A stretch of 64,000 nt of DNA, taken from Cylindrotheca closterium (Eukaryota; Bacillariophyta; Bacillariophyceae; Bacillariales; Bacillariaceae). Below the pieces are notes generated by a model that was not told the DNA's origin, did not search any database, and saw only the letters and a program-made list of their open reading frames with translations. The stretch covers positions 248,001 to 312,000 of the forward strand of contig CAKOGP040001714.1 of the NCBI GenBank assembly GCA_933822405.4, written 5' to 3'. The translations under genes and the position numbers were made by a program. Position 1 is the stretch's first letter. Each line of letters begins with the position of its first letter. Positions 1-64,000 of this stretch are shown in pieces.

Positions 1-118
1 AAAATTCACTGAAACCAAGATCTTGTGAAAGTGTACATTCTATATAGGTCATATGTAGCAAAAATTGTGTGGCTCTCCCATCAGGGGAAAATGTCTAGGT
101 TCTGTCACGAGCCAGACC

Positions 119-604
119 CTAGATAAAGATAGCATTGGCAATTGAGTTCCACAGCTTGTTCGAGCTTGGTTTAGTGAATCGTCTCCATCCAGTGGTTCGC
201 CTCAGGAGATCCATGAACTCGTTCAATCCTTCCTTGTGCGACCTGGAAAAGTCAATGGCAGGTGGTTTGCAGCATCTTTGAAAATTGAACCGTTCCGCAA
301 TTGCTTGTTGAGTAGTCTTAGTGGTAATTTCTGGTGAGTAGTCCATTACCCAGGCTGTAATGTTGGAATGGCCTGTAGTGACAACGATCATGAGCTTGGC
401 CTTCTGCATGTTTTCTAGAACGTCGCTGTCTTCGGCGTCTTCCCAAGAATCGTCGTTGTCCAAAGCAACCGTAAGATTGCAGCGAGATTCCACTTCCTGC
501 TTGAGTGTTTGTGCGAATTCGAGAGTTGGTTCATCGCAACTCAAGTAGAGGTCTGCCTTCTTCTTGATTTCTGTGGTCTTCATGGATTCTTCTGGAGCAC
601 ACAT
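119..604 (-). CDS. Small standalone TIR-like protein, paralogue A
   Basis: A 161-residue protein. The start is set at the ATG at 604 because its first residues (MCAPEES) match those of the next paralogue; the frame stays open further upstream but from a TTG. The order of elements suggests a TIR fold: strand A at 18-23 (DLYLSC), helix A at 25-42, strand B with TVALD at 45-49, a very acidic loop at 50-61, helix B and a hydrophobic strand at 63-77, then NITAW at 81-85. CCKPPAIDFS near 111-120 would be the last strand, followed by a basic tail (RRFTKP). TIR domains act in immune signalling or as NAD hydrolases. That assignment is inferred from pattern only. The expected catalytic Glu after the Trp is absent (VMDY). 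It is closest to paralogue B. Confidence 0.7.
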   Translation of the reverse strand: MCAPEESMKTTEIKKKADLYLSCDEPTLEFAQTLKQEVESRCNLTVALDNDDSWEDAEDSDVLENMQKAKLMIVVTTGHSNITAWVMDYSPEITTKTTQQAIAERFNFQRCCKPPAIDFSRSHKEGLNEFMDLLRRTTGWRRFTKPSSNKLWNSIANAIFI

Positions 605-1151
605 CTTGGAATGATTCAATAGATACTTACAATCTTTTGCTAATTCTGAAAAAGTAAGTACACATACAGTACAGTACGACTGTGTGTACTCTGGGAGCTC
701 GCGGCTGAGCGATCGTGCGTGGCCAGAAACTTTCAACTTGTAATCACTTAGTCAACTGTTTCACATTTCATGTAAACTTCTACTACTATTGGTAGGAATT
801 TTCAAGTGCTCTTCTGCTCTTCGCGTTCAGGTTTTTTTTAAACAGAAGGAAGCAGTACACGACACTGACGACTGACGACGAATGATTTTAAGTACCGGTA
901 CAAACGAACATGCAGTCAAACCGCACGAAAACAGCATGCAAGTACACATTCACGTGTACCGGTATCTACATTGAAAACTGTATGAGGAAATGAGGCGAGA
1001 AGCAAACCATGGTTTAAAACTTGGTGAGCGAGTCTTTTAATAGACCCCTATCATACGTAATCTATGTGTCAAAATGATGTTATAAGCTTAGTTGAGTCAA
1101 GTATAAAAATCTAATGTCTATTCAAAAATTATAACTGCTGCCACGATGCGT
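605..1151. other. Intergenic gap between TIR-like A and B
   Basis: No supportable gene. It holds the presumed promoter of paralogue A and two copies of the palindrome TACCGGTA (893-900 and 957-964), about 60 bp apart. It is AT-rich with no long open frame of coding character. Confidence 0.5.
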
Positions 1152-1652
1152 TTAGCGAGCTCTCACTTTACGAACCACTGTATTGATTCGGTTCAATACC
1201 TTGTTTGGTTTACGAAATCGTCTGCTCCCAGTGTTCCGTTTCACGATATCCATAAATTCTCGCAACCCTTCCTTGTAAGACTTGGAAAAGTTAATGGCGG
1301 GTGGTTTGCAGCATCGTTGATAGTGAAGGCGGTGGGCCAATGCTTGCTGTGCCGTGAGACCACGAGCTGGTCGGTAGTCCATGATCCAGGCTGTAATGTT
1401 CACGTGCTCTGTGACAATAGGGACCATCACTTTGGCTTGATGCATGTGCTCTAGAAAGGCGCAATCGTTGGAATCTTCCTCCCAAGAATCGTCTCTGTCC
1501 AAAGCGACCGAAAGATTACATCGAGACTCGATTTCTTTCTTCAATGTTTCTGCAAACTCAATGCTTGGTTCGTCGCAACTCAAGTAGATATCCGCCTTTT
1601 CCTTGGGACCCTTGAGATCTGCCGTTGACAAGGATTCGGTTGGTCCACACAT
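1152..1652 (-). CDS. Small standalone TIR-like protein, paralogue B
   Basis: A 166-residue protein with an ATG start at 1652. Same plan as paralogue A: short N-terminal lead, KADIYLSCDEP (putative strand A and first loop), a helix ending IESRC, LSVALDRDD, an acidic stretch, MHQAKVMVPIVTE, then NITAWIMDY. The C-terminal half keeps QRCCKPPAINFSKSYKEG and ends in a strongly basic tail (RRFRKPNK, RKVRAR) that could bind membrane lipid or nucleic acid. Paralogues A and B are the most similar pair in the cluster, which suggests a recent tandem duplication. A reading frame on the opposite strand at 1146-1454 is judged a shadow. The TIR assignment is by fold pattern, not by search. Confidence 0.75.
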   Translation of the reverse strand: MCGPTESLSTADLKGPKEKADIYLSCDEPSIEFAETLKKEIESRCNLSVALDRDDSWEEDSNDCAFLEHMHQAKVMVPIVTEHVNITAWIMDYRPARGLTAQQALAHRLHYQRCCKPPAINFSKSYKEGLREFMDIVKRNTGSRRFRKPNKVLNRINTVVRKVRAR

Positions 1653-2303
1653 GTTGACTGATTGTACCTTACTCGTTGGTTGTGTGTTGAATGAATTCTG
1701 TTCGTGCGAATATTCGTAACTGTGTAAAGTTTTAACACATGAAAATCCGAAACTTCACACAAGGTTGTTACCCACAGGGCTAAAAGATATTTCGTTAAAT
1801 ATCGTACGTTTCGCCACGTTTTCTTGGGCTGACTCATGTCATTCGTTAATTAAAAAAGGTTGCTTTAAACTCCGTATTTGTTCATGCAGTATTGCAAAAC
1901 GAACAGTACTGTACGTGTGGTACGAGTACCCTTTGTGTCTAGTTTTTCCAAGAATTATAACGATTCTGGTCATACCAGATACCATCATAAAACCTCATAC
2001 TGTTCCGCTAATTCCAAGTCACAGCGCCCATGTAAATTGTACTGTACTGCAAAACGCATACCATTGCGTACACGTATCATGACAGTCACCGGTAGTGATT
2101 GAGTCTCGAAAGACGGTCATACCAAGGTTATACCTGGTACTACTGCTTGTATCGCTATTATAAACTCAAGTCACCACCAATTAGTGGTAGGATAACCATT
2201 ACACTGTATATTGTTTTTCTAATCTACCTATGCTCTAGCGGTAGTTATATCGGGTTTATCAAGTTCTTACTAGTGAGCATTCCCGATCGCTCCATATCTA
2301 GCG
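1653..2303. other. Intergenic gap between TIR-like B and C
   Basis: No recognisable gene. The sequence is AT-rich with repeated GTACTG/CAGTAC-type short palindromes (for example around 1908-1935 and 2038-2050). Short open frames here have no coding character. Confidence 0.4.
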
Positions 2304-2786
2304 TCATAGTAATAGCAGAGCACCCTGCTGGTTGGTTCTTGCACCCTTTGTTCGCTTCTTCCATACTTTGGAAATGCTATATGGTGGACGTTTTGTCCCA
2401 GATAACATCACTTTGTTTTCCGTAGTCGGTTGTAGCAAAGCTAATAGTTTTTGCATTCCAGAGCTTTGCGACTTGGAAAAGTCGATGTATTGGGGTTTCC
2501 TCGTCATCGTCATCATAGTATTTTGTTGTCTTCTGTGAAATATTTCAATTCGGTGATAGTTGCGGTCAATGACCCAGGCTGTAATAGTGGCATGACCTTT
2601 TGTAAGAATAATGATCATCTGCTTCGCCCGAGCAATGTTGTTCATAAAGTCGAGGTTTTCTTCATCTTCATCATCCTTGTTATCTAGTACCGCAACGGCA
2701 AGCTTACTTCGGGATTCAACTTCCTTCTTGAGAGCTTCTGCGACTTTGAGATTGGATGAATTGCAGTTCAGGTAGATGTCTGTCAT
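2304..2786 (-). CDS. Small standalone TIR-like protein, paralogue C
   Basis: A 160-residue protein with an ATG start at 2786; the predicted TIR-like domain begins almost at once (MTDIYLNC). It keeps the family signatures: helix with LKKEVESRSK, LAVAVLDNKDDEDEE as strand B plus acidic loop, KQMIIILTKGHATITAW, and IDFSKSQSSG near the end of the domain. The residues after the Trp are VID, so the usual catalytic Glu position is not Glu. The tail is basic (KVWKKRTKGAR) but ends in a hydrophobic GALLLL, unlike the other copies. It is the most divergent of the first three. The MTHFR-like gene starts 303 bp away on the opposite strand, so the two may share a promoter region. Confidence 0.7.
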   Translation of the reverse strand: MTDIYLNCNSSNLKVAEALKKEVESRSKLAVAVLDNKDDEDEENLDFMNNIARAKQMIIILTKGHATITAWVIDRNYHRIEIFHRRQQNTMMTMTRKPQYIDFSKSQSSGMQKLLALLQPTTENKVMLSGTKRPPYSISKVWKKRTKGARTNQQGALLLL

Positions 2787-3089
2787 CCTTGTTTTGTAGG
2801 TTATTTAAGTGGAACGAAGGTGAATGGTGGTAAAAAGTGAGAGACCCATTCACTGTTTCGAACGAAAAAGATACACAGATACAAAGATCTGAGTGATTAC
2901 CGGTCAGTCACACGTGTGAGTGGAATTTTGCACAGATCTGGGGGATATGAGTCGACTTATCTGACCATATTTTCATCGGGTTCCGATCAAAGCTTCATCG
3001 CACGCGTAGAAGCACTTCTCCACGCACACGATATCGACACATCGTTTTTATTCATTACACCTTCAGTTGTCAATTGAGTTTTTCTTAAC

Positions 3090-4341
3090 ATGGCAACATC
3101 CTCGGCACAAGATGATCCCTTGTCAAGGCGAATGGCCAATCCTGCCAGACCAGTCTTTCTCCTAGGGGAGGTACCTCCAGGCGAGGGAACGCAACCCGGA
3201 AAATGTCTCGAAATAGCCACCAAATTTGCGGCTCGGTCCAGGGCACTGGCCACGGATGGTTTCATTGTCTACGATATTCAAGACGAGCCTGGTAGAAGTG
3301 ATATAAAGCGACCTTTCCCCTTTCGGCATTTAATGAATTCGTCCAAGTATGCCAGCTTGCTAGCGAAAACGGCCAACAAGCCATGCTGTGTCTACAAGTG
3401 TGTGGCGGATGCAGAATTTGACAATTGGATCGATACTGCTGTCTCGGAACACGGTCATTCCGCTGTCAACCTAGTTGGAAGAGCATCCAGTACCGGGGAA
3501 TATGTTGGACCTACCATATCAGAAGCCATGAAGATTGTTAATGCCAAGAAGGGACTTGAATTTGGTTGCGTTTGCATTGCTGAGCGACATACGTTGGAAG
3601 CTGCCAAGGCCAGAGGAAAAGGTAAATTCAAGCAATCGTTGATGGATGTCGTCTATTCTTCACATGTTTTGCTCATTTGAAAAAGACTACCCGACCGAGC
3701 ACTTGAATATGTTGAGGAAACAAAAGGCAGGCGCGGAGTGGTTCATTAGTCAAGCCGTATACGATGCGGAACCCACCATTCGGCTGCTCAAGGATTATGC
3801 CGCCAGTTGTCGAGAGCAAGGGATTGTTCCCCGAAAAGTTATTTTGACCTTTGCTCCGGTATCCCGCCAAAAGACAATGAATTTCATCAAATGGTTGGGT
3901 GTCCGAGTTCCTGAGGAAACGGAGTCCAAGATTTTGAATGCCGAACAGCCAGTCGATGAGTCAGTGAAGCTTCTGTGCGACATGCTCAAGGAAATATTGG
4001 AAGAGTGCTCTGGTATTGGGGTCCCCCTTGGCATTAGCTGTGAAAGTGTCAGCATTTACAAGAAGGAAATTGATGCCGTACATGAACTCTTTCGAAAATT
4101 ACAAGACATTCTGTTGACATCCCGGGGTACTCCTTGGGTGGTTCAGTGGGTCGAAGTGATGCCACCCGCCGGATTGGCCGAGAAGAAGGTTTTGGCCTTG
4201 ACAAATTCTGACGCAAGAAATGACAGTCAATCGAAAAGTTCTGATAGCACGCTGACCTTGCTGCATGTTCTACTCGGAGCTGCACTTGTGACATTTGGCA
4301 CCATCCTGGGATCTAGTTTGAATGGATCAAGAAAGAAATAA
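3090..4341 (+). CDS. Methylenetetrahydrofolate-reductase-like protein with C-terminal membrane anchor
   Basis: Two exons, 3090-3621 and 3686-4341, with a 64-bp GT-AG intron at 3622-3685. The splice joins ...AARGK-type sequence to DYPTEHL in frame and gives 395 residues. Family signatures of the MTHFR/FAD-linked oxidoreductase fold are visible: an N-terminal GEVPPGEG, DIQDE near 69, an ERH motif just before the splice, GAEWFISQAVYDAEP after it (compare the GA-x-ITQ-x-FD segment of bacterial MetF), and VILTFAPV. The expected reaction is NAD(P)H-dependent reduction of 5,10-methylenetetrahydrofolate, but substrate use is not proven. The last ~30 residues form one hydrophobic helix followed by a short basic end, as in tail-anchored proteins. 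That is unusual for this family. Canonical eukaryotic MTHFR has a large C-terminal regulatory domain, absent here. Confidence 0.75.
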
Positions 4342-4515
4342 GTCGAGATTCAAATGAAGGGTTTCTCTTGTTTTGTTTGCCCACGGTTTCGGAGCAGCTT
4401 AAGGCGGATGCCGGCTGAAATTGGCTGGCCACTACGCTTGCGCAACGTGATCAATAGAAGTTCTTGATAGTAGCTGTACTGTAATCTTTAACAATCTAAA
4501 ATTTAGCAGCATCAA

Positions 4516-4962
4516 CTATCTAATATCAAGCTTGGTTACCATTTCCGCCAGTATCACCTTCTCAACACTGACTCCTCGTCGGGTTCGTCTGGTTCGAGAA
4601 GACTGTTTGCGCCCTGGAGAAGACTGTTTTCTTCTTCTTTCAACTGGTTTGTTCTGTTCCAATGTCCCCAATCGTTGTAGCAGACGATGGTAGACTTCGG
4701 TGCGATCATCTACATAATCCTTGACCTCAGACGATTAAGATATGCTTGTCGGGATGTCCTTTTCTTCCTCGCTAGTACTATCTGCCGCAGACAGCACGGG
4801 ATCCTCTTTGCTGCTTTCCTCTCGTTCACGCCGTTGTTGAATGAGTTGTCTCTGCTCTGCAACCATAGCTTCGTGTGCAACTCTTGAATTGCGACACCAG
4901 TAAATGATTTCAAGTAAAAAAATACTCTGGGTACCTGGTACTCTATGACCTCTCCGTGACAT
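4516..4962 (-). pseudogene. Possible small gene broken by an in-frame stop
   Basis: From the ATG at 4962 the frame runs 75 codons to a TAA at 4735-4737. It then stays open in the same frame for 72 more codons to a TAG at 4516. Both parts look protein-like: the first has EQRQLIQQRREREES and an acidic stretch (STSEEEKD); the second has EVKDYVDDRTEVYHRLLQRLG, coiled-coil-like, and a very basic RRTRRG region. This suggests either a decayed gene or an unrecognised intron over the stop. No family is recognised. Confidence 0.3.
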
Positions 4963-6057
4963 TCCATTTTTTTCATGTAATACATATTCAATATTAAAAT
5001 AAATGTTGGCATTTCGCTATTGCCACGTGATTCCGCCACCATTTTCTAGGTATATAACCACCCAATGGTTTTATTAAATAAGATAAAATGAAAAGATCAT
5101 CAACTTGGTTCGCAAACTCGCAAGAGGAGGAGGAGGAGGAGACGAAAAAAGTCTGCATGAAGCAGTCTTCATGAAGGATGAAGAAGAAGAATCGAATCGA
5201 ATCAATATCGAAGGCAGGTCAGCGACCAAATCAGTATCATCATTCCCTTGGTGCCCATGATTTAGATCTGGAAGGGGGAAAGTTATAGATACTGTAAGCG
5301 GAAAGGTCATGATGCAATCTAGTAATGTAGCATTTCTATTTATCTCAGCATGACAATCTCACGAATATCGTCCCTGGTCTTGTGTCTAGCAGATGCCGTC
5401 GGCTGCCCTCTTTTTTGTTCGCTTTTGCTTCCCACCATACTTTTGATAAAAATGCGCTGGTGGTGTCTCACAATAAAGGATTATCTCTCTTGTTCTGGCG
5501 TGGACTGCCAAGACTAGATAGAGCAAGCCTGATCCAAGATCGGGTGCTAGTGTAGGTAGATGTAGGAATGATGACCTCTAACACGATACTGTTGGGGTCC
5601 AAACTTCTTCAGTCGACTTAATCGATTGCAGAGAGCCCCAAAATTATTTTATTGATTATGATTCATTGATTGATTCTTCATTCATTCAATAAGATACCTG
5701 CTATCACTTTATAAAATGTTAAGTAGTAATCTGTTGCAGCACATGTTGTTGCCTTTAGCGAAGTGGTTCGCTTCGGTGATAGTTGTGACAATGCCCCACG
5801 CTGTAGCACCAAGGCCGTTGAAATCATTGATGCAATAGCTGGTGGTGCTGAACATCCCCGTTCCAGTATCAGTTGGCAAATGACGGTAAGACATCCAAAC
5901 GATACTCTGTGCAGTTCAAGCAGTATTATAGAGGTTTAACTACATGTACTTGAGCCTTGTAGAGCTTTTCATTGTGCATACACAGCATAGATGGAAATTA
6001 GGTTCTGGTGTTAAACTAGTTTGCATTTCAATGGTCTTCCAATGGGGAAGTGCTTAG
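4963..6057. other. Intergenic gap, no clear gene
   Basis: About 1.1 kb without a supportable gene. A purine-rich GAGGAGGAGGAGGAGG run lies near 5125-5142. A short minus-strand frame at 5709-5894 (61 codons) has no recognisable family and is not called. Confidence 0.4.
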
Positions 6058-6720
6058 CTAATATGCAGGCACAGTGCGATGTGATCGTGCTTCGCGGAGA
6101 CGATTTTTACGGGATGATCGTTGCTTCCGCCTCGCTTTCAATGCTTCGTCGCGGTCCAAGGTACGTTCAGATTCCATTTTGGACTTTGAAAAAATCTCTC
6201 TCGGACACATCTCGTGTTTCGCATTTCTTTGACTGTCTGATCCCAAAGGGCGAACAGAATCTACCTTTGCCGTTGAAGCTAGACACCTCATGCTTTCTCG
6301 TGTGCTTTCCAATTCGACACTGCTTTCGTATTCTTCTTCCGATTCATGCTGCATCTGTAGAGGACCAAATCTTCGATCCATATGCCTAGAAATGAGGCCA
6401 AGTAGTACTGCGAACCCATCTTCATACGATGAGTACGAGATGTCGACAGTTTGTGGAAGTGAAACTTCCATTGGTGGCTCTTTCGTTCGATATAGGCGTT
6501 TTTCCTCGTCAATCAGCCAGGCTGTAATGTTGGAAGTTTCGGCTGTGAGGTTTAGTAGGACATCCGCTTGGTGTATTTGTGCTTCGAACTCGCAATCCTC
6601 GACCTCCTCCCAGTCTTCACTTTCCAGTGAAACGCTGAGGCTGGTGTATGACTCAATATCTTCTTTTAGACGGACTGCAGTTTCCAGGTTTGGTTCGCTG
6701 TAGCTCAAATAGATCTCCAT
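6058..6720 (-). CDS. TIR-like protein with long charged C-terminal tail, paralogue D
   Basis: A 220-residue protein with an ATG start at 6720. The TIR-like domain starts at residue 1 (MEIYLSYSEP) and includes LSVSLESEDWEE, IHQADVLLNLTAE, NITAWLIDEEKR and VDISYSSYEDGF. It is the only copy with Glu at the position four after the conserved Trp (W-L-I-D-E), the spacing of the catalytic Glu in NADase TIR domains. After about residue 120 comes a long low-complexity tail, first acidic (SEEEYESS), then strongly basic (KARRKQRSSRKNR), perhaps a nuclear-localisation or nucleic-acid-binding region. It shares upstream sequence with paralogue E (a TTGTGGTG...GAGTTC stretch just 5' of the ATG). An opposite-strand frame at 6290-6703 is a shadow. 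Confidence 0.75.
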   Translation of the reverse strand: MEIYLSYSEPNLETAVRLKEDIESYTSLSVSLESEDWEEVEDCEFEAQIHQADVLLNLTAETSNITAWLIDEEKRLYRTKEPPMEVSLPQTVDISYSSYEDGFAVLLGLISRHMDRRFGPLQMQHESEEEYESSVELESTRESMRCLASTAKVDSVRPLGSDSQRNAKHEMCPREIFSKSKMESERTLDRDEALKARRKQRSSRKNRLREARSHRTVPAY

Positions 6721-8083
6721 TCTTTCGTTGTGGTGAAGTCTCTTTGGATTGTGGTGTGGGTATGATTTGTGAGTTCTAACCCCGTCAACACCGGTACCGG
6801 TAGATGAGCTCTTTTAATCGGATTGAGCTGCAAACGACAACGCGTTTGTCGCTCGCAGATTTTTAAGCACGCGAAAAACACTCCGTTAAAAGTTTCAATG
6901 CGACATAGAACATTGCATGCCGATTCACTTGAACGTATGATCCGGTATTCAGATATTTATGCAACTGATACATATATATGCTTCAAACACTTATCAGTGC
7001 GATGCCACATCGGTCATCTGCACATAATTCGCCACAGGCTCTTATTTACAAAACCGGTATCCAAACGCCCTTTCAGAATGCACCATAATTGTTTTCAATT
7101 GAATCAATCACGCAGGAACCCTCACTGGATAGTCACTTGATAATGAGTAAGTCAGTCAATCAGCAACAAGACCAATCATTCTACAGTAGCATACTGGATC
7201 TGTACTTCTGGCTGGATAGACAGCGTTTACGGTCCAGGCACCTACATGCATGCAGAAATCGAACCATCAACAATCGTAAGCCAGGAGCCATTATTGCTGG
7301 CTATGATGAAACATCACTTGTCTTGTGTACGACGAATGCCTGAAGAACTCGCTCTCAGTATATCGGTAGTACTAGGTGCTGACGATAAGCGCAACATGCA
7401 ATTGGATTCATTTGCATTGTGCTAGTACAAGGTGAGATCTCAAATCAGATCAAATGAGGTACAACAGGACGACGGCCTGCCTAGCCTAGCCTAGCACTAT
7501 TCTTGACGAGCGAGCAAGAGGTTATCTGTCCCCCATCTACGAATGCCTGAACTCGCTCTCGTTCTAAATACAGACTATAAAGAGTGGTACCGCTAGCACA
7601 TGATGTTATTGGATTTAATTTGCACTGTGCAATAAAGTGAGATTGAGATCTTGACGAGAAGCACAATCCGTGACTCACTCTTGATACTGTAGTCATCAGT
7701 CACTTTGTCATTCCTATGGTCTGACCTTCGCTGGTAGGACTTCACCATTGGATACTTTTCAGACCCGTGATATGCTCAGACCTCAGACTGGGATAGAACC
7801 CCTCTCAACAGTTTTCATGCCGTAGTGAATTTATAATTCGAAGACTCACAAAAGGCCAAATCAGAAGTTTGTGTCCGGTAATGAGTATTCAATTGTGTGG
7901 GAATTGAAAGATAAGATCTAATGTTACACTAGTAGTAGGTTCTTCTTGTTGTAGCCCTAAGTAGGTTCTTCTTGTTGTAGCCCTAAGTAATAGTGGTGTA
8001 TCAAGGTACATTTGCTCCATGACTGAGCAGTTGCACCATTCCATCACACCTCAATGACAGGAGGTATGTGGAAGGAATGAATT
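6721..8083. repeat. Intergenic region with short direct duplications
   Basis: No supportable gene in 1.36 kb. It holds a perfect tandem pair of a 26-bp unit at 7935-7960 and 7961-7986, and a diverged duplication in which 'CGAATGCCTGAA..ACTCGCTCTC' and following sequence near 7333-7450 recur near 7542-7660. A TACCGGTA palindrome lies at 6795-6802. Confidence 0.6.
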
Positions 8084-8638
8084 TTATTGGACAGTTCGTT
8101 TCGTGTTCAACTTGCGCATCATGCGGTTCAAGCCTCTGGCTGCCCTCTTGACTGGTGAAGTTGGTGGTTTGCTGCTGGGGCTCTTCTTTGAATCAGCAGG
8201 TATGCTTGCGCTGGAAACTGTCCGTTCCTCTTGGATTGCATATCTTTCATGGTCTGGTTCCATCTGAATATCACCACTTCCTGTCAAAACCTTCAGGACG
8301 TATCGAAATATATCGATTCCCTTTTCGTAGGATTCTGAGAAATCAATTTGGGGTGGAAGGTCGATATCTCGTGCTCGAGTAAAACCTTGTTGAATCTGAG
8401 TGATATCAGGATCCATGATCCATGCCGTGATGTTCCCACATTCCGTGTTTAGGACCAAACACATCTTGGCGTCCATTAGATGCTCTTGGAACTCGCAACT
8501 CGACCCTTCTCCTTCTTCCTCCTCCCAGTCGTCTTTTTCCAGTGCAACTGTAAGGTTTGAGGTAGCCTCAACATCATCCTTGATGTGTTGTGCAACTTGT
8601 AAGTTTTCGTTGGTGTAGCTCAAATAGATATCTTTCAT
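8084..8638 (-). CDS. TIR-like protein with basic C-terminal tail, paralogue E
   Basis: A 184-residue protein with an ATG start at 8638. It carries MKDIYLSYTNEN, LTVALEKDDWEEEEGEG (strand B plus the longest acidic loop in the family), MDAKMCLVLNTECGNITAW and PPQIDFSESYEKG. After the Trp come IMDPD, so no Glu at the catalytic spacing. The tail is Ser/Pro-rich, then basic and possibly amphipathic (RAARGLNRMMRKLNTKR). Two tandem ~29-bp repeats lie upstream (8677-8735). It closes the five-copy cluster, all on the minus strand. TIR identity is inferred from the ordered fold signatures shared by all five. Confidence 0.75.
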   Translation of the reverse strand: MKDIYLSYTNENLQVAQHIKDDVEATSNLTVALEKDDWEEEEGEGSSCEFQEHLMDAKMCLVLNTECGNITAWIMDPDITQIQQGFTRARDIDLPPQIDFSESYEKGIDIFRYVLKVLTGSGDIQMEPDHERYAIQEERTVSSASIPADSKKSPSSKPPTSPVKRAARGLNRMMRKLNTKRTVQ

Positions 8639-9382
8639 CTTGATGTTGTTTTGTGGTGCGATTTGAGACTTGTGTGAGTTCGAACGAATGAATAATAATG
8701 CTGTAAGTTCGAACGAATGAATAATGATGCTGAAAGATCACGGGGGCTTTGATGTTGAGATGTTGGGTGTCTATCGTCATTTAACGAGCGAAATTGAAGA
8801 AGGACGGTATTCTGGACTACGAATGCAACACTTAATAACGATAAAGCAAGCTACTCAAAAGGGATCCCGTCTATCTCAAAAACACTTAATAATGGAAAAA
8901 ACCAACAACTCAAAAGAATCCCGTTATTTAGGAAGTTTCGACAATGAATGAAGGAAGCACCCCTGGCTAGTCACTTTGAAGAGTGGTGCGTTGGAAAGAT
9001 ACCTGGTGTTGGCGAGAAAAGTGACGGGCCGTGCGGCCCAAAATGCGTTGAAGCGACGTAAAAAATGCTTAAGTCGTTTTCAACTTCCATCAGGTTTTTT
9101 TGCCGCTTATGGACGTTCCTATCAAAGATGCGCGGTACCCAAGCAATCATCGCAGTGTCTTTTGAGCCTCTTGTGAAACGACATTTCCGTCCCACAGGAC
9201 TCTCAGTGCACACTCTTGCATCTCAAACAAGATTCTAAGTGAACAGAATAGCATCTCACAATAAGACTATCATTTTTAAAACTGGAGTGACTATCATAAT
9301 AAAAGTTTGGAGGATTTACCTGGTACCGGTAGATATGACCTAGCTTCTACTCCAACCGTAAAGTACCACAGCATCTTGGATA
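8639..9382. repeat. Intergenic region with tandem short repeats
   Basis: Two near-identical ~29-bp tandem copies with core GTTCGAACGAATGAATAAT lie at 8677-8735. A looser duplication spans about 8827-8934, where ACTTAATAA...ACTCAAAAG...ATCCCGT occurs twice. TACCGGTA is at 9324-9331. No coding sequence is supported. Confidence 0.6.
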
Positions 9383-11248
9383 CTAAGCTTCATGTTCGGA
9401 GCGAGCTTCTCGCCTTTCTTTCTTTTTCTTTTTGGTAAAGCCTCGTTTCCTTGAAAACGCCTTCTTTACTTTGCCCCTAGTTTTCCCTTCTCCCTCTTCG
9501 TCTTCTTCATCATCCGGGGTGTCCATGACATCACCTTCTAGTACCATTCGTTCTTGCTGCTCCTCTGCCTGGATCAATACTTCTACCAGCTCGGCTTCCA
9601 CAGAGTTGTAAAACACAATGCCTCGTCCAGTCCGCTGTCCTGCTCTTCCACATCGACCCATGCGATGCAAATGGGAAACGACATTGCCTGCAAACTGAAG
9701 CTGCACAACCACATTGACACCTGGGACATCGAGACCACGGCTTGCCAAGTCAGTACAGACTAGAACGGGAACAGTATCCTCCGCATCTGGTTCGTCTTTG
9801 TTGTATCGGCGGAAGCGGTCCAAGTTTGTGGATCGTTCTCCAAGCTTGATCTTGGCATGGAAAGGAACCGAAGAAACACCAGCCCGCTCGAGCGCTCCAT
9901 GGGCCCCTTCCACATCATCAACACTGTTTACAAAGAGCATTAGTTTTTCTCCTTTCAGTCCACCTTCTTCCGGTGTTATCTGCAACATTTCTTGCAGTAG
10001 TTCCATTCTTTCCTTCTTGGTTTCAATTTCTTTCCACACAGTAGATTGGGCAAGTCCATAGTGCTTAGCATTGTGCATTCCCTCCATTTGAATCTGTTCC
10101 GAGTATGGGAATTTCTTTTGAAGATAAGCATCTACGCTGCGAAGCCCCATATCTGGTAGAGTGGCAGCACAAAAGACGTGCTGGGTCTTGGCAGCTCCGT
10201 AGGCTGGGTCCAAGCGATCTGCCCGCTTGAATCCAAGCAAGACATTCTCCAGTTGTCGAATGTAACCTCCATCTAGCAACATGTCCGCTTCATCAATGAT
10301 CAAAGTCTGAATGTCAGCAAACATTTCAATATGTTTGGGTGATGGTCCCAAAGGCCCCACTGCTGCCGGCGTCGAAATGATCAAATCAATGGGAGGTTCA
10401 GTTCCACCCAAGGCTTTGGTTTCTCGAAAGGGCCGAAAGTCGAGGGGTTCTGCGAGTCCACCAGGCATGATTGCGATTCGAACCGTTGTGGCAGGATCGG
10501 CAATACTGCTGCTGCTACTGCTGCTGCTTGATACTGAAGAGTTAATCAAGACATCACTTTCACTATCACCGCACAATGGAACTGCCATGCGAACGACCTG
10601 TTGCACCAATTCCTTGTTGGGCACGAGGATCAAAGCACGGGCATAATCGTACTGGAGGGCCGCCTCTTCGCCGTTGGCAATCTTTTGCTTTTGTTGTAAA
10701 ATATCGTCCAATAGTGGCAACAAATAACTCAGAGTCTTGCCCGATCCAGTTTCCGCACCAATGGTAACCCCCTTGGTGCCTTCTCGTAGGGCGGAAAAGG
10801 AACTGGCTTGGACTTGAGTAGGTTTCTCCAACCCAGCCTTTTGCAGTCTCTCTAGTAAAATGGGAGATTGGATTCCCATGGACTCGAACGAGCTCACTTC
10901 GGTGGCAAAGAAGTCTTCCTCCGCTGCGGTCGATGAAAATAGACGCACGGACGAGGATGCGCCCATGCGATGATATTGCCTAGAACTGGCCACTGCTGCT
11001 GTTGCAGAAGTGAATCGATTTCGATGCTGTATTCTATGACCAAGAGAGTTTCCTGATATTGAGTCAGTACTTGGCAATGATGATGATAGACATCTGGTTC
11101 CTACACATTGTCTTTGTATGGAAGATGATGCTGCTCGATGAGAGAATGCATTGGCGTGATGTGCAAACGAATGAATCAATCGCGTCGTTGTTCCCATGAT
11201 GATTAACAAGAAGCACACAAATGATGCGTTGGTAACTCCAGTAGACAT
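9383..11248 (-). CDS. DEAD-box RNA helicase, probably organelle (plastid) targeted
   Basis: A 621-residue, single-exon ATP-dependent RNA helicase. Motifs in order: a Q-motif-like region at 120-147 ending PTQVQ, Walker A AETGSGKT at 165-172, PNKEL (motif Ia), STPAA (Ib), DEAD at 319-322, AAT in place of the usual SAT at 361-363, and in the second RecA domain CTDLASRGLD and HRMGRCGRAGQ. A poly-Ser insert sits at 238-248. The N terminus has a hydrophobic signal-like segment (9-20) followed by ANAFSHRAA at 32-40. This resembles the diatom bipartite plastid signal with its cleavage-site Phe; targeting is inferred. The C terminus is acidic, then very basic (KKKKKERREAR), typical of RNA-binding tails. 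A divergent gene starts 181 bp upstream, so a bidirectional promoter is likely. Confidence 0.92.
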   Translation of the reverse strand: MSTGVTNASFVCFLLIIMGTTTRLIHSFAHHANAFSHRAASSSIQRQCVGTRCLSSSLPSTDSISGNSLGHRIQHRNRFTSATAAVASSRQYHRMGASSSVRLFSSTAAEEDFFATEVSSFESMGIQSPILLERLQKAGLEKPTQVQASSFSALREGTKGVTIGAETGSGKTLSYLLPLLDDILQQKQKIANGEEAALQYDYARALILVPNKELVQQVVRMAVPLCGDSESDVLINSSVSSSSSSSSSIADPATTVRIAIMPGGLAEPLDFRPFRETKALGGTEPPIDLIISTPAAVGPLGPSPKHIEMFADIQTLIIDEADMLLDGGYIRQLENVLLGFKRADRLDPAYGAAKTQHVFCAATLPDMGLRSVDAYLQKKFPYSEQIQMEGMHNAKHYGLAQSTVWKEIETKKERMELLQEMLQITPEEGGLKGEKLMLFVNSVDDVEGAHGALERAGVSSVPFHAKIKLGERSTNLDRFRRYNKDEPDAEDTVPVLVCTDLASRGLDVPGVNVVVQLQFAGNVVSHLHRMGRCGRAGQRTGRGIVFYNSVEAELVEVLIQAEEQQERMVLEGDVMDTPDDEEDEEGEGKTRGKVKKAFSRKRGFTKKKKKERREARSEHEA

Positions 11249-11429
11249 GAAATACGACTGTCTCTTCCTCTCTGTCAGGATTTTTCGTGCAACCTTCTGA
11301 CTGGTCTCGTCACTAGTAGGATGTGAATGTAAAGATGTTGGGATTGATGGAATAGAAAAGGGAAGCTTTTTGTGTTGATGGCTTGGATCACTGGACGTCT
11401 TGCAAAGGTCAGACGGTCCGTCATAAAAT

Positions 11430-11869
11430 ATGTCCGTTTTCAGTTGTGTCGGACGGACGTCAATGTCCGACTTTCAAATCGTTGAAAGTGACGACGACAC
11501 ATCACCAAGAATGGAAAATGGTGAGTCAACACCCCACGATCACAACAGTTGCTATACAATGATGATGATATCCAAGTGCCATGTAGCCTGCAACATTTAT
11601 CTTTCTGCAGGACTTCCAATATATCGCAACGTTTTGGAGCGATTGCTAGTCGACGCACAGCAACAACAACCAAAATTGCAGCACGGCCTGGTGATCCATG
11701 CCTTTGCCGATACCCAGTACGATCGAACTTCCTTTCATTTGGCAGGATCCCCTTGGGCCATTGTAAGTTTGGCTACAAGCATCACCAGTAATGCCATGCA
11801 AGTCTTGGCTCCTTTGAAACTACAACGAGAGCAGCAGTCATCCGACACAAGTACAAGTTCTCCCAAACG

Positions 11870-11901
<32 letters not shown>

Positions 11902-12794
11902 ACCTGGAACATCCAACTGTGGGCATTGTCGATCATATTTCCATTCTGCCAATAGGCGATACTTGTGAAAAAGTGACACGGGATGATTGGCTAGAATATT
12001 ACAATAAAAGCGCTGAACATAGAGAGAAGAACAATACGAGCTTGTTGCCAAAGTCGGATGAATTATTATCAGTGTCATTGCCAACGACCACCGTGCCTTC
12101 GGGATGGGTCGCCTGGACAATTGGTTGGAATCTACTGCACCGAGAGAATATGCCAGTTGATGTATTGTACTATGGCCATGCCCATCCTACGGAAAAGCCA
12201 TTGGCTGAAGTTCGTCGGGAAAAGACCAACTTTTTTCGTTCCCCACCAGCAACAGCAAGTAGTAATGATGATATTGGCAATAGCAGCAGCGACGGTGGTA
12301 ACGACGCCACTGGTCAAACCCCTAAAGCACCAACAATGTCACCACCCATCCCACCATCCATGGGACAATGCACTATTGGTGCCCCTCCTCATTTTGTCGA
12401 AAATTACAACCTTCGCTTGACGACCAAATGCTCCAAGACATTGGCCCGATCCCTCACCAGGGCTGTCCGCGAAAAAGATGGTGGCTTGCCCTCTGTGGAA
12501 GCACTGACATTGCCATATGGAAGTCAAGATCGGTTTGAAGTGGCGTGCAACCTGCTGAATCCAAAGGACTCGACATCCTCCCAAGATGTTGATGTGCAAG
12601 TGGCTCGATTTTGGAAGGAGCAGAACCTCGATCCCAAAGAATATTTGGAAGTTGCCTATCGCGTGGGAACCACGGAACAACAGTGTTTACAAGTTTTACT
12701 AGAAAATTGTCAGTCCAGGGAAGAGCTAGAAAGACATGATGAGAGTGTCCGAGTTCGATTTCTGGCTTGTTTTCAGTCGGATGATGATTCATGA
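11430..12794 (+). CDS. Formiminotransferase-like folate-binding protein with poly-Gln insert
   Basis: A 454-residue protein matching the formiminotransferase domain of formimidoyltransferase-cyclodeaminase and its plant homologues. Signatures seen: KCHVACNIYLS, a DTQYDRTSFHLAG segment, HPTVGIVDHISILPIGD, YYGHAHPTEKPLAEVRR, and near the C terminus NYNLRLTTKCSK and FEVACNLLNP. No cyclodeaminase domain follows, as in plants. In animals the enzyme moves a formimino group from formiminoglutamate to tetrahydrofolate; the role of standalone algal forms is unknown to me. A CAA microsatellite at about 11871-11900 encodes ~10 Gln inside the domain, next to another low-complexity insert (SSNDDIGNSSSDGG). 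The true start may be at 11430 or at one of the later Met codons before KCHVACN. Confidence 0.85.
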
Positions 12795-13027
12795 TGATGA
12801 TGATTCATTCATTCGACACGTCTATATAACATAACTAGCTGACACTAGGGCCTATGGTTCATTTTTCGTTTGGAAAATATACTTTCTTGTTTGGCGCATG
12901 ATGATGGCAACGTATCGGATTATCGCAGTTCTACCAATGCTTCGGAGTATTTATCTCTACAAAACACTCGTTCATCCTTACGACCGTATCGTTCCTCCGA
13001 TCGTCCAGGTTTCACGATGATACCCTT

Positions 13028-15067
13028 TCACTTCCCGTCTCTGTCTTCAGTTGTATCTTGTTCAGTCCCATCATCATCTATATCTCCAACAGAAACAGGA
13101 CTGTAATCCTTTGGAGCGCTATTCCTCGAGAACAAGACAGCAAACAAGATTCCTACCACAAGGACGGTGGCTCCAACGCAAATCATAATGACGGTATCAA
13201 TGTTGGCGACCTTCCATCTCGAAAACGTAAAGTCGGGCTCGCCAATAAAAAGCGTGGACATCATACCGGTATCTTCATGAGCCAAAAAGTGGCAATGGAA
13301 GAGTGTTTTTCCAGTGTGATTTCCGTACTTGACCCAGATACGAGCTCGGCCGTTGGGTGGTAACACAACTGTATCACGCCATAGGCCTGGCTCAAAGTCC
13401 ATAACAGACTTGAGAACCGGGTACGTTTCAGCGGATAGTTCGCTACCCATTTCAATGACTTGGAATCGGTTGACATGAATGTGGAAAGGATGGACATTGT
13501 GATTACCATTGATGAGAACATACTCGCGTGCCTCTCCAGGGTGAGCCAAAAAGTCAAGACGATCCGGAGAAAAGGCCTTTCCATTCACAAAGTATTGTGG
13601 AAATGGTGCCTTGTTGCGATCGGCTCCCATGGAAAAGACAATGGTTTCCGATTTCACAAGTTCATGCGCTTGGATGGATTTGCTTTCATCATAACCAGGT
13701 GTGAAGATCATATCATCAATAGGAATGGAAGGTTTTGGTGCCGATTCATCGTCGGTGACACGAATGGTTGCAAGTGTTTGATTCTGCCATTTGGAGATAG
13801 TGAGAGAAACAAGATTACAAAAGGCATGTTAGATGATTTGATTCATTCAATATTCAGAAATGACATAGAAAAGACTTACATGTGGGTGGCCACGCATGCC
13901 AAAGAACTGCATGCCATCAATTCCGTGTTGGCGAATGACATAGTTTCCAGGTTTGTCAAACTGCAACAAAATTTCATTTCGTTGGCCTCCTGCCAAGACT
14001 GCAATGTGCTTTCGACTGGGCTTGCGGAACATGACACCATCAACACCAATGACCCAAAAGTCCAATCCAGCGTCATCCCAGAACTCCTCTTCACGTCCAT
14101 CCTCGTAAACAATGAAAGTGTTTTCGTTTTCAATGGTTGCGCAAAGAACTCGAAGGTGAAGAACTTGTCCAGTGGCAGTCTCGAAGGTTGGGTTCATCTC
14201 TCCATTGACCAAGAAAGGATGAATCTTGGAAAGGGTGGTCTGGCCTTCAAGGAATTCATCCACTTCAATGTTGTGGGTGTCCTTGTCAACGTTCTGGAAG
14301 GCTGGATCCCAAATGACAAAGTCTTTGGTGGTGGTAATTCCATATCCTCCGAGTTCACTCTCAAGAGTTCCACCGTCCACATGAAGCAAACCAAACATTC
14401 CTCCCCAAAGCTGGACAGCAGAGGATCCATGAAGATGCGGATGATACCAGTACTGTCCTTCGGGGTGGTGTTCTGGCACGTTGAATTTGTAACAATAACA
14501 TTCGCCTGGATCAATCTTGATGTGAGGAGCATCGGGGTTGTGGGTACCCACTGGATCAAACATGTGCACTTCCACATCCAATCCATGCACATGAAGGTTG
14601 GTGGAATCAAAGTGACCGGGGATGTTGGGAGTGTCCACCAACATGCGAGATGGATCATCCACGGGCAATTGGTAGTATTTGTACTTGATGGCTTCTCCTG
14701 GCTTTTGGAGTCTGACCCAGTAGTCTGCGGCAGTGGGTGGGGTAGGACCAATGTCGGAAGAATCCATTTCGTTGCTAAGCTTGATCCACAGGGATTGGCC
14801 CGGTTTGACCCGCATCGTGGGACCCATAAAGCGAGACTCTGGGAAACCATCAATGCCTCGATTGTCATCCGTTCCAGACTTGTAGAATCGGCCACGATAA
14901 GTGTAGTTCATCAACTTGACGGTTTCCACAGTGCTGACAAGATCATAGTTCACATCGCCTCCATTGCAGGGATCGTCACAGGAAATGTAGTCTGTGGCTG
15001 CTTCAGCAACCATCAGGCTGCAGAGAAGGCTGAGGGCAATGAGCATAAGGGGACTCTTCGACTTCAT
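13028..15067 (-). CDS. Membrane-anchored multicopper oxidase, copy 1
   Basis: Exon 1 is 13880-15067 and exon 2 is 13028-13783, with a 96-bp intron (13784-13879) joining GHPH to NQTLATI in frame: 647 residues. The ATG at 15067 is chosen because a clean signal peptide follows (MKSKSPLMLIALSLL...AEA). All four copper-ligand motifs are present: HVHG at 159-162, HPHLH at 209-213, HPFHIH at 494-499 and HCHFLAHEDTGM at 559-570, with Met as the axial type-1 ligand. A single transmembrane helix (about 592-614) near the end anchors it with the oxidase outside. Such enzymes couple substrate oxidation to reduction of O2 to water; a ferroxidase role in iron uptake is possible but not shown. The cytoplasmic tail is acidic (GDIDDDGTEQ). 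A near-identical copy lies about 40 kb away. A long frame on the opposite strand (13460-15094) is a shadow. Confidence 0.92.
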
Positions 15068-16425
15068 GATTTCAGTTCTAGAGTGGAAGTTTAGAGTTCG
15101 CGTTTGCTTTGGTTGGAAGATCTTACTAGACAATAAGATTCAGGGAAATGGAAAATGAGACGAGCAATTGAGAGATTGATTCTTCAGATGATACAGATGA
15201 TAATTTTTCGCTTCTGCTTTGTTTTATGACTTCTTGGAAGATCTTACTAGACAAAGAATGAGACAAGCAATTGGTTGATTCTTCTTCTGTAGGTATTCAG
15301 TTGATACCTTTCTGTGCTTCTGATCTTGTTTTGTGAGGACAAGAAATGTTACTTTTGATCATCTGCTGCTGCAACTGCAGAAGATATTTCGCTGACCCAA
15401 TGTAATCAACTATGGTTGAGATAATAGAGTCATAGCGGTAATGGAAATGATATACAATACAGTACTTGTGTATTATTGACAGTCATTGAAATCGGACTCG
15501 AAATGATTCCGGATATAATATGGTGGTCCAATGAAAATTTTGGAATACAGAAATTGCGCTTTTCTTATTCAAAATAATACCTGTATTCGATCCATCGATC
15601 ACAACTTACTCTATACTGGTAGCTAGCTCGCTTATTGTAGAGTGCGCTTTTGGCAAAATTGTTGATATTCTCCTGCAGCAGCAGTTTGAAGCACCTATCC
15701 GATACATGAAACTCTGCACTGGGTTTGGATCACTACACATGTGGCACGTGGCAGGTGACTGAGAGTTGTAAACCTGAGCCGTTGGCAGTTTTCCATCCGT
15801 TCAAAACTGGGAAATTGATGTGACGAGTTCTGGATGGTTGCTGATGCCATGAAGTCCCCCCTGGAGAATTTGAAAAGGCTGCCTCGGGCCGCGTATATGA
15901 GAAGTAGGAATCGTCCTTATAAATTAAAATGGCAAAGGAATCTTTCTGGCTGGACACTCGAATGGATGCATGGTGGCTGCGTTTCGATTGCTGTCCATTC
16001 CTTTGACATGCCTGCAGGAGTGGGATGGCATGCACAATCATCATACAATGCCACACTGATTGCTTTGGTCCATGGTACAAATAACAATAGTTGTGTCCTA
16101 CCATGGTAACTTTTTTTTCGTTCAGCAGAAACCACTCAATATACGTCCTTTCCAAAGCATAACACTGGCACTTCTGTCGGAGCGGCGGGATGGACGAATA
16201 TTTTGGTCCAAATAATACAGTCGCTCAAGGAATTTTTATCCGCGGGTTTATAAAATTACGGTGTGGTTGAAGAAATCAGTCGTTTCTACTTGAGAGCATG
16301 TCCAGTCTCACCGGTAGGAGCCAAATAGGATATATCAGCTTCGTCTTTGTTACGAGCAATGAATAGGACTTTGTTCATGTACAGTTAGTCGTGCGAGAAG
16401 GGCTCGGTAATTTATGATCGACCTT
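15068..16425. repeat. Duplicated MCO upstream region, local re-duplication and foldback repeat
   Basis: The stretch 15068-15425 matches the upstream DNA of MCO copy 2 (54825-55075). Relative to that copy it has an extra partial repeat of the segment around TTGGAAGATCTTACTAGACAA (15111-15131 and again near 15235-15255). A foldback element lies at about 15490-15610. From 15610 to 16425 I see no gene; a 140-codon frame at 15733-16155 lacks an ATG at its start and any family resemblance. Confidence 0.55.
15490..15610 (+). repeat. Foldback repeat, copy 1
   Basis: The sequence GGACTCGAAATGATTCCGG...TTGGAATACAGAAATTGCG...CTGTATTCGATC..ATCGAT is shared with 19270-19375 and, inverted and more diverged, with 22560-22675. 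GAATACAG and CTGTATTC form an inverted pair about 35 bp apart, like a small MITE or foldback element. Confidence 0.55.
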
Positions 16426-18666
16426 TCATTCTTCCAATGTTTGCAGCAAAGAACAAATTGCATGATTCAGGGACACGCGCTCATGGACAGGGGCCATCAA
16501 AGACTCCCCAACAACTCGGAGTTTCGTCGTTTTCCTGCTGTCAAGGGTGTCTTCCCCAAGGCTCACATGGCGACTGCAGTCATTCCAAGCGCATAAAATG
16601 GTTGCGCCCACGGAGTAGCTGTCGGTTTCGCGACTGTGAGGAAGCATTTTCTCTCTAAGTTCAGGAGCCTCGAAATCCCTTGTTGCCTTGCAGTATTTTG
16701 CTCCTTCAACCAGTTGGGCGTGGCCAAAGTCAATCAAATAAACTTGACGACGCGACGAGTGCCATCGAAGGTTGTTCGGCTTGATATCACAATGTAGAAT
16801 ACGAGCATTCTCGTGCAGTTTGCTGACAACGCGCATTAATGCCAATGAAAATTCAAGAAGCTCGTCAACGGACGACACTGGGGACGATTCGATGTACTCC
16901 GTCGCCAACACTTCAAAGTTGATGTCATGTAGACTGAAAGGTACCACATCATCGGTAATCATTTTTGCAACCGCAATATCATGATTTTGAGCTTCTTTCA
17001 AGAATCGCATTTCATTCCTTACATCGTCAAAGCCTCCTTCATCTTGGCGCCATAGTTTTAGAAAGCATTCTACCCCCGTGCTTGCATGAGTGGCATGAAA
17101 ATAATAAGGCGAAGTTCCCTGATATGCGACGTTGAAATCCTCGCCAATGAAAATGGGCCGAGGCCACGGATGCTCAATGGCACAAAACAACCCGCCGCAT
17201 CTTGCCGCTTGACGAGCGAGATCGTCCTTGTCCTTGTCTTCGTCACCACTATTTGTTCTTTTCCTTCTCTGTGATATATTTGGCGTTTCCATTTCTCTAC
17301 TAGTACTAGAACTAGTACTAGTACTGAAACCCGTCCTTGTTGAAACAAAGACACTTGGAAACGTTTGCCTACTTCTCGCCAAGGTTTTTTTGTGTTTTTC
17401 CATTCCTGCTTTATTCTCCTCCGCGCTAAATGCTTTCTTGATGTTGTGCAGCATGACACAGAGAGCGACAAAAAGATTGGTTCGTTCCTCATTCGAATTC
17501 AAGTCGAAGCCTCCTACAGATGACACTGTTGGGATTTTCTCTACATTTTCTCTGCTAGTCTTTCCGACTTCTTTCCTGTCCTGTTGTCGAAAGTGGGCAG
17601 CATGCAGAGTCGCTGTATGACCCTTTCCAATGATAAAGGGAAAATACAAATTTGAAGTATTTGTGCCTTGTCTTTCCAGCGCTATCAATGTAGAAAGGAG
17701 CATTGCTGTGCACTTTTCCTCATCGACTATTGTAGCGTTACGCCTTGTATAAAGGGTTCTTAGCTCCATCATGGCAAATGGGTCGCAACCAGAGTCCATC
17801 GAGCTCACTGCATCAGGTTTGGCTTGAAAGTCGCCATACCGCCAAGCGTTCTCGTCTGGCGTTTCGCGAAAGAGACACGGTAGCGATGGCCTGACCATTT
17901 GATCGGCTTTGTAGTCTCCTGCCTTGGAGCAAGCAGAAAGAAGCAAAGCGGAGAACACGTTGTAGATGAATTGTTGCAGAAACATCTTGCCCACCACGTC
18001 CTCGTAGTGAATATGCTTCCGCATTAGGACATGCTTCCGCATTAGGAATTCTAAGGATACTTCAAAGCTTTTGGTTCAAAAGACGCCATCAAGGGTTTCA
18101 ACGCATCTAGAAAACAAGCTTTTGTTGCTTCGTCCATTTCACCATCCTTATCAAATGTTAGACCATCTTGTGTCACTTTCTTCCATATAGCTTCATATCC
18201 ATCCAACTCTTTCAAATTCATAGAAAACTGCCACCACTTGTTACAGTCTAAGCTTGCATTATTCATCTCATAGCTGAGTCGCGACATCAAAAGGCCTTGA
18301 TCTCGTGTGTACCAAAGATTGGAGGGAACGATGACATTGGCATTAGACTGGTCTGCGAATGTTCACAAGGGATCCTTGTCGGGCATTGTTCAATCTCTCG
18401 TCCAAAATGCTCTTTTCGGCCCTCAGTTGATTCTCTTTGGTCCTCAGATGATTCCCTATTTTCATCAAATGAATTTCTTCTTCCACAAGAAACTCTGCTC
18501 GCTTCTCCTTTTTTACATCCTTTGAACCCTGATACGCATTTTGGAAGTACGCGTCGGTGTCATCATTTTGTATAGCATCCTTGCATTTTTTCACCTTGTC
18601 TTCACATTCTTTCAGGTCGTTCTCACAAGCTTCCAGCTTCGCTATTTCCGCTTTGATGTCGTTCAT
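16426..18666 (-). pseudogene. Coiled-coil / nuclease-like / protein-kinase gene broken by two compensating frameshifts
   Basis: Three consecutive minus-strand pieces look like one protein. Piece 1 (18343-18666, ATG at 18666) is a coiled coil (NDIKAEIAKLEACENDLKE). Piece 2 (18051 to about 18330) is Trp-rich (NLWYTRDQGLL, KWWQFSMNLKELDGYEAIW) and lies one frame over. Piece 3 (16426-18042, 538 codons from the ATG at 18042) is back in the frame of piece 1. Piece 3 has KPDAV and a MELRTLY segment about 16 residues later, reminiscent of a PD-(D/E)XK nuclease with Arg for Lys. Then comes a protein kinase domain: FLKLW (~327), ILHCDIKPNN (~415, HCD for HRD), LIDFGHAQ, FEAPE. This order recalls Crinkler-type effectors, in which nuclease-like and kinase domains are fused. 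It could be a pseudogene, a gene with unrecognised introns, or hold assembly errors. An in-frame 18-bp direct repeat sits at the start of piece 3. Confidence 0.6.
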
Positions 18667-19446
18667 GCTATGCTAATTCTGTACAATGCTGCATGTTCCA
18701 GCCAGAATAAATAAACCTTCAGCGCCCTCCGCTCATCCACTGCTGGTCGATCGTGATTGTGATCGTGTTCGTGATCCGGTGGGTACCTTGTCTGCAAAGT
18801 GGCCCGTCTTCTTTTCCCATGGCAGCTTTGCTTACTACTTTGTGGGTGTGCACGTAAAAACTGAGATGTACGGTGGGGTTTGGTATTCGGGTGTCAGAAA
18901 TTAAGCTATTTTTATAGTATACATTTGCCTCTAGCTCCGTGTCGCATCATGTCGCAGTTGACAACATATAAATAAATTCATCGTCGTTTTTCGGCCGACT
19001 GACTCAATCGACCGTTTGTTCGACTCAGTCGACTTCTGTTTCTTCTGTTTTAGCCTTTACGGCACGTTATGTCGACCCTACCCTGTACACTAACACTATT
19101 GATTATCTTGCCTATGATTTTGTACCTGATGCGGTAAGTATAATATATATATATATAATGCGATGCCACACGATGCAGCAATAATGAAGGGAGGACGCAC
19201 TGTGCAATATTATCGAATTGATGATGATTCCGGGTCTACACTACAGTACACGTACACGTGTACTGTGTACAGTATATGCGGGTGGAGTCAAATGAAAAAA
19301 TTGGAATACAGAAATTGCGATTTTATTTTCGAAAATAAAATCTGTATTCGATCAATCGAATCGATTACAACTTCAAACTGTGTATATAGTGAAGTGTTTT
19401 TGTTGTTGTTGTTTGTTGTCAAAGCCAAACCACAAACGCCAAAACC
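18667..19446. other. Intergenic gap with dinucleotide tract and foldback repeat
   Basis: No gene supported. It holds a TA dinucleotide tract near 19141-19158, nested palindromes around 19243-19275 (CAGTACACGTACACGTGTACTG), and foldback repeat copy 2 (about 19270-19375), which ends about 70 bp before the next gene. Confidence 0.5.
19270..19375 (+). repeat. Foldback repeat, copy 2, with perfect 24-bp palindrome
   Basis: The sequence runs TTGGAATACAGAAATTGCG, then a perfect 24-bp palindrome whose left arm is GATTTTATTTTC, then TGTATTCGATCAATCGAATCG. The outer GAATACAGA and TCTGTATTC arms pair as well, giving a long potential hairpin. It is related to copy 1 at 15490-15610. Confidence 0.6.
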
Positions 19447-22400
19447 ATGGTGGCCAAAAAGTACCTTTGCAATGCTCCTCGTCAAGAAGTCTGGGATGAA
19501 AAGGTGGAAGCCATGTTGAAATCGCTTCGTGGGACTATGAAACAAAAACGTTCGTATCTCCGAAAGACGTTGAAGGGATTGCAGGCGGAACAGTGCGTAT
19601 ATACATAAGATTTGTTTGGAGGGTTCTCTGGCTTGAGTGTCAATTGGATCATAGTTCACTCACGTTCATTCCATTCCTGTTCTCTATTGTCTCCTTCTCG
19701 GTGTGCCTTGCGCTATCATTGAATGAAACCAATTGTACATCATGTTATCCAAAACACGTTGCTTTGATTCTTGATTGCGTAATATACAGCGGCCATGAAA
19801 AACGAAGCGGGCCTGGAAGAAAGTCCAATGCTTACTATGCGCTTACTTATTTTGAATACGCCTTGTACAAAGCTGGGGGAAGCATGGACGCCAATGATAG
19901 CAGCAGCAATAGTAGTAGTGAGATTGAAGAAGTAGAAGAGGATGCCAAACCAAAGGCAAAATCTGGCAAGTCCAAGGAAGCGGAAGAAGAAAGGACGACT
20001 GGAAGCACGGATTCTCAAGAGTTTCTTAGCGAACATAATGATTTATGTGACGTCTGTAACGAAGGTGGTGAATTGCTCTGCTGTAGCACTTGCAATTTGG
20101 TATTTCACTTGGGTTGCCTCCGGCCGGCACTCGCAGAATTACCCCAAGGAGACTGGTCCTGTCCCTATTGCATCTTGTCCGGAACCCCGGTTGTGATTCC
20201 CGGCAAGACCAAAGAACACTCGGTCAAGCGTAATTCGAAAATGTGGAAGGCAGCCGCAGTGGGAGTCCGACAAATGGGACGCTTGCGGGCAGTGGCCAAC
20301 CCAAACGACGAAAAGGATGATGGCTCGACAAGAGACGGAGATCCAACAACCCAGACACCCGCCAAGAAAAGTGTGGAAGAGGAGGAGGAAGTCAAGACAC
20401 CAACCGAGACCCCGAAACTACGAGGGAAACGATCCCGTCGTCAAGTCACTCTCTACGATCCCCAAGATGGTCCCGCCTCGGAATGGAAATCGGACGAAAA
20501 GTATGCGGCTGGTCAAGCAGAGGAAGAAGAAAAAGCACTACAAGAAATCAAAGAAAAAGAAAGAGAGCATCAGATGTCCAGGAAGCGAAGACGAATGGAA
20601 CGAAAGAAACAAGAAGAAGGAGAGGAATTCAGTCAAGAGAACGAAGAGGAGGAGGACGAAGATGGCGGCAGTACAGCTTCTGCCTTTTGCAAATTCTGCA
20701 ATGATGACAAGGCAATTCCACTTTGCGTCTTTTGCGGATGCCGTGTTTGTTTTGGCAAGAAGGACAAGGACAAGCTACTGTTGTGCGATGGCTGTGATGA
20801 AGAATACCACACATATTGCTTGAACCCGCCATTGACATCGCTTCCCAAAGGATCTGCTGCTTGGCATTGTCCCTCCTGTTCCAAAGAGAAGACCACCACT
20901 AGGACTCACAAGACAAGACGATCATCAGGTGCCACTGCCAAGGCTGCTGCGGCAGCAGCGGCTAGCCCACCAGCACCTTCACCAAAGTCTGCCAGCAAAC
21001 CCACTTCCACTGGACGGCCACGGGGAAGGCCGCCCAAGAATGCCTCTGCCAATTCTCCTGCCACTCCCGCTGCGACACCTACACCCAAACGCCGCGGTAG
21101 ACCACCAAAGTCAGCCACCAAGGTCGCACCACCTGTTGTGGAGACTCCAGTACCTCGGAAACGAGGGCGACCACCCAAGAATGCTTCCTCCACCACTCCG
21201 GGCAGTAGTGATTCCAAACGAAAGCAAACTCCACCCAGCAGTTCGAAAAGGGCCCGAATCACTCCTGCTCCCGCCCCGACTTCTTCTCCCATTAGTGCTG
21301 CTAGAAAGGTGACGACACTGCCATCCGTGGCTGCTGCAGACATTGTGAGTCGAAGCGGTAGAGTACTAAAGGCAACGAGCAAACAGCAAGCCCGAACGGA
21401 ACAACAGCAGCAACACCAAGTAGAACAAGAGAAGGCACATGCCATCAAAGAAAGGAACGAAGCCGCCAAGGCTCGGGCTGCCAGCGTGGCAAAGGCTGCC
21501 GAGGCGAAGAAGGCTGTTCCCGTTGCGCCTTCCGTTCAAGTGAAGCAAGCTCCACCGCAGCCCAAGCAACCTGTTGCAACAGCCGTGCAAAAGCCAGCAC
21601 CACCCACTGCTCAATCGACTTCAAATGCCGCTGCTCCGACACCAAAGCCAGCAACGACTCAACCACCGAAGAAAGCGCCTGTCCCTGTGCCAAAAGGTGC
21701 AACGCAATCTGGACCGGCACCTGTCGAACAAAAGCCAGCGGCGATCCCACCAAAGTCCACCAGTGTGACAAGTGACAAGCCGCAAGGGAATGAAGGTCCA
21801 GCAGCAATTAAAGTTGCCGCTGCGGCACCACCACCTTCCGCTACAGCTGGCTCTGCTCCAATGGTTGCCAACGCGGCTGCCAAGCCAGCCCCATCAGCAG
21901 CCATAGCAGCTGGAGTCACGAAGCCAGCAGCAACTCCAGTCACTAATGCTAATAGCAACAATGCTAATAGCAACAATAAGGCTCCCACCATTTGCATTAC
22001 GACCCGAGAGCCCCAAGGCAAATTGGAGATCCCCGTGGCACCCATTGTGGCAGCCGTCAAGAAGGTGGTCGCTGCCAATCCTCGTGCCAAGTTGGATGTT
22101 CCATCACTTGTCGCCAAGGCGATCCGGCAATCGGCAGCAGCAGCACGAGCCGACCTGGAGGACGATGATAGGCCATCTTCCACACCGGCCAAGGCTCCTC
22201 GGCGCAAACCAGGTGCTCGAGAATGTATGCAAATATCTCGTCGATTTGGATTACGAGTCATTCCACAAAAGTACATGGACACTCTTTTGGATTACTGTAC
22301 CAGAGGAAAAGTGGAGCACTTGATTCGCATGCGGGAACGCTTGGATGAACACTCGAGATTTTTGGAAGCCCAATTGGCAGGATTGGAAGCAGTCATTCGA

Positions 22401-22493
22401 GAGGTGGGCGAAACTGATGTTGTCGTTCCAGCACTTCCAGATCAACCGGAAAACAAGCCCAATAACGCACCAGTATCTCGACAAACTTTTTAG
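19447..22493 (+). CDS. PHD-finger and AT-hook chromatin protein
   Basis: Exon 1 (19447-19592) and exon 2 (19790-22493) join across a 197-bp intron (19593-19789, donor GTGCGT) in frame to give 949 residues. The first PHD finger is at about 133-177 ([13 protein letters not shown]...C4HC3 pattern). A second, extended zinc region is at 348-412, with [20 protein letters not shown] and CPSC. Three AT-hooks follow at about 457, 482 and 506 (RGRPPK cores), then a ~350-residue Ala/Pro/Lys-rich disordered stretch. The protein ends in a helical, Leu-rich domain ([12 protein letters not shown]). The first PHD resembles those that read unmodified histone H3 tails. A nuclear chromatin-regulator role is inferred from PHD plus AT-hooks; the C-terminal helical domain is unassigned. 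A short repeat, GCTAATAGCAACAAT, occurs in the coding DNA near 21950-21975. Confidence 0.85.
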
Positions 22494-22559
22494 AGTTAAC
22501 AAAAGATGCCATGACTGCGGCAATGAAGGTTACTGGGATAAGTAATTTGTATCCTTCAA

Positions 22560-22675
22560 AATTAAAATACAACTATTATTTATTAGGAGTACATAATAAA
22601 ATACAATTTTTGTATTCCAATAATTTCAATTTGAGCTGCCAATACAGAATATCATTTCGAGTCCATAATATAACA
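22560..22675 (-). repeat. Foldback repeat, copy 3 (inverted, diverged)
   Basis: The reverse complement reads GGACTCGAAATGATATTCTGTATTGG...ATTATTGGAATACAAAAATTGTATT, which aligns by eye with the left part of copy 1. It lies between the PHD gene and the DUF285 gene in the opposite orientation. Confidence 0.45.
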
Positions 22676-22721
22676 TTATGACTTTGTCATCTGAATCTCC
22701 ATCAATGAATTCTTCAATGGG

Positions 22722-25295
22722 ATGAACACGGGAGATATCATCACCTCGCTCTCATTTCCACACCTTTTAAACCGAGCGCTGAAGATGAAAGCCGATTGCT
22801 CGACCCTAATAGTTTACACTATGATAGCCATTATTCTCAATTTGGACTGTTCATCAGCGGCACCCAACGCTTATTGTTTTAACGAAAGAGACGAGCTATA
22901 TTCAGCAGTTCGGCAGTTTCATCAAGATAGTTGTTCAGACAGCAATAATTGCAACAACTTGATAGTCCAAAAATATGGCTGGCCCATGGGATCTTGGTGC
23001 GTCTCCAATGTCAATTCCATGAACCAAATGTTTACTTCTCTCTCGACCTTCAATGATGACATCTCTGCTTGGGATACTTCCAAGGTTACAGACATGAGCT
23101 ATATGTTTTATAATGGGAGAACCTTCAACCGAGACTTGTCGTTATGGAATACGTCAAAAGTTACCAACATGGAACACATGTTTCATTCTGCCCAAGCATT
23201 CAATCAAAATATTGGGAGGTGGGATACCTCCCAAGTGACTTCCATGTCGAACATGTTTAATTCTGCACAAGAATTCAATAAAGACTTGTCAGAGTGGGAT
23301 ACATCCCACGTCACAGCCATGAATAGCATGTTTGCAGATGCCCCAGGCTTTAATCAGCCTATTGGCAAATGGAATACCTCCCAAGTCACAACGATGCAAA
23401 TCATGTTCTCCAGGGCAAGATCCTTCGATCAAGATTTGTCAGAATGGGACGTCTCTGCCGTTAGAGACATGTTTCAAATGTTCTATTTTGCAGAAGCATT
23501 CAATCGACCTCTCAACAAATGGAATACACCACAAGTTGTCGACATGAGAAACATGTTTCGTGGTGCCAAAGTATTCAATCAAGATATTTCATCATGGGAT
23601 ACCTCACAAGTTCTGAATATGGGCAGCATGTTCAATCAAGCTCATGTATTCAATCAACCCCTCAACAGTTGGAATACTAAGTCTGTGCTAAAAATGGAGG
23701 AAATGTTTTCGCAAGCCACAGCCTTTAATCAACCTCTTGGCGATTGGAATACGGCGAAAGTCAGTGTAATGAGGAGAATGTTTTACAATGCAACCTCCTT
23801 TGATCAGGACCTTTCGTCTTGGAACATTTCTTCCGTCACAAGGATGTCTGGGATGTTTGAAGGTGCGACTTCGTTTGATCAAATGCAAGTGTGCAATTGG
23901 GGTGACGACTGGAGAAGCAACTTTGAATCCTTGTGTAATAATACTGCAACGGCTCCTCCAACATCATTTGGTGATTCAGCAACAGCTCCTCCAACATTGG
24001 ACGACAACGGCGAACCGGACGATAACGGAAACGGCGTCCCTTGCACCTCAGACTGTAAGTGCTTTGAAAGTCGCGACGAGTTGAAGGAAGCTGTGGATGG
24101 ATATGTCGCGAGTGATTGTACGAGTGTTGCTCGTTCCTCCACTGGTTTGCCATGCTCCGCGAAGGAAGCGATAGCGGCAATATACGGGGCGTCCATGGGA
24201 TCTTGGTGTGTGTCCTCAGTGAATGACATGTCATACCTGTTTGCGTCCATGACAAAATTCAATGAAGACATATCAGACTGGGATGTGTCGTCCGTTGTGA
24301 CAATGGAGGGTATGTTTCAAAATGCCGCGGCATTTGATCAAGACTTGTCATTGTGGAATGTATCTTTGGTCACAACCACGAACGGCATGTTTGAGGGTGC
24401 AGTATCCTTTCAACTAGACAGCCTGTGTTCTTCTAGTAGTGCCAATAAGTGGAAGGAATTACTGGACTTGCAGCAGTGTCGCCCCACGAGTGCAGCTGAG
24501 TGTAGCTTTTGCTTCAAAGATGACGAAGTTGCTGACTTGACTGACGCCACGCCAAAGGTGGGTTCCATTACACGCTCCTGTTTGGATCTAAAGGCTGAGT
24601 TTGAAATCCGAAAGGAGAGCCTCAGCAAGGATGGGGCCGAAGAGCAGTGCATTGAATTTCAATCGGAGGGATATCTAACTGGTTGCTGCAACCAATTCAA
24701 CCCATCAGACATTTGTGGACGCTGCTTTGATGGTAGTATTTCTGGTGATAACCGAAACGATCCCCCTTTCACTCGGAGGTGCAAGTCCTTTGAAAGTAGC
24801 ATTGAATTGAAGGATGTCGTGACTCTGTTTGTAACGAGCGACTGCACCAGTGTTGCTCGTTCCTCCTCCGATGGCGTGTCTTCTTGCTTCGACAAGGAAG
24901 CGATAGCGGCAATTTACGGGGCGTCCATGGGATCTTGGTGTGTGTCCTCAGTGAATGACATGTCATACCTGTTTGCGTCCATGACAAAATTCAATGAAGA
25001 CATATCGGACTGGGACGTGTCATCCGTGGTGACAATGGAGGGTATGTTTCAAAATGCCGCGGCATTTGATCAAGACATATCATTATGGAATGTATCTTTG
25101 GTCACAAATATGGACGGCATGTTTGAGGGTGCAATATCCTTCCAACTGGACAGCCTGTGTTCTTCTAGTAGTTCCAAGTGGAAGGAACTATTGGACTGTT
25201 GGCAGCAGTGTGCCCCCGAGAGTGGCGGAGCTGCAATCGAAACTTTTGGCATTCTTGCCTTTGCTGGATTATTCTTATTTTGTGCCTTGATTTGA
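22722..25295 (+). CDS. BspA-like/DUF285 repeat surface protein, probably lipid- or GPI-anchored
   Basis: An 857-residue protein. A hydrophobic signal segment follows the internal Met at 22785 (MKADCSTLIVYTMIAIIL), so either that ATG or 22722 is the start. About eleven ~33-residue DUF285 repeats follow, with pattern W(D/N)TSxVTxMxxMFxxAxxFNQ(D/P)(I/L). After a Pro/Thr linker come two further blocks that are near-identical to each other, each starting GSWCVSSVNDMSYLF. The C terminus is a hydrophobic helix (FGILAFAGLFLFCALI) after small residues, suggesting a GPI anchor or a membrane stem. Such repeats form right-handed leucine-rich-like solenoids and are common on microbial and diatom cell surfaces, often in adhesion. 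The function here is not known. Confidence 0.85.
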   Translation: MNTGDIITSLSFPHLLNRALKMKADCSTLIVYTMIAIILNLDCSSAAPNAYCFNERDELYSAVRQFHQDSCSDSNNCNNLIVQKYGWPMGSWCVSNVNSMNQMFTSLSTFNDDISAWDTSKVTDMSYMFYNGRTFNRDLSLWNTSKVTNMEHMFHSAQAFNQNIGRWDTSQVTSMSNMFNSAQEFNKDLSEWDTSHVTAMNSMFADAPGFNQPIGKWNTSQVTTMQIMFSRARSFDQDLSEWDVSAVRDMFQMFYFAEAFNRPLNKWNTPQVVDMRNMFRGAKVFNQDISSWDTSQVLNMGSMFNQAHVFNQPLNSWNTKSVLKMEEMFSQATAFNQPLGDWNTAKVSVMRRMFYNATSFDQDLSSWNISSVTRMSGMFEGATSFDQMQVCNWGDDWRSNFESLCNNTATAPPTSFGDSATAPPTLDDNGEPDDNGNGVPCTSDCKCFESRDELKEAVDGYVASDCTSVARSSTGLPCSAKEAIAAIYGASMGSWCVSSVNDMSYLFASMTKFNEDISDWDVSSVVTMEGMFQNAAAFDQDLSLWNVSLVTTTNGMFEGAVSFQLDSLCSSSSANKWKELLDLQQCRPTSAAECSFCFKDDEVADLTDATPKVGSITRSCLDLKAEFEIRKESLSKDGAEEQCIEFQSEGYLTGCCNQFNPSDICGRCFDGSISGDNRNDPPFTRRCKSFESSIELKDVVTLFVTSDCTSVARSSSDGVSSCFDKEAIAAIYGASMGSWCVSSVNDMSYLFASMTKFNEDISDWDVSSVVTMEGMFQNAAAFDQDISLWNVSLVTNMDGMFEGAISFQLDSLCSSSSSKWKELLDCWQQCAPESGGAAIETFGILAFAGLFLFCALI

Positions 25296-25404
25296 ATGAG
25301 TTTAGTTGCTAGGGGAGGACACAAGATCTGTACCGGTAGGTGGAGGTCAGTTGGAAACCAGCCTAACTCTTTGGATCATGTTCTCTTTCCTACTGTAGAT
25401 TAAA

Positions 25405-28209
25405 ATGATTAAAAACAAAGGCCTCAATTGCGTATTCCAATATCTCATGTCAAAATACGAAATTGGAACTGAAAGGTTCCTAATAAAACTCGCACATACC
25501 TCCGGTAACGGTATCATCCAGCACAATGACATGAGAAAAAAGAGTCCAAGATTCTTCTCAAGATGCTTTCCGCTATCAAGATTCAACAAACTAGTTATTC
25601 TCCTCTTTGCAGTAACCGTTTGGAATCACCACCAAGACTTTCAAGATTTTTCACATCGTAACGATGACTTTGAATCATCGGGACGAGACTTGCATCATCG
25701 AGCGGAGGTATCAAGCATAAACCAAGCTGGATTACAAGTAGACTTACAAGACCCAGCTAGAGAACACATCAGTGAGAAGAACACGTATGTAGGAGGCAAG
25801 GCTTCTCAAACCAAGTTGAAGAATACAGATGATGTTGTTACTCCAAAGAAGCCGACATCCAAACAAGTTGTATCCGAAGCATTATGCTCTGGGCAAAACC
25901 CCAAGCCAGAAGTTTCGGTTTGGATTCCAGCTTCGCCAGATCAATCAATTGCAAGTCGATTGCAAATGTCTGTTGGTGACATATCAGATGTGCCTCCAGC
26001 AAATAATGCTGAAGAGAACTCATCGGACGGAACCAAAAATGTGGCAAACGAGTTATGCCCATTGCCAACAAGCCAAGTAAATATCATCAGCAAGTGTACG
26101 CATTGGATACTGCAATCATTGGATGCCAACGGTAATCCTAAAACAGTTGGTGGAGATGAATTTTATGTGACCTATCACGATTACCTGTTGGAGACCACCA
26201 ACAATGTCAATGCCACCTCCCGACCTCCTCCACCAGCTGCTGTTGCAAAGATACAAGACTTTTCCAATGGCACCTATCTACTCAAATTTATTGAATCGCC
26301 ATTTCTTCCAAGCTGGCAGCATGGACACCTCTTGAATGGAACCATTTCAGTTACATTTCAATACACTTGTGGAATGGGATCATGGAGCCCACCAACCAAA
26401 GAACGATGGAAATCTAGCGGGGCCGTCGGAGTGACACACTCGTATTATCCAGTGCAGCTGGCACCTCCAAAAATGCAGCCATTTGAGCCTCCTACCATGC
26501 ACATGGATTGGGAAGAATCATCATCGAGCAATGATTCCAAATTTTCAGCATCCCCAAGAACAAGATTGTACTTGGACTGGACTAGCACTTCAATTTCGGA
26601 CTCTGAAATCTCCAGTGCGAAATTAAACGAATCATCATCGTACAAGGAGCCACATATCCTGGCGTTTGGCGATTCATTGATGCAGCAGTTCGTCAAGTCA
26701 TGGAAGCAGACCGAAATTCCAAATGTGGGAATGCCGCTCAACACGACGACAGTCAAGGACTGGATTCAGCTTTTGGAACGACGTTTGGGGTCCAAATTGA
26801 AGGCACTAACTAGTGGAAGCAAAGCAGAGACGACAAGCGTGGCTTTGATTGTAGGCAGTTCGACCTGGGATCTTCTCGAAGCACAATCTGCTGATGGATG
26901 GGAAGATCATGCATCCGCAATGAAAACCTTGATTGGTTTCATTCAAGAGCATTACTTGAGTAAATCCAAGAACCTTCGGCTGTTTTGGAAGTCGCCGACG
27001 GCAATGCACATTCATATTCCACTCCTGGAGAATGAAGGATTACAGAAAGACGACGACGGTGGCCGTTTGACAAAGCTTAATAAGCGCATCAAGTACATGA
27101 GCACCTCACGGTCCGATGAATTGTATGCAGTGCAAAAGAAGGTCTGTACTTTTTTAAAGACTCCGTTCCTGGATGTCTATGAAACAAGCTATCTATCGGC
27201 CCATCACACTCAGGTTGGAGATGGTCGTCATTACGACGAAGAATTCAATCGATACACACTCCAATCCTTTTTCAAATACACCACCGTGGAGCATTTCTGG
27301 TATCGATACCAATGGAAGATACTTTCCAACTCTAAATCCAATCGCATCTTGAGTGTTTGGTACTGTCCCGATTCTTGGTTGGACGCGATTCAAGCAGTAC
27401 TCTTGGCGGCAGTGACCAATCGACAGTTGGAGTTTGATCCTACGAGGGCGTGCGATGGCTGGAAGAACTACGAGCCATACCTGTTGCAACGGGGCCTCGA
27501 ACATTCCTTGGAAAGCACTACAGGCAACAAGAAGCATGCGGCGAAACTGGAAGGAAAGCTTCCATTTCCACTTTCATTGGACGCGCTGGTGGAACACAGC
27601 TGGATTCCAAATAGCATTGGGAGTCCATCGTATCAAGTCGCCATGGAAGCATTTGAGGAAGGTCCCAGCTATTTGTACGGAATGATTTGGTATAACCTCC
27701 TGTGCAAGAGTAGCTCATTGAGTCAGGCCGATGATCAACGACAAGCCGCCTTCCAGAATTCCAACGATCACCTTGTTCTTTCGGTCTCCAATGACAGTGG
27801 GCAAGGAGACATTCGCAGGTGTGTTTCCGAGAAACTATTGCAGGCTTTAGGTAATCTGAAGGGAAGACAAGACGCGGTCAAGCTGGGATGTAAGGTGCTC
27901 TTCACCTTTGAGCAAGACAGGAAATTGTGGAAAGAAACTCTTCAGAACGAGTACAACTGTACCGCTGAGCTCTTGCCTTTGACAGGAACGGCTATTGGGA
28001 GCGAGATCCATAATGGCCAATCCAGTGTTGAGAAAACACTGATTTGGCATCAAGCTCATGCGATAGCAAAAATGGCAAAGGATGGGTACATTGCTCGATG
28101 TGATGAACCTGATGACATTCTATTCAATAGTTTGGTGCACTACATTCGAGCAAAGGAGGGACGAGAAAACCACCTTTCGCCGATAGAAGAATGGGCTTGT
28201 TGTATCTGA
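25405..28209 (+). CDS. Type II membrane protein with SGNH-type (PC-esterase-like) domain and possible glycosyltransferase-like C terminus
   Basis: A 934-residue, single-exon protein. A membrane helix lies at about 62-75 (KLVILLFAVTVW) after a basic cytoplasmic end; an alternative start is the Met at 25531. The lumenal part begins with a beta-rich segment (about 200-350: THWILQSLD, FYVTYHDYLLE, FQYTCGMGSW) like the N-terminal region of NXPE proteins. A GDS motif (ILAFGDSLMQQF, about 421) and a D-x-x-H-like GDGRHY at about 606 then mark an SGNH/PC-esterase fold, found in enzymes that acylate or deacylate wall polysaccharides. The last 300 residues (SWLDAIQAVLLAAVTNRQLEF, SNDSGQGDIRRC) vaguely resemble fucosyltransferase-like Rossmann proteins; that is weak. 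A Golgi role in glycan modification is inferred. Confidence 0.65.
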   Translation: MIKNKGLNCVFQYLMSKYEIGTERFLIKLAHTSGNGIIQHNDMRKKSPRFFSRCFPLSRFNKLVILLFAVTVWNHHQDFQDFSHRNDDFESSGRDLHHRAEVSSINQAGLQVDLQDPAREHISEKNTYVGGKASQTKLKNTDDVVTPKKPTSKQVVSEALCSGQNPKPEVSVWIPASPDQSIASRLQMSVGDISDVPPANNAEENSSDGTKNVANELCPLPTSQVNIISKCTHWILQSLDANGNPKTVGGDEFYVTYHDYLLETTNNVNATSRPPPPAAVAKIQDFSNGTYLLKFIESPFLPSWQHGHLLNGTISVTFQYTCGMGSWSPPTKERWKSSGAVGVTHSYYPVQLAPPKMQPFEPPTMHMDWEESSSSNDSKFSASPRTRLYLDWTSTSISDSEISSAKLNESSSYKEPHILAFGDSLMQQFVKSWKQTEIPNVGMPLNTTTVKDWIQLLERRLGSKLKALTSGSKAETTSVALIVGSSTWDLLEAQSADGWEDHASAMKTLIGFIQEHYLSKSKNLRLFWKSPTAMHIHIPLLENEGLQKDDDGGRLTKLNKRIKYMSTSRSDELYAVQKKVCTFLKTPFLDVYETSYLSAHHTQVGDGRHYDEEFNRYTLQSFFKYTTVEHFWYRYQWKILSNSKSNRILSVWYCPDSWLDAIQAVLLAAVTNRQLEFDPTRACDGWKNYEPYLLQRGLEHSLESTTGNKKHAAKLEGKLPFPLSLDALVEHSWIPNSIGSPSYQVAMEAFEEGPSYLYGMIWYNLLCKSSSLSQADDQRQAAFQNSNDHLVLSVSNDSGQGDIRRCVSEKLLQALGNLKGRQDAVKLGCKVLFTFEQDRKLWKETLQNEYNCTAELLPLTGTAIGSEIHNGQSSVEKTLIWHQAHAIAKMAKDGYIARCDEPDDILFNSLVHYIRAKEGRENHLSPIEEWACCI

Positions 28210-28619
28210 AGAAAGTTGTACTATAGCCATACATTTGTCTCATAATATCAGTTGGTAGTTTCCCGATGAGAAGATGACCAGCAATTCTAACTAGACTCTT
28301 GTTCGACCGAAGGATCATAGTTCGACCTGTCGTTTTCACATTGCTACACTTTTCGTTTTATATTGGTGTTGTTTCAATATCTATTGGCTCAGAAAAGAAG
28401 TGCATCTGGGCTGTGCATTTGAGTACACCATCGGTCCCTGTACACTGCGACCTGTGCAACAGTGATTGATTGACAATGCGATTGCTACAGTATACTCGTA
28501 TGATTGACAAAAAATAAAGAACAAAAATTGAAAATTGAACAGGACGTCTGGCCATCATCCGCCTGATGCCCATCATTCAATATTCCAATCAATGATGAAC
28601 TCAAAAAAACGGTTCAACG
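28210..28619. other. Intergenic gap, no gene
   Basis: About 410 bp between two plus-strand genes. It holds the 3' region of the SGNH-type gene and the presumed promoter of the DEAH helicase. No conserved element or open frame of note. Confidence 0.4.
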
Positions 28620-31322
28620 ATGTTGCCTTTCGAAGAGGAAGATGTGGGCACAAAAATACCCTTGAAACGACACTCCACAATAAATCCATCTTCGATACAA
28701 CAAAACGGTCATAAGAAGAAGAAAATAAGGGCCTCCTTTCCAGTGAAAAATCCTTCTTCTACTGGATCCGAAATGCAGAAACGAAAATCCGAGCTTTCCA
28801 AAATCCGTACCGGTTTGCCAGTCTATCAATTCAAGCGGAAAATCAACCAATCTCTGCAGGATAATGATGTTCTTCTTGTCGTTGCGGAAACAGGCTCTGG
28901 AAAATCGACACAGATTCCAGCTTATCTCGACGAATCCAACCTATTCTGCAGGAATCAAGGAAAATTTGCGAGAAGCATTTGTGTGACACAACCCAGGCGT
29001 GTGGCTGCCATTACCGTTGCCAAGCGCGTAGCAGAAGAACAAGGATGTACCATTGGGTCTGCTGTGGGATACAAAGTGCGATTTGATGACTCGACCCAAC
29101 CAACCACTAGAATAATATACGCCACGGATGGTATGCTGCTGCGGGAGAGCATGTCGGATCCACTCCTGTCTCGGTATAGCGTGGTGGTGCTGGATGAATC
29201 CCATGAGCGATCTCTCCAGACGGATATTCTATTTGGTGTGGTGAGTCGTGCAATGGTAGCTCGGGGTTACGATTTGAAGGGAGCTGATGAGGAAGACGAG
29301 GACGATGGTAGTATGGATGCGCTGATAAAACGACGTATGAAGGAAAAGGCGCAGCAATATAGTCTCCCAAGGCTGAAAGTAGTTGTCATGTCTGCAACCT
29401 TGGACACTGAAACCTTCAAGAATTTCTTCAAAGGTGCTGCCACGATACAAATCCCAGGACGGGTCTTTCCTGTCCAAGTGGTGTACACGCAAGAACCTCA
29501 AGAGGTGAGTATTATTCGTACATCAGATGTGGTGCAGAACTTTGTCGTCTTGGTCAAGCTAACCAAGTATTTTGTTTGCAGGATTACATAGAATCTGCGT
29601 TGGTAACAGCCATGCAAATACACCAAGAGGCCGATGATGGGGATGTACTTATATTTTTGCCGGGGCAGGAAGAAATTGAGGATTTGGCTTCGTTACTGCG
29701 GCGACATTTGGAAGCTGAGAAAACCTTGGAGGAGGCGCTCACTTCCAGGGATATAGTGCAAATGGTACAGGGAATGGGGACGAATCTAGATGGAAAGGTG
29801 GCATCCATTGTTGATGGAGTAATGATTTGCGTGCTCTATGCCGCTCTGCCACCAGAAGCCCAAATGTTGGCCTTTCAGCCCAAGCCAGCAGGATGCGTCC
29901 GAAAGATTATTTTGGCAACGAACATTGCGGAAACTTCAGGTAAGCAGTGCAGCTGTTATTGATGGTTATGGTAGGTCATCATCATCTTCTTCTTCTTCAT
30001 CACACTTACCGTCTTCTAGTTACCTTGGATGGAATTCGTTACGTTGTGGATTGTGGCAAGCACAAGACACGAGATTACAATGGAAAAACGGGAATGGAAA
30101 GTTTAACGGTCAAGGATATCAGTAAGGCACAGGCAGCCCAACGAACTGGTCGTGCCGGTCGTTTGTCGTCAGGTGTTTGCTTTCGACTGTACACCGAGGA
30201 TGCCTACGATGCTTTGGAAGAACTGTCCGTACCCGAGATTTTGCGAGTGAACCTAGCCCAAGTCGTCTTGATGCTCAAGGGAATGGGAGTCCACAATCCC
30301 ATCAAGTTTGACTATTTGACGCCACCCAGTATGGACAGTCTCAAAAAGGCCACTCAGTTATTATATGCTCTGGGAGCCTTGGAAAAGTCCATGGAACTGA
30401 CGGCTCATGGCAAGAAAATGGCCAAACTTCCAGTGGATCCTGTCTATGCACACTTGCTACTCCAAAGCAGCAAGTATGAATGTACGGCTGAAATGCTCAC
30501 GGCAGTGGCCATGCTGAGCGCGGAGAATATCATGTATCGACCAGGCAGTAACGGTGCTATGGAAGGGGGACCGGATAGCTTGTCAACCAAGGCAGCTTTG
30601 GCGCATCGGCGATTTGTCAGTTATGAAGGTACGTCATCATATCTTGTGGCTAGTGGGACTAACATATTACTATTAAATACGACAAATCCTTCATTTCTCA
30701 CTCACCATTTCTATTCGTTTCAGGCGACTTGCCCACCTTGCTCAACGTGTACAGGGCCTGGCAACGAGAAGCCATTTACGTCCCCAAGCGTTATTCGTCC
30801 AAGGCCCAAAAGAAGTTGCAACGAGACGCCCAAGCGGATGGCCAACAAAAATTGTTCCATGGCGCCTGGTGTCAACACAATTTCATTAGTGCCCGAGCAT
30901 TGATTCGAGCCCACGACGTCCGACACCAGCTCAGCGTCATTTGTGGGAATACCGTAGGTCAACGTGGTCTAGGCATGAATGTTCATCAGTCTTGTGGAGA
31001 AAAGGATATGGAGCAATTTTTGAAATGCGTTTGCGCTGGCCTCTTTCTTCAGTCGGCCTCTCGGATCAGCAAATCCAAAGAAGTTCACAAGGGATCCGGT
31101 AGTTTGGAAGGTTTTCAACGAGGCGGTAGATTCAAAACCAAGGTGGGCAATGCCGAAGTGAATATACATCCCACTTCGACCTTGTTCAATAGGAATCCTG
31201 CCCCCAAGTGTGTTGTCTATACCGAATTGCTAGTCACCAAGAAGACCTACATTCGGGGTGTGACCCAAGTCCGAGAAGAATGGTTGGTAGATGTGGCACC
31301 TCAATTCTTTAGCAAGGTATAA
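28620..31322 (+). CDS. DEAH-box RNA helicase (DHX33-like), four exons
   Basis: Exons 28620-29504, 29582-29939, 30020-30628 and 30724-31322, with introns of 77, 80 and 95 bp, all GT-AG and all in frame: 816 residues. Seen in order: basic N terminus (KKKKIRAS), Walker A ETGSGKST (~91-98), QPRRVAA, motif II DESH at ~191 (family usually DEAH), MSATLD, FLPGQEEIE, ATNIAETS joined by splicing to VTLDGIRYVVD, and QRTGRAGR. The helicase-associated winged-helix/ratchet region follows (VPEILRVNLAQ), then the OB-fold (VYTELLVTKKTYIR). The C-terminal pattern is closest, from memory of the family, to DHX33, a nucleolar helicase used in ribosomal RNA synthesis. An acidic insert (DEEDEDDGS) sits between motifs II and III. 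It converges on the next gene, 65 bp away. Confidence 0.9.
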
Positions 31323-31387
31323 AATAAAAAAGAGACAAACATTGTACAAATAAAAGTCATATTCAGTGTTTTTATGATTCAATACTA

Positions 31388-31960
31388 TTACAGTGCCTCA
31401 AATTTAAAGGAAATGTCTTCCATGGAGATTGGAGCATCGTTCTCCGCATCGTACTCGGCCCAATCGCCATCGCCCAACTCGATGTCGTCGTCAAAAATTG
31501 TCCCGCCTTCGCTCATGACAACAAATTCATCCTTCATTGGACTAAACGCATACGGTTCCAACCCACGACATTCCATAGCCAATATCGGCACCCAGTCCCC
31601 GGCATCGTCGGCCGTGTAACTTCGTGGTGTACCATCATCATTCGCCTTATTGCCCTTATTTTTCTTCTTTTTCGATTTCTTGAGTGCGGTTGCCGCTTCT
31701 GCCTCGCTCAAAACTTGGAGTGTCGAAGATTTCTTGCTGCCCTCCCATTTGAGACGAAAATGATGAGGTCCTTCCTTACTACTCGATTCGCCTCCTTCTG
31801 GTTCCAATGGTTCGCTGGGGTCCACAATGACATTGTCTCGGGTTTCGTTGCCGTCTTGAGGATTGCGGACCGAGATTCGCAAATGAATGCCGTGGGTCCG
31901 CAATTTGACTTCTCCGACGTTTTCCAATTCGGCCTTGAAGTACAGTAGATAGAGAACCAT
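31388..31960 (-). CDS. CXXC zinc-binding-protein family member (UPF0587/C1orf123-like) lacking the zinc cysteines
   Basis: A 190-residue protein. The start is set at the ATG at 31960 because MVLYLLYFKAELENV matches the family's usual N terminus. The frame stays open upstream only because a (GAT)n repeat encodes an artefactual poly-Ile run. The C-terminal half matches the family well: MECRGLEP, a GGTIFDDDIEL segment and DWAEYDAEN. The two CxxC pairs that bind zinc in the family should fall between residues 25 and 85, but that region (ISVRNPQDG, FRLKWEGSKKSS) has no Cys at all. A Lys-rich insert (KKSKKKKNKG) follows. The protein's only Cys is the one in CRGLEP. Function unknown. Confidence 0.75.
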   Translation of the reverse strand: MVLYLLYFKAELENVGEVKLRTHGIHLRISVRNPQDGNETRDNVIVDPSEPLEPEGGESSSKEGPHHFRLKWEGSKKSSTLQVLSEAEAATALKKSKKKKNKGNKANDDGTPRSYTADDAGDWVPILAMECRGLEPYAFSPMKDEFVVMSEGGTIFDDDIELGDGDWAEYDAENDAPISMEDISFKFEAL

Positions 31961-32605
31961 AATGATGATGATGATAATAATGATGATGATATATAGTGAG
32001 GGATGTAAGATGTAAGATGTATTAATATTAAAATAAGCAATCGTAAAACAGTAGAATAGCAAAATGCTGTGTGTTGTTATATCTATCGACTGGTTCGACT
32101 GATTTAATCCCGCGAACCGAGTCACGCCACGCCAAATAAAATGAAAAAGCTACATAGTATTGATATCATTTTTTTTGCTTTCAACTCGAGATAAAGTAAA
32201 CTTTCCAGTTCATGTCTTTTACATCAAGCTGTAAGAGTACTGGAGACTCGGACAATGCATTCGACTTTCAGTTGGTGCTTTCCTCCGCTGTTCCAACACC
32301 GCGTATCATAGTTCCTCCTGTCCCATCATCATCATAATAGTAGCAAAGTGATTTTCTTTTGACGTCTTCTTTTGCTAACATTTTGTGTAAGTGGTGTAGT
32401 GCCTGTAAAAAACAAAGATGATTTCTTTTTTTGCATTGCATTGCCTTGTGCCTTGTGCCTTGCGATACCATTATTGCTGTTTGCACTGCTGCTCTCCTTG
32501 GTGTGTGCCTGAATACTAGTAGCTAGTATATAGTAGTACTATGTTGTCATCAGCAACAACGCACCAACTCCACGTTGGCTGCGACATTTTTCATTATATA
32601 TATAT

Positions 32606-32644
<39 letters not shown>

Positions 32645-33619
32645 AGGAAAAAGAAGAGTGGGACGAACGCAATTGCGTAGCCTCCATCACAAGTTAGGAG
32701 CCCAATAGTGGGTGGGTCCTGGGTCCTGGAGCACCAGCAGTTCTTTCGGTGCAACAAAACGCTTCGGAACCACCAATTTGAAACCAAGCCCCCTCCCTTC
32801 AATCATCATTGTGTTTGATGACAGCCACGATCGAGATTGCCATTATGCTTCACAGCAACAAACACTATTCAAGACCACCAGCCAGGGTGCCTTGACTTTT
32901 AACGACGTGGCTGGCAGCCTCCAGCATTCCTGACTGAATCAATGAATCAATTAATCAATCAATCAATCAATCAATCTTGATGCTTTCTTCTTCTATTTTG
33001 TCTCATGCTCTATGGTAATGAGAAACCGTTGTGTATATCATACTATATGCGCTCATGTCACCAAAAAGTCTGGATGAGTTATCATGGTTGCTCTTCGTTT
33101 GCAAATGTATTTTTTATGTACAGACAACATCAGCGGCAGTTTCGTTGATATCATCGTCCCAAAAGCGTATCTTCGACTTCTCCGATTTCTTGTCAGAAGA
33201 ATCTTCGCCTGGATTTCCCTTCTTCGGTATTTTGTGGATTTGCATTCATTCGCTTGCGATCCCTTCGTCGACCCTGTCCTTCGTACTTTTTAATTCGTAG
33301 AATTCTACGAAGTTTCGTCGGAAGGACAGAAGGACAAGCTGTCGTAGGTAGATTCCAGTACTAGGTGTTGGTGGCGGGAGAAAAGTTCACCACCACCCCT
33401 GCGGATTATATGCCGCCTTCTGCCAACCAGAAAGCACCGACCGAAGAAACAGAACTTGCAAACTCCCACATCGAAAAACAAAAAATTCAGCAGTTGTGAC
33501 CTTTTTTTCTCTACGGTATCTCATCTCATCTCATCACTGAAGCACAAGCGACACACACACACACACACACACATATATACATACATCTATATATATACAT
33601 CCTTTCCTGTTACTCTATC
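31961..33619. repeat. Long intergenic region rich in simple repeats
   Basis: No gene supported in 1.66 kb. Simple repeats: (GAT/AAT)n near 31962-31993, a TA/ATATAT tract at about 32598-32643, AATC repeats near 32938-32975, and (CA)n followed by TATA-type repeats at about 33551-33598, which directly precede the next gene's ATG. Confidence 0.6.
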
Positions 33620-35871
33620 ATGTTGTCTCAAAGGTGCCGCTCGTTGGCCACTACTGCCGTTCGTCGCAATCCAACCACCACTGGTCTTCGCCAACAAGTC
33701 ATTCGGGCGCAAAGCACAAAAGCTGCCGAAGGAGCCTCCAGCCCAATTGCCAAAGATGGTCGCCATGAAGTTTGGAGAGAGGGAATCTACGATCATGACA
33801 ATGAACCAAAGTGAGTAAGCATTCTTGTGTTAGTGTGTGGATTGGATTGGATTGGATTGGATTGGATTGCATGGAAGAGAAAAGAAAAGAAAAAGGCGAA
33901 GAATAGCCAACGACGCTTTTTCATTCGTTTTTGGATGATTCATTCCATGGACACTGCCGTCACAGTACCTGTAGATGGATGGGATGGAACAATACGATAC
34001 ATGTTGCATTCCTTCCTTTCCATGCATACAATACATTTGCGTCAATTTCCGTATTGATTCTATTCTTACTAACTACATGCTTTTTGTTTTCCTTCCATTT
34101 TCTCACCATTGTCTCTTTCTTTCACTTCACTCGTATCACGATTCAACAACAACCACAACCACAACAAAAACAATCTATAGAGTCCGTCGCCGTGACAACT
34201 CGTATGCATCCGTGGAAAAGCTTCGTGGGTTCTTGAATTACCAACGCAACCCCGAACCCTACCGCGATCCTCTCGAGCGGGTCCAGGATTGGGAAGAAAT
34301 CAACCCGGTCCCCGACCGCGACGTCGATGTGGCACACACGGCCATGGAACGCAAGGTCCAAGCCGCTCGTTGCATGGACTGCGGTACTCCCTTTTGCCAG
34401 ACTCATCAGGGATGTCCCATTCACAACTTGATTCCGGAGTGGAACAATCTCGTCTACCAAGATCAATGGGACGATGCCATTGATCGTCTGCATTCCACCA
34501 ACAACTTTCCTGAGTTTACCGGACGTGTCTGTCCCGCACCGTGCGAAGGATCCTGTGTGGCAGGATTGGTCGATTCGCCAGTGACCATCAAGAACTTGGA
34601 ATATGCCATTGTCGATCGTGCCTTTCGGGATGGCAAGATCACTCCCCGAATTCCTCAAGAAAGATCTGGTTTGACCGTGGCCGTGGTCGGTTCGGGTCCT
34701 GCAGGATTGGCGGCTGCCGATCAATTGAACCAAAAGGGACACAATGTCACTGTCTTTGAACGGGCCGATCGTATTGGTGGACTCTTAATGTACGGAATTC
34801 CAAACATGAAGTTGGAAAAGGAAACTGTCGATCGTCGTGTCAACTTGTTGCGAGAGGAAGGCATTGAATTTGTTACCAATGCCAATATTGGGCACAATGT
34901 CGATGTCAATGACTTGAGATCCAACTTTGATGCTCTCTGCTTGTGTTTGGGATCTACCAAGCCACGTGATTTGCCGGTCCCAGGACGTGAATTGAAGGGT
35001 GTTCACTTTGCCATGGTAAGAAAAGAAAAAATTGATACAATTATATGTTGTTGATTGTATGACTTGACAACAGAGAACTAATTGCCATTGCCATTACCAT
35101 TGCTATATTATGATTTTACAGGAATTCCTCACTGCCAACCAAAAGAAGCTCCTCATGACCAAGGAAGGTACCCTCGAATCTCAATGGGAAAAGGACAACT
35201 GGATCACTGCCGCCGGCAAGGACGTTATTGTCATTGGAGGTGGAGATACTGGAACAGATTGCATTGGTACCTCGATGCGTCATCGTTGCAACTCGGTCAC
35301 CAACTTTGAACTCATGCCTCAACCACCCATGGAACGGGCTCCCGACAATCCATGGCCCCAATGGCCAAGAGTCTTTGGTGTCGACTATGGTCATGCCGAA
35401 GTCCAAGCGGTTACTGGAAAGGATCCAAGAGTCTATTCCGTCATGACCAAGGAATTCATTGGCGACGACGATGGTAACGTCAAGGCCTTGGTCACTCAAG
35501 ACGTCGAATTGACCGATCAAGGACCACGTGCCATTGAAGGCAGCGAACGCGAATGGCCTGCCGATCTGGTCGTCTTGTCCATGGGATTCTTGTCCCCCGA
35601 AGACTACGTGGCCAACGAATTGGGTTTGGAAGTCGACCAACGTCAAAACATTCACGCGACCTATGGTGATTTCCGTACCAACGTCGAAGGTGTCTTTGCG
35701 GGAGGCGATTGCCGACGAGGACAATCTCTTGTGGTCTGGGCGATCAACGAAGGACGGGGTCTTGCCGAGTCCTGTGATCAGTACTTGGAACAAAAGAGAG
35801 TCGATTTGAGTACCACTGCTTATGGACAAAGCCAATTTGCCAACCTTTCCAGTCTGTCACCTACCATTTAG
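33620..35871 (+). CDS. gltD: Glutamate synthase small (beta) subunit, GltD-like, probably mitochondrial
   Basis: Exons 33620-33810, 34181-35015 and 35122-35871, with introns of 370 and 106 bp, in frame: 591 residues. The N terminus is basic, Ser/Thr/Arg-rich and acid-free ([16 protein letters not shown]), as in mitochondrial presequences. Then come the Fe-S cysteine clusters [16 protein letters not shown] and [11 protein letters not shown], an FAD site ([14 protein letters not shown] with FERADRIGG), and an NADPH site ([14 protein letters not shown]). This subunit passes electrons from NADPH to the glutamate-forming large subunit. No large subunit is adjacent, and this protein is not fused to one, unlike plant and fungal NADH-GOGAT. 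Intron 1 carries a five-fold GGATT repeat near 33839-33868. Confidence 0.92.
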
Positions 35872-36126
35872 AAAATGCTCTCCTTATGTACTGTATACTG
35901 TATACAATGAGGGAAAGAAAAAAAGGTTTTGTGCTGTCTTGTCTTTCTTTTTTTGGGGGAACAGACAGGCGGCGGTGATGATAGTGTGAGATATATTGTA
36001 TCGGTACGGTATGGTATATTGCAACATTATAATATATTTATTTTAATAAACAAAAAGTAGGACTAGTAACAAAAAATTCAATAAGGTAGAGGAGTATGTC
36101 TACTATAGTCTCGCATCTTGATTCTG

Positions 36127-37905
36127 CTACAGGAATCCCAAATGTGCTTCTTCGTCGACGATACCATCCCATTCCCATTTATCATCATCATCATCATCAT
36201 CATTATTTTTCTCTGAGGAATCTTGGTCCATTCCTCCTTGTAACATGTCAGCTACGCCTCCGCCGCCGCTCATGGCTAATTGTTTCAGCTCGTCTAACGC
36301 TGCACTTTTGGTAGTACTACTAGTATCCTCATTCGAATCATCATCATCCTCGTCATCCTCGTCGTCGCCGTTGTTTGTCAAAAAGAAAGAGTCACCACCC
36401 ATGGCGTCAATTTCGGCAGCAGCTACTGACATGTCGTCGTCGTTGTCATCGTTATCATCCAAATCCATTTCTCCTCGGCTATTATTTCGAACAAAGGGGA
36501 TGGTGTCTGCTGCTACTGGCGGCTTGTTGGGAGCTTTCGTGTCGCTCGATGGCATCGGTTCACTACTACTAGCAGCAGGGTCTATCAGGTCCATGACTGG
36601 GCTGGCTGCTCCTGCCATGGTGGCCAACTCCAAAAAGGCTTCGGGCAATGTCTCCTCCTCCTCCTCTTGTTCTTCCTCCTGTTGCAGGACTTTTTGGTCA
36701 ATGTCATTGGTCAAGAAAAAGGGGTCACCTCCCATGGCTTCAATTTCAAATCTTCGATCATCCCGTTCCATAATATTGTTGTTGTTGTTGTTGTTGTCAG
36801 AAGAAGAAGAAGAGAAAAAGGAATCGCCTCCTATGTTGCTTCTATCAAACTCGGAAATGCTAGTATCCTCGTCAACGACATTACCAACAAAATCCTTTGA
36901 CTTTGGTTCATCATCGGGTGGAAGCAAGAAGGACGGATCTCCTCCCATTGCCGCAATCTCGGCCATGTCTTCTTCTAGGTCCCACGATGATGATGACGAT
37001 GATGGCGATGGCGGTGGGACCTTGGATGGTATACTACTACTCTCTTGGTTTTCTTTTGATTTTCCACCATCTTTTCCTTTTGATTTCGGTTCATCGGGTG
37101 GAAGCAAGAAGGACGGGTCTCCTCCCATTGCCGCAATCTCGGCCATGTCTTCTTCCAGGTCCCATGACGATGATGGCGATGGCGGTGGGACCTTGGATGA
37201 TATACTACTACTCTCTTGGAATGTTGATTTTCCACCATCACTATTCTTTGGTTTCGGTTCATCGGGTGGAAGCAAGAACGACGGATCTCCTCCCATTGCC
37301 GCGATCTCGGCCATGTCTTCTTCCAGGTCCCATGACGATGGCGGCACTGGTGGGACCTTGGATGGTATACTTCGCTCGTTGTATGATTCACCACCACGAT
37401 TATTGTTGTCTTTTGATTCAATGTCCTCTGGAAGCAAGAACGACGGATCTCCTCCCATTGCCGCAATCTCGTCTTCCAGGTCCCGTGATGACGACGACGA
37501 CGACGACTCCTGTGGGGCCTTGGACGGTATGCTACGCTCTTGGTTTGTGTCGTCATTGCCTTTATTCTTTGATTTCGGTTCGTCAAGACCTGGAAGCAAG
37601 AAGGATGGATCTCCTCCCATTGCCGCAATCTCGGCCATATCTTCTTCCAGGTCCCACCATTCATCATCATCATCATTTCCTGTGGCACTGAGCTGACATT
37701 TCGATTTGGACGGTGTGGTGATTCTGAGCGGACTGCTGCTCCTTCTTCTCCTCCAGGACGATGCTAATGATCCTCCTCCTGTTCCTCCCTGTTTTGTTAT
37801 CGTCCTAGAAAAGCTGGAATGCAACGGCTGCTTCATCCATGCCTCCACATGACAACACGAGTTGAAGGAGTATATTAGAATGTGAGTGAGGACCAGTTGA
37901 CGCAT
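36127..37905 (-). CDS. Secreted or organellar protein built of GGDPSFLL repeats
   Basis: About 592 residues from the ATG at 37905. That start is preferred because the frame upstream to 38145 overlaps DNA that also lies before the second TenA copy. The N terminus (MRQLVLTHILIYSF) is hydrophobic and signal-like, then Ser/Arg-rich (SSWRRRRSSS), which may be a targeting sequence. The body has at least five close copies of WDLEEDMAEIAAMGGDPSFL, and two diverged copies (EIEAMGGDPFFLT, EIDAMGGDSFFLT), separated by Ser/Pro/Lys and Asn/Asp-rich linkers of variable length. The linker pattern (PSKVPP) also repeats. The protein ends with an acidic (DDDDDDD) segment and DEEAHLGFL. No family is recognised. 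Short conserved motifs in disordered linkers suggest a multivalent docking scaffold; that is inference. The opposite-strand frame (36245-37696) is a low-complexity shadow. Confidence 0.6.
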   Translation of the reverse strand: MRQLVLTHILIYSFNSCCHVEAWMKQPLHSSFSRTITKQGGTGGGSLASSWRRRRSSSPLRITTPSKSKCQLSATGNDDDDEWWDLEEDMAEIAAMGGDPSFLLPGLDEPKSKNKGNDDTNQERSIPSKAPQESSSSSSSRDLEDEIAAMGGDPSFLLPEDIESKDNNNRGGESYNERSIPSKVPPVPPSSWDLEEDMAEIAAMGGDPSFLLPPDEPKPKNSDGGKSTFQESSSISSKVPPPSPSSSWDLEEDMAEIAAMGGDPSFLLPPDEPKSKGKDGGKSKENQESSSIPSKVPPPSPSSSSSSWDLEEDMAEIAAMGGDPSFLLPPDDEPKSKDFVGNVVDEDTSISEFDRSNIGGDSFFSSSSSDNNNNNNNIMERDDRRFEIEAMGGDPFFLTNDIDQKVLQQEEEQEEEEETLPEAFLELATMAGAASPVMDLIDPAASSSEPMPSSDTKAPNKPPVAADTIPFVRNNSRGEMDLDDNDDNDDDMSVAAAEIDAMGGDSFFLTNNGDDEDDEDDDDSNEDTSSTTKSAALDELKQLAMSGGGGVADMLQGGMDQDSSEKNNDDDDDDDKWEWDGIVDEEAHLGFL

Positions 37906-38189
37906 ACTATATACCGGTACAGTAATGGCAAATATAGTAGATACAATTCTAAGCAAGAGTGACGTTTGTTTGGAGGTGATGGCATGAGAATTTGTTCCAT
38001 CACAGTGCGCGATATGAGCGCGCATCAAATCCAAACCTGATGACGATGATGATGATTTGAGAATAATGAGGATCTTCACAATCTTTTGTCTGCAACGACC
38101 ATATCCATACACACCATAATCGGAGCATTCCATCATCATCATCATTCGACTACTATCAATAGAATACTATCATACCACAATACAAGACA

Positions 38190-39018
38190 ATGCGATATAC
38201 AGACCAACTCCGTGAAGCTGCCGGCGATCAATGGAATCGTGTCATCCATCACAAATTCACCAAAGATTTGGCGGCGGGGACAATCGATCATGATTCCTTA
38301 AAGAAATGTATGTGAGCTTAGAGGTTCATGTTGATTGAACAAATTCCAGTGTTTTGTGTTGGCTATTCGCTTTACGTGGTTCCAGGTCTCTCACAAATTC
38401 ATTCTCTTTCCCGCCCTGCCTCCTCATCGCTCTGCCATGAATCAATCAATCTCAACTAACAACCCAATCACAACGATCATTATAGATCTTATCCAAGACC
38501 ATCGATTCTTGGATTCGTTTGTTGTACTATTGGCGTCCATCATTGCCAAGGCAAAGACCTTGGAAGATAGAATTCCAGGTTGTCAGTTCTTAGCTTTGAT
38601 TACCGGCAAGGAAAATACCTATTTCGAACGCAGTTTTGAGGCCCTCAAAGTTTCGCAAGAAGAAAGGTCGTCGATTCCCAATGCCGCTTGTACCACTGGA
38701 TTTTGCGACCTGATGCGTTCCGTGGCTGCTACTGGGAGTCTGGCGGAAATGCTGGCAGTCATTGTCGTTTGCGAATGGTCCTACCTGTCGTGGGGGGAAC
38801 TCGTGCTAGAGGAGCACGTGCGCAAGGACTTTTACTGTTACGAATGGGTGGACTTGCATTCGGGTGACTATTTTACCAGTGTGGTGGAATACTTACGATC
38901 TCTGCTTGACAAGGAAGTGGAAACCATGAACGATGCTGAAAAGGAGGCCTGCCAAGCCAGATTCTTGGAAACAGTTCAGCTGGAAGAAGACTTTTTTGAT
39001 TTTGCAATGAAGAAATAG
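38190..39018 (+). CDS. tenA: TenA-type thiaminase II / aminopyrimidine aminohydrolase, copy 1
   Basis: Exons 38190-38307 and 38486-39018 with a 178-bp intron; the splice forms YLIQDHRFL in frame (216 residues). The TenA/THI-4 fold is recognised from W-N-R-V-I-H-H-K-F near the N terminus, YLIQD at 40-44, a CEWSYLSWGE segment at 135-144, and EEDFFDFA at the end. Against Bacillus TenA, Asp44, the catalytic Cys135 and Tyr139 are kept at the same numbers, and Tyr47 is Phe. The late Glu is at 206/207. TenA enzymes with this Cys salvage thiamin breakdown products by releasing hydroxymethylpyrimidine. The gene is the first of a tandem pair sharing exons, intron and ~190 bp of upstream DNA. Confidence 0.85.
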
Positions 39019-39437
39019 TACAGTAAGGTGCGTCCTAGTCCTAAAAATAATATTATCTTGAAAATCCTATTATAGTACTACTATCCCGATTTTCAAAACG
39101 TGACATGTTCTATTGTTGTACCTATGTATAGTGCATCGGGGGGGTTCTTTTGAACTGTCGACCGAATGAGTGGGGTATCGTGTCGGTACAGTACTCTGCT
39201 TCACAAAGCGGGTCCTACTCGTACATTTTGTTCCATACATAGTGCAACTTTGCGCGACATAGGCGCGCATCAAATCCAAACCTGGTGCGCCTGATGACGA
39301 ATGAGAGGATCTTCTTCACAATCTTTTGGCCGCCACGACCATCCATAAAGGCCAAATTGGAGCACTCCATCATCATCCTGATTAGTACCATATATTGATT
39401 CAACATACCACAATACAATACAATACAATACAATACA
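39019..39437. repeat. Duplicated TenA upstream region with pentanucleotide repeat
   Basis: The part from about 39240 to 39437 repeats the upstream DNA of copy 1 (about 37995-38189): GCGCGCATCAAATCCAAACCTG, ATCTTC..TTCACAATCTTTTG and GAGCACTCCATCATCATC. In this copy an AATAC unit is expanded to about five repeats just before the ATG (39412-39437). Confidence 0.7.
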
Positions 39438-40263
39438 ATGCGATACACAGACCAACTCCGTGAAGCTGCTGGTGATCAATGGAATCGTGTCATCCATCAC
39501 AAATTCACCAAAGATTTGGCAGCGGGGACAATCGATCATGACTGCTTGAAGAAATGTATGTGAGCCTTAGAGTTGTCGTTGCTTCATGTTGATTGCCTGA
39601 TCTCCGATAGCTGTTCGCTTTACGTGGTTCCGGGTTTCTCACAAATTCATTCTCTTTCCCGCCCTGCCTCATCGCTCTGCCATGAATCAATCAATCTCAA
39701 CTAACAACCCAATTACAACAATCATTATAGATCTTATCCAAGACCATCGATTCTTGGATTCGGGTGTTGTATTATTCGCATCCATGATTGCCAAGGCAAA
39801 GACCTTGGAAGATAGAATTCCAGGTTGTCAGTTCCTAGCCTTGCTTACGGGCAAGGAAAATACCTATTTCGAACGCAGTTTTGAGGCCCTCAAAGTTTCG
39901 CAAGAAGAAAGGTCGTCGATTCCCAATGCCGCTTGTACCACTGAATTTTGCGACTTCGTGCTTTCCGTGGCTGCTACTGGGAGTCTGGCAGAAATGCTGG
40001 CAGTCATTGTCGCGTGCGAATGGTCCTACCTGTCGTGGGGGGAACTCGTGCTAGAGGAGCACGTGCGCAAGGACTTTTACTGTTACGAATGGGTGGACTT
40101 GCATTCGGGTGACTATTTTACCAGTGTGGTGGAATACTTACGATCTCTGCTTGACAAGGAAGTGGAAACCATGAACGATGCTGAAAAGAAGGCCTGCCAA
40201 ACCAGATTCTTGGAAACAGTTCAGCTGGAAGAAGACTTTTTTGATTTTGCAATGAAGAAATAG
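39438..40263 (+). CDS. tenA: TenA-type thiaminase II, copy 2
   Basis: Exons 39438-39555 and 39731-40263 with a 175-bp intron: 216 residues, the same lengths as copy 1. The two proteins differ at few positions (for example DSFVVLLASI versus DSGVVLFASM, and TTGFCDLMRS versus TTEFCDFVLS). The last ~230 bp differ by only a few bases, and even the intron's second half is nearly identical, so the duplication is recent or has been kept alike by gene conversion. All active-site residues noted for copy 1 (Asp44, Cys135, Tyr139) are kept, so both copies are probably active. The product would act in thiamin-pyrimidine salvage. Confidence 0.85.
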
Positions 40264-40745
40264 TAACGTCCTACAGCAGTAGCCCAGTTTGCAAAATGTA
40301 CTTCATATTCGTTGTAAAATATTACCGGTATGTATACATCAGGAGGGTTTCTGCCTGGTATCGTACCGGTACCGGTACTCACTCTGCTTCACAAGGGGGT
40401 CCTACTCATAGCACACGTCCACCTGGTATACAGTTCGCGAGCCGTCCTAAATATGAAGCCCTTCAAGAGTGAAAAGAACACGTCATAAATAAATACCTAT
40501 GCCTGATTCTATAACATGTGTCCAGAAGTGCTTTATAAACTGGACCAGCAAAGTATCAAGAGTGCCCAATTATTGTCGCCGATTAAGAAAAAGTTTCTCG
40601 ATCCCACCCAACACTTCACGGAAGCTTCTTTCGAGGTGGTTTCTGCTCATGTCAACCACTTCACGCAACGCAACGCACCGACACCTATCTTGTTCCCATT
40701 CAAAAGCCAAAATCGACAGGTTGTCCCTGGTCGATTGCTTTGAAA
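40264..40745. promoter_or_regulatory. Intergenic gap with three TACCGGTA palindromes
   Basis: TACCGGTA occurs at 40323-40330, 40364-40371 and 40370-40377, the last two overlapping as one longer palindromic run. No gene is supported; a 75-codon frame at 40516-40743 has no family resemblance. The region lies between TenA copy 2 and the receptor fusion and could be a regulatory cluster. Confidence 0.4.
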
Positions 40746-43700
40746 ATGACAATGATGATGCAAGAACAACAACAACGACAACAACGACAACAACGACAAC
40801 AAAATATATCTAATATCAAGAATACGCGCCGGAGGATGAAACCTTCAGAAACAAGAACAAGAACAACGACATTCACATCTTCAAGAAACCGAAGCCTAGC
40901 CAAGTTTTTCCTGCATATCATCACGATATCATCCTTCCTTTCCATCAGTCATGCCTCTATACCTTGCACGTCAGACTTGATGTGCCAAAATCGCTATGAT
41001 TCCACAGAATCCATATGCTTACCCTCAGGAACCTGCAGCAATCCATTTCAAAGAGGTTGCTTGCACAAAATGAACGTGACTCGATATTTCAACAAAAAGA
41101 GGATATGCAACTCGAACGATAAGAATGTCAATTCTTCTTCCATTATGAACGACGAAGACCCATTGTGTCGAGAATCCGAGTTCCCTTACCTAGAAGTACG
41201 AATACATCAAGGAGATTGGGAATCAAGTGTCATGACCGCTTGGATTTATCAGATTGTATTGATGGAATTGGTGGGAGTCCCTGCAACGGTGGGCCTCACG
41301 GGGGACTCTACCCATTTGGCAAACTTTTATTCGATGGAAAATGAATTTGTGTATTCCACCACGTCCTACAGCCCGGAAGGCCTGAAAATGTCCAATCGAG
41401 TCATTGCCGGATGCAACGAAACAGAAGAAGCCTGTGTGCATGTGCTTCCAGTCGTGTGGAGTGGTCAAAAAGACGTTCTGAACGAATTGTTCGAGCAAGA
41501 TGAAATCAGTCTTCCCTCTCCCAATGGAATGTTGGGTGCTACGGGTCTCTTTCTTCCCATTTCCACGGCCCGGGATTATCCACAGCTGACCTCCTTTTTG
41601 GGATATCAGGGCGAATCCAATCGACGATTACTCGCACAACTCTTCAAACGACCAACCACCTGGAAGCAGTATTGCGACGAGATATCCTCCATCAAGTGTT
41701 CCTCACCCGACGGGGTGGCCTTTCGGTATCCACCCAGCGACGAAGAAGGCAAGAAATACTTTTTGCAAGGCCAATTCATGGGACATTTTGAGACGACTCG
41801 AGAATCCGACTGCTCCCGGACGTTGGACTGTACGGGATACATTGTGGGACCCCCCTGTGATTTTACCAATCATTTGGATTCCCAATTGTTTTGGAACAAC
41901 ATTGTGGGCCTCAAGCGAGATGGTCCTCTGGAGGAAAATGGAGGATACAACATGACCTCAATGGCCGAAATTTGGTTGGCGGCAGCGGCAACCCAATCGC
42001 CAGTTCTCATGTGGTGGTTCAGTCTCAATGAAATTCAACAAATGTTTGACGAGACCCCCTGGAGTTTCCAGCCAGTCTTGCTCCCCAAACCAACGGCGGA
42101 TTGTTCGGAACGACGAACGACCATTGACCAGCGATGCGATTTGGATGTGAGCATTCGCCGAGGCGATGTACTAGGATCCTGCGATGACGAAGTCCAAGCC
42201 CTCAAAAAGGTATTTGCTGTATCACTCTCTAGATTCAATGCCGACATGGAAGAAGCAGACCGATCACCAGCCCATGAATTTCTTCAAAATATTAACATTG
42301 ACTCCTTGGAAATGGGGGATATCTTGCGGCAATGGGTCATTAAGGATAATGACAGGTTTGGAAATGATGCTCGTGAAGCAGTCTGCGAATGGGTGGTCGA
42401 AAATCTTGACACTTTGGAAAATTACATTCCAGCGGGATTCCCTCGAGAGGTGATTGTTCGAGTCTACAATTCTTGGTACACTTCGTTCGCACAGGCAATA
42501 TCGATCTCGACAGCTGTCATGTCGGCCCTTGGCATTGTATTGGTTTCCAAATACAGCAAAACCAAAGTCATGGTGTTTGCACAGCCGACATTCCTGTTCC
42601 TGGTGTTGATTGGGTTTTTATTCGTTTGTATCGCGGCCTATCTCATGCTTTTGAGACCGACCACCTTCCTCTGCATGGCTGTGGAATGGTTGGTGGTTTT
42701 GGGATACACAGTGACCCTAGTTCCAGTTCTGGTAAAGACGGCAGCGATCAATCGGCTGATGAACTCGTCCAAGAAAATGCAGAGAGTCCGACTGAATTCC
42801 AATCGGCTGTTTGTACGAGTGGCATTGACGGTTTTCGTGGTCGGGATTTGCATGATTATATGGACCATCAACGACCCCCCAATAGCCGAATTTCGACAAG
42901 AAGTCTCATTTGATGATCCACGACTTGTCATCCGAGAGCTGGAATGCGAGTCGCAAAGTATGGTTTGGGTGGCAATTCAGCTTGCGTGGGAATGTCTGCT
43001 CCTGCTTATGGCATCCGTGCTGACTTTCCAATCGAGGAAGGCAGCATCTGTCATCAATGATTCTAGAAGTCTGGGAGTGATGATTTATTCACACGTCGTT
43101 TTCGCAGCAATCCGGGGAGGTGTAGTGTTTCTGGATCAGACAAATGCTTTGAACGGAAACGTCATTGTTGCACTGTTCAGCTTCAATTACAGCTTCGACG
43201 CACTCATTGCTCTTCTGGTGTATATTTATCCAAAAATTTACATGGCTCGCTTAGAGCCGGAAGAGTACTTGACGGGATTCAATCGAACAGCCAGTACAGC
43301 ACTGTTGGGTTCCGTCCACAGCGCTCGGATGTCAAACTCGAGCTCTCAGAAACCTCTGTCCAAGCGTCTTTCTCTGACACGTCTGGCTAGTGCCGCCAAG
43401 CGACCGACCAAACAAGATCTGAAAATATTGGTTTGTACGGGGAACCTTGGGAATGCTGAACCTACAGTGGAATCAATGATGTCATGGATTCCTCCAGATG
43501 GTGCTTGCAATCAGGTGACGCCATTACCAGGAGTTAGATCTCTTTTCGCTGGCCACTTTGACTTGATCGTCATTGGGATGCAGGAGTCGACATGGAAGGG
43601 GGATCACAGTGAGGCCGCCAAAGAGCAAAAAGTACAAAAGGAACAGACACAGGAGCAAAAGGAGATATCTGAAGAGGAAATTCTTCGAGCGATGGAAGCA

Positions 43701-45095
43701 CACGACACAGCAGCACTTCGACAGAAAGTTCGCGATGTTCTTGGGGAGGCTTACTTCCAATGTGCTGAGGAGGCTCGAGGCCAAATGAGACTACACGTAT
43801 GGGCTGCAGAATGGGTAATAGATGATATCAAGGATATCAAGATAACCGGAGCAAACACTGGTGTTGGAAATGTTCTTGCTAACAAAGGTGGAATAGTGCT
43901 AACGCTGAGCTACATGAAAACAAAGATATCGTTCATTACTGCTCATTTGGCAGCGCACGAAGGCGAACAGTACTACAAGACAAGGTGCAGGAATGTAAGA
44001 TCAATTTTTAAGGAAGGAAAGACAAGTACTCTGAGCAGCAAACTTGATGTGTCCTTGTCAAGTGACCACACTTTTGTCATTGGCGATTTGAACTTTAGAA
44101 CAAAGTTCACTCCTGAAGGAGAACATGAAGAAAATGTCGAAAGGGCTTTGAAGTTGATCAACAATAAAGACTATGCCACTTTATACTCCTACGACGAGCT
44201 CTGCAAGGGTATCGAGTCTGGGGACCTATTGGTTGACTTCAAGACGCTGCCTTGCAACTTTCCCCCGACATTCAAAGTAGAACGAGAGGGCGGTTTTGTT
44301 TACAAGAAGCAAAGAACCCCAAGCTACACTGATCGCATACTTTACAAGTCTATGCCAAGCATCAAGAAGAATATGCGGCCGTTGGCATATGAGCCGTGTC
44401 CTGGTTTCATTACTTCGGATCATAAGCCAATTCGCGGGGCGTTTTCCATTTCGCCAAATGGAAGTTTTGGGGCCCTGGTGCTGGAAAATGAACTCACTTT
44501 GACATTTAAGAGCTTTTCTTGTATGGATCTCCCACCAGCTGACTCAAATGGGTTGGCTGATCCATATGTGATGATAATGTGGGAAAATGATCTCCTCGAA
44601 GAGCTTTCTGGCAATCTTCGAAGCAGGCTTCGAAAGGTGCTTTTCCGCAGCACACGTTGGCCTAGGACCTCCTACCAATCAAGAAACTTGAATCCGGAGT
44701 GGAAGGAAGAAGAGATTTCTCTTCGTACAAAACGCGGACAAATTCCTCTAGGATCGAAATTGTTCCTTGTTATGGTCGACTTTGACGCATTATCAAAAGA
44801 TGACTATATGTGTACTGTATGTCTTGACTTGACTGAGCTTCTTACTTTGGACCCGAATCAAAAAGAAAAGACAGTGCCAGTGTATCGACAACTGCAGAGG
44901 CATGGTCGCCACACAGGCCGAATTAAAGTCCAGGTCCATGTGAAGCGAGAAACTATGGCTAGAAGGCAGCAACTCTTTGCTTCGCGAAGTGGGTATTTTG
45001 AAACTAGTCAAATGCTGAGTCAAATGTTGACCGATGAAAACGTTCCATCAAATTTATCGTCCGCTTCCTTCGCTTCATCGGATGGAGGGCCATAG
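40746..45095 (+). CDS. Class C GPCR fused to inositol polyphosphate 5-phosphatase and C2 domain
   Basis: A single 4.35-kb exon of about 1,450 residues; ATG at 40746 or 40836. A signal peptide (FFLHIITISSFLSISHAS) precedes a ~500-residue Cys-containing ectodomain (GDWESSVMTAWIYQ, MAEIWLAAAATQSP) that may be a periplasmic-binding-protein-like ligand domain. Seven helices follow (about 580-840) with class C hallmarks: Cys in TM3 (TFLCMAVEWL) and in loop 2 (ELECES), LLLLMASVLTFQSRK in TM5, and NDSRSLGVMIY before TM6. Next is a 5-phosphatase domain (about 892-1236) with all key motifs: GNLGN, IGMQE, NKGGI, AHLAAHEGE, GDLNFR, SYTDRIL, SDHKP. A C2-like domain follows (FKSFSCMDLPP, NGLADPYVMI). This would let an external ligand directly control membrane phosphoinositides. 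Similar GPCR-lipid-enzyme fusions are known in oomycetes and Dictyostelium. A (CAACGA)n tract encodes QQR repeats at the N end. Confidence 0.88.
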   Translation: MTMMMQEQQQRQQRQQRQQNISNIKNTRRRMKPSETRTRTTTFTSSRNRSLAKFFLHIITISSFLSISHASIPCTSDLMCQNRYDSTESICLPSGTCSNPFQRGCLHKMNVTRYFNKKRICNSNDKNVNSSSIMNDEDPLCRESEFPYLEVRIHQGDWESSVMTAWIYQIVLMELVGVPATVGLTGDSTHLANFYSMENEFVYSTTSYSPEGLKMSNRVIAGCNETEEACVHVLPVVWSGQKDVLNELFEQDEISLPSPNGMLGATGLFLPISTARDYPQLTSFLGYQGESNRRLLAQLFKRPTTWKQYCDEISSIKCSSPDGVAFRYPPSDEEGKKYFLQGQFMGHFETTRESDCSRTLDCTGYIVGPPCDFTNHLDSQLFWNNIVGLKRDGPLEENGGYNMTSMAEIWLAAAATQSPVLMWWFSLNEIQQMFDETPWSFQPVLLPKPTADCSERRTTIDQRCDLDVSIRRGDVLGSCDDEVQALKKVFAVSLSRFNADMEEADRSPAHEFLQNINIDSLEMGDILRQWVIKDNDRFGNDAREAVCEWVVENLDTLENYIPAGFPREVIVRVYNSWYTSFAQAISISTAVMSALGIVLVSKYSKTKVMVFAQPTFLFLVLIGFLFVCIAAYLMLLRPTTFLCMAVEWLVVLGYTVTLVPVLVKTAAINRLMNSSKKMQRVRLNSNRLFVRVALTVFVVGICMIIWTINDPPIAEFRQEVSFDDPRLVIRELECESQSMVWVAIQLAWECLLLLMASVLTFQSRKAASVINDSRSLGVMIYSHVVFAAIRGGVVFLDQTNALNGNVIVALFSFNYSFDALIALLVYIYPKIYMARLEPEEYLTGFNRTASTALLGSVHSARMSNSSSQKPLSKRLSLTRLASAAKRPTKQDLKILVCTGNLGNAEPTVESMMSWIPPDGACNQVTPLPGVRSLFAGHFDLIVIGMQESTWKGDHSEAAKEQKVQKEQTQEQKEISEEEILRAMEAHDTAALRQKVRDVLGEAYFQCAEEARGQMRLHVWAAEWVIDDIKDIKITGANTGVGNVLANKGGIVLTLSYMKTKISFITAHLAAHEGEQYYKTRCRNVRSIFKEGKTSTLSSKLDVSLSSDHTFVIGDLNFRTKFTPEGEHEENVERALKLINNKDYATLYSYDELCKGIESGDLLVDFKTLPCNFPPTFKVEREGGFVYKKQRTPSYTDRILYKSMPSIKKNMRPLAYEPCPGFITSDHKPIRGAFSISPNGSFGALVLENELTLTFKSFSCMDLPPADSNGLADPYVMIMWENDLLEELSGNLRSRLRKVLFRSTRWPRTSYQSRNLNPEWKEEEISLRTKRGQIPLGSKLFLVMVDFDALSKDDYMCTVCLDLTELLTLDPNQKEKTVPVYRQLQRHGRHTGRIKVQVHVKRETMARRQQLFASRSGYFETSQMLSQMLTDENVPSNLSSASFASSDGGP

Positions 45096-45391
45096 GTGGT
45101 AATATGTAAAGTATTGAAGACTTGGCCCGGAATTAAGAGTTGTTGTGACAATAGTTTTTATAACGAATTCTGTACTAGATCTTGCTTAGAATACTGTGGT
45201 ACCAGAGTCGTTGTTCGATACGCATGTCTATTAAAATCTCCAGCGCCAAAGAATGATCTAGAGAAATGTGACGTTAATTTGAAGAAAATTCCAAATCCGT
45301 TGCACATGGTGATTCGCTCGCGCGTGACGGGCTTTTTTGCGACAACGATTTTTTCCATCATGTGAACTTTGATTGTCGATAAAACACGAAA

Positions 45392-46510
45392 ATGAAGATC
45401 CTATCACCTCTGCTTGTTCTAGGATCCTTGGCCGCTTCAGTTGAAGCCAAACAGGCCCGTATTATTGGTGGACAGGATGCTGATCGCTTTGGCTTCCCTC
45501 ATCTTGTTTACCTTGCCCGTGACAACGGAAAGCTTATTTGTACTGGTTCCCTTGTTTCTCAGAGCCTTGTTCTTACTTCAGCACATTGTCGCTGGCCGGG
45601 AATTGAGAGGGTTCAAATTGGACGATGGGACACGAGTGATTCTACTGAAGCATATGAAGAACGCACTGTTGTTGCAGAACATCTCCATCCTGAGTGGGAT
45701 GATGAGTTCTTGACGAATGATATTGTTCTTCTAGAACTCGATTCCCCTGTTGTCGGGGTCCCCGTCGTCAAAATTGCGAAAGACGAATCAGCGTTGGTTC
45801 CAGGAAAGCCGATTGTTGCTGTCGGTTACGGTGTTGACGACAGTGGGGAGCTGCCCGACAAGGTTCAAGTTGTTGAACTTGACTACGTTCCAAACGAAGC
45901 TTGCATGGGTTTCAGGGGAACCACAACACAAGATGATGGGACTCTAAGAGAAGTTCCGTATTCATCAATTCTTCAAAGTGATCACATGTGTACTCACTTC
46001 TCTGATGGAATTCCTCGAGATTTCTGCAAAGGAGACTCAGGCGGCCCTCTGCTTATTCGAAACTCCAAATGGCGAGTTCCACTGACACCAACAAATACGC
46101 GTTACAGTCAAGCTCAACTACAAGGACCTCAATTCATCAAGTCACGCCAAGAGCCTACTGAAGCTGACCATACTTATACTCAAATTGGAATTGCCAGTTT
46201 GGGATTCGATTGCGCCGATGCAAATGCACCAGGAATTGGGCAACGAATTGCGGAGTCGTACGATTTCATTCGTTCTACCATCTGCCGCATTGATGGCGAG
46301 TCCACCCCGGCGGACTACAACTGTGGAGACTTTTTCGACTTTGGACAATATCCAGGTACTGGTGTATGCGATGGTGCTGCAGGTCCCAACTCATGTACCA
46401 TTCGATCCGATTGTAATACCGCTGTGGGCGAATGCTGCATGTACGATTCGTGTACTTGCACAGTTCCTGAAGGAAGCGAAAGGTTCATGTGTGTCCCAAA
46501 CAAAGCATAA
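45392..46510 (+). CDS. Secreted trypsin-like serine protease 1
   Basis: A 372-residue, single-exon S1-family protease. Signal peptide MKILSPLLVLGSLAASVEA, then a short propeptide and RIIGG activation site at 23-27. The catalytic triad is complete: His65 (TSAHC), Asp110 (NDIVLLEL) and Ser216 (GDSGGP). Asp210, six residues before the Ser, is the S1-pocket Asp of trypsin, so cleavage after Lys/Arg is expected. About 35 residues between GGPL and IGIASLGF form an insert. The C-terminal ~75 residues are Cys-rich (ECCMYDSCTC) and are not part of the protease fold. It probably acts outside the cell or in the secretory route. A second protease follows in the same direction 311 bp downstream; the two are related but not close. 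Confidence 0.92.
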   Translation: MKILSPLLVLGSLAASVEAKQARIIGGQDADRFGFPHLVYLARDNGKLICTGSLVSQSLVLTSAHCRWPGIERVQIGRWDTSDSTEAYEERTVVAEHLHPEWDDEFLTNDIVLLELDSPVVGVPVVKIAKDESALVPGKPIVAVGYGVDDSGELPDKVQVVELDYVPNEACMGFRGTTTQDDGTLREVPYSSILQSDHMCTHFSDGIPRDFCKGDSGGPLLIRNSKWRVPLTPTNTRYSQAQLQGPQFIKSRQEPTEADHTYTQIGIASLGFDCADANAPGIGQRIAESYDFIRSTICRIDGESTPADYNCGDFFDFGQYPGTGVCDGAAGPNSCTIRSDCNTAVGECCMYDSCTCTVPEGSERFMCVPNKA

Positions 46511-46821
46511 ATTGGCAATGGTCTGCGTCAAATTTTAAAATTAACTGTAATAGTACTGTTCCAAGCTTCATCCTCTACTACCTACTTTTCCTCAAATCTA
46601 CTAGTGGGTGTCATACAGTAGTGTTGGTTCATCGTTTGTCGCACCGGAGTTGGCAAAATTACAGACCGTACGATTGATTTGGCGATATAAATACGCGACC
46701 AAGACTAAATACCGTTACTTTCTTACCGTTTGAAAAAGAGCAAGCCACTTCCAGATCTTTCGTTTGGTATTTTGACGAAATATCGAATCTCACCATTGAA
46801 ATAATTGAGAAAGCAACCAAG
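46511..46821. other. Intergenic gap between the two proteases
   Basis: 311 bp with no gene. It holds the 3' end of protease 1 and the promoter of protease 2. A TATAAATA box-like sequence lies at 46685-46692, about 130 bp before the ATG. Confidence 0.4.
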
Positions 46822-48578
46822 ATGCTTCGAACTTTGCAGCTTTCACTGCTCTTGTCATCCGTTTTGGGTACTGATGCGTCTATTACACCTCGCATTGTTG
46901 GTGGACAGCCTACAAAGAAAGGGGCTTTCCCCTTTATGACACATTTGTCAAATCGCGAACAAGTTGTTAGATGTGGAGGAACTCTCATCAGTCCTCGAGT
47001 TGTACTGACAGCAGCACATTGCCGAGAGACAATCATAGATGCAGCACGCGTCGGATTACACAATAGTAATTATCTGTACGATAGCGGTGTTGAAGAGAGA
47101 AGCGTTATTATTGAGAAAGTGCATCCAATGTTCGACAACAGCACTCTCGAAGGTGACCTGATGCTGTTGTTGTTGGATGAGCCTGTGTTCGAGCATGAAC
47201 CCGTCACACTATATCAAGGCGAAGCCGATTTTGTACCTGATCAAGAGCTATGGGCACTCGGATGGGGTGTGACTTCTGCTGGAAAAATTGCCGATGACCT
47301 TCAAATGGTTCAACTCGATTTCCTCGAAAACGAACAGTGCCGAAGATCGAGTGGTTTTGACCAAGAGGGGTCATTCACCACATATCTTGACTACATCTTC
47401 GATGACATGCTGTGTACTCATTTCACAGACGGAAATCCACGTGATGCATGCATTGGCGACAGTGGAGGGTACGTCCAGAAGAATATGTTTATCCTTGTTC
47501 GATGTGCCACAATAATTTCTAACATCTTATCTTTCACTTTCTCAGCCCAATTTTGTCCGTCGATCGTCAACAAGGAAGCGTGACACAAGTAGGAACCATT
47601 AGTTGGGGTATGCAATGCGGTGATCCTAACTTTCCAGGGGTCTCTACTCGCGTGAGCTCCCACTACGAATCTTTTATTCGCCCATGGGTTTGTCGATTGG
47701 ATGAGCATGCCCTGCCTTCGTTCAACTGCACTGGAATTGCACTGGACTCAGTTTTGAGCGAATCCAAAGACCCCCAAGAAATTGCGGCTGGCATGGTCCG
47801 ATTGTGGATTGTCATTTATATGGATTGCTGGCCTGAAGAGGTAGCTTGGACACTCGAGTTGGTCCAAGAAAGTGGAGAGAAAGAGATTGTCGCCGGCCGA
47901 AAAAAGGGAAACAATAACGACTGGGCTGATACAGTTTCAGAGTATTTCGATATTCCTCCTGCTCGTGACTATGTCTTCACAATCTATGATGACTACGGCG
48001 ATGGGTTAAAGTACGGCGGTTCGTATGCATTGTTACTTGGTGGGCCATCTGTTGAATATGCCGAACAAATCCTCGAAAGTGGAGGTAACTATGGGCGCAT
48101 GAAGAGTATGCAATTTTCGACACCTGGATTTGCTAGCCCTGCTTCTGCTCCAACGTATTCTAGCGCAATACCAAGTGATCTTCCGAGCCTTGTCCCCAGT
48201 ACTGGTCCATCAACGACCAGCGAAATTCCAAGTGATATGCCAAGCCTTGTTCCAAGCGATATGCCGAGCCTTGTCCCGAGTACCTATCCAACAAAAGCAC
48301 CGATCACTACTGCTTTACCTTCTGGCAGCCCCACCAAAATTTCCGTTTCTATCTTGGCGCCATCTGAAGAAAGCCTTCAGCCTACTGGAAGCCCAACGGA
48401 TGTAGTTGGCTCCTTGCTTGCGCCCTCTGAAGTCAGCTCCCAGCCAACAAGCACCCCAACGTTCATTATGGTTTCTCAGCTGGCCCCTGGTGAGGAGACT
48501 GAACACCCAACTGAGTCGCCAAAGGCGAGAGCTCCTACAGAAACGACCGAAAGGTTTCTACGATCTAGAACACAATAG
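46822..48578 (+). CDS. Secreted trypsin-like protease 2 with C-terminal accessory domain and PS-rich stalk
   Basis: Exons 46822-47468 and 47546-48578; the 77-bp intron (47469-47545) splits the active-site GDSGG-P in frame, giving 559 residues. Signal peptide (MLRTLQLSLLLSSVLG), RIVGG activation site, His66 (TAAHC), Asp112, Ser214 and a trypsin-type Asp six residues before the Ser. After the protease comes a ~110-residue domain with a pattern common in stramenopile surface proteins (VIYMDCWPEEVAWTLEL, FTIYDDYGDGLKYGGSY). The last ~140 residues are Ser/Pro/Thr repeats of the kind PSDMPSLVPS and LAPSEE, a stalk-like, probably glycosylated region. This suggests a protease tethered to or embedded in the cell coat. 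The end has no hydrophobic anchor. Confidence 0.9.
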
Positions 48579-48909
48579 GTCATGCCACCTCACAGGCAAG
48601 GCCACTTATTACACTTTTATCGCGTACTAGTAGGCGAAGATAACTTGTACTCTAGGATTTGATTTATGTTACATATCTTTCTCTATTATTTTATGTTTTA
48701 TATAGTATCTGTGTTGAATAGAAATATCCGCAACGAAATGGAACTTGCTCACAATTTTGTACTGTTATCGTTAGGTACGGGTCGGGGGTAGCAAGAGGTT
48801 TGTTTTCAGAAGAACTCATTCAGCACGACACATCAGATAGTGATTGGTGTCTCCTCGTCTTTCCGAATTCTTCCAAAATTGCCCCAGTGGAAATTTTCTG
48901 AATGTCATG
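48579..48909. other. Intergenic gap and left edge of the orphan-gene tandem array
   Basis: 331 bp. From about 48625 it begins the sequence shared by all three array units (TAGGCGAAGATAACTTGTACTCTAGGATTTGATT..., then TATTATTTTATG and a GGTACGGGTCGGGGGTAGCAAGAGG-type segment). Confidence 0.55.
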
Positions 48910-49263
48910 CTACGTCGATCTCATTGGCATAACCAGAGGCTCGTTAGATGTTGATTCCGCGAATATTTGATCAAATTGTGATCCTGGGTGCATTGAGCAA
49001 CGTCTTTTGGGCTTGACTAGCGGCTCTGGTGATGCTATCTCTTCGAGGAGAAGCCTATCAAATGTTTGGTTGAAAAGGTGGCGTTCTCTGCAAGGCAGTG
49101 TTGGGGCCATTGTCTCCCTTCCATCGCAGGTGAGGGCATCAAAACGTGAAGGCCTGCTCCCCGTTGCCAGGTCGTCCCTCGCTGTAAAGCTTGCACTTGC
49201 ACTGATGTTACTGATTGGGCTCTTTACCATTTTCGATCTTGACATTCCTTTTGAGGTGCACAT
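48910..49263 (-). CDS. Orphan tandem-array protein, unit 1
   Basis: 117 residues from the ATG at 49263, which aligns with the starts of units 2 and 3 (MCTSKGMSRSKMVKSPI). The frame is open further upstream to 49467 but that part is not shared. It keeps the family blocks: TMAPTLPC(R/K)ERH in the middle, RLLLEEIASPEPLVKP, and the C-terminal CSMHPGSQFDQIFAES...EPLVMPMRS. The protein is basic and Ser/Pro-rich, with no signal peptide or membrane segment. No known family recognised. That three diverged copies keep the same blocks argues for selection on the protein. Confidence 0.5.
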   Translation of the reverse strand: MCTSKGMSRSKMVKSPISNISASASFTARDDLATGSRPSRFDALTCDGRETMAPTLPCRERHLFNQTFDRLLLEEIASPEPLVKPKRRCSMHPGSQFDQIFAESTSNEPLVMPMRST

Positions 49264-50276
49264 GATGTTTCTGCTGTTGTAAAGTCTATCTGTGAAAATA
49301 TGAAAATATGATTGATTTCTTTGCACCCTTGTGAGTGCATTGACGTCTCTGGAACGGTTCGGTTTCGGTGAAATCAGACGTTCTTTGGTGTCAAAATTTC
49401 GTTCGATTACCCGAAATATATCTTTTGATATTTTGAAAGGTTTCGCAAGCCCAATCGGCGACCTCAAAACGTCATAAGCTCTAGTTAGTCATGTTAGGAG
49501 CTGTGGACTGTGGAACCTCCCGAGGGATAATAGCGACTTTGCTATCACTGATAAGAAGTGGAACGCAGTGAATTTGAAGTGTCTTCACGATTAAAGCTTG
49601 GTACAGTACAGTAGGTCGTGGAGAAGCGATACCCTAGAGATATCAAGAAATTGCAAACTATGGTCCTGACATGAGCGAGTCGATTGACTCGAGGAGCGAG
49701 TTCTTCGGTCAATAGCGGCTGGAATCACAAGTCAAGCTATGGCTAAACTTGAAACAAGTCGCTAGTCCCTCCTCTAGCGGTTCTGGATCGAATCAATATG
49801 ACTTGGTAATACAGGAGACATAAGTTCTGATGTTTCAGTTGCATGTACGCATTGAAAGATAAGAAGACAGTTTGTGGTGAAGTGACACCACCTTGCGCGC
49901 TTGTTGTGCTTCATGTTCTGACGCCTTCTGAGGACTCAGAGCACCCCGCTACCTCACCAAGAGGCCCTCAAAACTACCGAAATGCGTGTACGATCTGGGC
50001 CGTTTCTTGGTAGACTTTTCTCGCACACTAGGCGAAGAGAACTTGTACTCTAAGATATCATTGTATGTTATATGTCTGTCTCTATTACTTTTTATTTTGG
50101 TGTTGTAGAGTCTGACGTGGGTCGTGGGTAGTAAGAAGTCATTCGACACAAGACGTCGATCGTTATTGTTGTTGCAGTGAGGAACGACTCCTCGCTCCCG
50201 GCGCCCCTCGTCGTTTGAGTTCTTTCAAAATTGGTCCCTGCATCTGCAGATTTTTAAAACACGGAATATTGGCGCG
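49264..50276. repeat. Spacer between orphan array units 1 and 2
   Basis: About 1 kb. Its right part (about 50025-50150) repeats the array sequence TAGGCGAAGAGAACTTGTACTCTAAGATAT... and GTCGTGGGTAGTAAGAAG. No other gene is supported. Confidence 0.5.
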
Positions 50277-50708
50277 CTACATTGACCTTCTTGGCATAGT
50301 CAGAGGCTCGCTAGGTGCTGATTCTGCGAACATTTGATCAAATGGCGATCCTGTGCATAGCGAGCACCATCTTCTAGGCTTGTTGAGGGGCTCTGGGGAT
50401 GCTGTCTCTTCGCGGAGCAGCCTATCTAGACTTTGAACCATGTAGTGACGATCCATACTTCGGGCCGTATAGTGGCGTTCCTTACAGGGCAGAGTTGGTG
50501 CCATTGTGTTCCTTCCAACGAAGGTGACAGCATCAAACCGCGAAGAACTTCTCGTTTCCAAGTTGGTGGTGCACCTCTCGGCGAAGTTTGTTGCACTCGC
50601 AGCACCAGTTGTAGGCTTACTTTTCTCGTTTGTGGCACATACCTTTAAGGTATTGTGGATTGGTCTCTTTACCATTTTCGATCTTGATATTCCTGTTGCG
50701 GTGCACAT
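50277..50708 (-). CDS. Orphan tandem-array protein, unit 2
   Basis: 143 residues, ATG at 50708, stop at 50277-50279. It starts MCTATGISRSKMVKRPIHNTL, then ATNFAERC, a TFVGRNTMAPTLPCKERH block, an extra short repeat (SMDRHYMVQSLDR), LREETASPEPLNKPRR, and CSLCTGSPFDQMFAES...EPLTMPRRSM. It is closest to unit 3. Hypothetical; no known domain. The same strand, order and flanks as units 1 and 3 show that it belongs to a tandem array with unit length of about 1.2-1.4 kb. Confidence 0.5.
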   Translation of the reverse strand: MCTATGISRSKMVKRPIHNTLKVCATNEKSKPTTGAASATNFAERCTTNLETRSSSRFDAVTFVGRNTMAPTLPCKERHYTARSMDRHYMVQSLDRLLREETASPEPLNKPRRWCSLCTGSPFDQMFAESAPSEPLTMPRRSM

Positions 50709-51498
50709 GATGAAAAAACCTGGGTTGTTTGTTTTTTATCTCTGGAGATGTATGAAAAGGTGACAATTTTATGACTCTGGTGGTCAGGAGTTCGCTTTGG
50801 GCTAAATCGAACATTCTTTGGCCTAAATCGAACATTCTTTGGTTTCAAAAATTTTATTGCATTGCTTATGGTAGTGAATTATTGATATTTCGCAAGGTTT
50901 CGCAAGCGCACAAGAGTGTCACAAGCTCTAGCTAGTCTTGTGGAACCTCTCAAGGGAAAATAGCGAATGCACTGCAATATCACTGTACCGGTAAGACGTT
51001 GAATGCACTGATTTTGACATGATCGTCACGACTGCATTTTTTGTTGAATTTTAGTCGGGTGTGGAGAAGCGATCGAGGTCAAGAAATGTAGTGGAATAAG
51101 TCTGCTAAAAGGAGGATTTTGGCTTTTAGACTGGAAGCAGCAGTCAAGCTCTGTCGCCTTCCAAGGAAAAGGAGCACCAAACTGCGAAAGGTTTCTACAG
51201 TGGGCATGGCACAGTCCATGACATGTGATAGACTTTCCTACTAGATCTCACTCTAGGAGAAGAGGATTGTACTCGAAGATTTGATTCTGTGATACGTGAC
51301 ATTCTTCCTTATTATTATTTACTACGTTGTATCATTGGTACCGGTCGTGGATCGCTAGAGGTTCTATTAAGAACTCAGTCAACACAAGACATCAAATCGT
51401 TGTGTGTGTTGCAGTGAGGCACGATTCCTCTCTTGTCTGAGTTCTTTCAAAATTGGTACCCTGCATCTGCAGAGCTGTCGACACAGATGAGAAGTGAG
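50709..51498. repeat. Spacer between orphan array units 2 and 3
   Basis: About 790 bp. The part at about 51245-51360 again repeats the array flank (CTAGGAGAAGAGGATTGTACTCGAAGATTTGATT..., GTCGTGGATCGCTAGAGG). The sequence GGCCTAAATCGAACATTCTTTGG, upstream of unit 2, is itself repeated at 50800-50840. TACCGGTA is at 50986-50993. Confidence 0.5.
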
Positions 51499-51900
51499 CT
51501 ACATTGATCTTCTTGGCATAGCCAGAGGCTCGCTAGACGATGATTCTGCGAACATTTGATCGAATGGCGATCCAGGGCATAACGAGCACCGTCTTCTTGG
51601 CTTGATGAGGGGCGCTGGGGATGCTGTCTCTTCGCGGAGCAGCTTATCCATACTTTGGGCCATATTGTGACGTTCCTTACAGGGCAGAGCTGGTGCCATT
51701 GTGTCCCTTCCAACGAAGGTGGCAGCATCAAAACGCGAAGGACTGCGGCGGCACGTCGTTGCCAAGTTACACCTCTCGGCGAAGTTTGTACTCGCACCAG
51801 TAGTACGCTTACTTTTCTCGTTTGTACCACATACCTTTAAGGTATTGTGGATTGGTCTCTTTACCATGGTCAATCTTGACATTCCTGTTGGGGTGCACAT
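51499..51900 (-). CDS. Orphan tandem-array protein, unit 3
   Basis: 133 residues, ATG at 51900, stop at 51499-51501. Family blocks: MCTPTGMSRLTMVKRPIHNTL, STNFAERC, TFVGRDTMAPALPCKERH, MDKLLREETASPAPLIKPRRR, CSLCPGSPFDQMFAES and EPLAMPRRSM. The C-terminal block is the best conserved part across the three units and contains a CxxC (CSLC) kept in units 2 and 3. No known family. It is probably expressed, given that the frame is kept, but this is inference. Confidence 0.5.
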   Translation of the reverse strand: MCTPTGMSRLTMVKRPIHNTLKVCGTNEKSKRTTGASTNFAERCNLATTCRRSPSRFDAATFVGRDTMAPALPCKERHNMAQSMDKLLREETASPAPLIKPRRRCSLCPGSPFDQMFAESSSSEPLAMPRRSM

Positions 51901-52798
51901 GACGAAAAAGTCTGATTTTTTTCCCTATCTGTTGAAATTATGAGAATATTTGAATTGATTGATTCTGTGGTTTTTGTCTGTTCCACTGGAGCGGTTCGGT
52001 TTTGGCTAAATCGAACATTCTTTTATGTGTCGAAATCAACCGTGTATTTTAAATAAAGTGCCGCATGTGACCTTTTGGAAAATGTCGTCAGCATCCCATG
52101 CGAACCCAGATGTAGTTAAGCGCTTGTAGAAACAATAAGTGTTATCAGTTGGTCGAGCAAGAAATAGCAATTATGAGGTACGGCAAGTTCGGTTTGGTGA
52201 CAATGGCTCTAGGAGTTTCTAGATACAGAGCAGCATCCATCACGCAAGAAATAGTAACCGGCATGGTGAAAATTGTTCGAAAGGAGAAGTTCGGGTGTGT
52301 GACAACGGCGAGTCCCCACTTTATTTAATATTGGCGTTTTAATGAGATCGTGGAGTATCGGCACCACTACAGCAGAAGAATATAATTTAGACGCCACCTT
52401 CACCTTTAGTCCAAAACCTTGGCACTCACATCTTTGATGTTCGAATCAGAACTGTGCTCCCTTGAAACGGTACTCACACATCATGATTACAGTGTCAACG
52501 AACCAACCGTCCTTTCGATATCGTGAGAAATAGTACTGCTGTACTACCGGTACACCGTTTAGAAGTTCGGTTCTATGACATGAACGCTGACAGCACTTTA
52601 AATACTGGCGGGTTCAAGAGATCGCCACAGTATCACATCATACCATACGATCCGAGAAGTTGGGTGACAGCTGTCAGGTTCGGACTGAAGCTACAGTAGA
52701 ATATTGGGTTCGTGAGATCGTGAAGAATCGGCATCTAAAATTATAATTGTTGAACTACCGTAGATCCAACCTCAAGCGGTACTCGTAAACAAAAAAAT
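51901..52798. repeat. Degenerate repeat region with a stray MCO tail-like fragment
   Basis: About 0.9 kb. From 52140 to 52740 a diverged unit recurs three or four times: GAAGTTCGGT..TGACA, CACTTTA..TATTGGCG, GAGATCGTG.AGTATCGGCA and CGCAAGAAATAG. At about 52411-52440 the minus strand encodes KDVSAKVLD followed by stop, matching the last residues of MCO copy 2 (NDVKAKVLD, stop) about 400 bp away. TACCGGTA is at 52545-52552. Confidence 0.55.
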
Positions 52799-54824
52799 CT
52801 AATCCAAAACCTTTGCTTTCACATCGTTCATGGTTGAAACAGAACTGTAATCCTTTGGAGCGCTATTCCTCGAAAACAAGACAGCAAACAAGATTCCTAC
52901 CACGAGGACGGTGGCTCCAACGCACATCATAATGACGGTATCAATGTTGGCGACCTTCCATCTCGAAAAGGTAAAGTCGGGCTCGCCAATAAAAAGAGTG
53001 GACATCATACCGGTATCTTCATGAGCCAAAAAGTGGCAATGGAAGAGTGTTTTTCCAGTATAATTTCCGTACTTGACCCAGATACGAGCTCGGCCATTGG
53101 GTGGTACCACAACTGTATCACGCCATAGGCCAGGCTCAAAGTTCATGACAGACTTGAGAACCGGGTACGTTTCAGTGGATAGTTCGCTACCCATTTCAAT
53201 GACTTGGAATCGGTTGACATGAATATGGAAAGGATGTACATTGTGATTACCATTGATGAGAACATACTCGCGTGCCTCTCCAGGGTGAGCCAAAAAGTCA
53301 AGACGATCCGGAGAAAAGGCCTTTCCATTCACAAAGTACTGTGGAAATGGTGCCTTGTTGCGATCGGCTCCCATGGAAAAGACAATGTTTTCGGATTTCA
53401 CAATTTCATGCGCTTGGATAGATTCGCTTTCATCATAACCAGGTGTGAAGATCATTTCATCAATGGGGATGGTAGGCTTTGGTGCTGATTCATCGTCTGT
53501 GACACGAATGGTTGCAAGTGTTTGATTCTGTCAGTTGGGGATAGAGATAGTTAAGAAGAACAAGAATGTAATAGGCATGTTAGACGATTTGATTCATTCA
53601 ATATTCAGAAGCAATCGTAAAGTAAAAAAGACTTACATGTGGGTGACCACGCATGTCGAAGAACTGCATACCATCAATTCCGTGTTGACGAATGACGTAG
53701 TTTCCAGGTTTGTCAAATTGCAACAAAATTTCATTTCGTTGGCCTCCTGCCAAGACTGCAATATGCTTTCGGCTGGGCTTGCGGAACATGACACCATCAA
53801 CACCAATGACCCAAAAGTCCAATCCAGCGTCATCCCAGAACTCCTCTTCACGTCCTTCCTCGTAAACAATGAAAGTGTTTTCGTTTTCAATGGTTGCGCA
53901 AAGAACTCGAAGGTGAAGAACTTGTCCAGTGGCTGTCTCGAACGTTGGGTTCATCTTTCCATTGACCAAGAAAGGATGAATCTTGGAAAGGGTGGTCTGG
54001 CCTTCAAGGAATTCATCCACTTCAATGTTGTGGGTGTCCTTGTCAACGTTCTGGAAGGCTGGATCCCAAATGACAAAGTCTTTGGTGGTGGTAATTCCAT
54101 ATCCCTCGAGTTCACTCTCAAGAGTTCCACCGTCCACATAGAGCAAACCAAACATTCCTCCCCAAAGCTGGACAGCAGAGGATCCATGAAGATGTGGATG
54201 GTACCAGTACTGTCCTTCAGGATGGTGCTCTGGCACGTTGAATTTGTAACAGTAACATTCGCCTGGATCAATCTTGATGTGAGGAGCATCGGGGTTGTGG
54301 GTGCCCACTGGATCAAACATGTGAACCTCCACATCCAATCCATGCACATGAAGGTTGGTGGAATCAAAGTGACCGGGGATGTTGGGAGTATCCACCAACA
54401 TGCGAGATGGATCATCCACGGGCAATTGGTAGTATCTGTACTTGATGGCTTCTCCTGGCTTTTGGAGTCTGACCCAGTAGTCTGCGGCAGTGGGTGGGGT
54501 AGGACCAATATCGGAAGAATCCATTTCGTTGCTAAGCTTGATCCACAGGGATTGACCCGGTTTGACCCGCATCGTAGGACCCATAAAGCGAGACTCTGGG
54601 AAACCATCAATGCCTCGATTGTCATCCGTTCCAGACTTGTAGAATCGGCCACGATAGGTGTAGTTCATCAACTTAACGGTTTCCACAGTGCTGACAAGAT
54701 CATAGTTCACATCACCTCCATTGCAGGGATCATCACAAGAAATGTAGTCTGTGGCTGCTTCAGCAACCATGAGGCCGCAGAGAAGGCTGAGGGCAATCAG
54801 CATAAGGGGGCTCTTCGACTTCAT
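52799..54824 (-). CDS. Membrane-anchored multicopper oxidase, copy 2
   Basis: Exon 1 is 53637-54824 and exon 2 is 52799-53527, with a 109-bp intron at the same site as in copy 1: 638 residues. Exon 1 is exactly as long as in copy 1 (1,188 bp) and nearly identical in sequence. The signal peptide, the four copper motifs (HVHG, HPHLH, HPFHIH, HCHFLAHEDTGM) and the membrane helix are all kept. The proteins part only after the helix: copy 1 ends PVSVGDIDDDGTEQ..., this copy ends SSVSTMNDVKAKVLD. The difference in cytoplasmic tail may change trafficking or turnover. The duplication includes at least ~170 bp of unbroken upstream DNA. As for copy 1, ferroxidase or other phenol/metal oxidase activity is possible. 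Confidence 0.92.
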
Positions 54825-55626
54825 GATTTCAGTTCTAGAGTGGAAGTTTAGAGTTCGCGTTTGCTTTGGTTGGAAGATCTTACTAGACAATAAGATTCAG
54901 GGAAATGGAAAATGAGACGAGCAATTGAGAGATTGATTCTTCAGATGATACAGATGATAAGTTTTCGCTTCTGCTCTGTTTTATGACTTCTTGTAAAGTA
55001 ATGAAACTTACTGCTGTTGCAATTACAGAAGATATTTCGCTGACTCAATGGCATCAATGGACTATTGAGGTAGAAAGCAGCGGTGGCAGAAGGCAATTCT
55101 TTGACAATTCCGTCGGCTCGTCGGCATTTTTCCTTCCATTTACCTTAAGTCCAGAGAGTCATATTTCTGCATATAATACGAAACTATGGTGCTGTACTGT
55201 ACTGCATTTGAACTTCCCTTTTGATTTTGGGAAGGGAGTGAGTCAAATCATGCAGGTCACGCTTCCCTTTCAAAAATTCGGAGTAAAAAGTGTCAAATTC
55301 GAAGGCAACTTATGCCGTCCGTGCTTCTCTCCTGAGTCTTCATAACCACCAATTAAAAACGAGTGGAGATCGCGCTTCCCTCAACTTTCAAGATCGCGCG
55401 GCGTCACAAGAAATAGCGCAAGTGCCTCCACTTGGAATTCGATGGAGAGGTTGAAGCAAAGGGGGTTTCTACTCATAATCCGTCATCTTTATAGCAGGTT
55501 ATGAGCCAATTCTCATGTCATTTTTGAAAATCTGCAAATCGGCCCGCCGATAAATACTACTACCATCGTAACAGAGAAAAAGCAACAACCCTCTGCTATA
55601 CACCAAGAGATTTATAGAGCGAAAAA
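54825..55626. other. MCO copy 2 upstream region and ZIP promoter
   Basis: 54825-55075 matches 15068-15425 upstream of MCO copy 1, without the extra local repeat. From there to 55626 I see no gene; a frame at 54983-55345 has no family resemblance. Confidence 0.5.
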
Positions 55627-56749
55627 ATGGAAGCCGACAATAGAGACAATGTTCTTATTGCTTTGGCAATGGTATTCGGTGCTGGAGCTTCCACTGGATT
55701 GGGTGCGGCAGTCGTATTTTTCCCGTCCATTGTCAAGCTGGCATCCCAACGAGTCTTGGCAGCCTCCCTTGGATTTTCAGCTGGAGTCATGACCTACGTC
55801 TCCTTTGTGGAAATCTTTATCAAATCCTATGTGGGCTTCGAAGATGCTGGATATGAAAGGAGCCAGGCCTATGTTTATTCCACCTTTTGCTTTTTCGGTG
55901 GTGTCGTGTTGATGATTGTACGTGATTCGATTCATTGAATTCATTGAATTGTTGGAGTGGTTTTCTCATTTCCCCCCGTTCTACTATGTTATTTAGTTGC
56001 TGAATGTCGTTGTCGCCAAATTACTGGGCGAAGACAGCCATCATCATGCTGGACCTGTGAATCCAGTATCACAACAGCAACACCAAAGAGAGAACAATCG
56101 CACGACGCAGCTTCCAAGTTCGGAAGCCAAGGAGAGCGAAGATCAGCAGGACGGTGGAAGTGCAAAGGGAAGTGATGATGACTTTGTAGAAAACCTGCCC
56201 CTTTCAAATGGTAACGCTCCTGTTGTGGTTGGGGACGTCGGAGGAGACAGCATCTCTGACGATGAGTCTCCGAAAGACAAGGAGGAGCAGCGCAAGCTGA
56301 TCAAGATGGGCATGAACACGGCACTTGCAATTGCATTGCACAATTTTCCAGAGGGATTGGCAACATTTGTGGCTGCCGTAGATGATCCTTCTGTGGGTAC
56401 TGTGTTGGCGTGCGCCATTGCGATTCATAACATTCCCGAAGGTCTGTGCGTTGCTTTGCCAATCTACTACGCTACTGGAAGCCGATCAAAAGCATTCCTT
56501 TGGGCCCTTTTGTCTGGAGCGTCAGAAATCGTTGCAGCTCTTTTGGGATGGGCAATATTGGCTGCCGTGGTCGACGACGCAACGTACGCGGCTCTGTTTG
56601 GGATAGTGGCTGGTATGATGGTAATCATCAGCATTCGGGAACTATTGCCCACAGCTCACCACTACGATCCGGAGGATACAGTGGTAACATACTCCTTCAT
56701 TGCCGGAATGCTGCTAATGGCAATTTCCTTGGTGCTTTTCATGCTGTAA
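55627..56749 (+). CDS. ZIP-family metal transporter (ZupT/GufA-like)
   Basis: Exons 55627-55917 and 55997-56749, with a 79-bp intron (donor GTACGT), in frame: 347 residues. Membrane helices are predicted at both ends of a long His/acid-rich loop (EDSHHHAGP...DDESPKDKEE) between helices 3 and 4, the usual metal-sensing loop of ZIP proteins. The metal-binding signatures HNFPEG (~212) and HNIPEG (~241) mark helices 4 and 5. The family brings Zn, Fe or Mn into the cytosol. Subfamily is by motif; the substrate metal cannot be read from sequence. It lies about 800 bp from MCO copy 2, on the opposite strand. A link between metal import and a copper oxidase is tempting but not supported beyond this proximity. 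Confidence 0.92.
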
Positions 56750-58645
56750 ATGATCATATCTTCACGCAGAAGGTAACGCACATTGTTTCTTTTTTAAAAT
56801 TAATAAATAGGCAGTTTGAAAAATAGCTTCAATCATAGATTGGTCGAAGTGCTTCCTGGGATGGAAAACACCAGCTATCGATATCCGATGTTTTTGGTTT
56901 AGGTGTCCATGATTACTCCTCATCTATAGATTGCGCAACAGTCAAGGTCCCCATGTTATATAGTTGTGTTCCAAGGCAAGCCCTTTTCCGTGAGTTTGGA
57001 TGCAGGCACATTTTTAGGCACGTATATGCGTACCATACCTGTAGGAGGCTAATAATGCCTGGTCGAATAAAATTTAGATTGGATACTGTAGGAGTAAGGG
57101 GAATCTCCCTTTCAGGCTCAGACATCCAAAACAAATGCCAAGATCGACAGTTACAGTAGGTAGTGATGGATTTTTCAGTCGGCAGGCATATTTGCGTCAT
57201 TGTTTGAGGTTCAAAGTTGGCTCGTCAAGGCTTTTTAAAAAAAAAAGTATTTGACAAATACTTGGACAACTATTGTGATTTGACTTGGGAAATATCTCTT
57301 GTTAGTGTAAAAAATAAGCAGCGTTGGATGTACCGGTAGGACTACATAGCTTTCAATCACAATACATATAAGCATTGCTTTTGGCCCTTTTCCTGTGAGT
57401 TTGGATTTAGACACATTTAGGCACATTTAGGTACGTTTGTGTGTAGGAGGAGGCTTGTGACTGGTGAAATAATATCCCCTACTGTAAGTGATTCCAAAGA
57501 GAAGAATTTCCATCCATTTCGATTCAAGAGCAAGGGAACTCCATTTCAACGAACCATGATGATTTGGGATTACGACTGGCTCAGAAAACAATATTGGTAT
57601 CATTTCGTTTGCATCGAAACTCTCAAAAGTAGTTGACTCATGACAATATGTCGGCTCCCACAAAACTAGCATTCGCTACGATTGAGATCTATAATATATT
57701 AGAAGTTGGCTCGTCAAAGCACTCGTAGCATTTCATTCAAACAATATCACAGCTCCCACAGGAAACAAAAAAAAAATCGCCATGATCCAGAAGTTACCGG
57801 CAAATGGATGATGGATTCCTTCTCAGTTCATTTGCGTCGGTGTTTGAGGCCTTATAGGTGGATGGAAGACACTATCACCGCTCCAAAACAATCCAAAGAT
57901 ACCGGCAGTCTGATAATGATCGGCAGCCTACACGAATGGTCGACAGCCCACACGTATTTCCCTTTATTTGCCACCAGTGGGCAAGCTGGCTCAAAAGGGA
58001 CAAAGGTGGCTCAGAAGCTTCCATCTGCGATTGAATGCTGTCTGTTTTTCCAACATTCTTCTTGTCGACCTGTTCGTGATATTATTCGCACACTGCCGGT
58101 AGGTACCGGTACCGAAAAGAAGGTAATTTCTTCACTGGATGAGCCTTGCTTTTTTTCTATTAGGCACTTGTACGAGCGTTTTACACTTTGTGTAGCTTGA
58201 CACATCTAACAATTAATAAACATCTGTGTACGCGCTTTTGGCATTCAATGAGCGAAGCTTCTTTCCCATTGAACCAAGTACAGGTTTCTACACAAGTCCG
58301 AAGGTGCATAACAGGGACAATAGCGCCTCAGTTGTGGATCCTTCGTGTTTATGATCAGCGGCTCAAACTTGATTGTTTTATAAATGAATTAAAATATTTG
58401 GGCTCTCCTCCAAGCATCAAGGAACAAAGGAAACCTCTTGATTCACTTAACAACGGTACCCAGCAGGGCGCATCAACACGAAGCCGATATATCTAAAACA
58501 CCTGCCATCAGTTCACACAAATACAGGGGGAGTATTCTGATTTTGAAAGTTTCTGATTTGCACACGGCGAAGGTGCAACGCATCATCCTCAATACACACA
58601 CAATTCATCAATCAGGACAAAACCAAACGAACCTATAATATTAAC
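56750..58645. repeat. Long intergenic region with diverged local duplications
   Basis: No gene supported in 1.9 kb. The segment CCCTTTTCCGTGAGTTTGGAT...TAGGCACGTA...GTAGGAGG near 56980-57055 recurs near 57385-57450. TTGGCTCGTCAA near 57218 recurs near 57706. TACCGGTA occurs at 57331-57338 and 58104-58111. A 164-codon frame at 57706-58200 lacks an ATG at its start and any family resemblance. Confidence 0.5.
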
Positions 58646-59614
58646 ATGGAGAAAGACAATCTATATTCTATGTTGGGAGTGATGGACCAAAGCGTCTTCA
58701 CATCTTTGCCACGGGGTCACCAATTTCAAGACCTGTCCCGGGCTAATCCTCAGTTGCAAATGACAGCTGCAAGTCTCTTTCACTGCGGCGCTGATTTTGA
58801 ACCCACACCCATCAATGAAAACTCGGCAGCCTTTGGTAATCGTTCTGGCGCCCGTCCTAACGAAAACCAATTGCTTCGGCAGGTACTGAATCAAGCAAAC
58901 ACTGTGATTGATGCAGAGAATGATTTTACCCTTTATGGAAACTCCTTGGGTCTTTCCCCTTCTCTCATGAGTAGCAATCATCCACAAACACAGAGTGCTC
59001 CAGTGGTACCCACAGCCGCAACGTCCTCCTCTGAAACTTGTCATGCAAGCACAGACCTTCATCCAGATACTGCTGCTTCTCCGACCGAATCCACTGCTGC
59101 AGCTTCTGAAGAAGCCTCACCCTCCACAATTTCACAAGCCGTGACATCTGGAAGGTGGTATGATCGATATCAAGATCTGATCCAATTCAAGAAAGAACAC
59201 GGTCATTGCTGTGTCCCAAGCCATTGGCCCAAGAACCCCCCTTTAGCGCAATGGGTCAAGCGCCAACGCCATCAATACAAGAGGTCAAACGAAGGACTTC
59301 ATTCCACGATCACCCCGGCTCGCATTGAGGCCCTGAACAAGATGACCTTTGTCTGGGATCCCCACTCTGCCTTTTGGGAAGAACGTCTCAATGAACTCTA
59401 TGAATTCCGAGATAAGTACGGCCATTGCAATGTCCCAACCAAGTTCCCGGACAATCCTCAATTGGCGATTTGGGCCAAGTGTCAGAGACGTCAGTTCAAG
59501 CTGTTTGTCTCAGATGGCCCCAAGCGATCCAACATGACTGTGGATCGAATCGCTAAACTCTCCCGTGTGGGATTCGTCTTTAACCCGAGGCAAATCAATA
59601 AGAGGAGAGCCTAA
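58646..59614 (+). CDS. Helicase-associated (HA) domain protein
   Basis: A 322-residue, single-exon protein. Residues 1-165 are low in complexity (Ser/Thr/Ala/Asn), probably disordered. Two HA repeats follow, at about 170-240 (WYDRYQDLIQFKKEHGHCCVP...LAQWVKRQRHQYK) and about 244-315 (WEERLNELYEFRDKYGHCNVP...LAIWAKCQRRQFK). Each has the family's W..R..EL..F....GHCNVP and W...QR..Y/F pattern. The end is basic (NKRRA). HA-domain proteins are numerous in diatoms and a nucleic-acid-binding or regulatory role is suspected, but no helicase core is present here and the function is unknown. Confidence 0.85.
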   Translation: MEKDNLYSMLGVMDQSVFTSLPRGHQFQDLSRANPQLQMTAASLFHCGADFEPTPINENSAAFGNRSGARPNENQLLRQVLNQANTVIDAENDFTLYGNSLGLSPSLMSSNHPQTQSAPVVPTAATSSSETCHASTDLHPDTAASPTESTAAASEEASPSTISQAVTSGRWYDRYQDLIQFKKEHGHCCVPSHWPKNPPLAQWVKRQRHQYKRSNEGLHSTITPARIEALNKMTFVWDPHSAFWEERLNELYEFRDKYGHCNVPTKFPDNPQLAIWAKCQRRQFKLFVSDGPKRSNMTVDRIAKLSRVGFVFNPRQINKRRA

Positions 59615-60427
59615 ATAACCAGGACGAGGAAGGGCATGCATTGCCTGCTACGACTACCAACAACATCTACCCATTACTACTTGCTGTATGATTCCATTTT
59701 TGAGAGAAAAAAGTTTTTGCATTCTATCTATCTATCTTTGTGTACTGTAACATGAATACATTTATAACATGATCTATCTAACTAACTAACTAAATAATTA
59801 CCTTTTTAGTAAATCGAGAAGACACGAATGAAGGAATCATTGCAAGTCTGAAGAAGTGATGGGATGGGTATCCTGCAATAATGAGAAGGATGTACTGGTA
59901 TTGGTTGATGTTCCCGCAACATTCAGAGAGGCGCGATCATTTTTTTTGACAGATGGGCGAAATGACGCGTATCAATGCAAGAACACCATCTGGTCAGAAC
60001 TGGACACGGGTCAAGTTTTAAATTTTCCCAGCTGATTTGAAGTCGCAGCAGACACACGGGACCTAGCTTGTGACATGGATTTGGGAATCTTCATCTTCAT
60101 CGCATCTCCAACACTGCACACAATGTTCCCGCCATGCAGGAGATTTTGAATTGACCAATCTGGCCAATGAGAATTTGTTCGAGTCAAATTTCATGTCTCA
60201 CTGAATTTTTACCTAAGTAAATTTGAGCTCTTCCTCTGCCCCAAATTCTCGCCTCCGTCACCTATTTCACCGTCACCCTGTGAAAAATAAGCCTTTGATT
60301 GTGATTAATTCTATCAACTCCGTTTCCTGCAATTTTCCGGCAAGGGAAAACTGCCTGGTCATCAAACAATATTACGACCTACTATCAGATTGATTGTTGT
60401 ATTGGGAACAGCAAAAAGAAATAGAGG
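59615..60427. other. Intergenic gap, no gene
   Basis: About 810 bp. Contains short CTAT/CTAA runs near 59727-59795 and nothing else I can support. Confidence 0.4.
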
Positions 60428-62314
60428 ATGGACCACGTGCTGGATGATCTGAGGACAAGTTTCATCGTCAAATGGAACGAACTGGTGGAGAACATGCACC
60501 CGACGGAAGAAGAAGAAGATGATGATGATAATGATAATGATGGATCGGACATTGGTCAAAAATTGCGAGCGGCCAAAAGCCAACTATCACAACTGAAATT
60601 GGAGGGCAAACAGTCAAAATCAGCTCGTCGTGCAGAGCACAAAAAGCTCTCGCACGAATTGTGGGAAAAACAACGGAACCTTCATCGATTGGGACGAAAA
60701 GCACAACGGCACATTAGTCTGTATGAATATGCTGTCTTGATGCGAGAAGCAGGACCTGCAAGGCCCTACACAAGCAGCAGATCGGACACTACCGAAAGAT
60801 TGATTGAGAGAAAAGGACCTGAAGTAGTAGCAGCATCAGGTAGCTCGGATCATGCTTCCTCGTCTCAAAAACAACAACAAAAACAACAACAACAACAAAA
60901 ACAAAAACAGAAACAACCACCACCACCCAATTCAACAACAACTCTAATCCTGTGGTCGCAGACATTCTATGGCTCCAGTGCGTTTCTGTGGCAACTAATG
61001 GTCCAATCGGTTTTGCAAGTCAGACTGCTGAAAAAGGCGCACTTGCTCACGATGTTTCGTGCACAAGAAGTCATTTTCAAGGTCCACAAGAGCAACGAAG
61101 TCAAGCAACTTGCGGCGTATATCAAATCCAAGGATAAAATGGACGAAGCCTGTATTGATTTGATGCAACGGAAGGCCGAAGTGATGCTCCAAATAGAAAG
61201 CAAACTAAAGGAAACAAAGGATGTGATGGAAACCTACAATGAGATTGCACAAAAGCAACGTAAAATTATTCTCAAGCTAAAGCTGAGGGGAGGCCAAGCA
61301 GTCTCCGATCAAGTCAAAGAAAACATCATTCGACGACGGTCCACACTGATACAAGGAATTGAGGATTCGGAGCCTCCATTCCTAGCCGAATTGAAGCGTG
61401 AATCATTGATACGTCTGAGTACGATTGCCGAACGAATGTCACTGGAAGCAGATGGACCTTTGGTAGACAAGGTGCGGGTGGAATTTTCATTAGACGAGTC
61501 GTTGATGATGAAAGAAGAAGAGGAAAAGCAGGCTCAGGTAGGACGATCGAGCCCACATTCTTTTGATACATCGGCAATGGGAGGGAGCAGTAGTCAAATC
61601 GAAGAAGCCGAGGAAACGCAGGTTCAAGTAGGACGATCGAGTCCACACTCGTTTGACACCAGTAAGTCAGATTTGGGAGAGAGTAGTATTCAATTCGGAG
61701 AAAGATGTGGATTCAAATCATCATTGTCCAGTACAATTCTTAAAGAGCAAGATGACGATGATGAGAATGCATCCTTCGTTTCCAATTCCACCATTTCCGA
61801 CGATGAACTTGACTATATGCCAGAAGCCGTGCCGTCACAGCAACAACAGCCAAAAACAATAAAAAGAAAACGAAGTCGTGCGGAACTTCGAAAATCGCTC
61901 GACAGCATTGCACTGCTGAATAGATCAGCATCATCCAGTTCTAACATCGTCGGCGCAGGTGAAGATCATGAGAATTCGTCCGTCAAATCTGGCAGATCCA
62001 ATGCTTCCAGAATGGAACTAGAACGCCGCCGAATCATGGCAGAAGAGCGATTGGCCAAATCGAAACGAATGTCCCAACGAGTATCCATGCAAGCCAAACG
62101 AAAAAAGGCAAAGCAACGACTGGAGGAATCCAAGAAGCGCCTTCGAGGTTTTTTGGCAGCCGAGGATTCTTCCAGTTCGTTGGATACTCGAATTCGAGAC
62201 GATGAGAGCTACCACGAATCTAGTACGAGCTTGAGATCTCCTGATTCGGTGGCCGGTTTTCCATACCCTATCCCCACTACTCCTGAGGCAGAATTGAGGA
62301 AGGAGGAGGGCTAG
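60428..62314 (+). CDS. Large charged coiled-coil protein of unknown function
   Basis: A 628-residue, single-exon protein. Helical N terminus with an acidic EEEEDDDDNDND tract, Gln/Lys-rich low complexity (QKQQQKQQQQQKQKQKQ) at about 145-165, then a long helical, coiled-coil-like region at about 190-330 (AQEVIFKVHKSNEVKQL, ESKLKETKDVMETYNEIAQKQRK). An internal duplication, QVGRSSPHSFDTS, occurs twice about 30 residues apart. The C-terminal region is Ser-rich, then basic and helical (MELERRRIMAEERLAKSKR, KKAKQRLEESKKRLR). No membrane segment or known domain seen. The next gene has a similar overall plan and could be a very distant relative. Confidence 0.6.
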   Translation: MDHVLDDLRTSFIVKWNELVENMHPTEEEEDDDDNDNDGSDIGQKLRAAKSQLSQLKLEGKQSKSARRAEHKKLSHELWEKQRNLHRLGRKAQRHISLYEYAVLMREAGPARPYTSSRSDTTERLIERKGPEVVAASGSSDHASSSQKQQQKQQQQQKQKQKQPPPPNSTTTLILWSQTFYGSSAFLWQLMVQSVLQVRLLKKAHLLTMFRAQEVIFKVHKSNEVKQLAAYIKSKDKMDEACIDLMQRKAEVMLQIESKLKETKDVMETYNEIAQKQRKIILKLKLRGGQAVSDQVKENIIRRRSTLIQGIEDSEPPFLAELKRESLIRLSTIAERMSLEADGPLVDKVRVEFSLDESLMMKEEEEKQAQVGRSSPHSFDTSAMGGSSSQIEEAEETQVQVGRSSPHSFDTSKSDLGESSIQFGERCGFKSSLSSTILKEQDDDDENASFVSNSTISDDELDYMPEAVPSQQQQPKTIKRKRSRAELRKSLDSIALLNRSASSSSNIVGAGEDHENSSVKSGRSNASRMELERRRIMAEERLAKSKRMSQRVSMQAKRKKAKQRLEESKKRLRGFLAAEDSSSSLDTRIRDDESYHESSTSLRSPDSVAGFPYPIPTTPEAELRKEEG

Positions 62315-62773
62315 TAGCTCTTGGTGGTGGCTTGGTGCATACCTGAGGGCTGTTCAGAGACATTTATGCGTGGTTTTTCTGGCGTTTACGTCTACCTTAC
62401 AGGCGCCAAAGAAGGGATTTGACTATCATATTTGTGGAATCTATCTACCTTCATCGTACTGGTAGGTAGTGTGTTAGCCGTCCAAAATTAGCCGTCGAGG
62501 TGCAGATAGTTTCCAGTTTCCGGTTTCAAACAATAAATGTCAACTTTTGATGTATCTGATTGGTCCTAGCCGTTACTTTCCAATTAATGACGTTGCAAAA
62601 TTTCCGCCCAATTTTATCTTGTAGCGATTTGCTTGGGGCGGTACTGGGGTGCGGAAAAATAGAAGGGCCGTCACTATTCCGTCTCTGGCACATGTATCGC
62701 CGTCACCCAACAAGGAACCTCATTTCAACAGCAGCAGCAGCAAGTCGAAGACAAACAAAGACTTATATACCCA
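62315..62773. other. Intergenic gap between the two coiled-coil genes
   Basis: About 460 bp with no gene. It includes the terminator region of the first gene and promoter of the second; a short CAG repeat lies at about 62730-62742. Confidence 0.4.
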
Positions 62774-63967
62774 ATGCCATTCCTAGAAGGCCTTTTGATA
62801 AGCACTCGCAATCTCATCAGTGACATTGGCCGCAGAGAGGGTGTAGGTTCAGATGCAAAAGATGATGACGGTCTTTCACCGATTCATGAAGGTTTAGGAG
62901 AAGACAAAGAGGCGGAAGCCGCACCTCAAACGATTGAGCAACTGGAAACTGCCATATCCAGAACAAAGGCCAAGTTTCAGGAAGTAAAAATAGCAGGGAG
63001 ACAAGCAATGGCTGATCAGAGAAAGGAGATTCGTACATTGAAGGCCGGTATGAATCAGTGGGAAGTGAAGCTAAAAAAGCGACAACGAGCGGCATACGAT
63101 GTCCCATATGATCATTATGGCGAGTATATGCGGCGCGAATCTCCCGAAGAAGCACTCGAAGCCACAGAGGAGGACGACGATCTATCACCACCAGCTGCAC
63201 ATCAATCCAATTCAGATCCTACTGCTGCACCAACAATGTCCGAATCAATGGAAAAAAGGCTTTCCAAAATGCTAGAAGCGCAGGTGCTCAAGCACTTGCA
63301 CCTCCTAATGGTGGCAGAGCAACAACTGCACATCCAATCAAACATATGGAATGATATCGTTCTCACACTGCACGAGAAACCAGGCTCTTTGGATCAAGAT
63401 TTTATGGGAGCCAAGCTACGAATTCTAACAGAAATATCCACCAGCGAAAAGACCAAGACGCAATTGGAAAAACAGGGCGAGGCGCAAGTTCGCAAGCAAG
63501 TACTATCCATGTGCAAGCTCAAGCGGGAGGTCGCACAAGAAGTGAAGAAGAAAACATCTCAGTTGGAAGACAAAGTATTCAAAAACGGTGAGGAGGAAAC
63601 TGCAACCATGCAATTGATACGATCTCTGTCTTCGGATACATTCGACAGCGCTGATTTGGGTCCGATCGAAGAAGCCAAAACTGCAAGCCCAGTGGATGCA
63701 CGTCCTAAAATATCACTGTCCCGACAGACTTCTTCTCTCAAGCTCCGATTGGCTCGAGAAAAAGCTGCTGCCCGATTGGCAGAATCCAAGCAACGATTCA
63801 CCTCGACTTCCTCCATTTCCATCAATTCCGATCTCATCAGTTTGGATTCCATCAGTGAACACAATGAGCGATCGGGAATTCCAGTGGAAACGAAACTCGA
63901 CGATGACGACGATAACAAAAGGCTGTCACCCTCAGGCGTGAACGAGTTTCCAAGTCCAGTTGTGTGA
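62774..63967 (+). CDS. Coiled-coil protein of unknown function
   Basis: A 397-residue, single-exon protein, complete in the window. Helical segments at about 50-105 (IEQLETAISRTKAKFQEVK, RKEIRTLKAGMNQWEVKLKKRQR) and about 155-270 (MEKRLSKMLEAQVLKHLHLL, KREVAQEVKKKTSQLEDK) with coiled-coil spacing, separated by an acidic, Pro-containing linker (EEDDDLSPPAAHQ). A Ser-rich C-terminal part contains LAREKAAARLAESKQRF, which is like RIMAEERLAKSKR of the preceding gene; together with similar order and strand this hints at an old duplication. No enzyme motif seen. Confidence 0.6.
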   Translation: MPFLEGLLISTRNLISDIGRREGVGSDAKDDDGLSPIHEGLGEDKEAEAAPQTIEQLETAISRTKAKFQEVKIAGRQAMADQRKEIRTLKAGMNQWEVKLKKRQRAAYDVPYDHYGEYMRRESPEEALEATEEDDDLSPPAAHQSNSDPTAAPTMSESMEKRLSKMLEAQVLKHLHLLMVAEQQLHIQSNIWNDIVLTLHEKPGSLDQDFMGAKLRILTEISTSEKTKTQLEKQGEAQVRKQVLSMCKLKREVAQEVKKKTSQLEDKVFKNGEEETATMQLIRSLSSDTFDSADLGPIEEAKTASPVDARPKISLSRQTSSLKLRLAREKAAARLAESKQRFTSTSSISINSDLISLDSISEHNERSGIPVETKLDDDDDNKRLSPSGVNEFPSPVV

Positions 63968-64000
63968 GATGGACACATGGTGACAGATCATTGCTCAAGT

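Follow-up and report, generated by a model that had tools for sequence, protein, structure and literature searches.

The window, a 64,000-nucleotide stretch of the Cylindrotheca closterium genome, contains a gene in which a class C GPCR and an inositol polyphosphate 5-phosphatase are fused in one open frame, an observation confirmed here (Table 1). The frame extends from stop to stop over 40587-45095 (1502 codons), and the protein read from its first ATG has Pfam matches in the order 7tm_3, Exo_endo_phos2 and C2, all above the curated cut-offs, bearing out the proposal of an earlier note that one frame joins all of the domains. The real start may instead be at Met31 (40836), as residues 1-30 are of low complexity and relatives (e.g., P0004) begin just upstream of the signal segment.

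Table 1. Features of the receptor-phosphatase gene, given as positions in the window.
Feature	Positions	Strand	Remarks
Whole gene, OpuAC-type sensor, class C 7TM, 5-phosphatase and C2	40746..45095	+	single open frame, 1449 aa
Signal-like hydrophobic segment, about residues 54-73	40905..40955 (residues 54-70)	+	hydropathy; relatives begin near here
Cysteine-rich N-terminal part of the ectodomain, residues 71-146	40956..41183	+	alignment; beyond the range of most OpuAC fold matches
OpuAC-type (betaine/DMSP/TMAO) solute-binding domain, residues 147-568	41184..42449	+	aromatic candidates W158, W238, F373, W424
Class C seven-helix core, residues 580-830	42483..43235	+	TM3 C643, loop-2 C734, K664, N771-D772, P829-K830
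TM7-phosphatase linker, residues 831-893	43236..43424	+	low model confidence over 843-885
Inositol polyphosphate 5-phosphatase domain, residues 894-1236	43425..44453	+	N900, E947, H1067, D1114, N1116, D1196, D1225, H1226
C2 domain, residues 1240-1400	44463..44945	+	acidic loop residues D1266, D1272, D1345, D1347, D1353
Short C-terminal tail and stop codon	44946..45095	+	

The signal peptide proposed for the N-terminus corresponds to a signal-like hydrophobic stretch, and the cysteine-rich residues that follow it yielded neither a family nor a fold. A GDNF/GAS1-like identity for the latter, with weak matches only, in six of 36 members (best E = 0.16), is not believed. The larger part of the ectodomain matches OpuAC (PF04069) in a profile-profile comparison run with controls (probability 94%, E = 9.9e-8) and has the fold of an OpuAC-type binding protein, in agreement with the previously suggested likeness to bacterial substrate-binding proteins; for some biosensors among the fold matches the parentage is assumed. 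Direct hmmscan matches to OpuAC are weak (three of 36 and one of six members, the window's own protein not among them), the ectodomain profile had no match to the single sequence of E. coli ProX (probability 0.1%), and the link emerged only once a profile built from further bacterial glycine-betaine binding proteins was used. There was no useful match in an NCBIfam search of the ectodomain and no Pfam match up to E = 1 to the canonical class C flytrap (ANF_receptor, type I, as in mGlu and GABA-B receptors). Within the candidate aromatic cage, W158 and W238 are matched to tryptophans that the bacterial proteins conserve, and the other two positions shift with the alignment register. The ligand is probably a small quaternary ammonium or sulfonium compound of the betaine, DMSP, TMAO or choline class; diatoms use osmolytes.

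The class C assignment was upheld by a 7tm_3 match over residues 584-830 (E = 1.4e-29), inside the 580-840 range where one had been predicted. Hydrophobic segments are spread across residues 580-828, with overlapping hydropathy windows for the second and third, and a structure model of these residues has seven long helices. As anticipated, the disulphide cysteines of TM3 and loop 2 are conserved: all 36 fused rows that carry this ectodomain, counting the window's protein, have Cys at 643 and 734. The same 36 rows all retain K664, N771, an acidic side chain at 772 and P829-K830, and the majority of the class C-conserved residues in TM3, in the third loop/TM6 and in TM7 are unchanged. The position of R670, the second basic residue of TM3, which an excerpt of Port et al. 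names for GABA-B activation, is Arg in only ten of the 36 rows, and the TM7 PK pair is absent in P0038, a fused protein with a different sensor head.

The linker between TM7 and the enzyme is of variable length (36-123 residues across nine proteins compared, this one included) and is predicted to be disordered, which would make tethering or access control likelier than a rigid helix-to-enzyme relay. The 5-phosphatase domain (Exo_endo_phos2, residues 911-1230, E = 8.7e-45) has every catalytic motif intact, as had been claimed, with the residues assigned by the standard 5-phosphatase motifs; its 4-phosphate motif departs in part from the Synj1 one. The C-terminal C2 domain was also found (residues 1251-1369, E = 3.6e-8), and its acidic loop residues were read against the Ca2+-ligand spacing presumed for synaptotagmin-type C2 domains. 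The C2 seems to go with the phosphatase as one cassette, given that a C2 is also present in at least one diatom 5-phosphatase that stands alone (P0055); P0076 is without C2 by Pfam. SH2, a feature of SHIP, is not among the Pfam matches of this protein up to E = 1.

The arrangement had been proposed as possibly new in diatoms, and a search for the same order elsewhere recovered a conserved diatom gene family instead of a single gene, with both receptor and phosphatase domains in 52 of 90 matches, the window's protein included (precomputed Pfam). The genera holding the fusions are presumably raphid pennates. The description of the gene as one exon is correct for the window and does not extend to all of the genome's three other fused genes, as two of them require one short intron each (101 and 85 nt). 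The sensor head differs between family members and is of the OpuAC, Cache-like or SBP_bac_3-like type. The Cache-like label is based on precomputed Pfam in P0039, P0040, P0047 and P0052 and on clustering for the other members, with further sub-cut-off matches in P0041, P0047 and P0051. P0038, known as a single protein on a single 4485-base contig, is the sole fused SBP_bac_3-type member among 51 matches of that type (precomputed Pfam), scored among the 7994 candidates sharing most words.

Beneath these different heads lies one clade of closely similar cassettes. In the phosphatase tree (14 fused rows thinned; P0068, P0079, P0086-P0089 and the loci of C. closterium omitted), the OpuAC-type rows are not resolved as a separate clade against P0038 (39/61). 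For the 7TM cores, a single clade of all 52 fused rows with the three head types was rejected (p-AU = 1e-5; 52 versus 16 rows, without L047, L048, L049 and P0091), and a single clade of the fused OpuAC-type and Cache-type cores was not rejected (p-AU = 0.257) in a set of 36 versus 37 rows that had more unfused receptors and excluded P0038 as well as P0090, P0119, L037 and three fragments. For a further tree set, 13 fused rows were thinned, every third SBP3 row was kept and at least 215 aligned residues were required. In a comparison of the full set of ten Cache-type rows with 12 of 24 OpuAC-type rows, 7TM identity is 52-54% inside the groups and 22% across them, and phosphatase identity is 60-66% inside and 56% across; this contrast in divergence is the support that remains for a putative exchange of heads. 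A sibling in the same genome (C403) shares this type of ectodomain and the 7tm_3 core (three pieces at 30-40% identity), with Guanylate_cyc and PDEase_I in place of the 5-phosphatase-C2 cassette, in adjacent frames that would make up one gene.

Building on the domain order, folds, intact catalytic residues and conserved fusion found computationally, the reading we favour, and hold to be reasonably probable, is a receptor with an OpuAC-type head on a GABA-B/mGlu-like 7TM core, in which ligand would drive 5-phosphate removal by a cytosolic SHIP-like cassette. The receptor would lie in the plasma membrane, with the 5-phosphatase-C2 cassette on the cytosolic tail; ligand would close the binding domain and the 7TM core, probably as a dimer, would then switch state. 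The tethered cassette would thereby be activated, exposed or positioned, stripping the 5-phosphate from PI(4,5)P2 and/or PI(3,4,5)P3 beside the receptor, and Ca2+ bound by the C2 domain may tune it. We infer the plasma-membrane site and the substrate, while control of the enzyme by ligand, the direction of that control and the bypassing of G proteins put forward in the earlier note are speculative.

An artefact of gene model or assembly, in which two adjacent genes were taken as one, is extremely unlikely given the uninterrupted 1502 codons, the 51 further proteins with the same fusion from several sources (three of them from assembled transcripts) and the same fusion at three other loci of this genome. 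A heterotrimeric G protein could instead carry most of the signal, with the phosphatase as a constitutive local brake on PI(4,5)P2, the PLC substrate, and the fusion serving location and not ligand-controlled catalysis. This is rather unlikely but deserves weight, as the genome has a G-alpha gene and six PI-PLC-X loci, the linker is long and predicted to be disordered, and the invariance of K664, N771, the acidic 772 and P829-K830 means that G-protein coupling could still occur. Set against it are the single strong G-alpha locus for 41 class C loci (after merging 49 matches), the infrequent Arg at 670, the missing PK pair of P0038 and the varied heads over one cassette, which suggest that cassette output is the controlled thing. 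The PI-PLC-X loci, together with the departure from the Synj1 4-phosphate motif, would also suit a phosphatase whose substrates are inositol phosphates in solution (Ins(1,4,5)P3) and not lipids, and which terminates IP3/Ca2+ signals at the receptor. We consider this improbable in view of the membrane tether and the C2 domain in the SHIP arrangement, the human counterpart of which acts on PI(3,4,5)P3 according to the available text of PMC5550278.

Extending the favoured reading, ligand-driven 5-phosphate removal, to the whole family gives a tentative picture that is doubtful as a whole: a modular, bacterial-sensor-like GPCR-based system of raphid diatoms, with a SHIP-like cassette under unrelated class C heads (OpuAC, Cache-like and SBP_bac_3-like), the OpuAC head also placed over a cyclase-PDE, and the window's receptor as the first betaine/DMSP/TMAO-type osmolyte GPCR, with a G-protein-free phosphoinositide output. 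The fusion suggests that diatoms can wire small-molecule sensing straight to membrane lipids. If true, a widespread algal group would sense osmolyte-like compounds exchanged by plankton and bacteria (betaines, DMSP, TMAO) through a GPCR with a built-in enzyme, and diatoms would gain a receptor class for such infochemicals. A possible G-protein-free action of GPCR-enzyme fusions could then be tested on a compact protein whose ligand class can be guessed, and bacterial-style shuffling of sensors and outputs would be shown inside GPCRs.

As the earlier note stated, GPCR-lipid-enzyme fusions are known from oomycetes and Dictyostelium (GPCR-INPP and GPCR-PIPK), and in the portions available of two reports (PMC5784254, PMC6033456) GPCR-INPPs, a 7TM followed by an inositol polyphosphate phosphatase with a proposed link from sensing to phosphoinositides, are reported only from oomycetes and Nannochloropsis gaditana. 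The window's protein, likened by description, shares with these GPCR-INPPs (GPCR-bigrams) the order of a 7TM and a phosphoinositide phosphatase in one chain; the descriptions in those portions (PMC5784254, PMC6033456) name no class C core, binding-protein ectodomain or C2. No oomycete GPCR-INPP was recognisable by name in the 90 family matches, most of them nameless, and an excerpt of PMC9694693 describes no robust oomycete homologues for human INPP5 queries. Among the matches listed from the open-licence literature, none described a diatom fusion of a class C receptor with a 5-phosphatase. The OpuAC-7tm_3 receptor of Allomyces, SBP/PBP-7tm_3 of Plasmodiophora and the PBP1 and Cache receptors of diatoms (excerpts of PMC3251606, PMC4815078, PMC3727952) likewise have a binding-protein head on a 7tm_3 core; unlike here, no C-terminal enzyme is reported in those excerpts, and Port et al., as excerpted, found the C-termini of their diatom GPCRs to be like no known protein. 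Compared with the OpuAC-type binding proteins DmpX (DMSP), TmoX (TMAO), ProX and ChoX, the domain here exceeds them by about 120 residues across the matched range, is cysteine-rich, lacks Tyr200 of DmpX and is attached to a eukaryotic 7TM receptor. The phosphatase-C2 tandem has the arrangement of SHIP1/SHIP2, to which it is 21-23% identical; its nearest counterpart by sequence is INPP5E, and in contrast to SHIP1/SHIP2 the cassette is attached to a receptor.

In the raphid pennate diatom C. closterium, an open frame of 1502 codons extends over 40587-45095 of the window (+ strand), and its first ATG, at 40746, gives a product of 1449 aa (P0002). The earlier note had read a receptor, a 5-phosphatase and a C2 domain from a single frame, together with a signal segment and a seven-helix core, and both readings are borne out: within the continuous frame three Pfam domains score above cut-off, hydropathy picks out a signal-like segment and a block of hydrophobic segments, and the structure model has seven long helices across residues 580-828. 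The fusion and its folds are established by computation, as is the family to which the protein belongs. The true start of the protein may be Met31, because relatives begin just N-terminal of the signal segment.

Features of the window protein (residues of P0002) and positions of sibling receptors in the C. closterium genome (G000)
Feature	Position	Strand	Basis or content
Signal-like segment	residues 54-73	+	hydropathy
Hydrophobic segments	residues 580-828	+	hydropathy
7tm_3	residues 584-830	+	Pfam, E 1.4e-29, above cut-off
Exo_endo_phos2	residues 911-1230	+	Pfam, E 8.7e-45, above cut-off
C2	residues 1251-1369	+	Pfam, E 3.6e-8, above cut-off
C403 sibling	L037:1408-6462 = G000 C403:252907-257961		
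C557 tandem array, four siblings	G000 C557:64554-78224 (L034, L035)		same head and core

Two near-alike adjacent frames lie upstream of the receptor gene (38335-39018 and 39601-40263), the latter matching TENA_THI-4 (E 3.9e-16), and two trypsin-like protease genes (45392-46510 and 46822-47583) follow immediately downstream on the same strand. Elsewhere in the window are two near-alike multicopper-oxidase frames, 13847-15133 and 53598-54890 (minus strand), with ~40 kb between them, and a frame with five DUF285 stretches (22722-25295; E 4.7e-163).

Based on precomputed Pfam annotation, both 7tm_3 and a 5-phosphatase domain are present in 52 of the 90 matches (the window's P0002 counted), and 46 of these 52 fused proteins additionally possess C2. 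The named sources of the matches are Cylindrotheca fusiformis, Cylindrotheca closterium, Nitzschia sp. Nitz4, Seminavis robusta and a Bacillariaceae bin. Three database proteins, P0032 and P0043 (MMETSP) and P0049 (MMETSP, via EukProt), originate from assembled transcripts, and relatives therefore transcribe the fusion as one unit. Single members of the family were already present in databases, e.g., as '72 kDa inositol polyphosphate 5-phosphatase [Seminavis robusta]'.

In the 7TM-core tree, the fused OpuAC-type cores form one clade (26 rows, 100/100) amid unfused receptors with the same head, the fused Cache-type cores form a separate clade (10 rows, 100/99), and the core of P0038, the one fused protein among 51 SBP_bac_3-type matches (1226 aa, with the same phosphatase-C2 cassette), is placed amid unfused SBP_bac_3-type receptors (15 rows, 100/99). 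In the phosphatase tree, a single branch, recovered in 93% of 200 bootstrap trees, splits the fused phosphatases (38 rows, 94/90) from 29 standalone phosphatases; the standalone P0055 and P0056 adjoin the fused group, and P0055 also has a C2 domain (Pfam). Identity between the OpuAC-type and Cache-type groups is 22% for the 7TM core but 56% for the phosphatase, compared to 52–54% and 60–66%, respectively, within the groups, while P0038 shares 63% phosphatase identity and 25% 7TM identity with the OpuAC group. This contrast in divergence supports an exchange of heads. Monophyly of all fused 7TM cores was rejected with the three head types and P0038 included (p-AU 1e-5), but was not rejected once P0038 had been left out and further unfused receptors added (p-AU 0.257). 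An exchange of sensor heads over the phosphatase-C2 cassette is therefore considered likely rather than proven.

Within the C. closterium genome, a 5-phosphatase profile returned eight matches at seven loci, four of which are receptor fusions (one in C179, the contig holding the window's gene, one in C8 and two in C563). A profile search for class C receptors returned 49 matches, equivalent to 41 loci after merging adjacent pieces. The C8 gene and one of the C563 genes become continuous frames with one GT-AG intron each (101 nt and 85 nt, respectively), picked because their removal restores the family sequence, and neither the second C563 gene nor the window gene has an intron. Phosphatases are absent from all four siblings of the C557 tandem array. 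In the C403 sibling, nucleotide cyclase and PDE frames (Pfam; Guanylate_cyc on two frames, E 5.3e-10 and 9.6e-18; PDEase_I, E 1.3e-25) come after an OpuAC-type head and a 7tm_3 core of the kind that the window's receptor has, and we infer that its receptor, cyclase and PDE frames constitute one gene.

The window protein is probably a receptor that binds a small methylated cation and, under the control of this ligand, acts as a 5-phosphatase tethered to the membrane. The main rival reading, in which the receptor works through G proteins and its attached phosphatase serves as a local brake, is less likely; G-protein-independent direct activation of such fusions is raised as an untested possibility in passages of PMC5784254 and PMC6033456. 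The ligand, catalysis, coupling and physiology put forward here for the receptor are predictions.

Section 10 of PMC5784254 reports fusions of a GPCR to an inositol polyphosphate phosphatase (GPCR-INPP) only from oomycetes, P. infestans having seven, and from Nannochloropsis gaditana; a passage of PMC9694693 describes no robust INPP5 homologues in oomycetes with human queries, seemingly at odds with the oomycete GPCR-INPP reports. The combination of a binding-type head, a class C 7TM core and a 5-phosphatase-C2 cassette was not seen among the open-licence papers listed by the literature searches. In diatoms, the relevant section of Port et al. (PMC3727952) describes class C receptors with PBP1 and Cache heads and C-termini without known domains, sex pheromone evokes a response of GC/PDE enzymes in Seminavis (in part of PMC8027222), and one GPCR is upregulated during sex in Pseudo-nitzschia (in part of PMC5485032). 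Bacterial-type heads on this receptor core are described in other lineages, with OpuAC on 7tm_3 in Allomyces (a passage of PMC3251606) and bacterial binding domains of other types joined to 7tm_3 in Plasmodiophora (a passage of PMC4815078).
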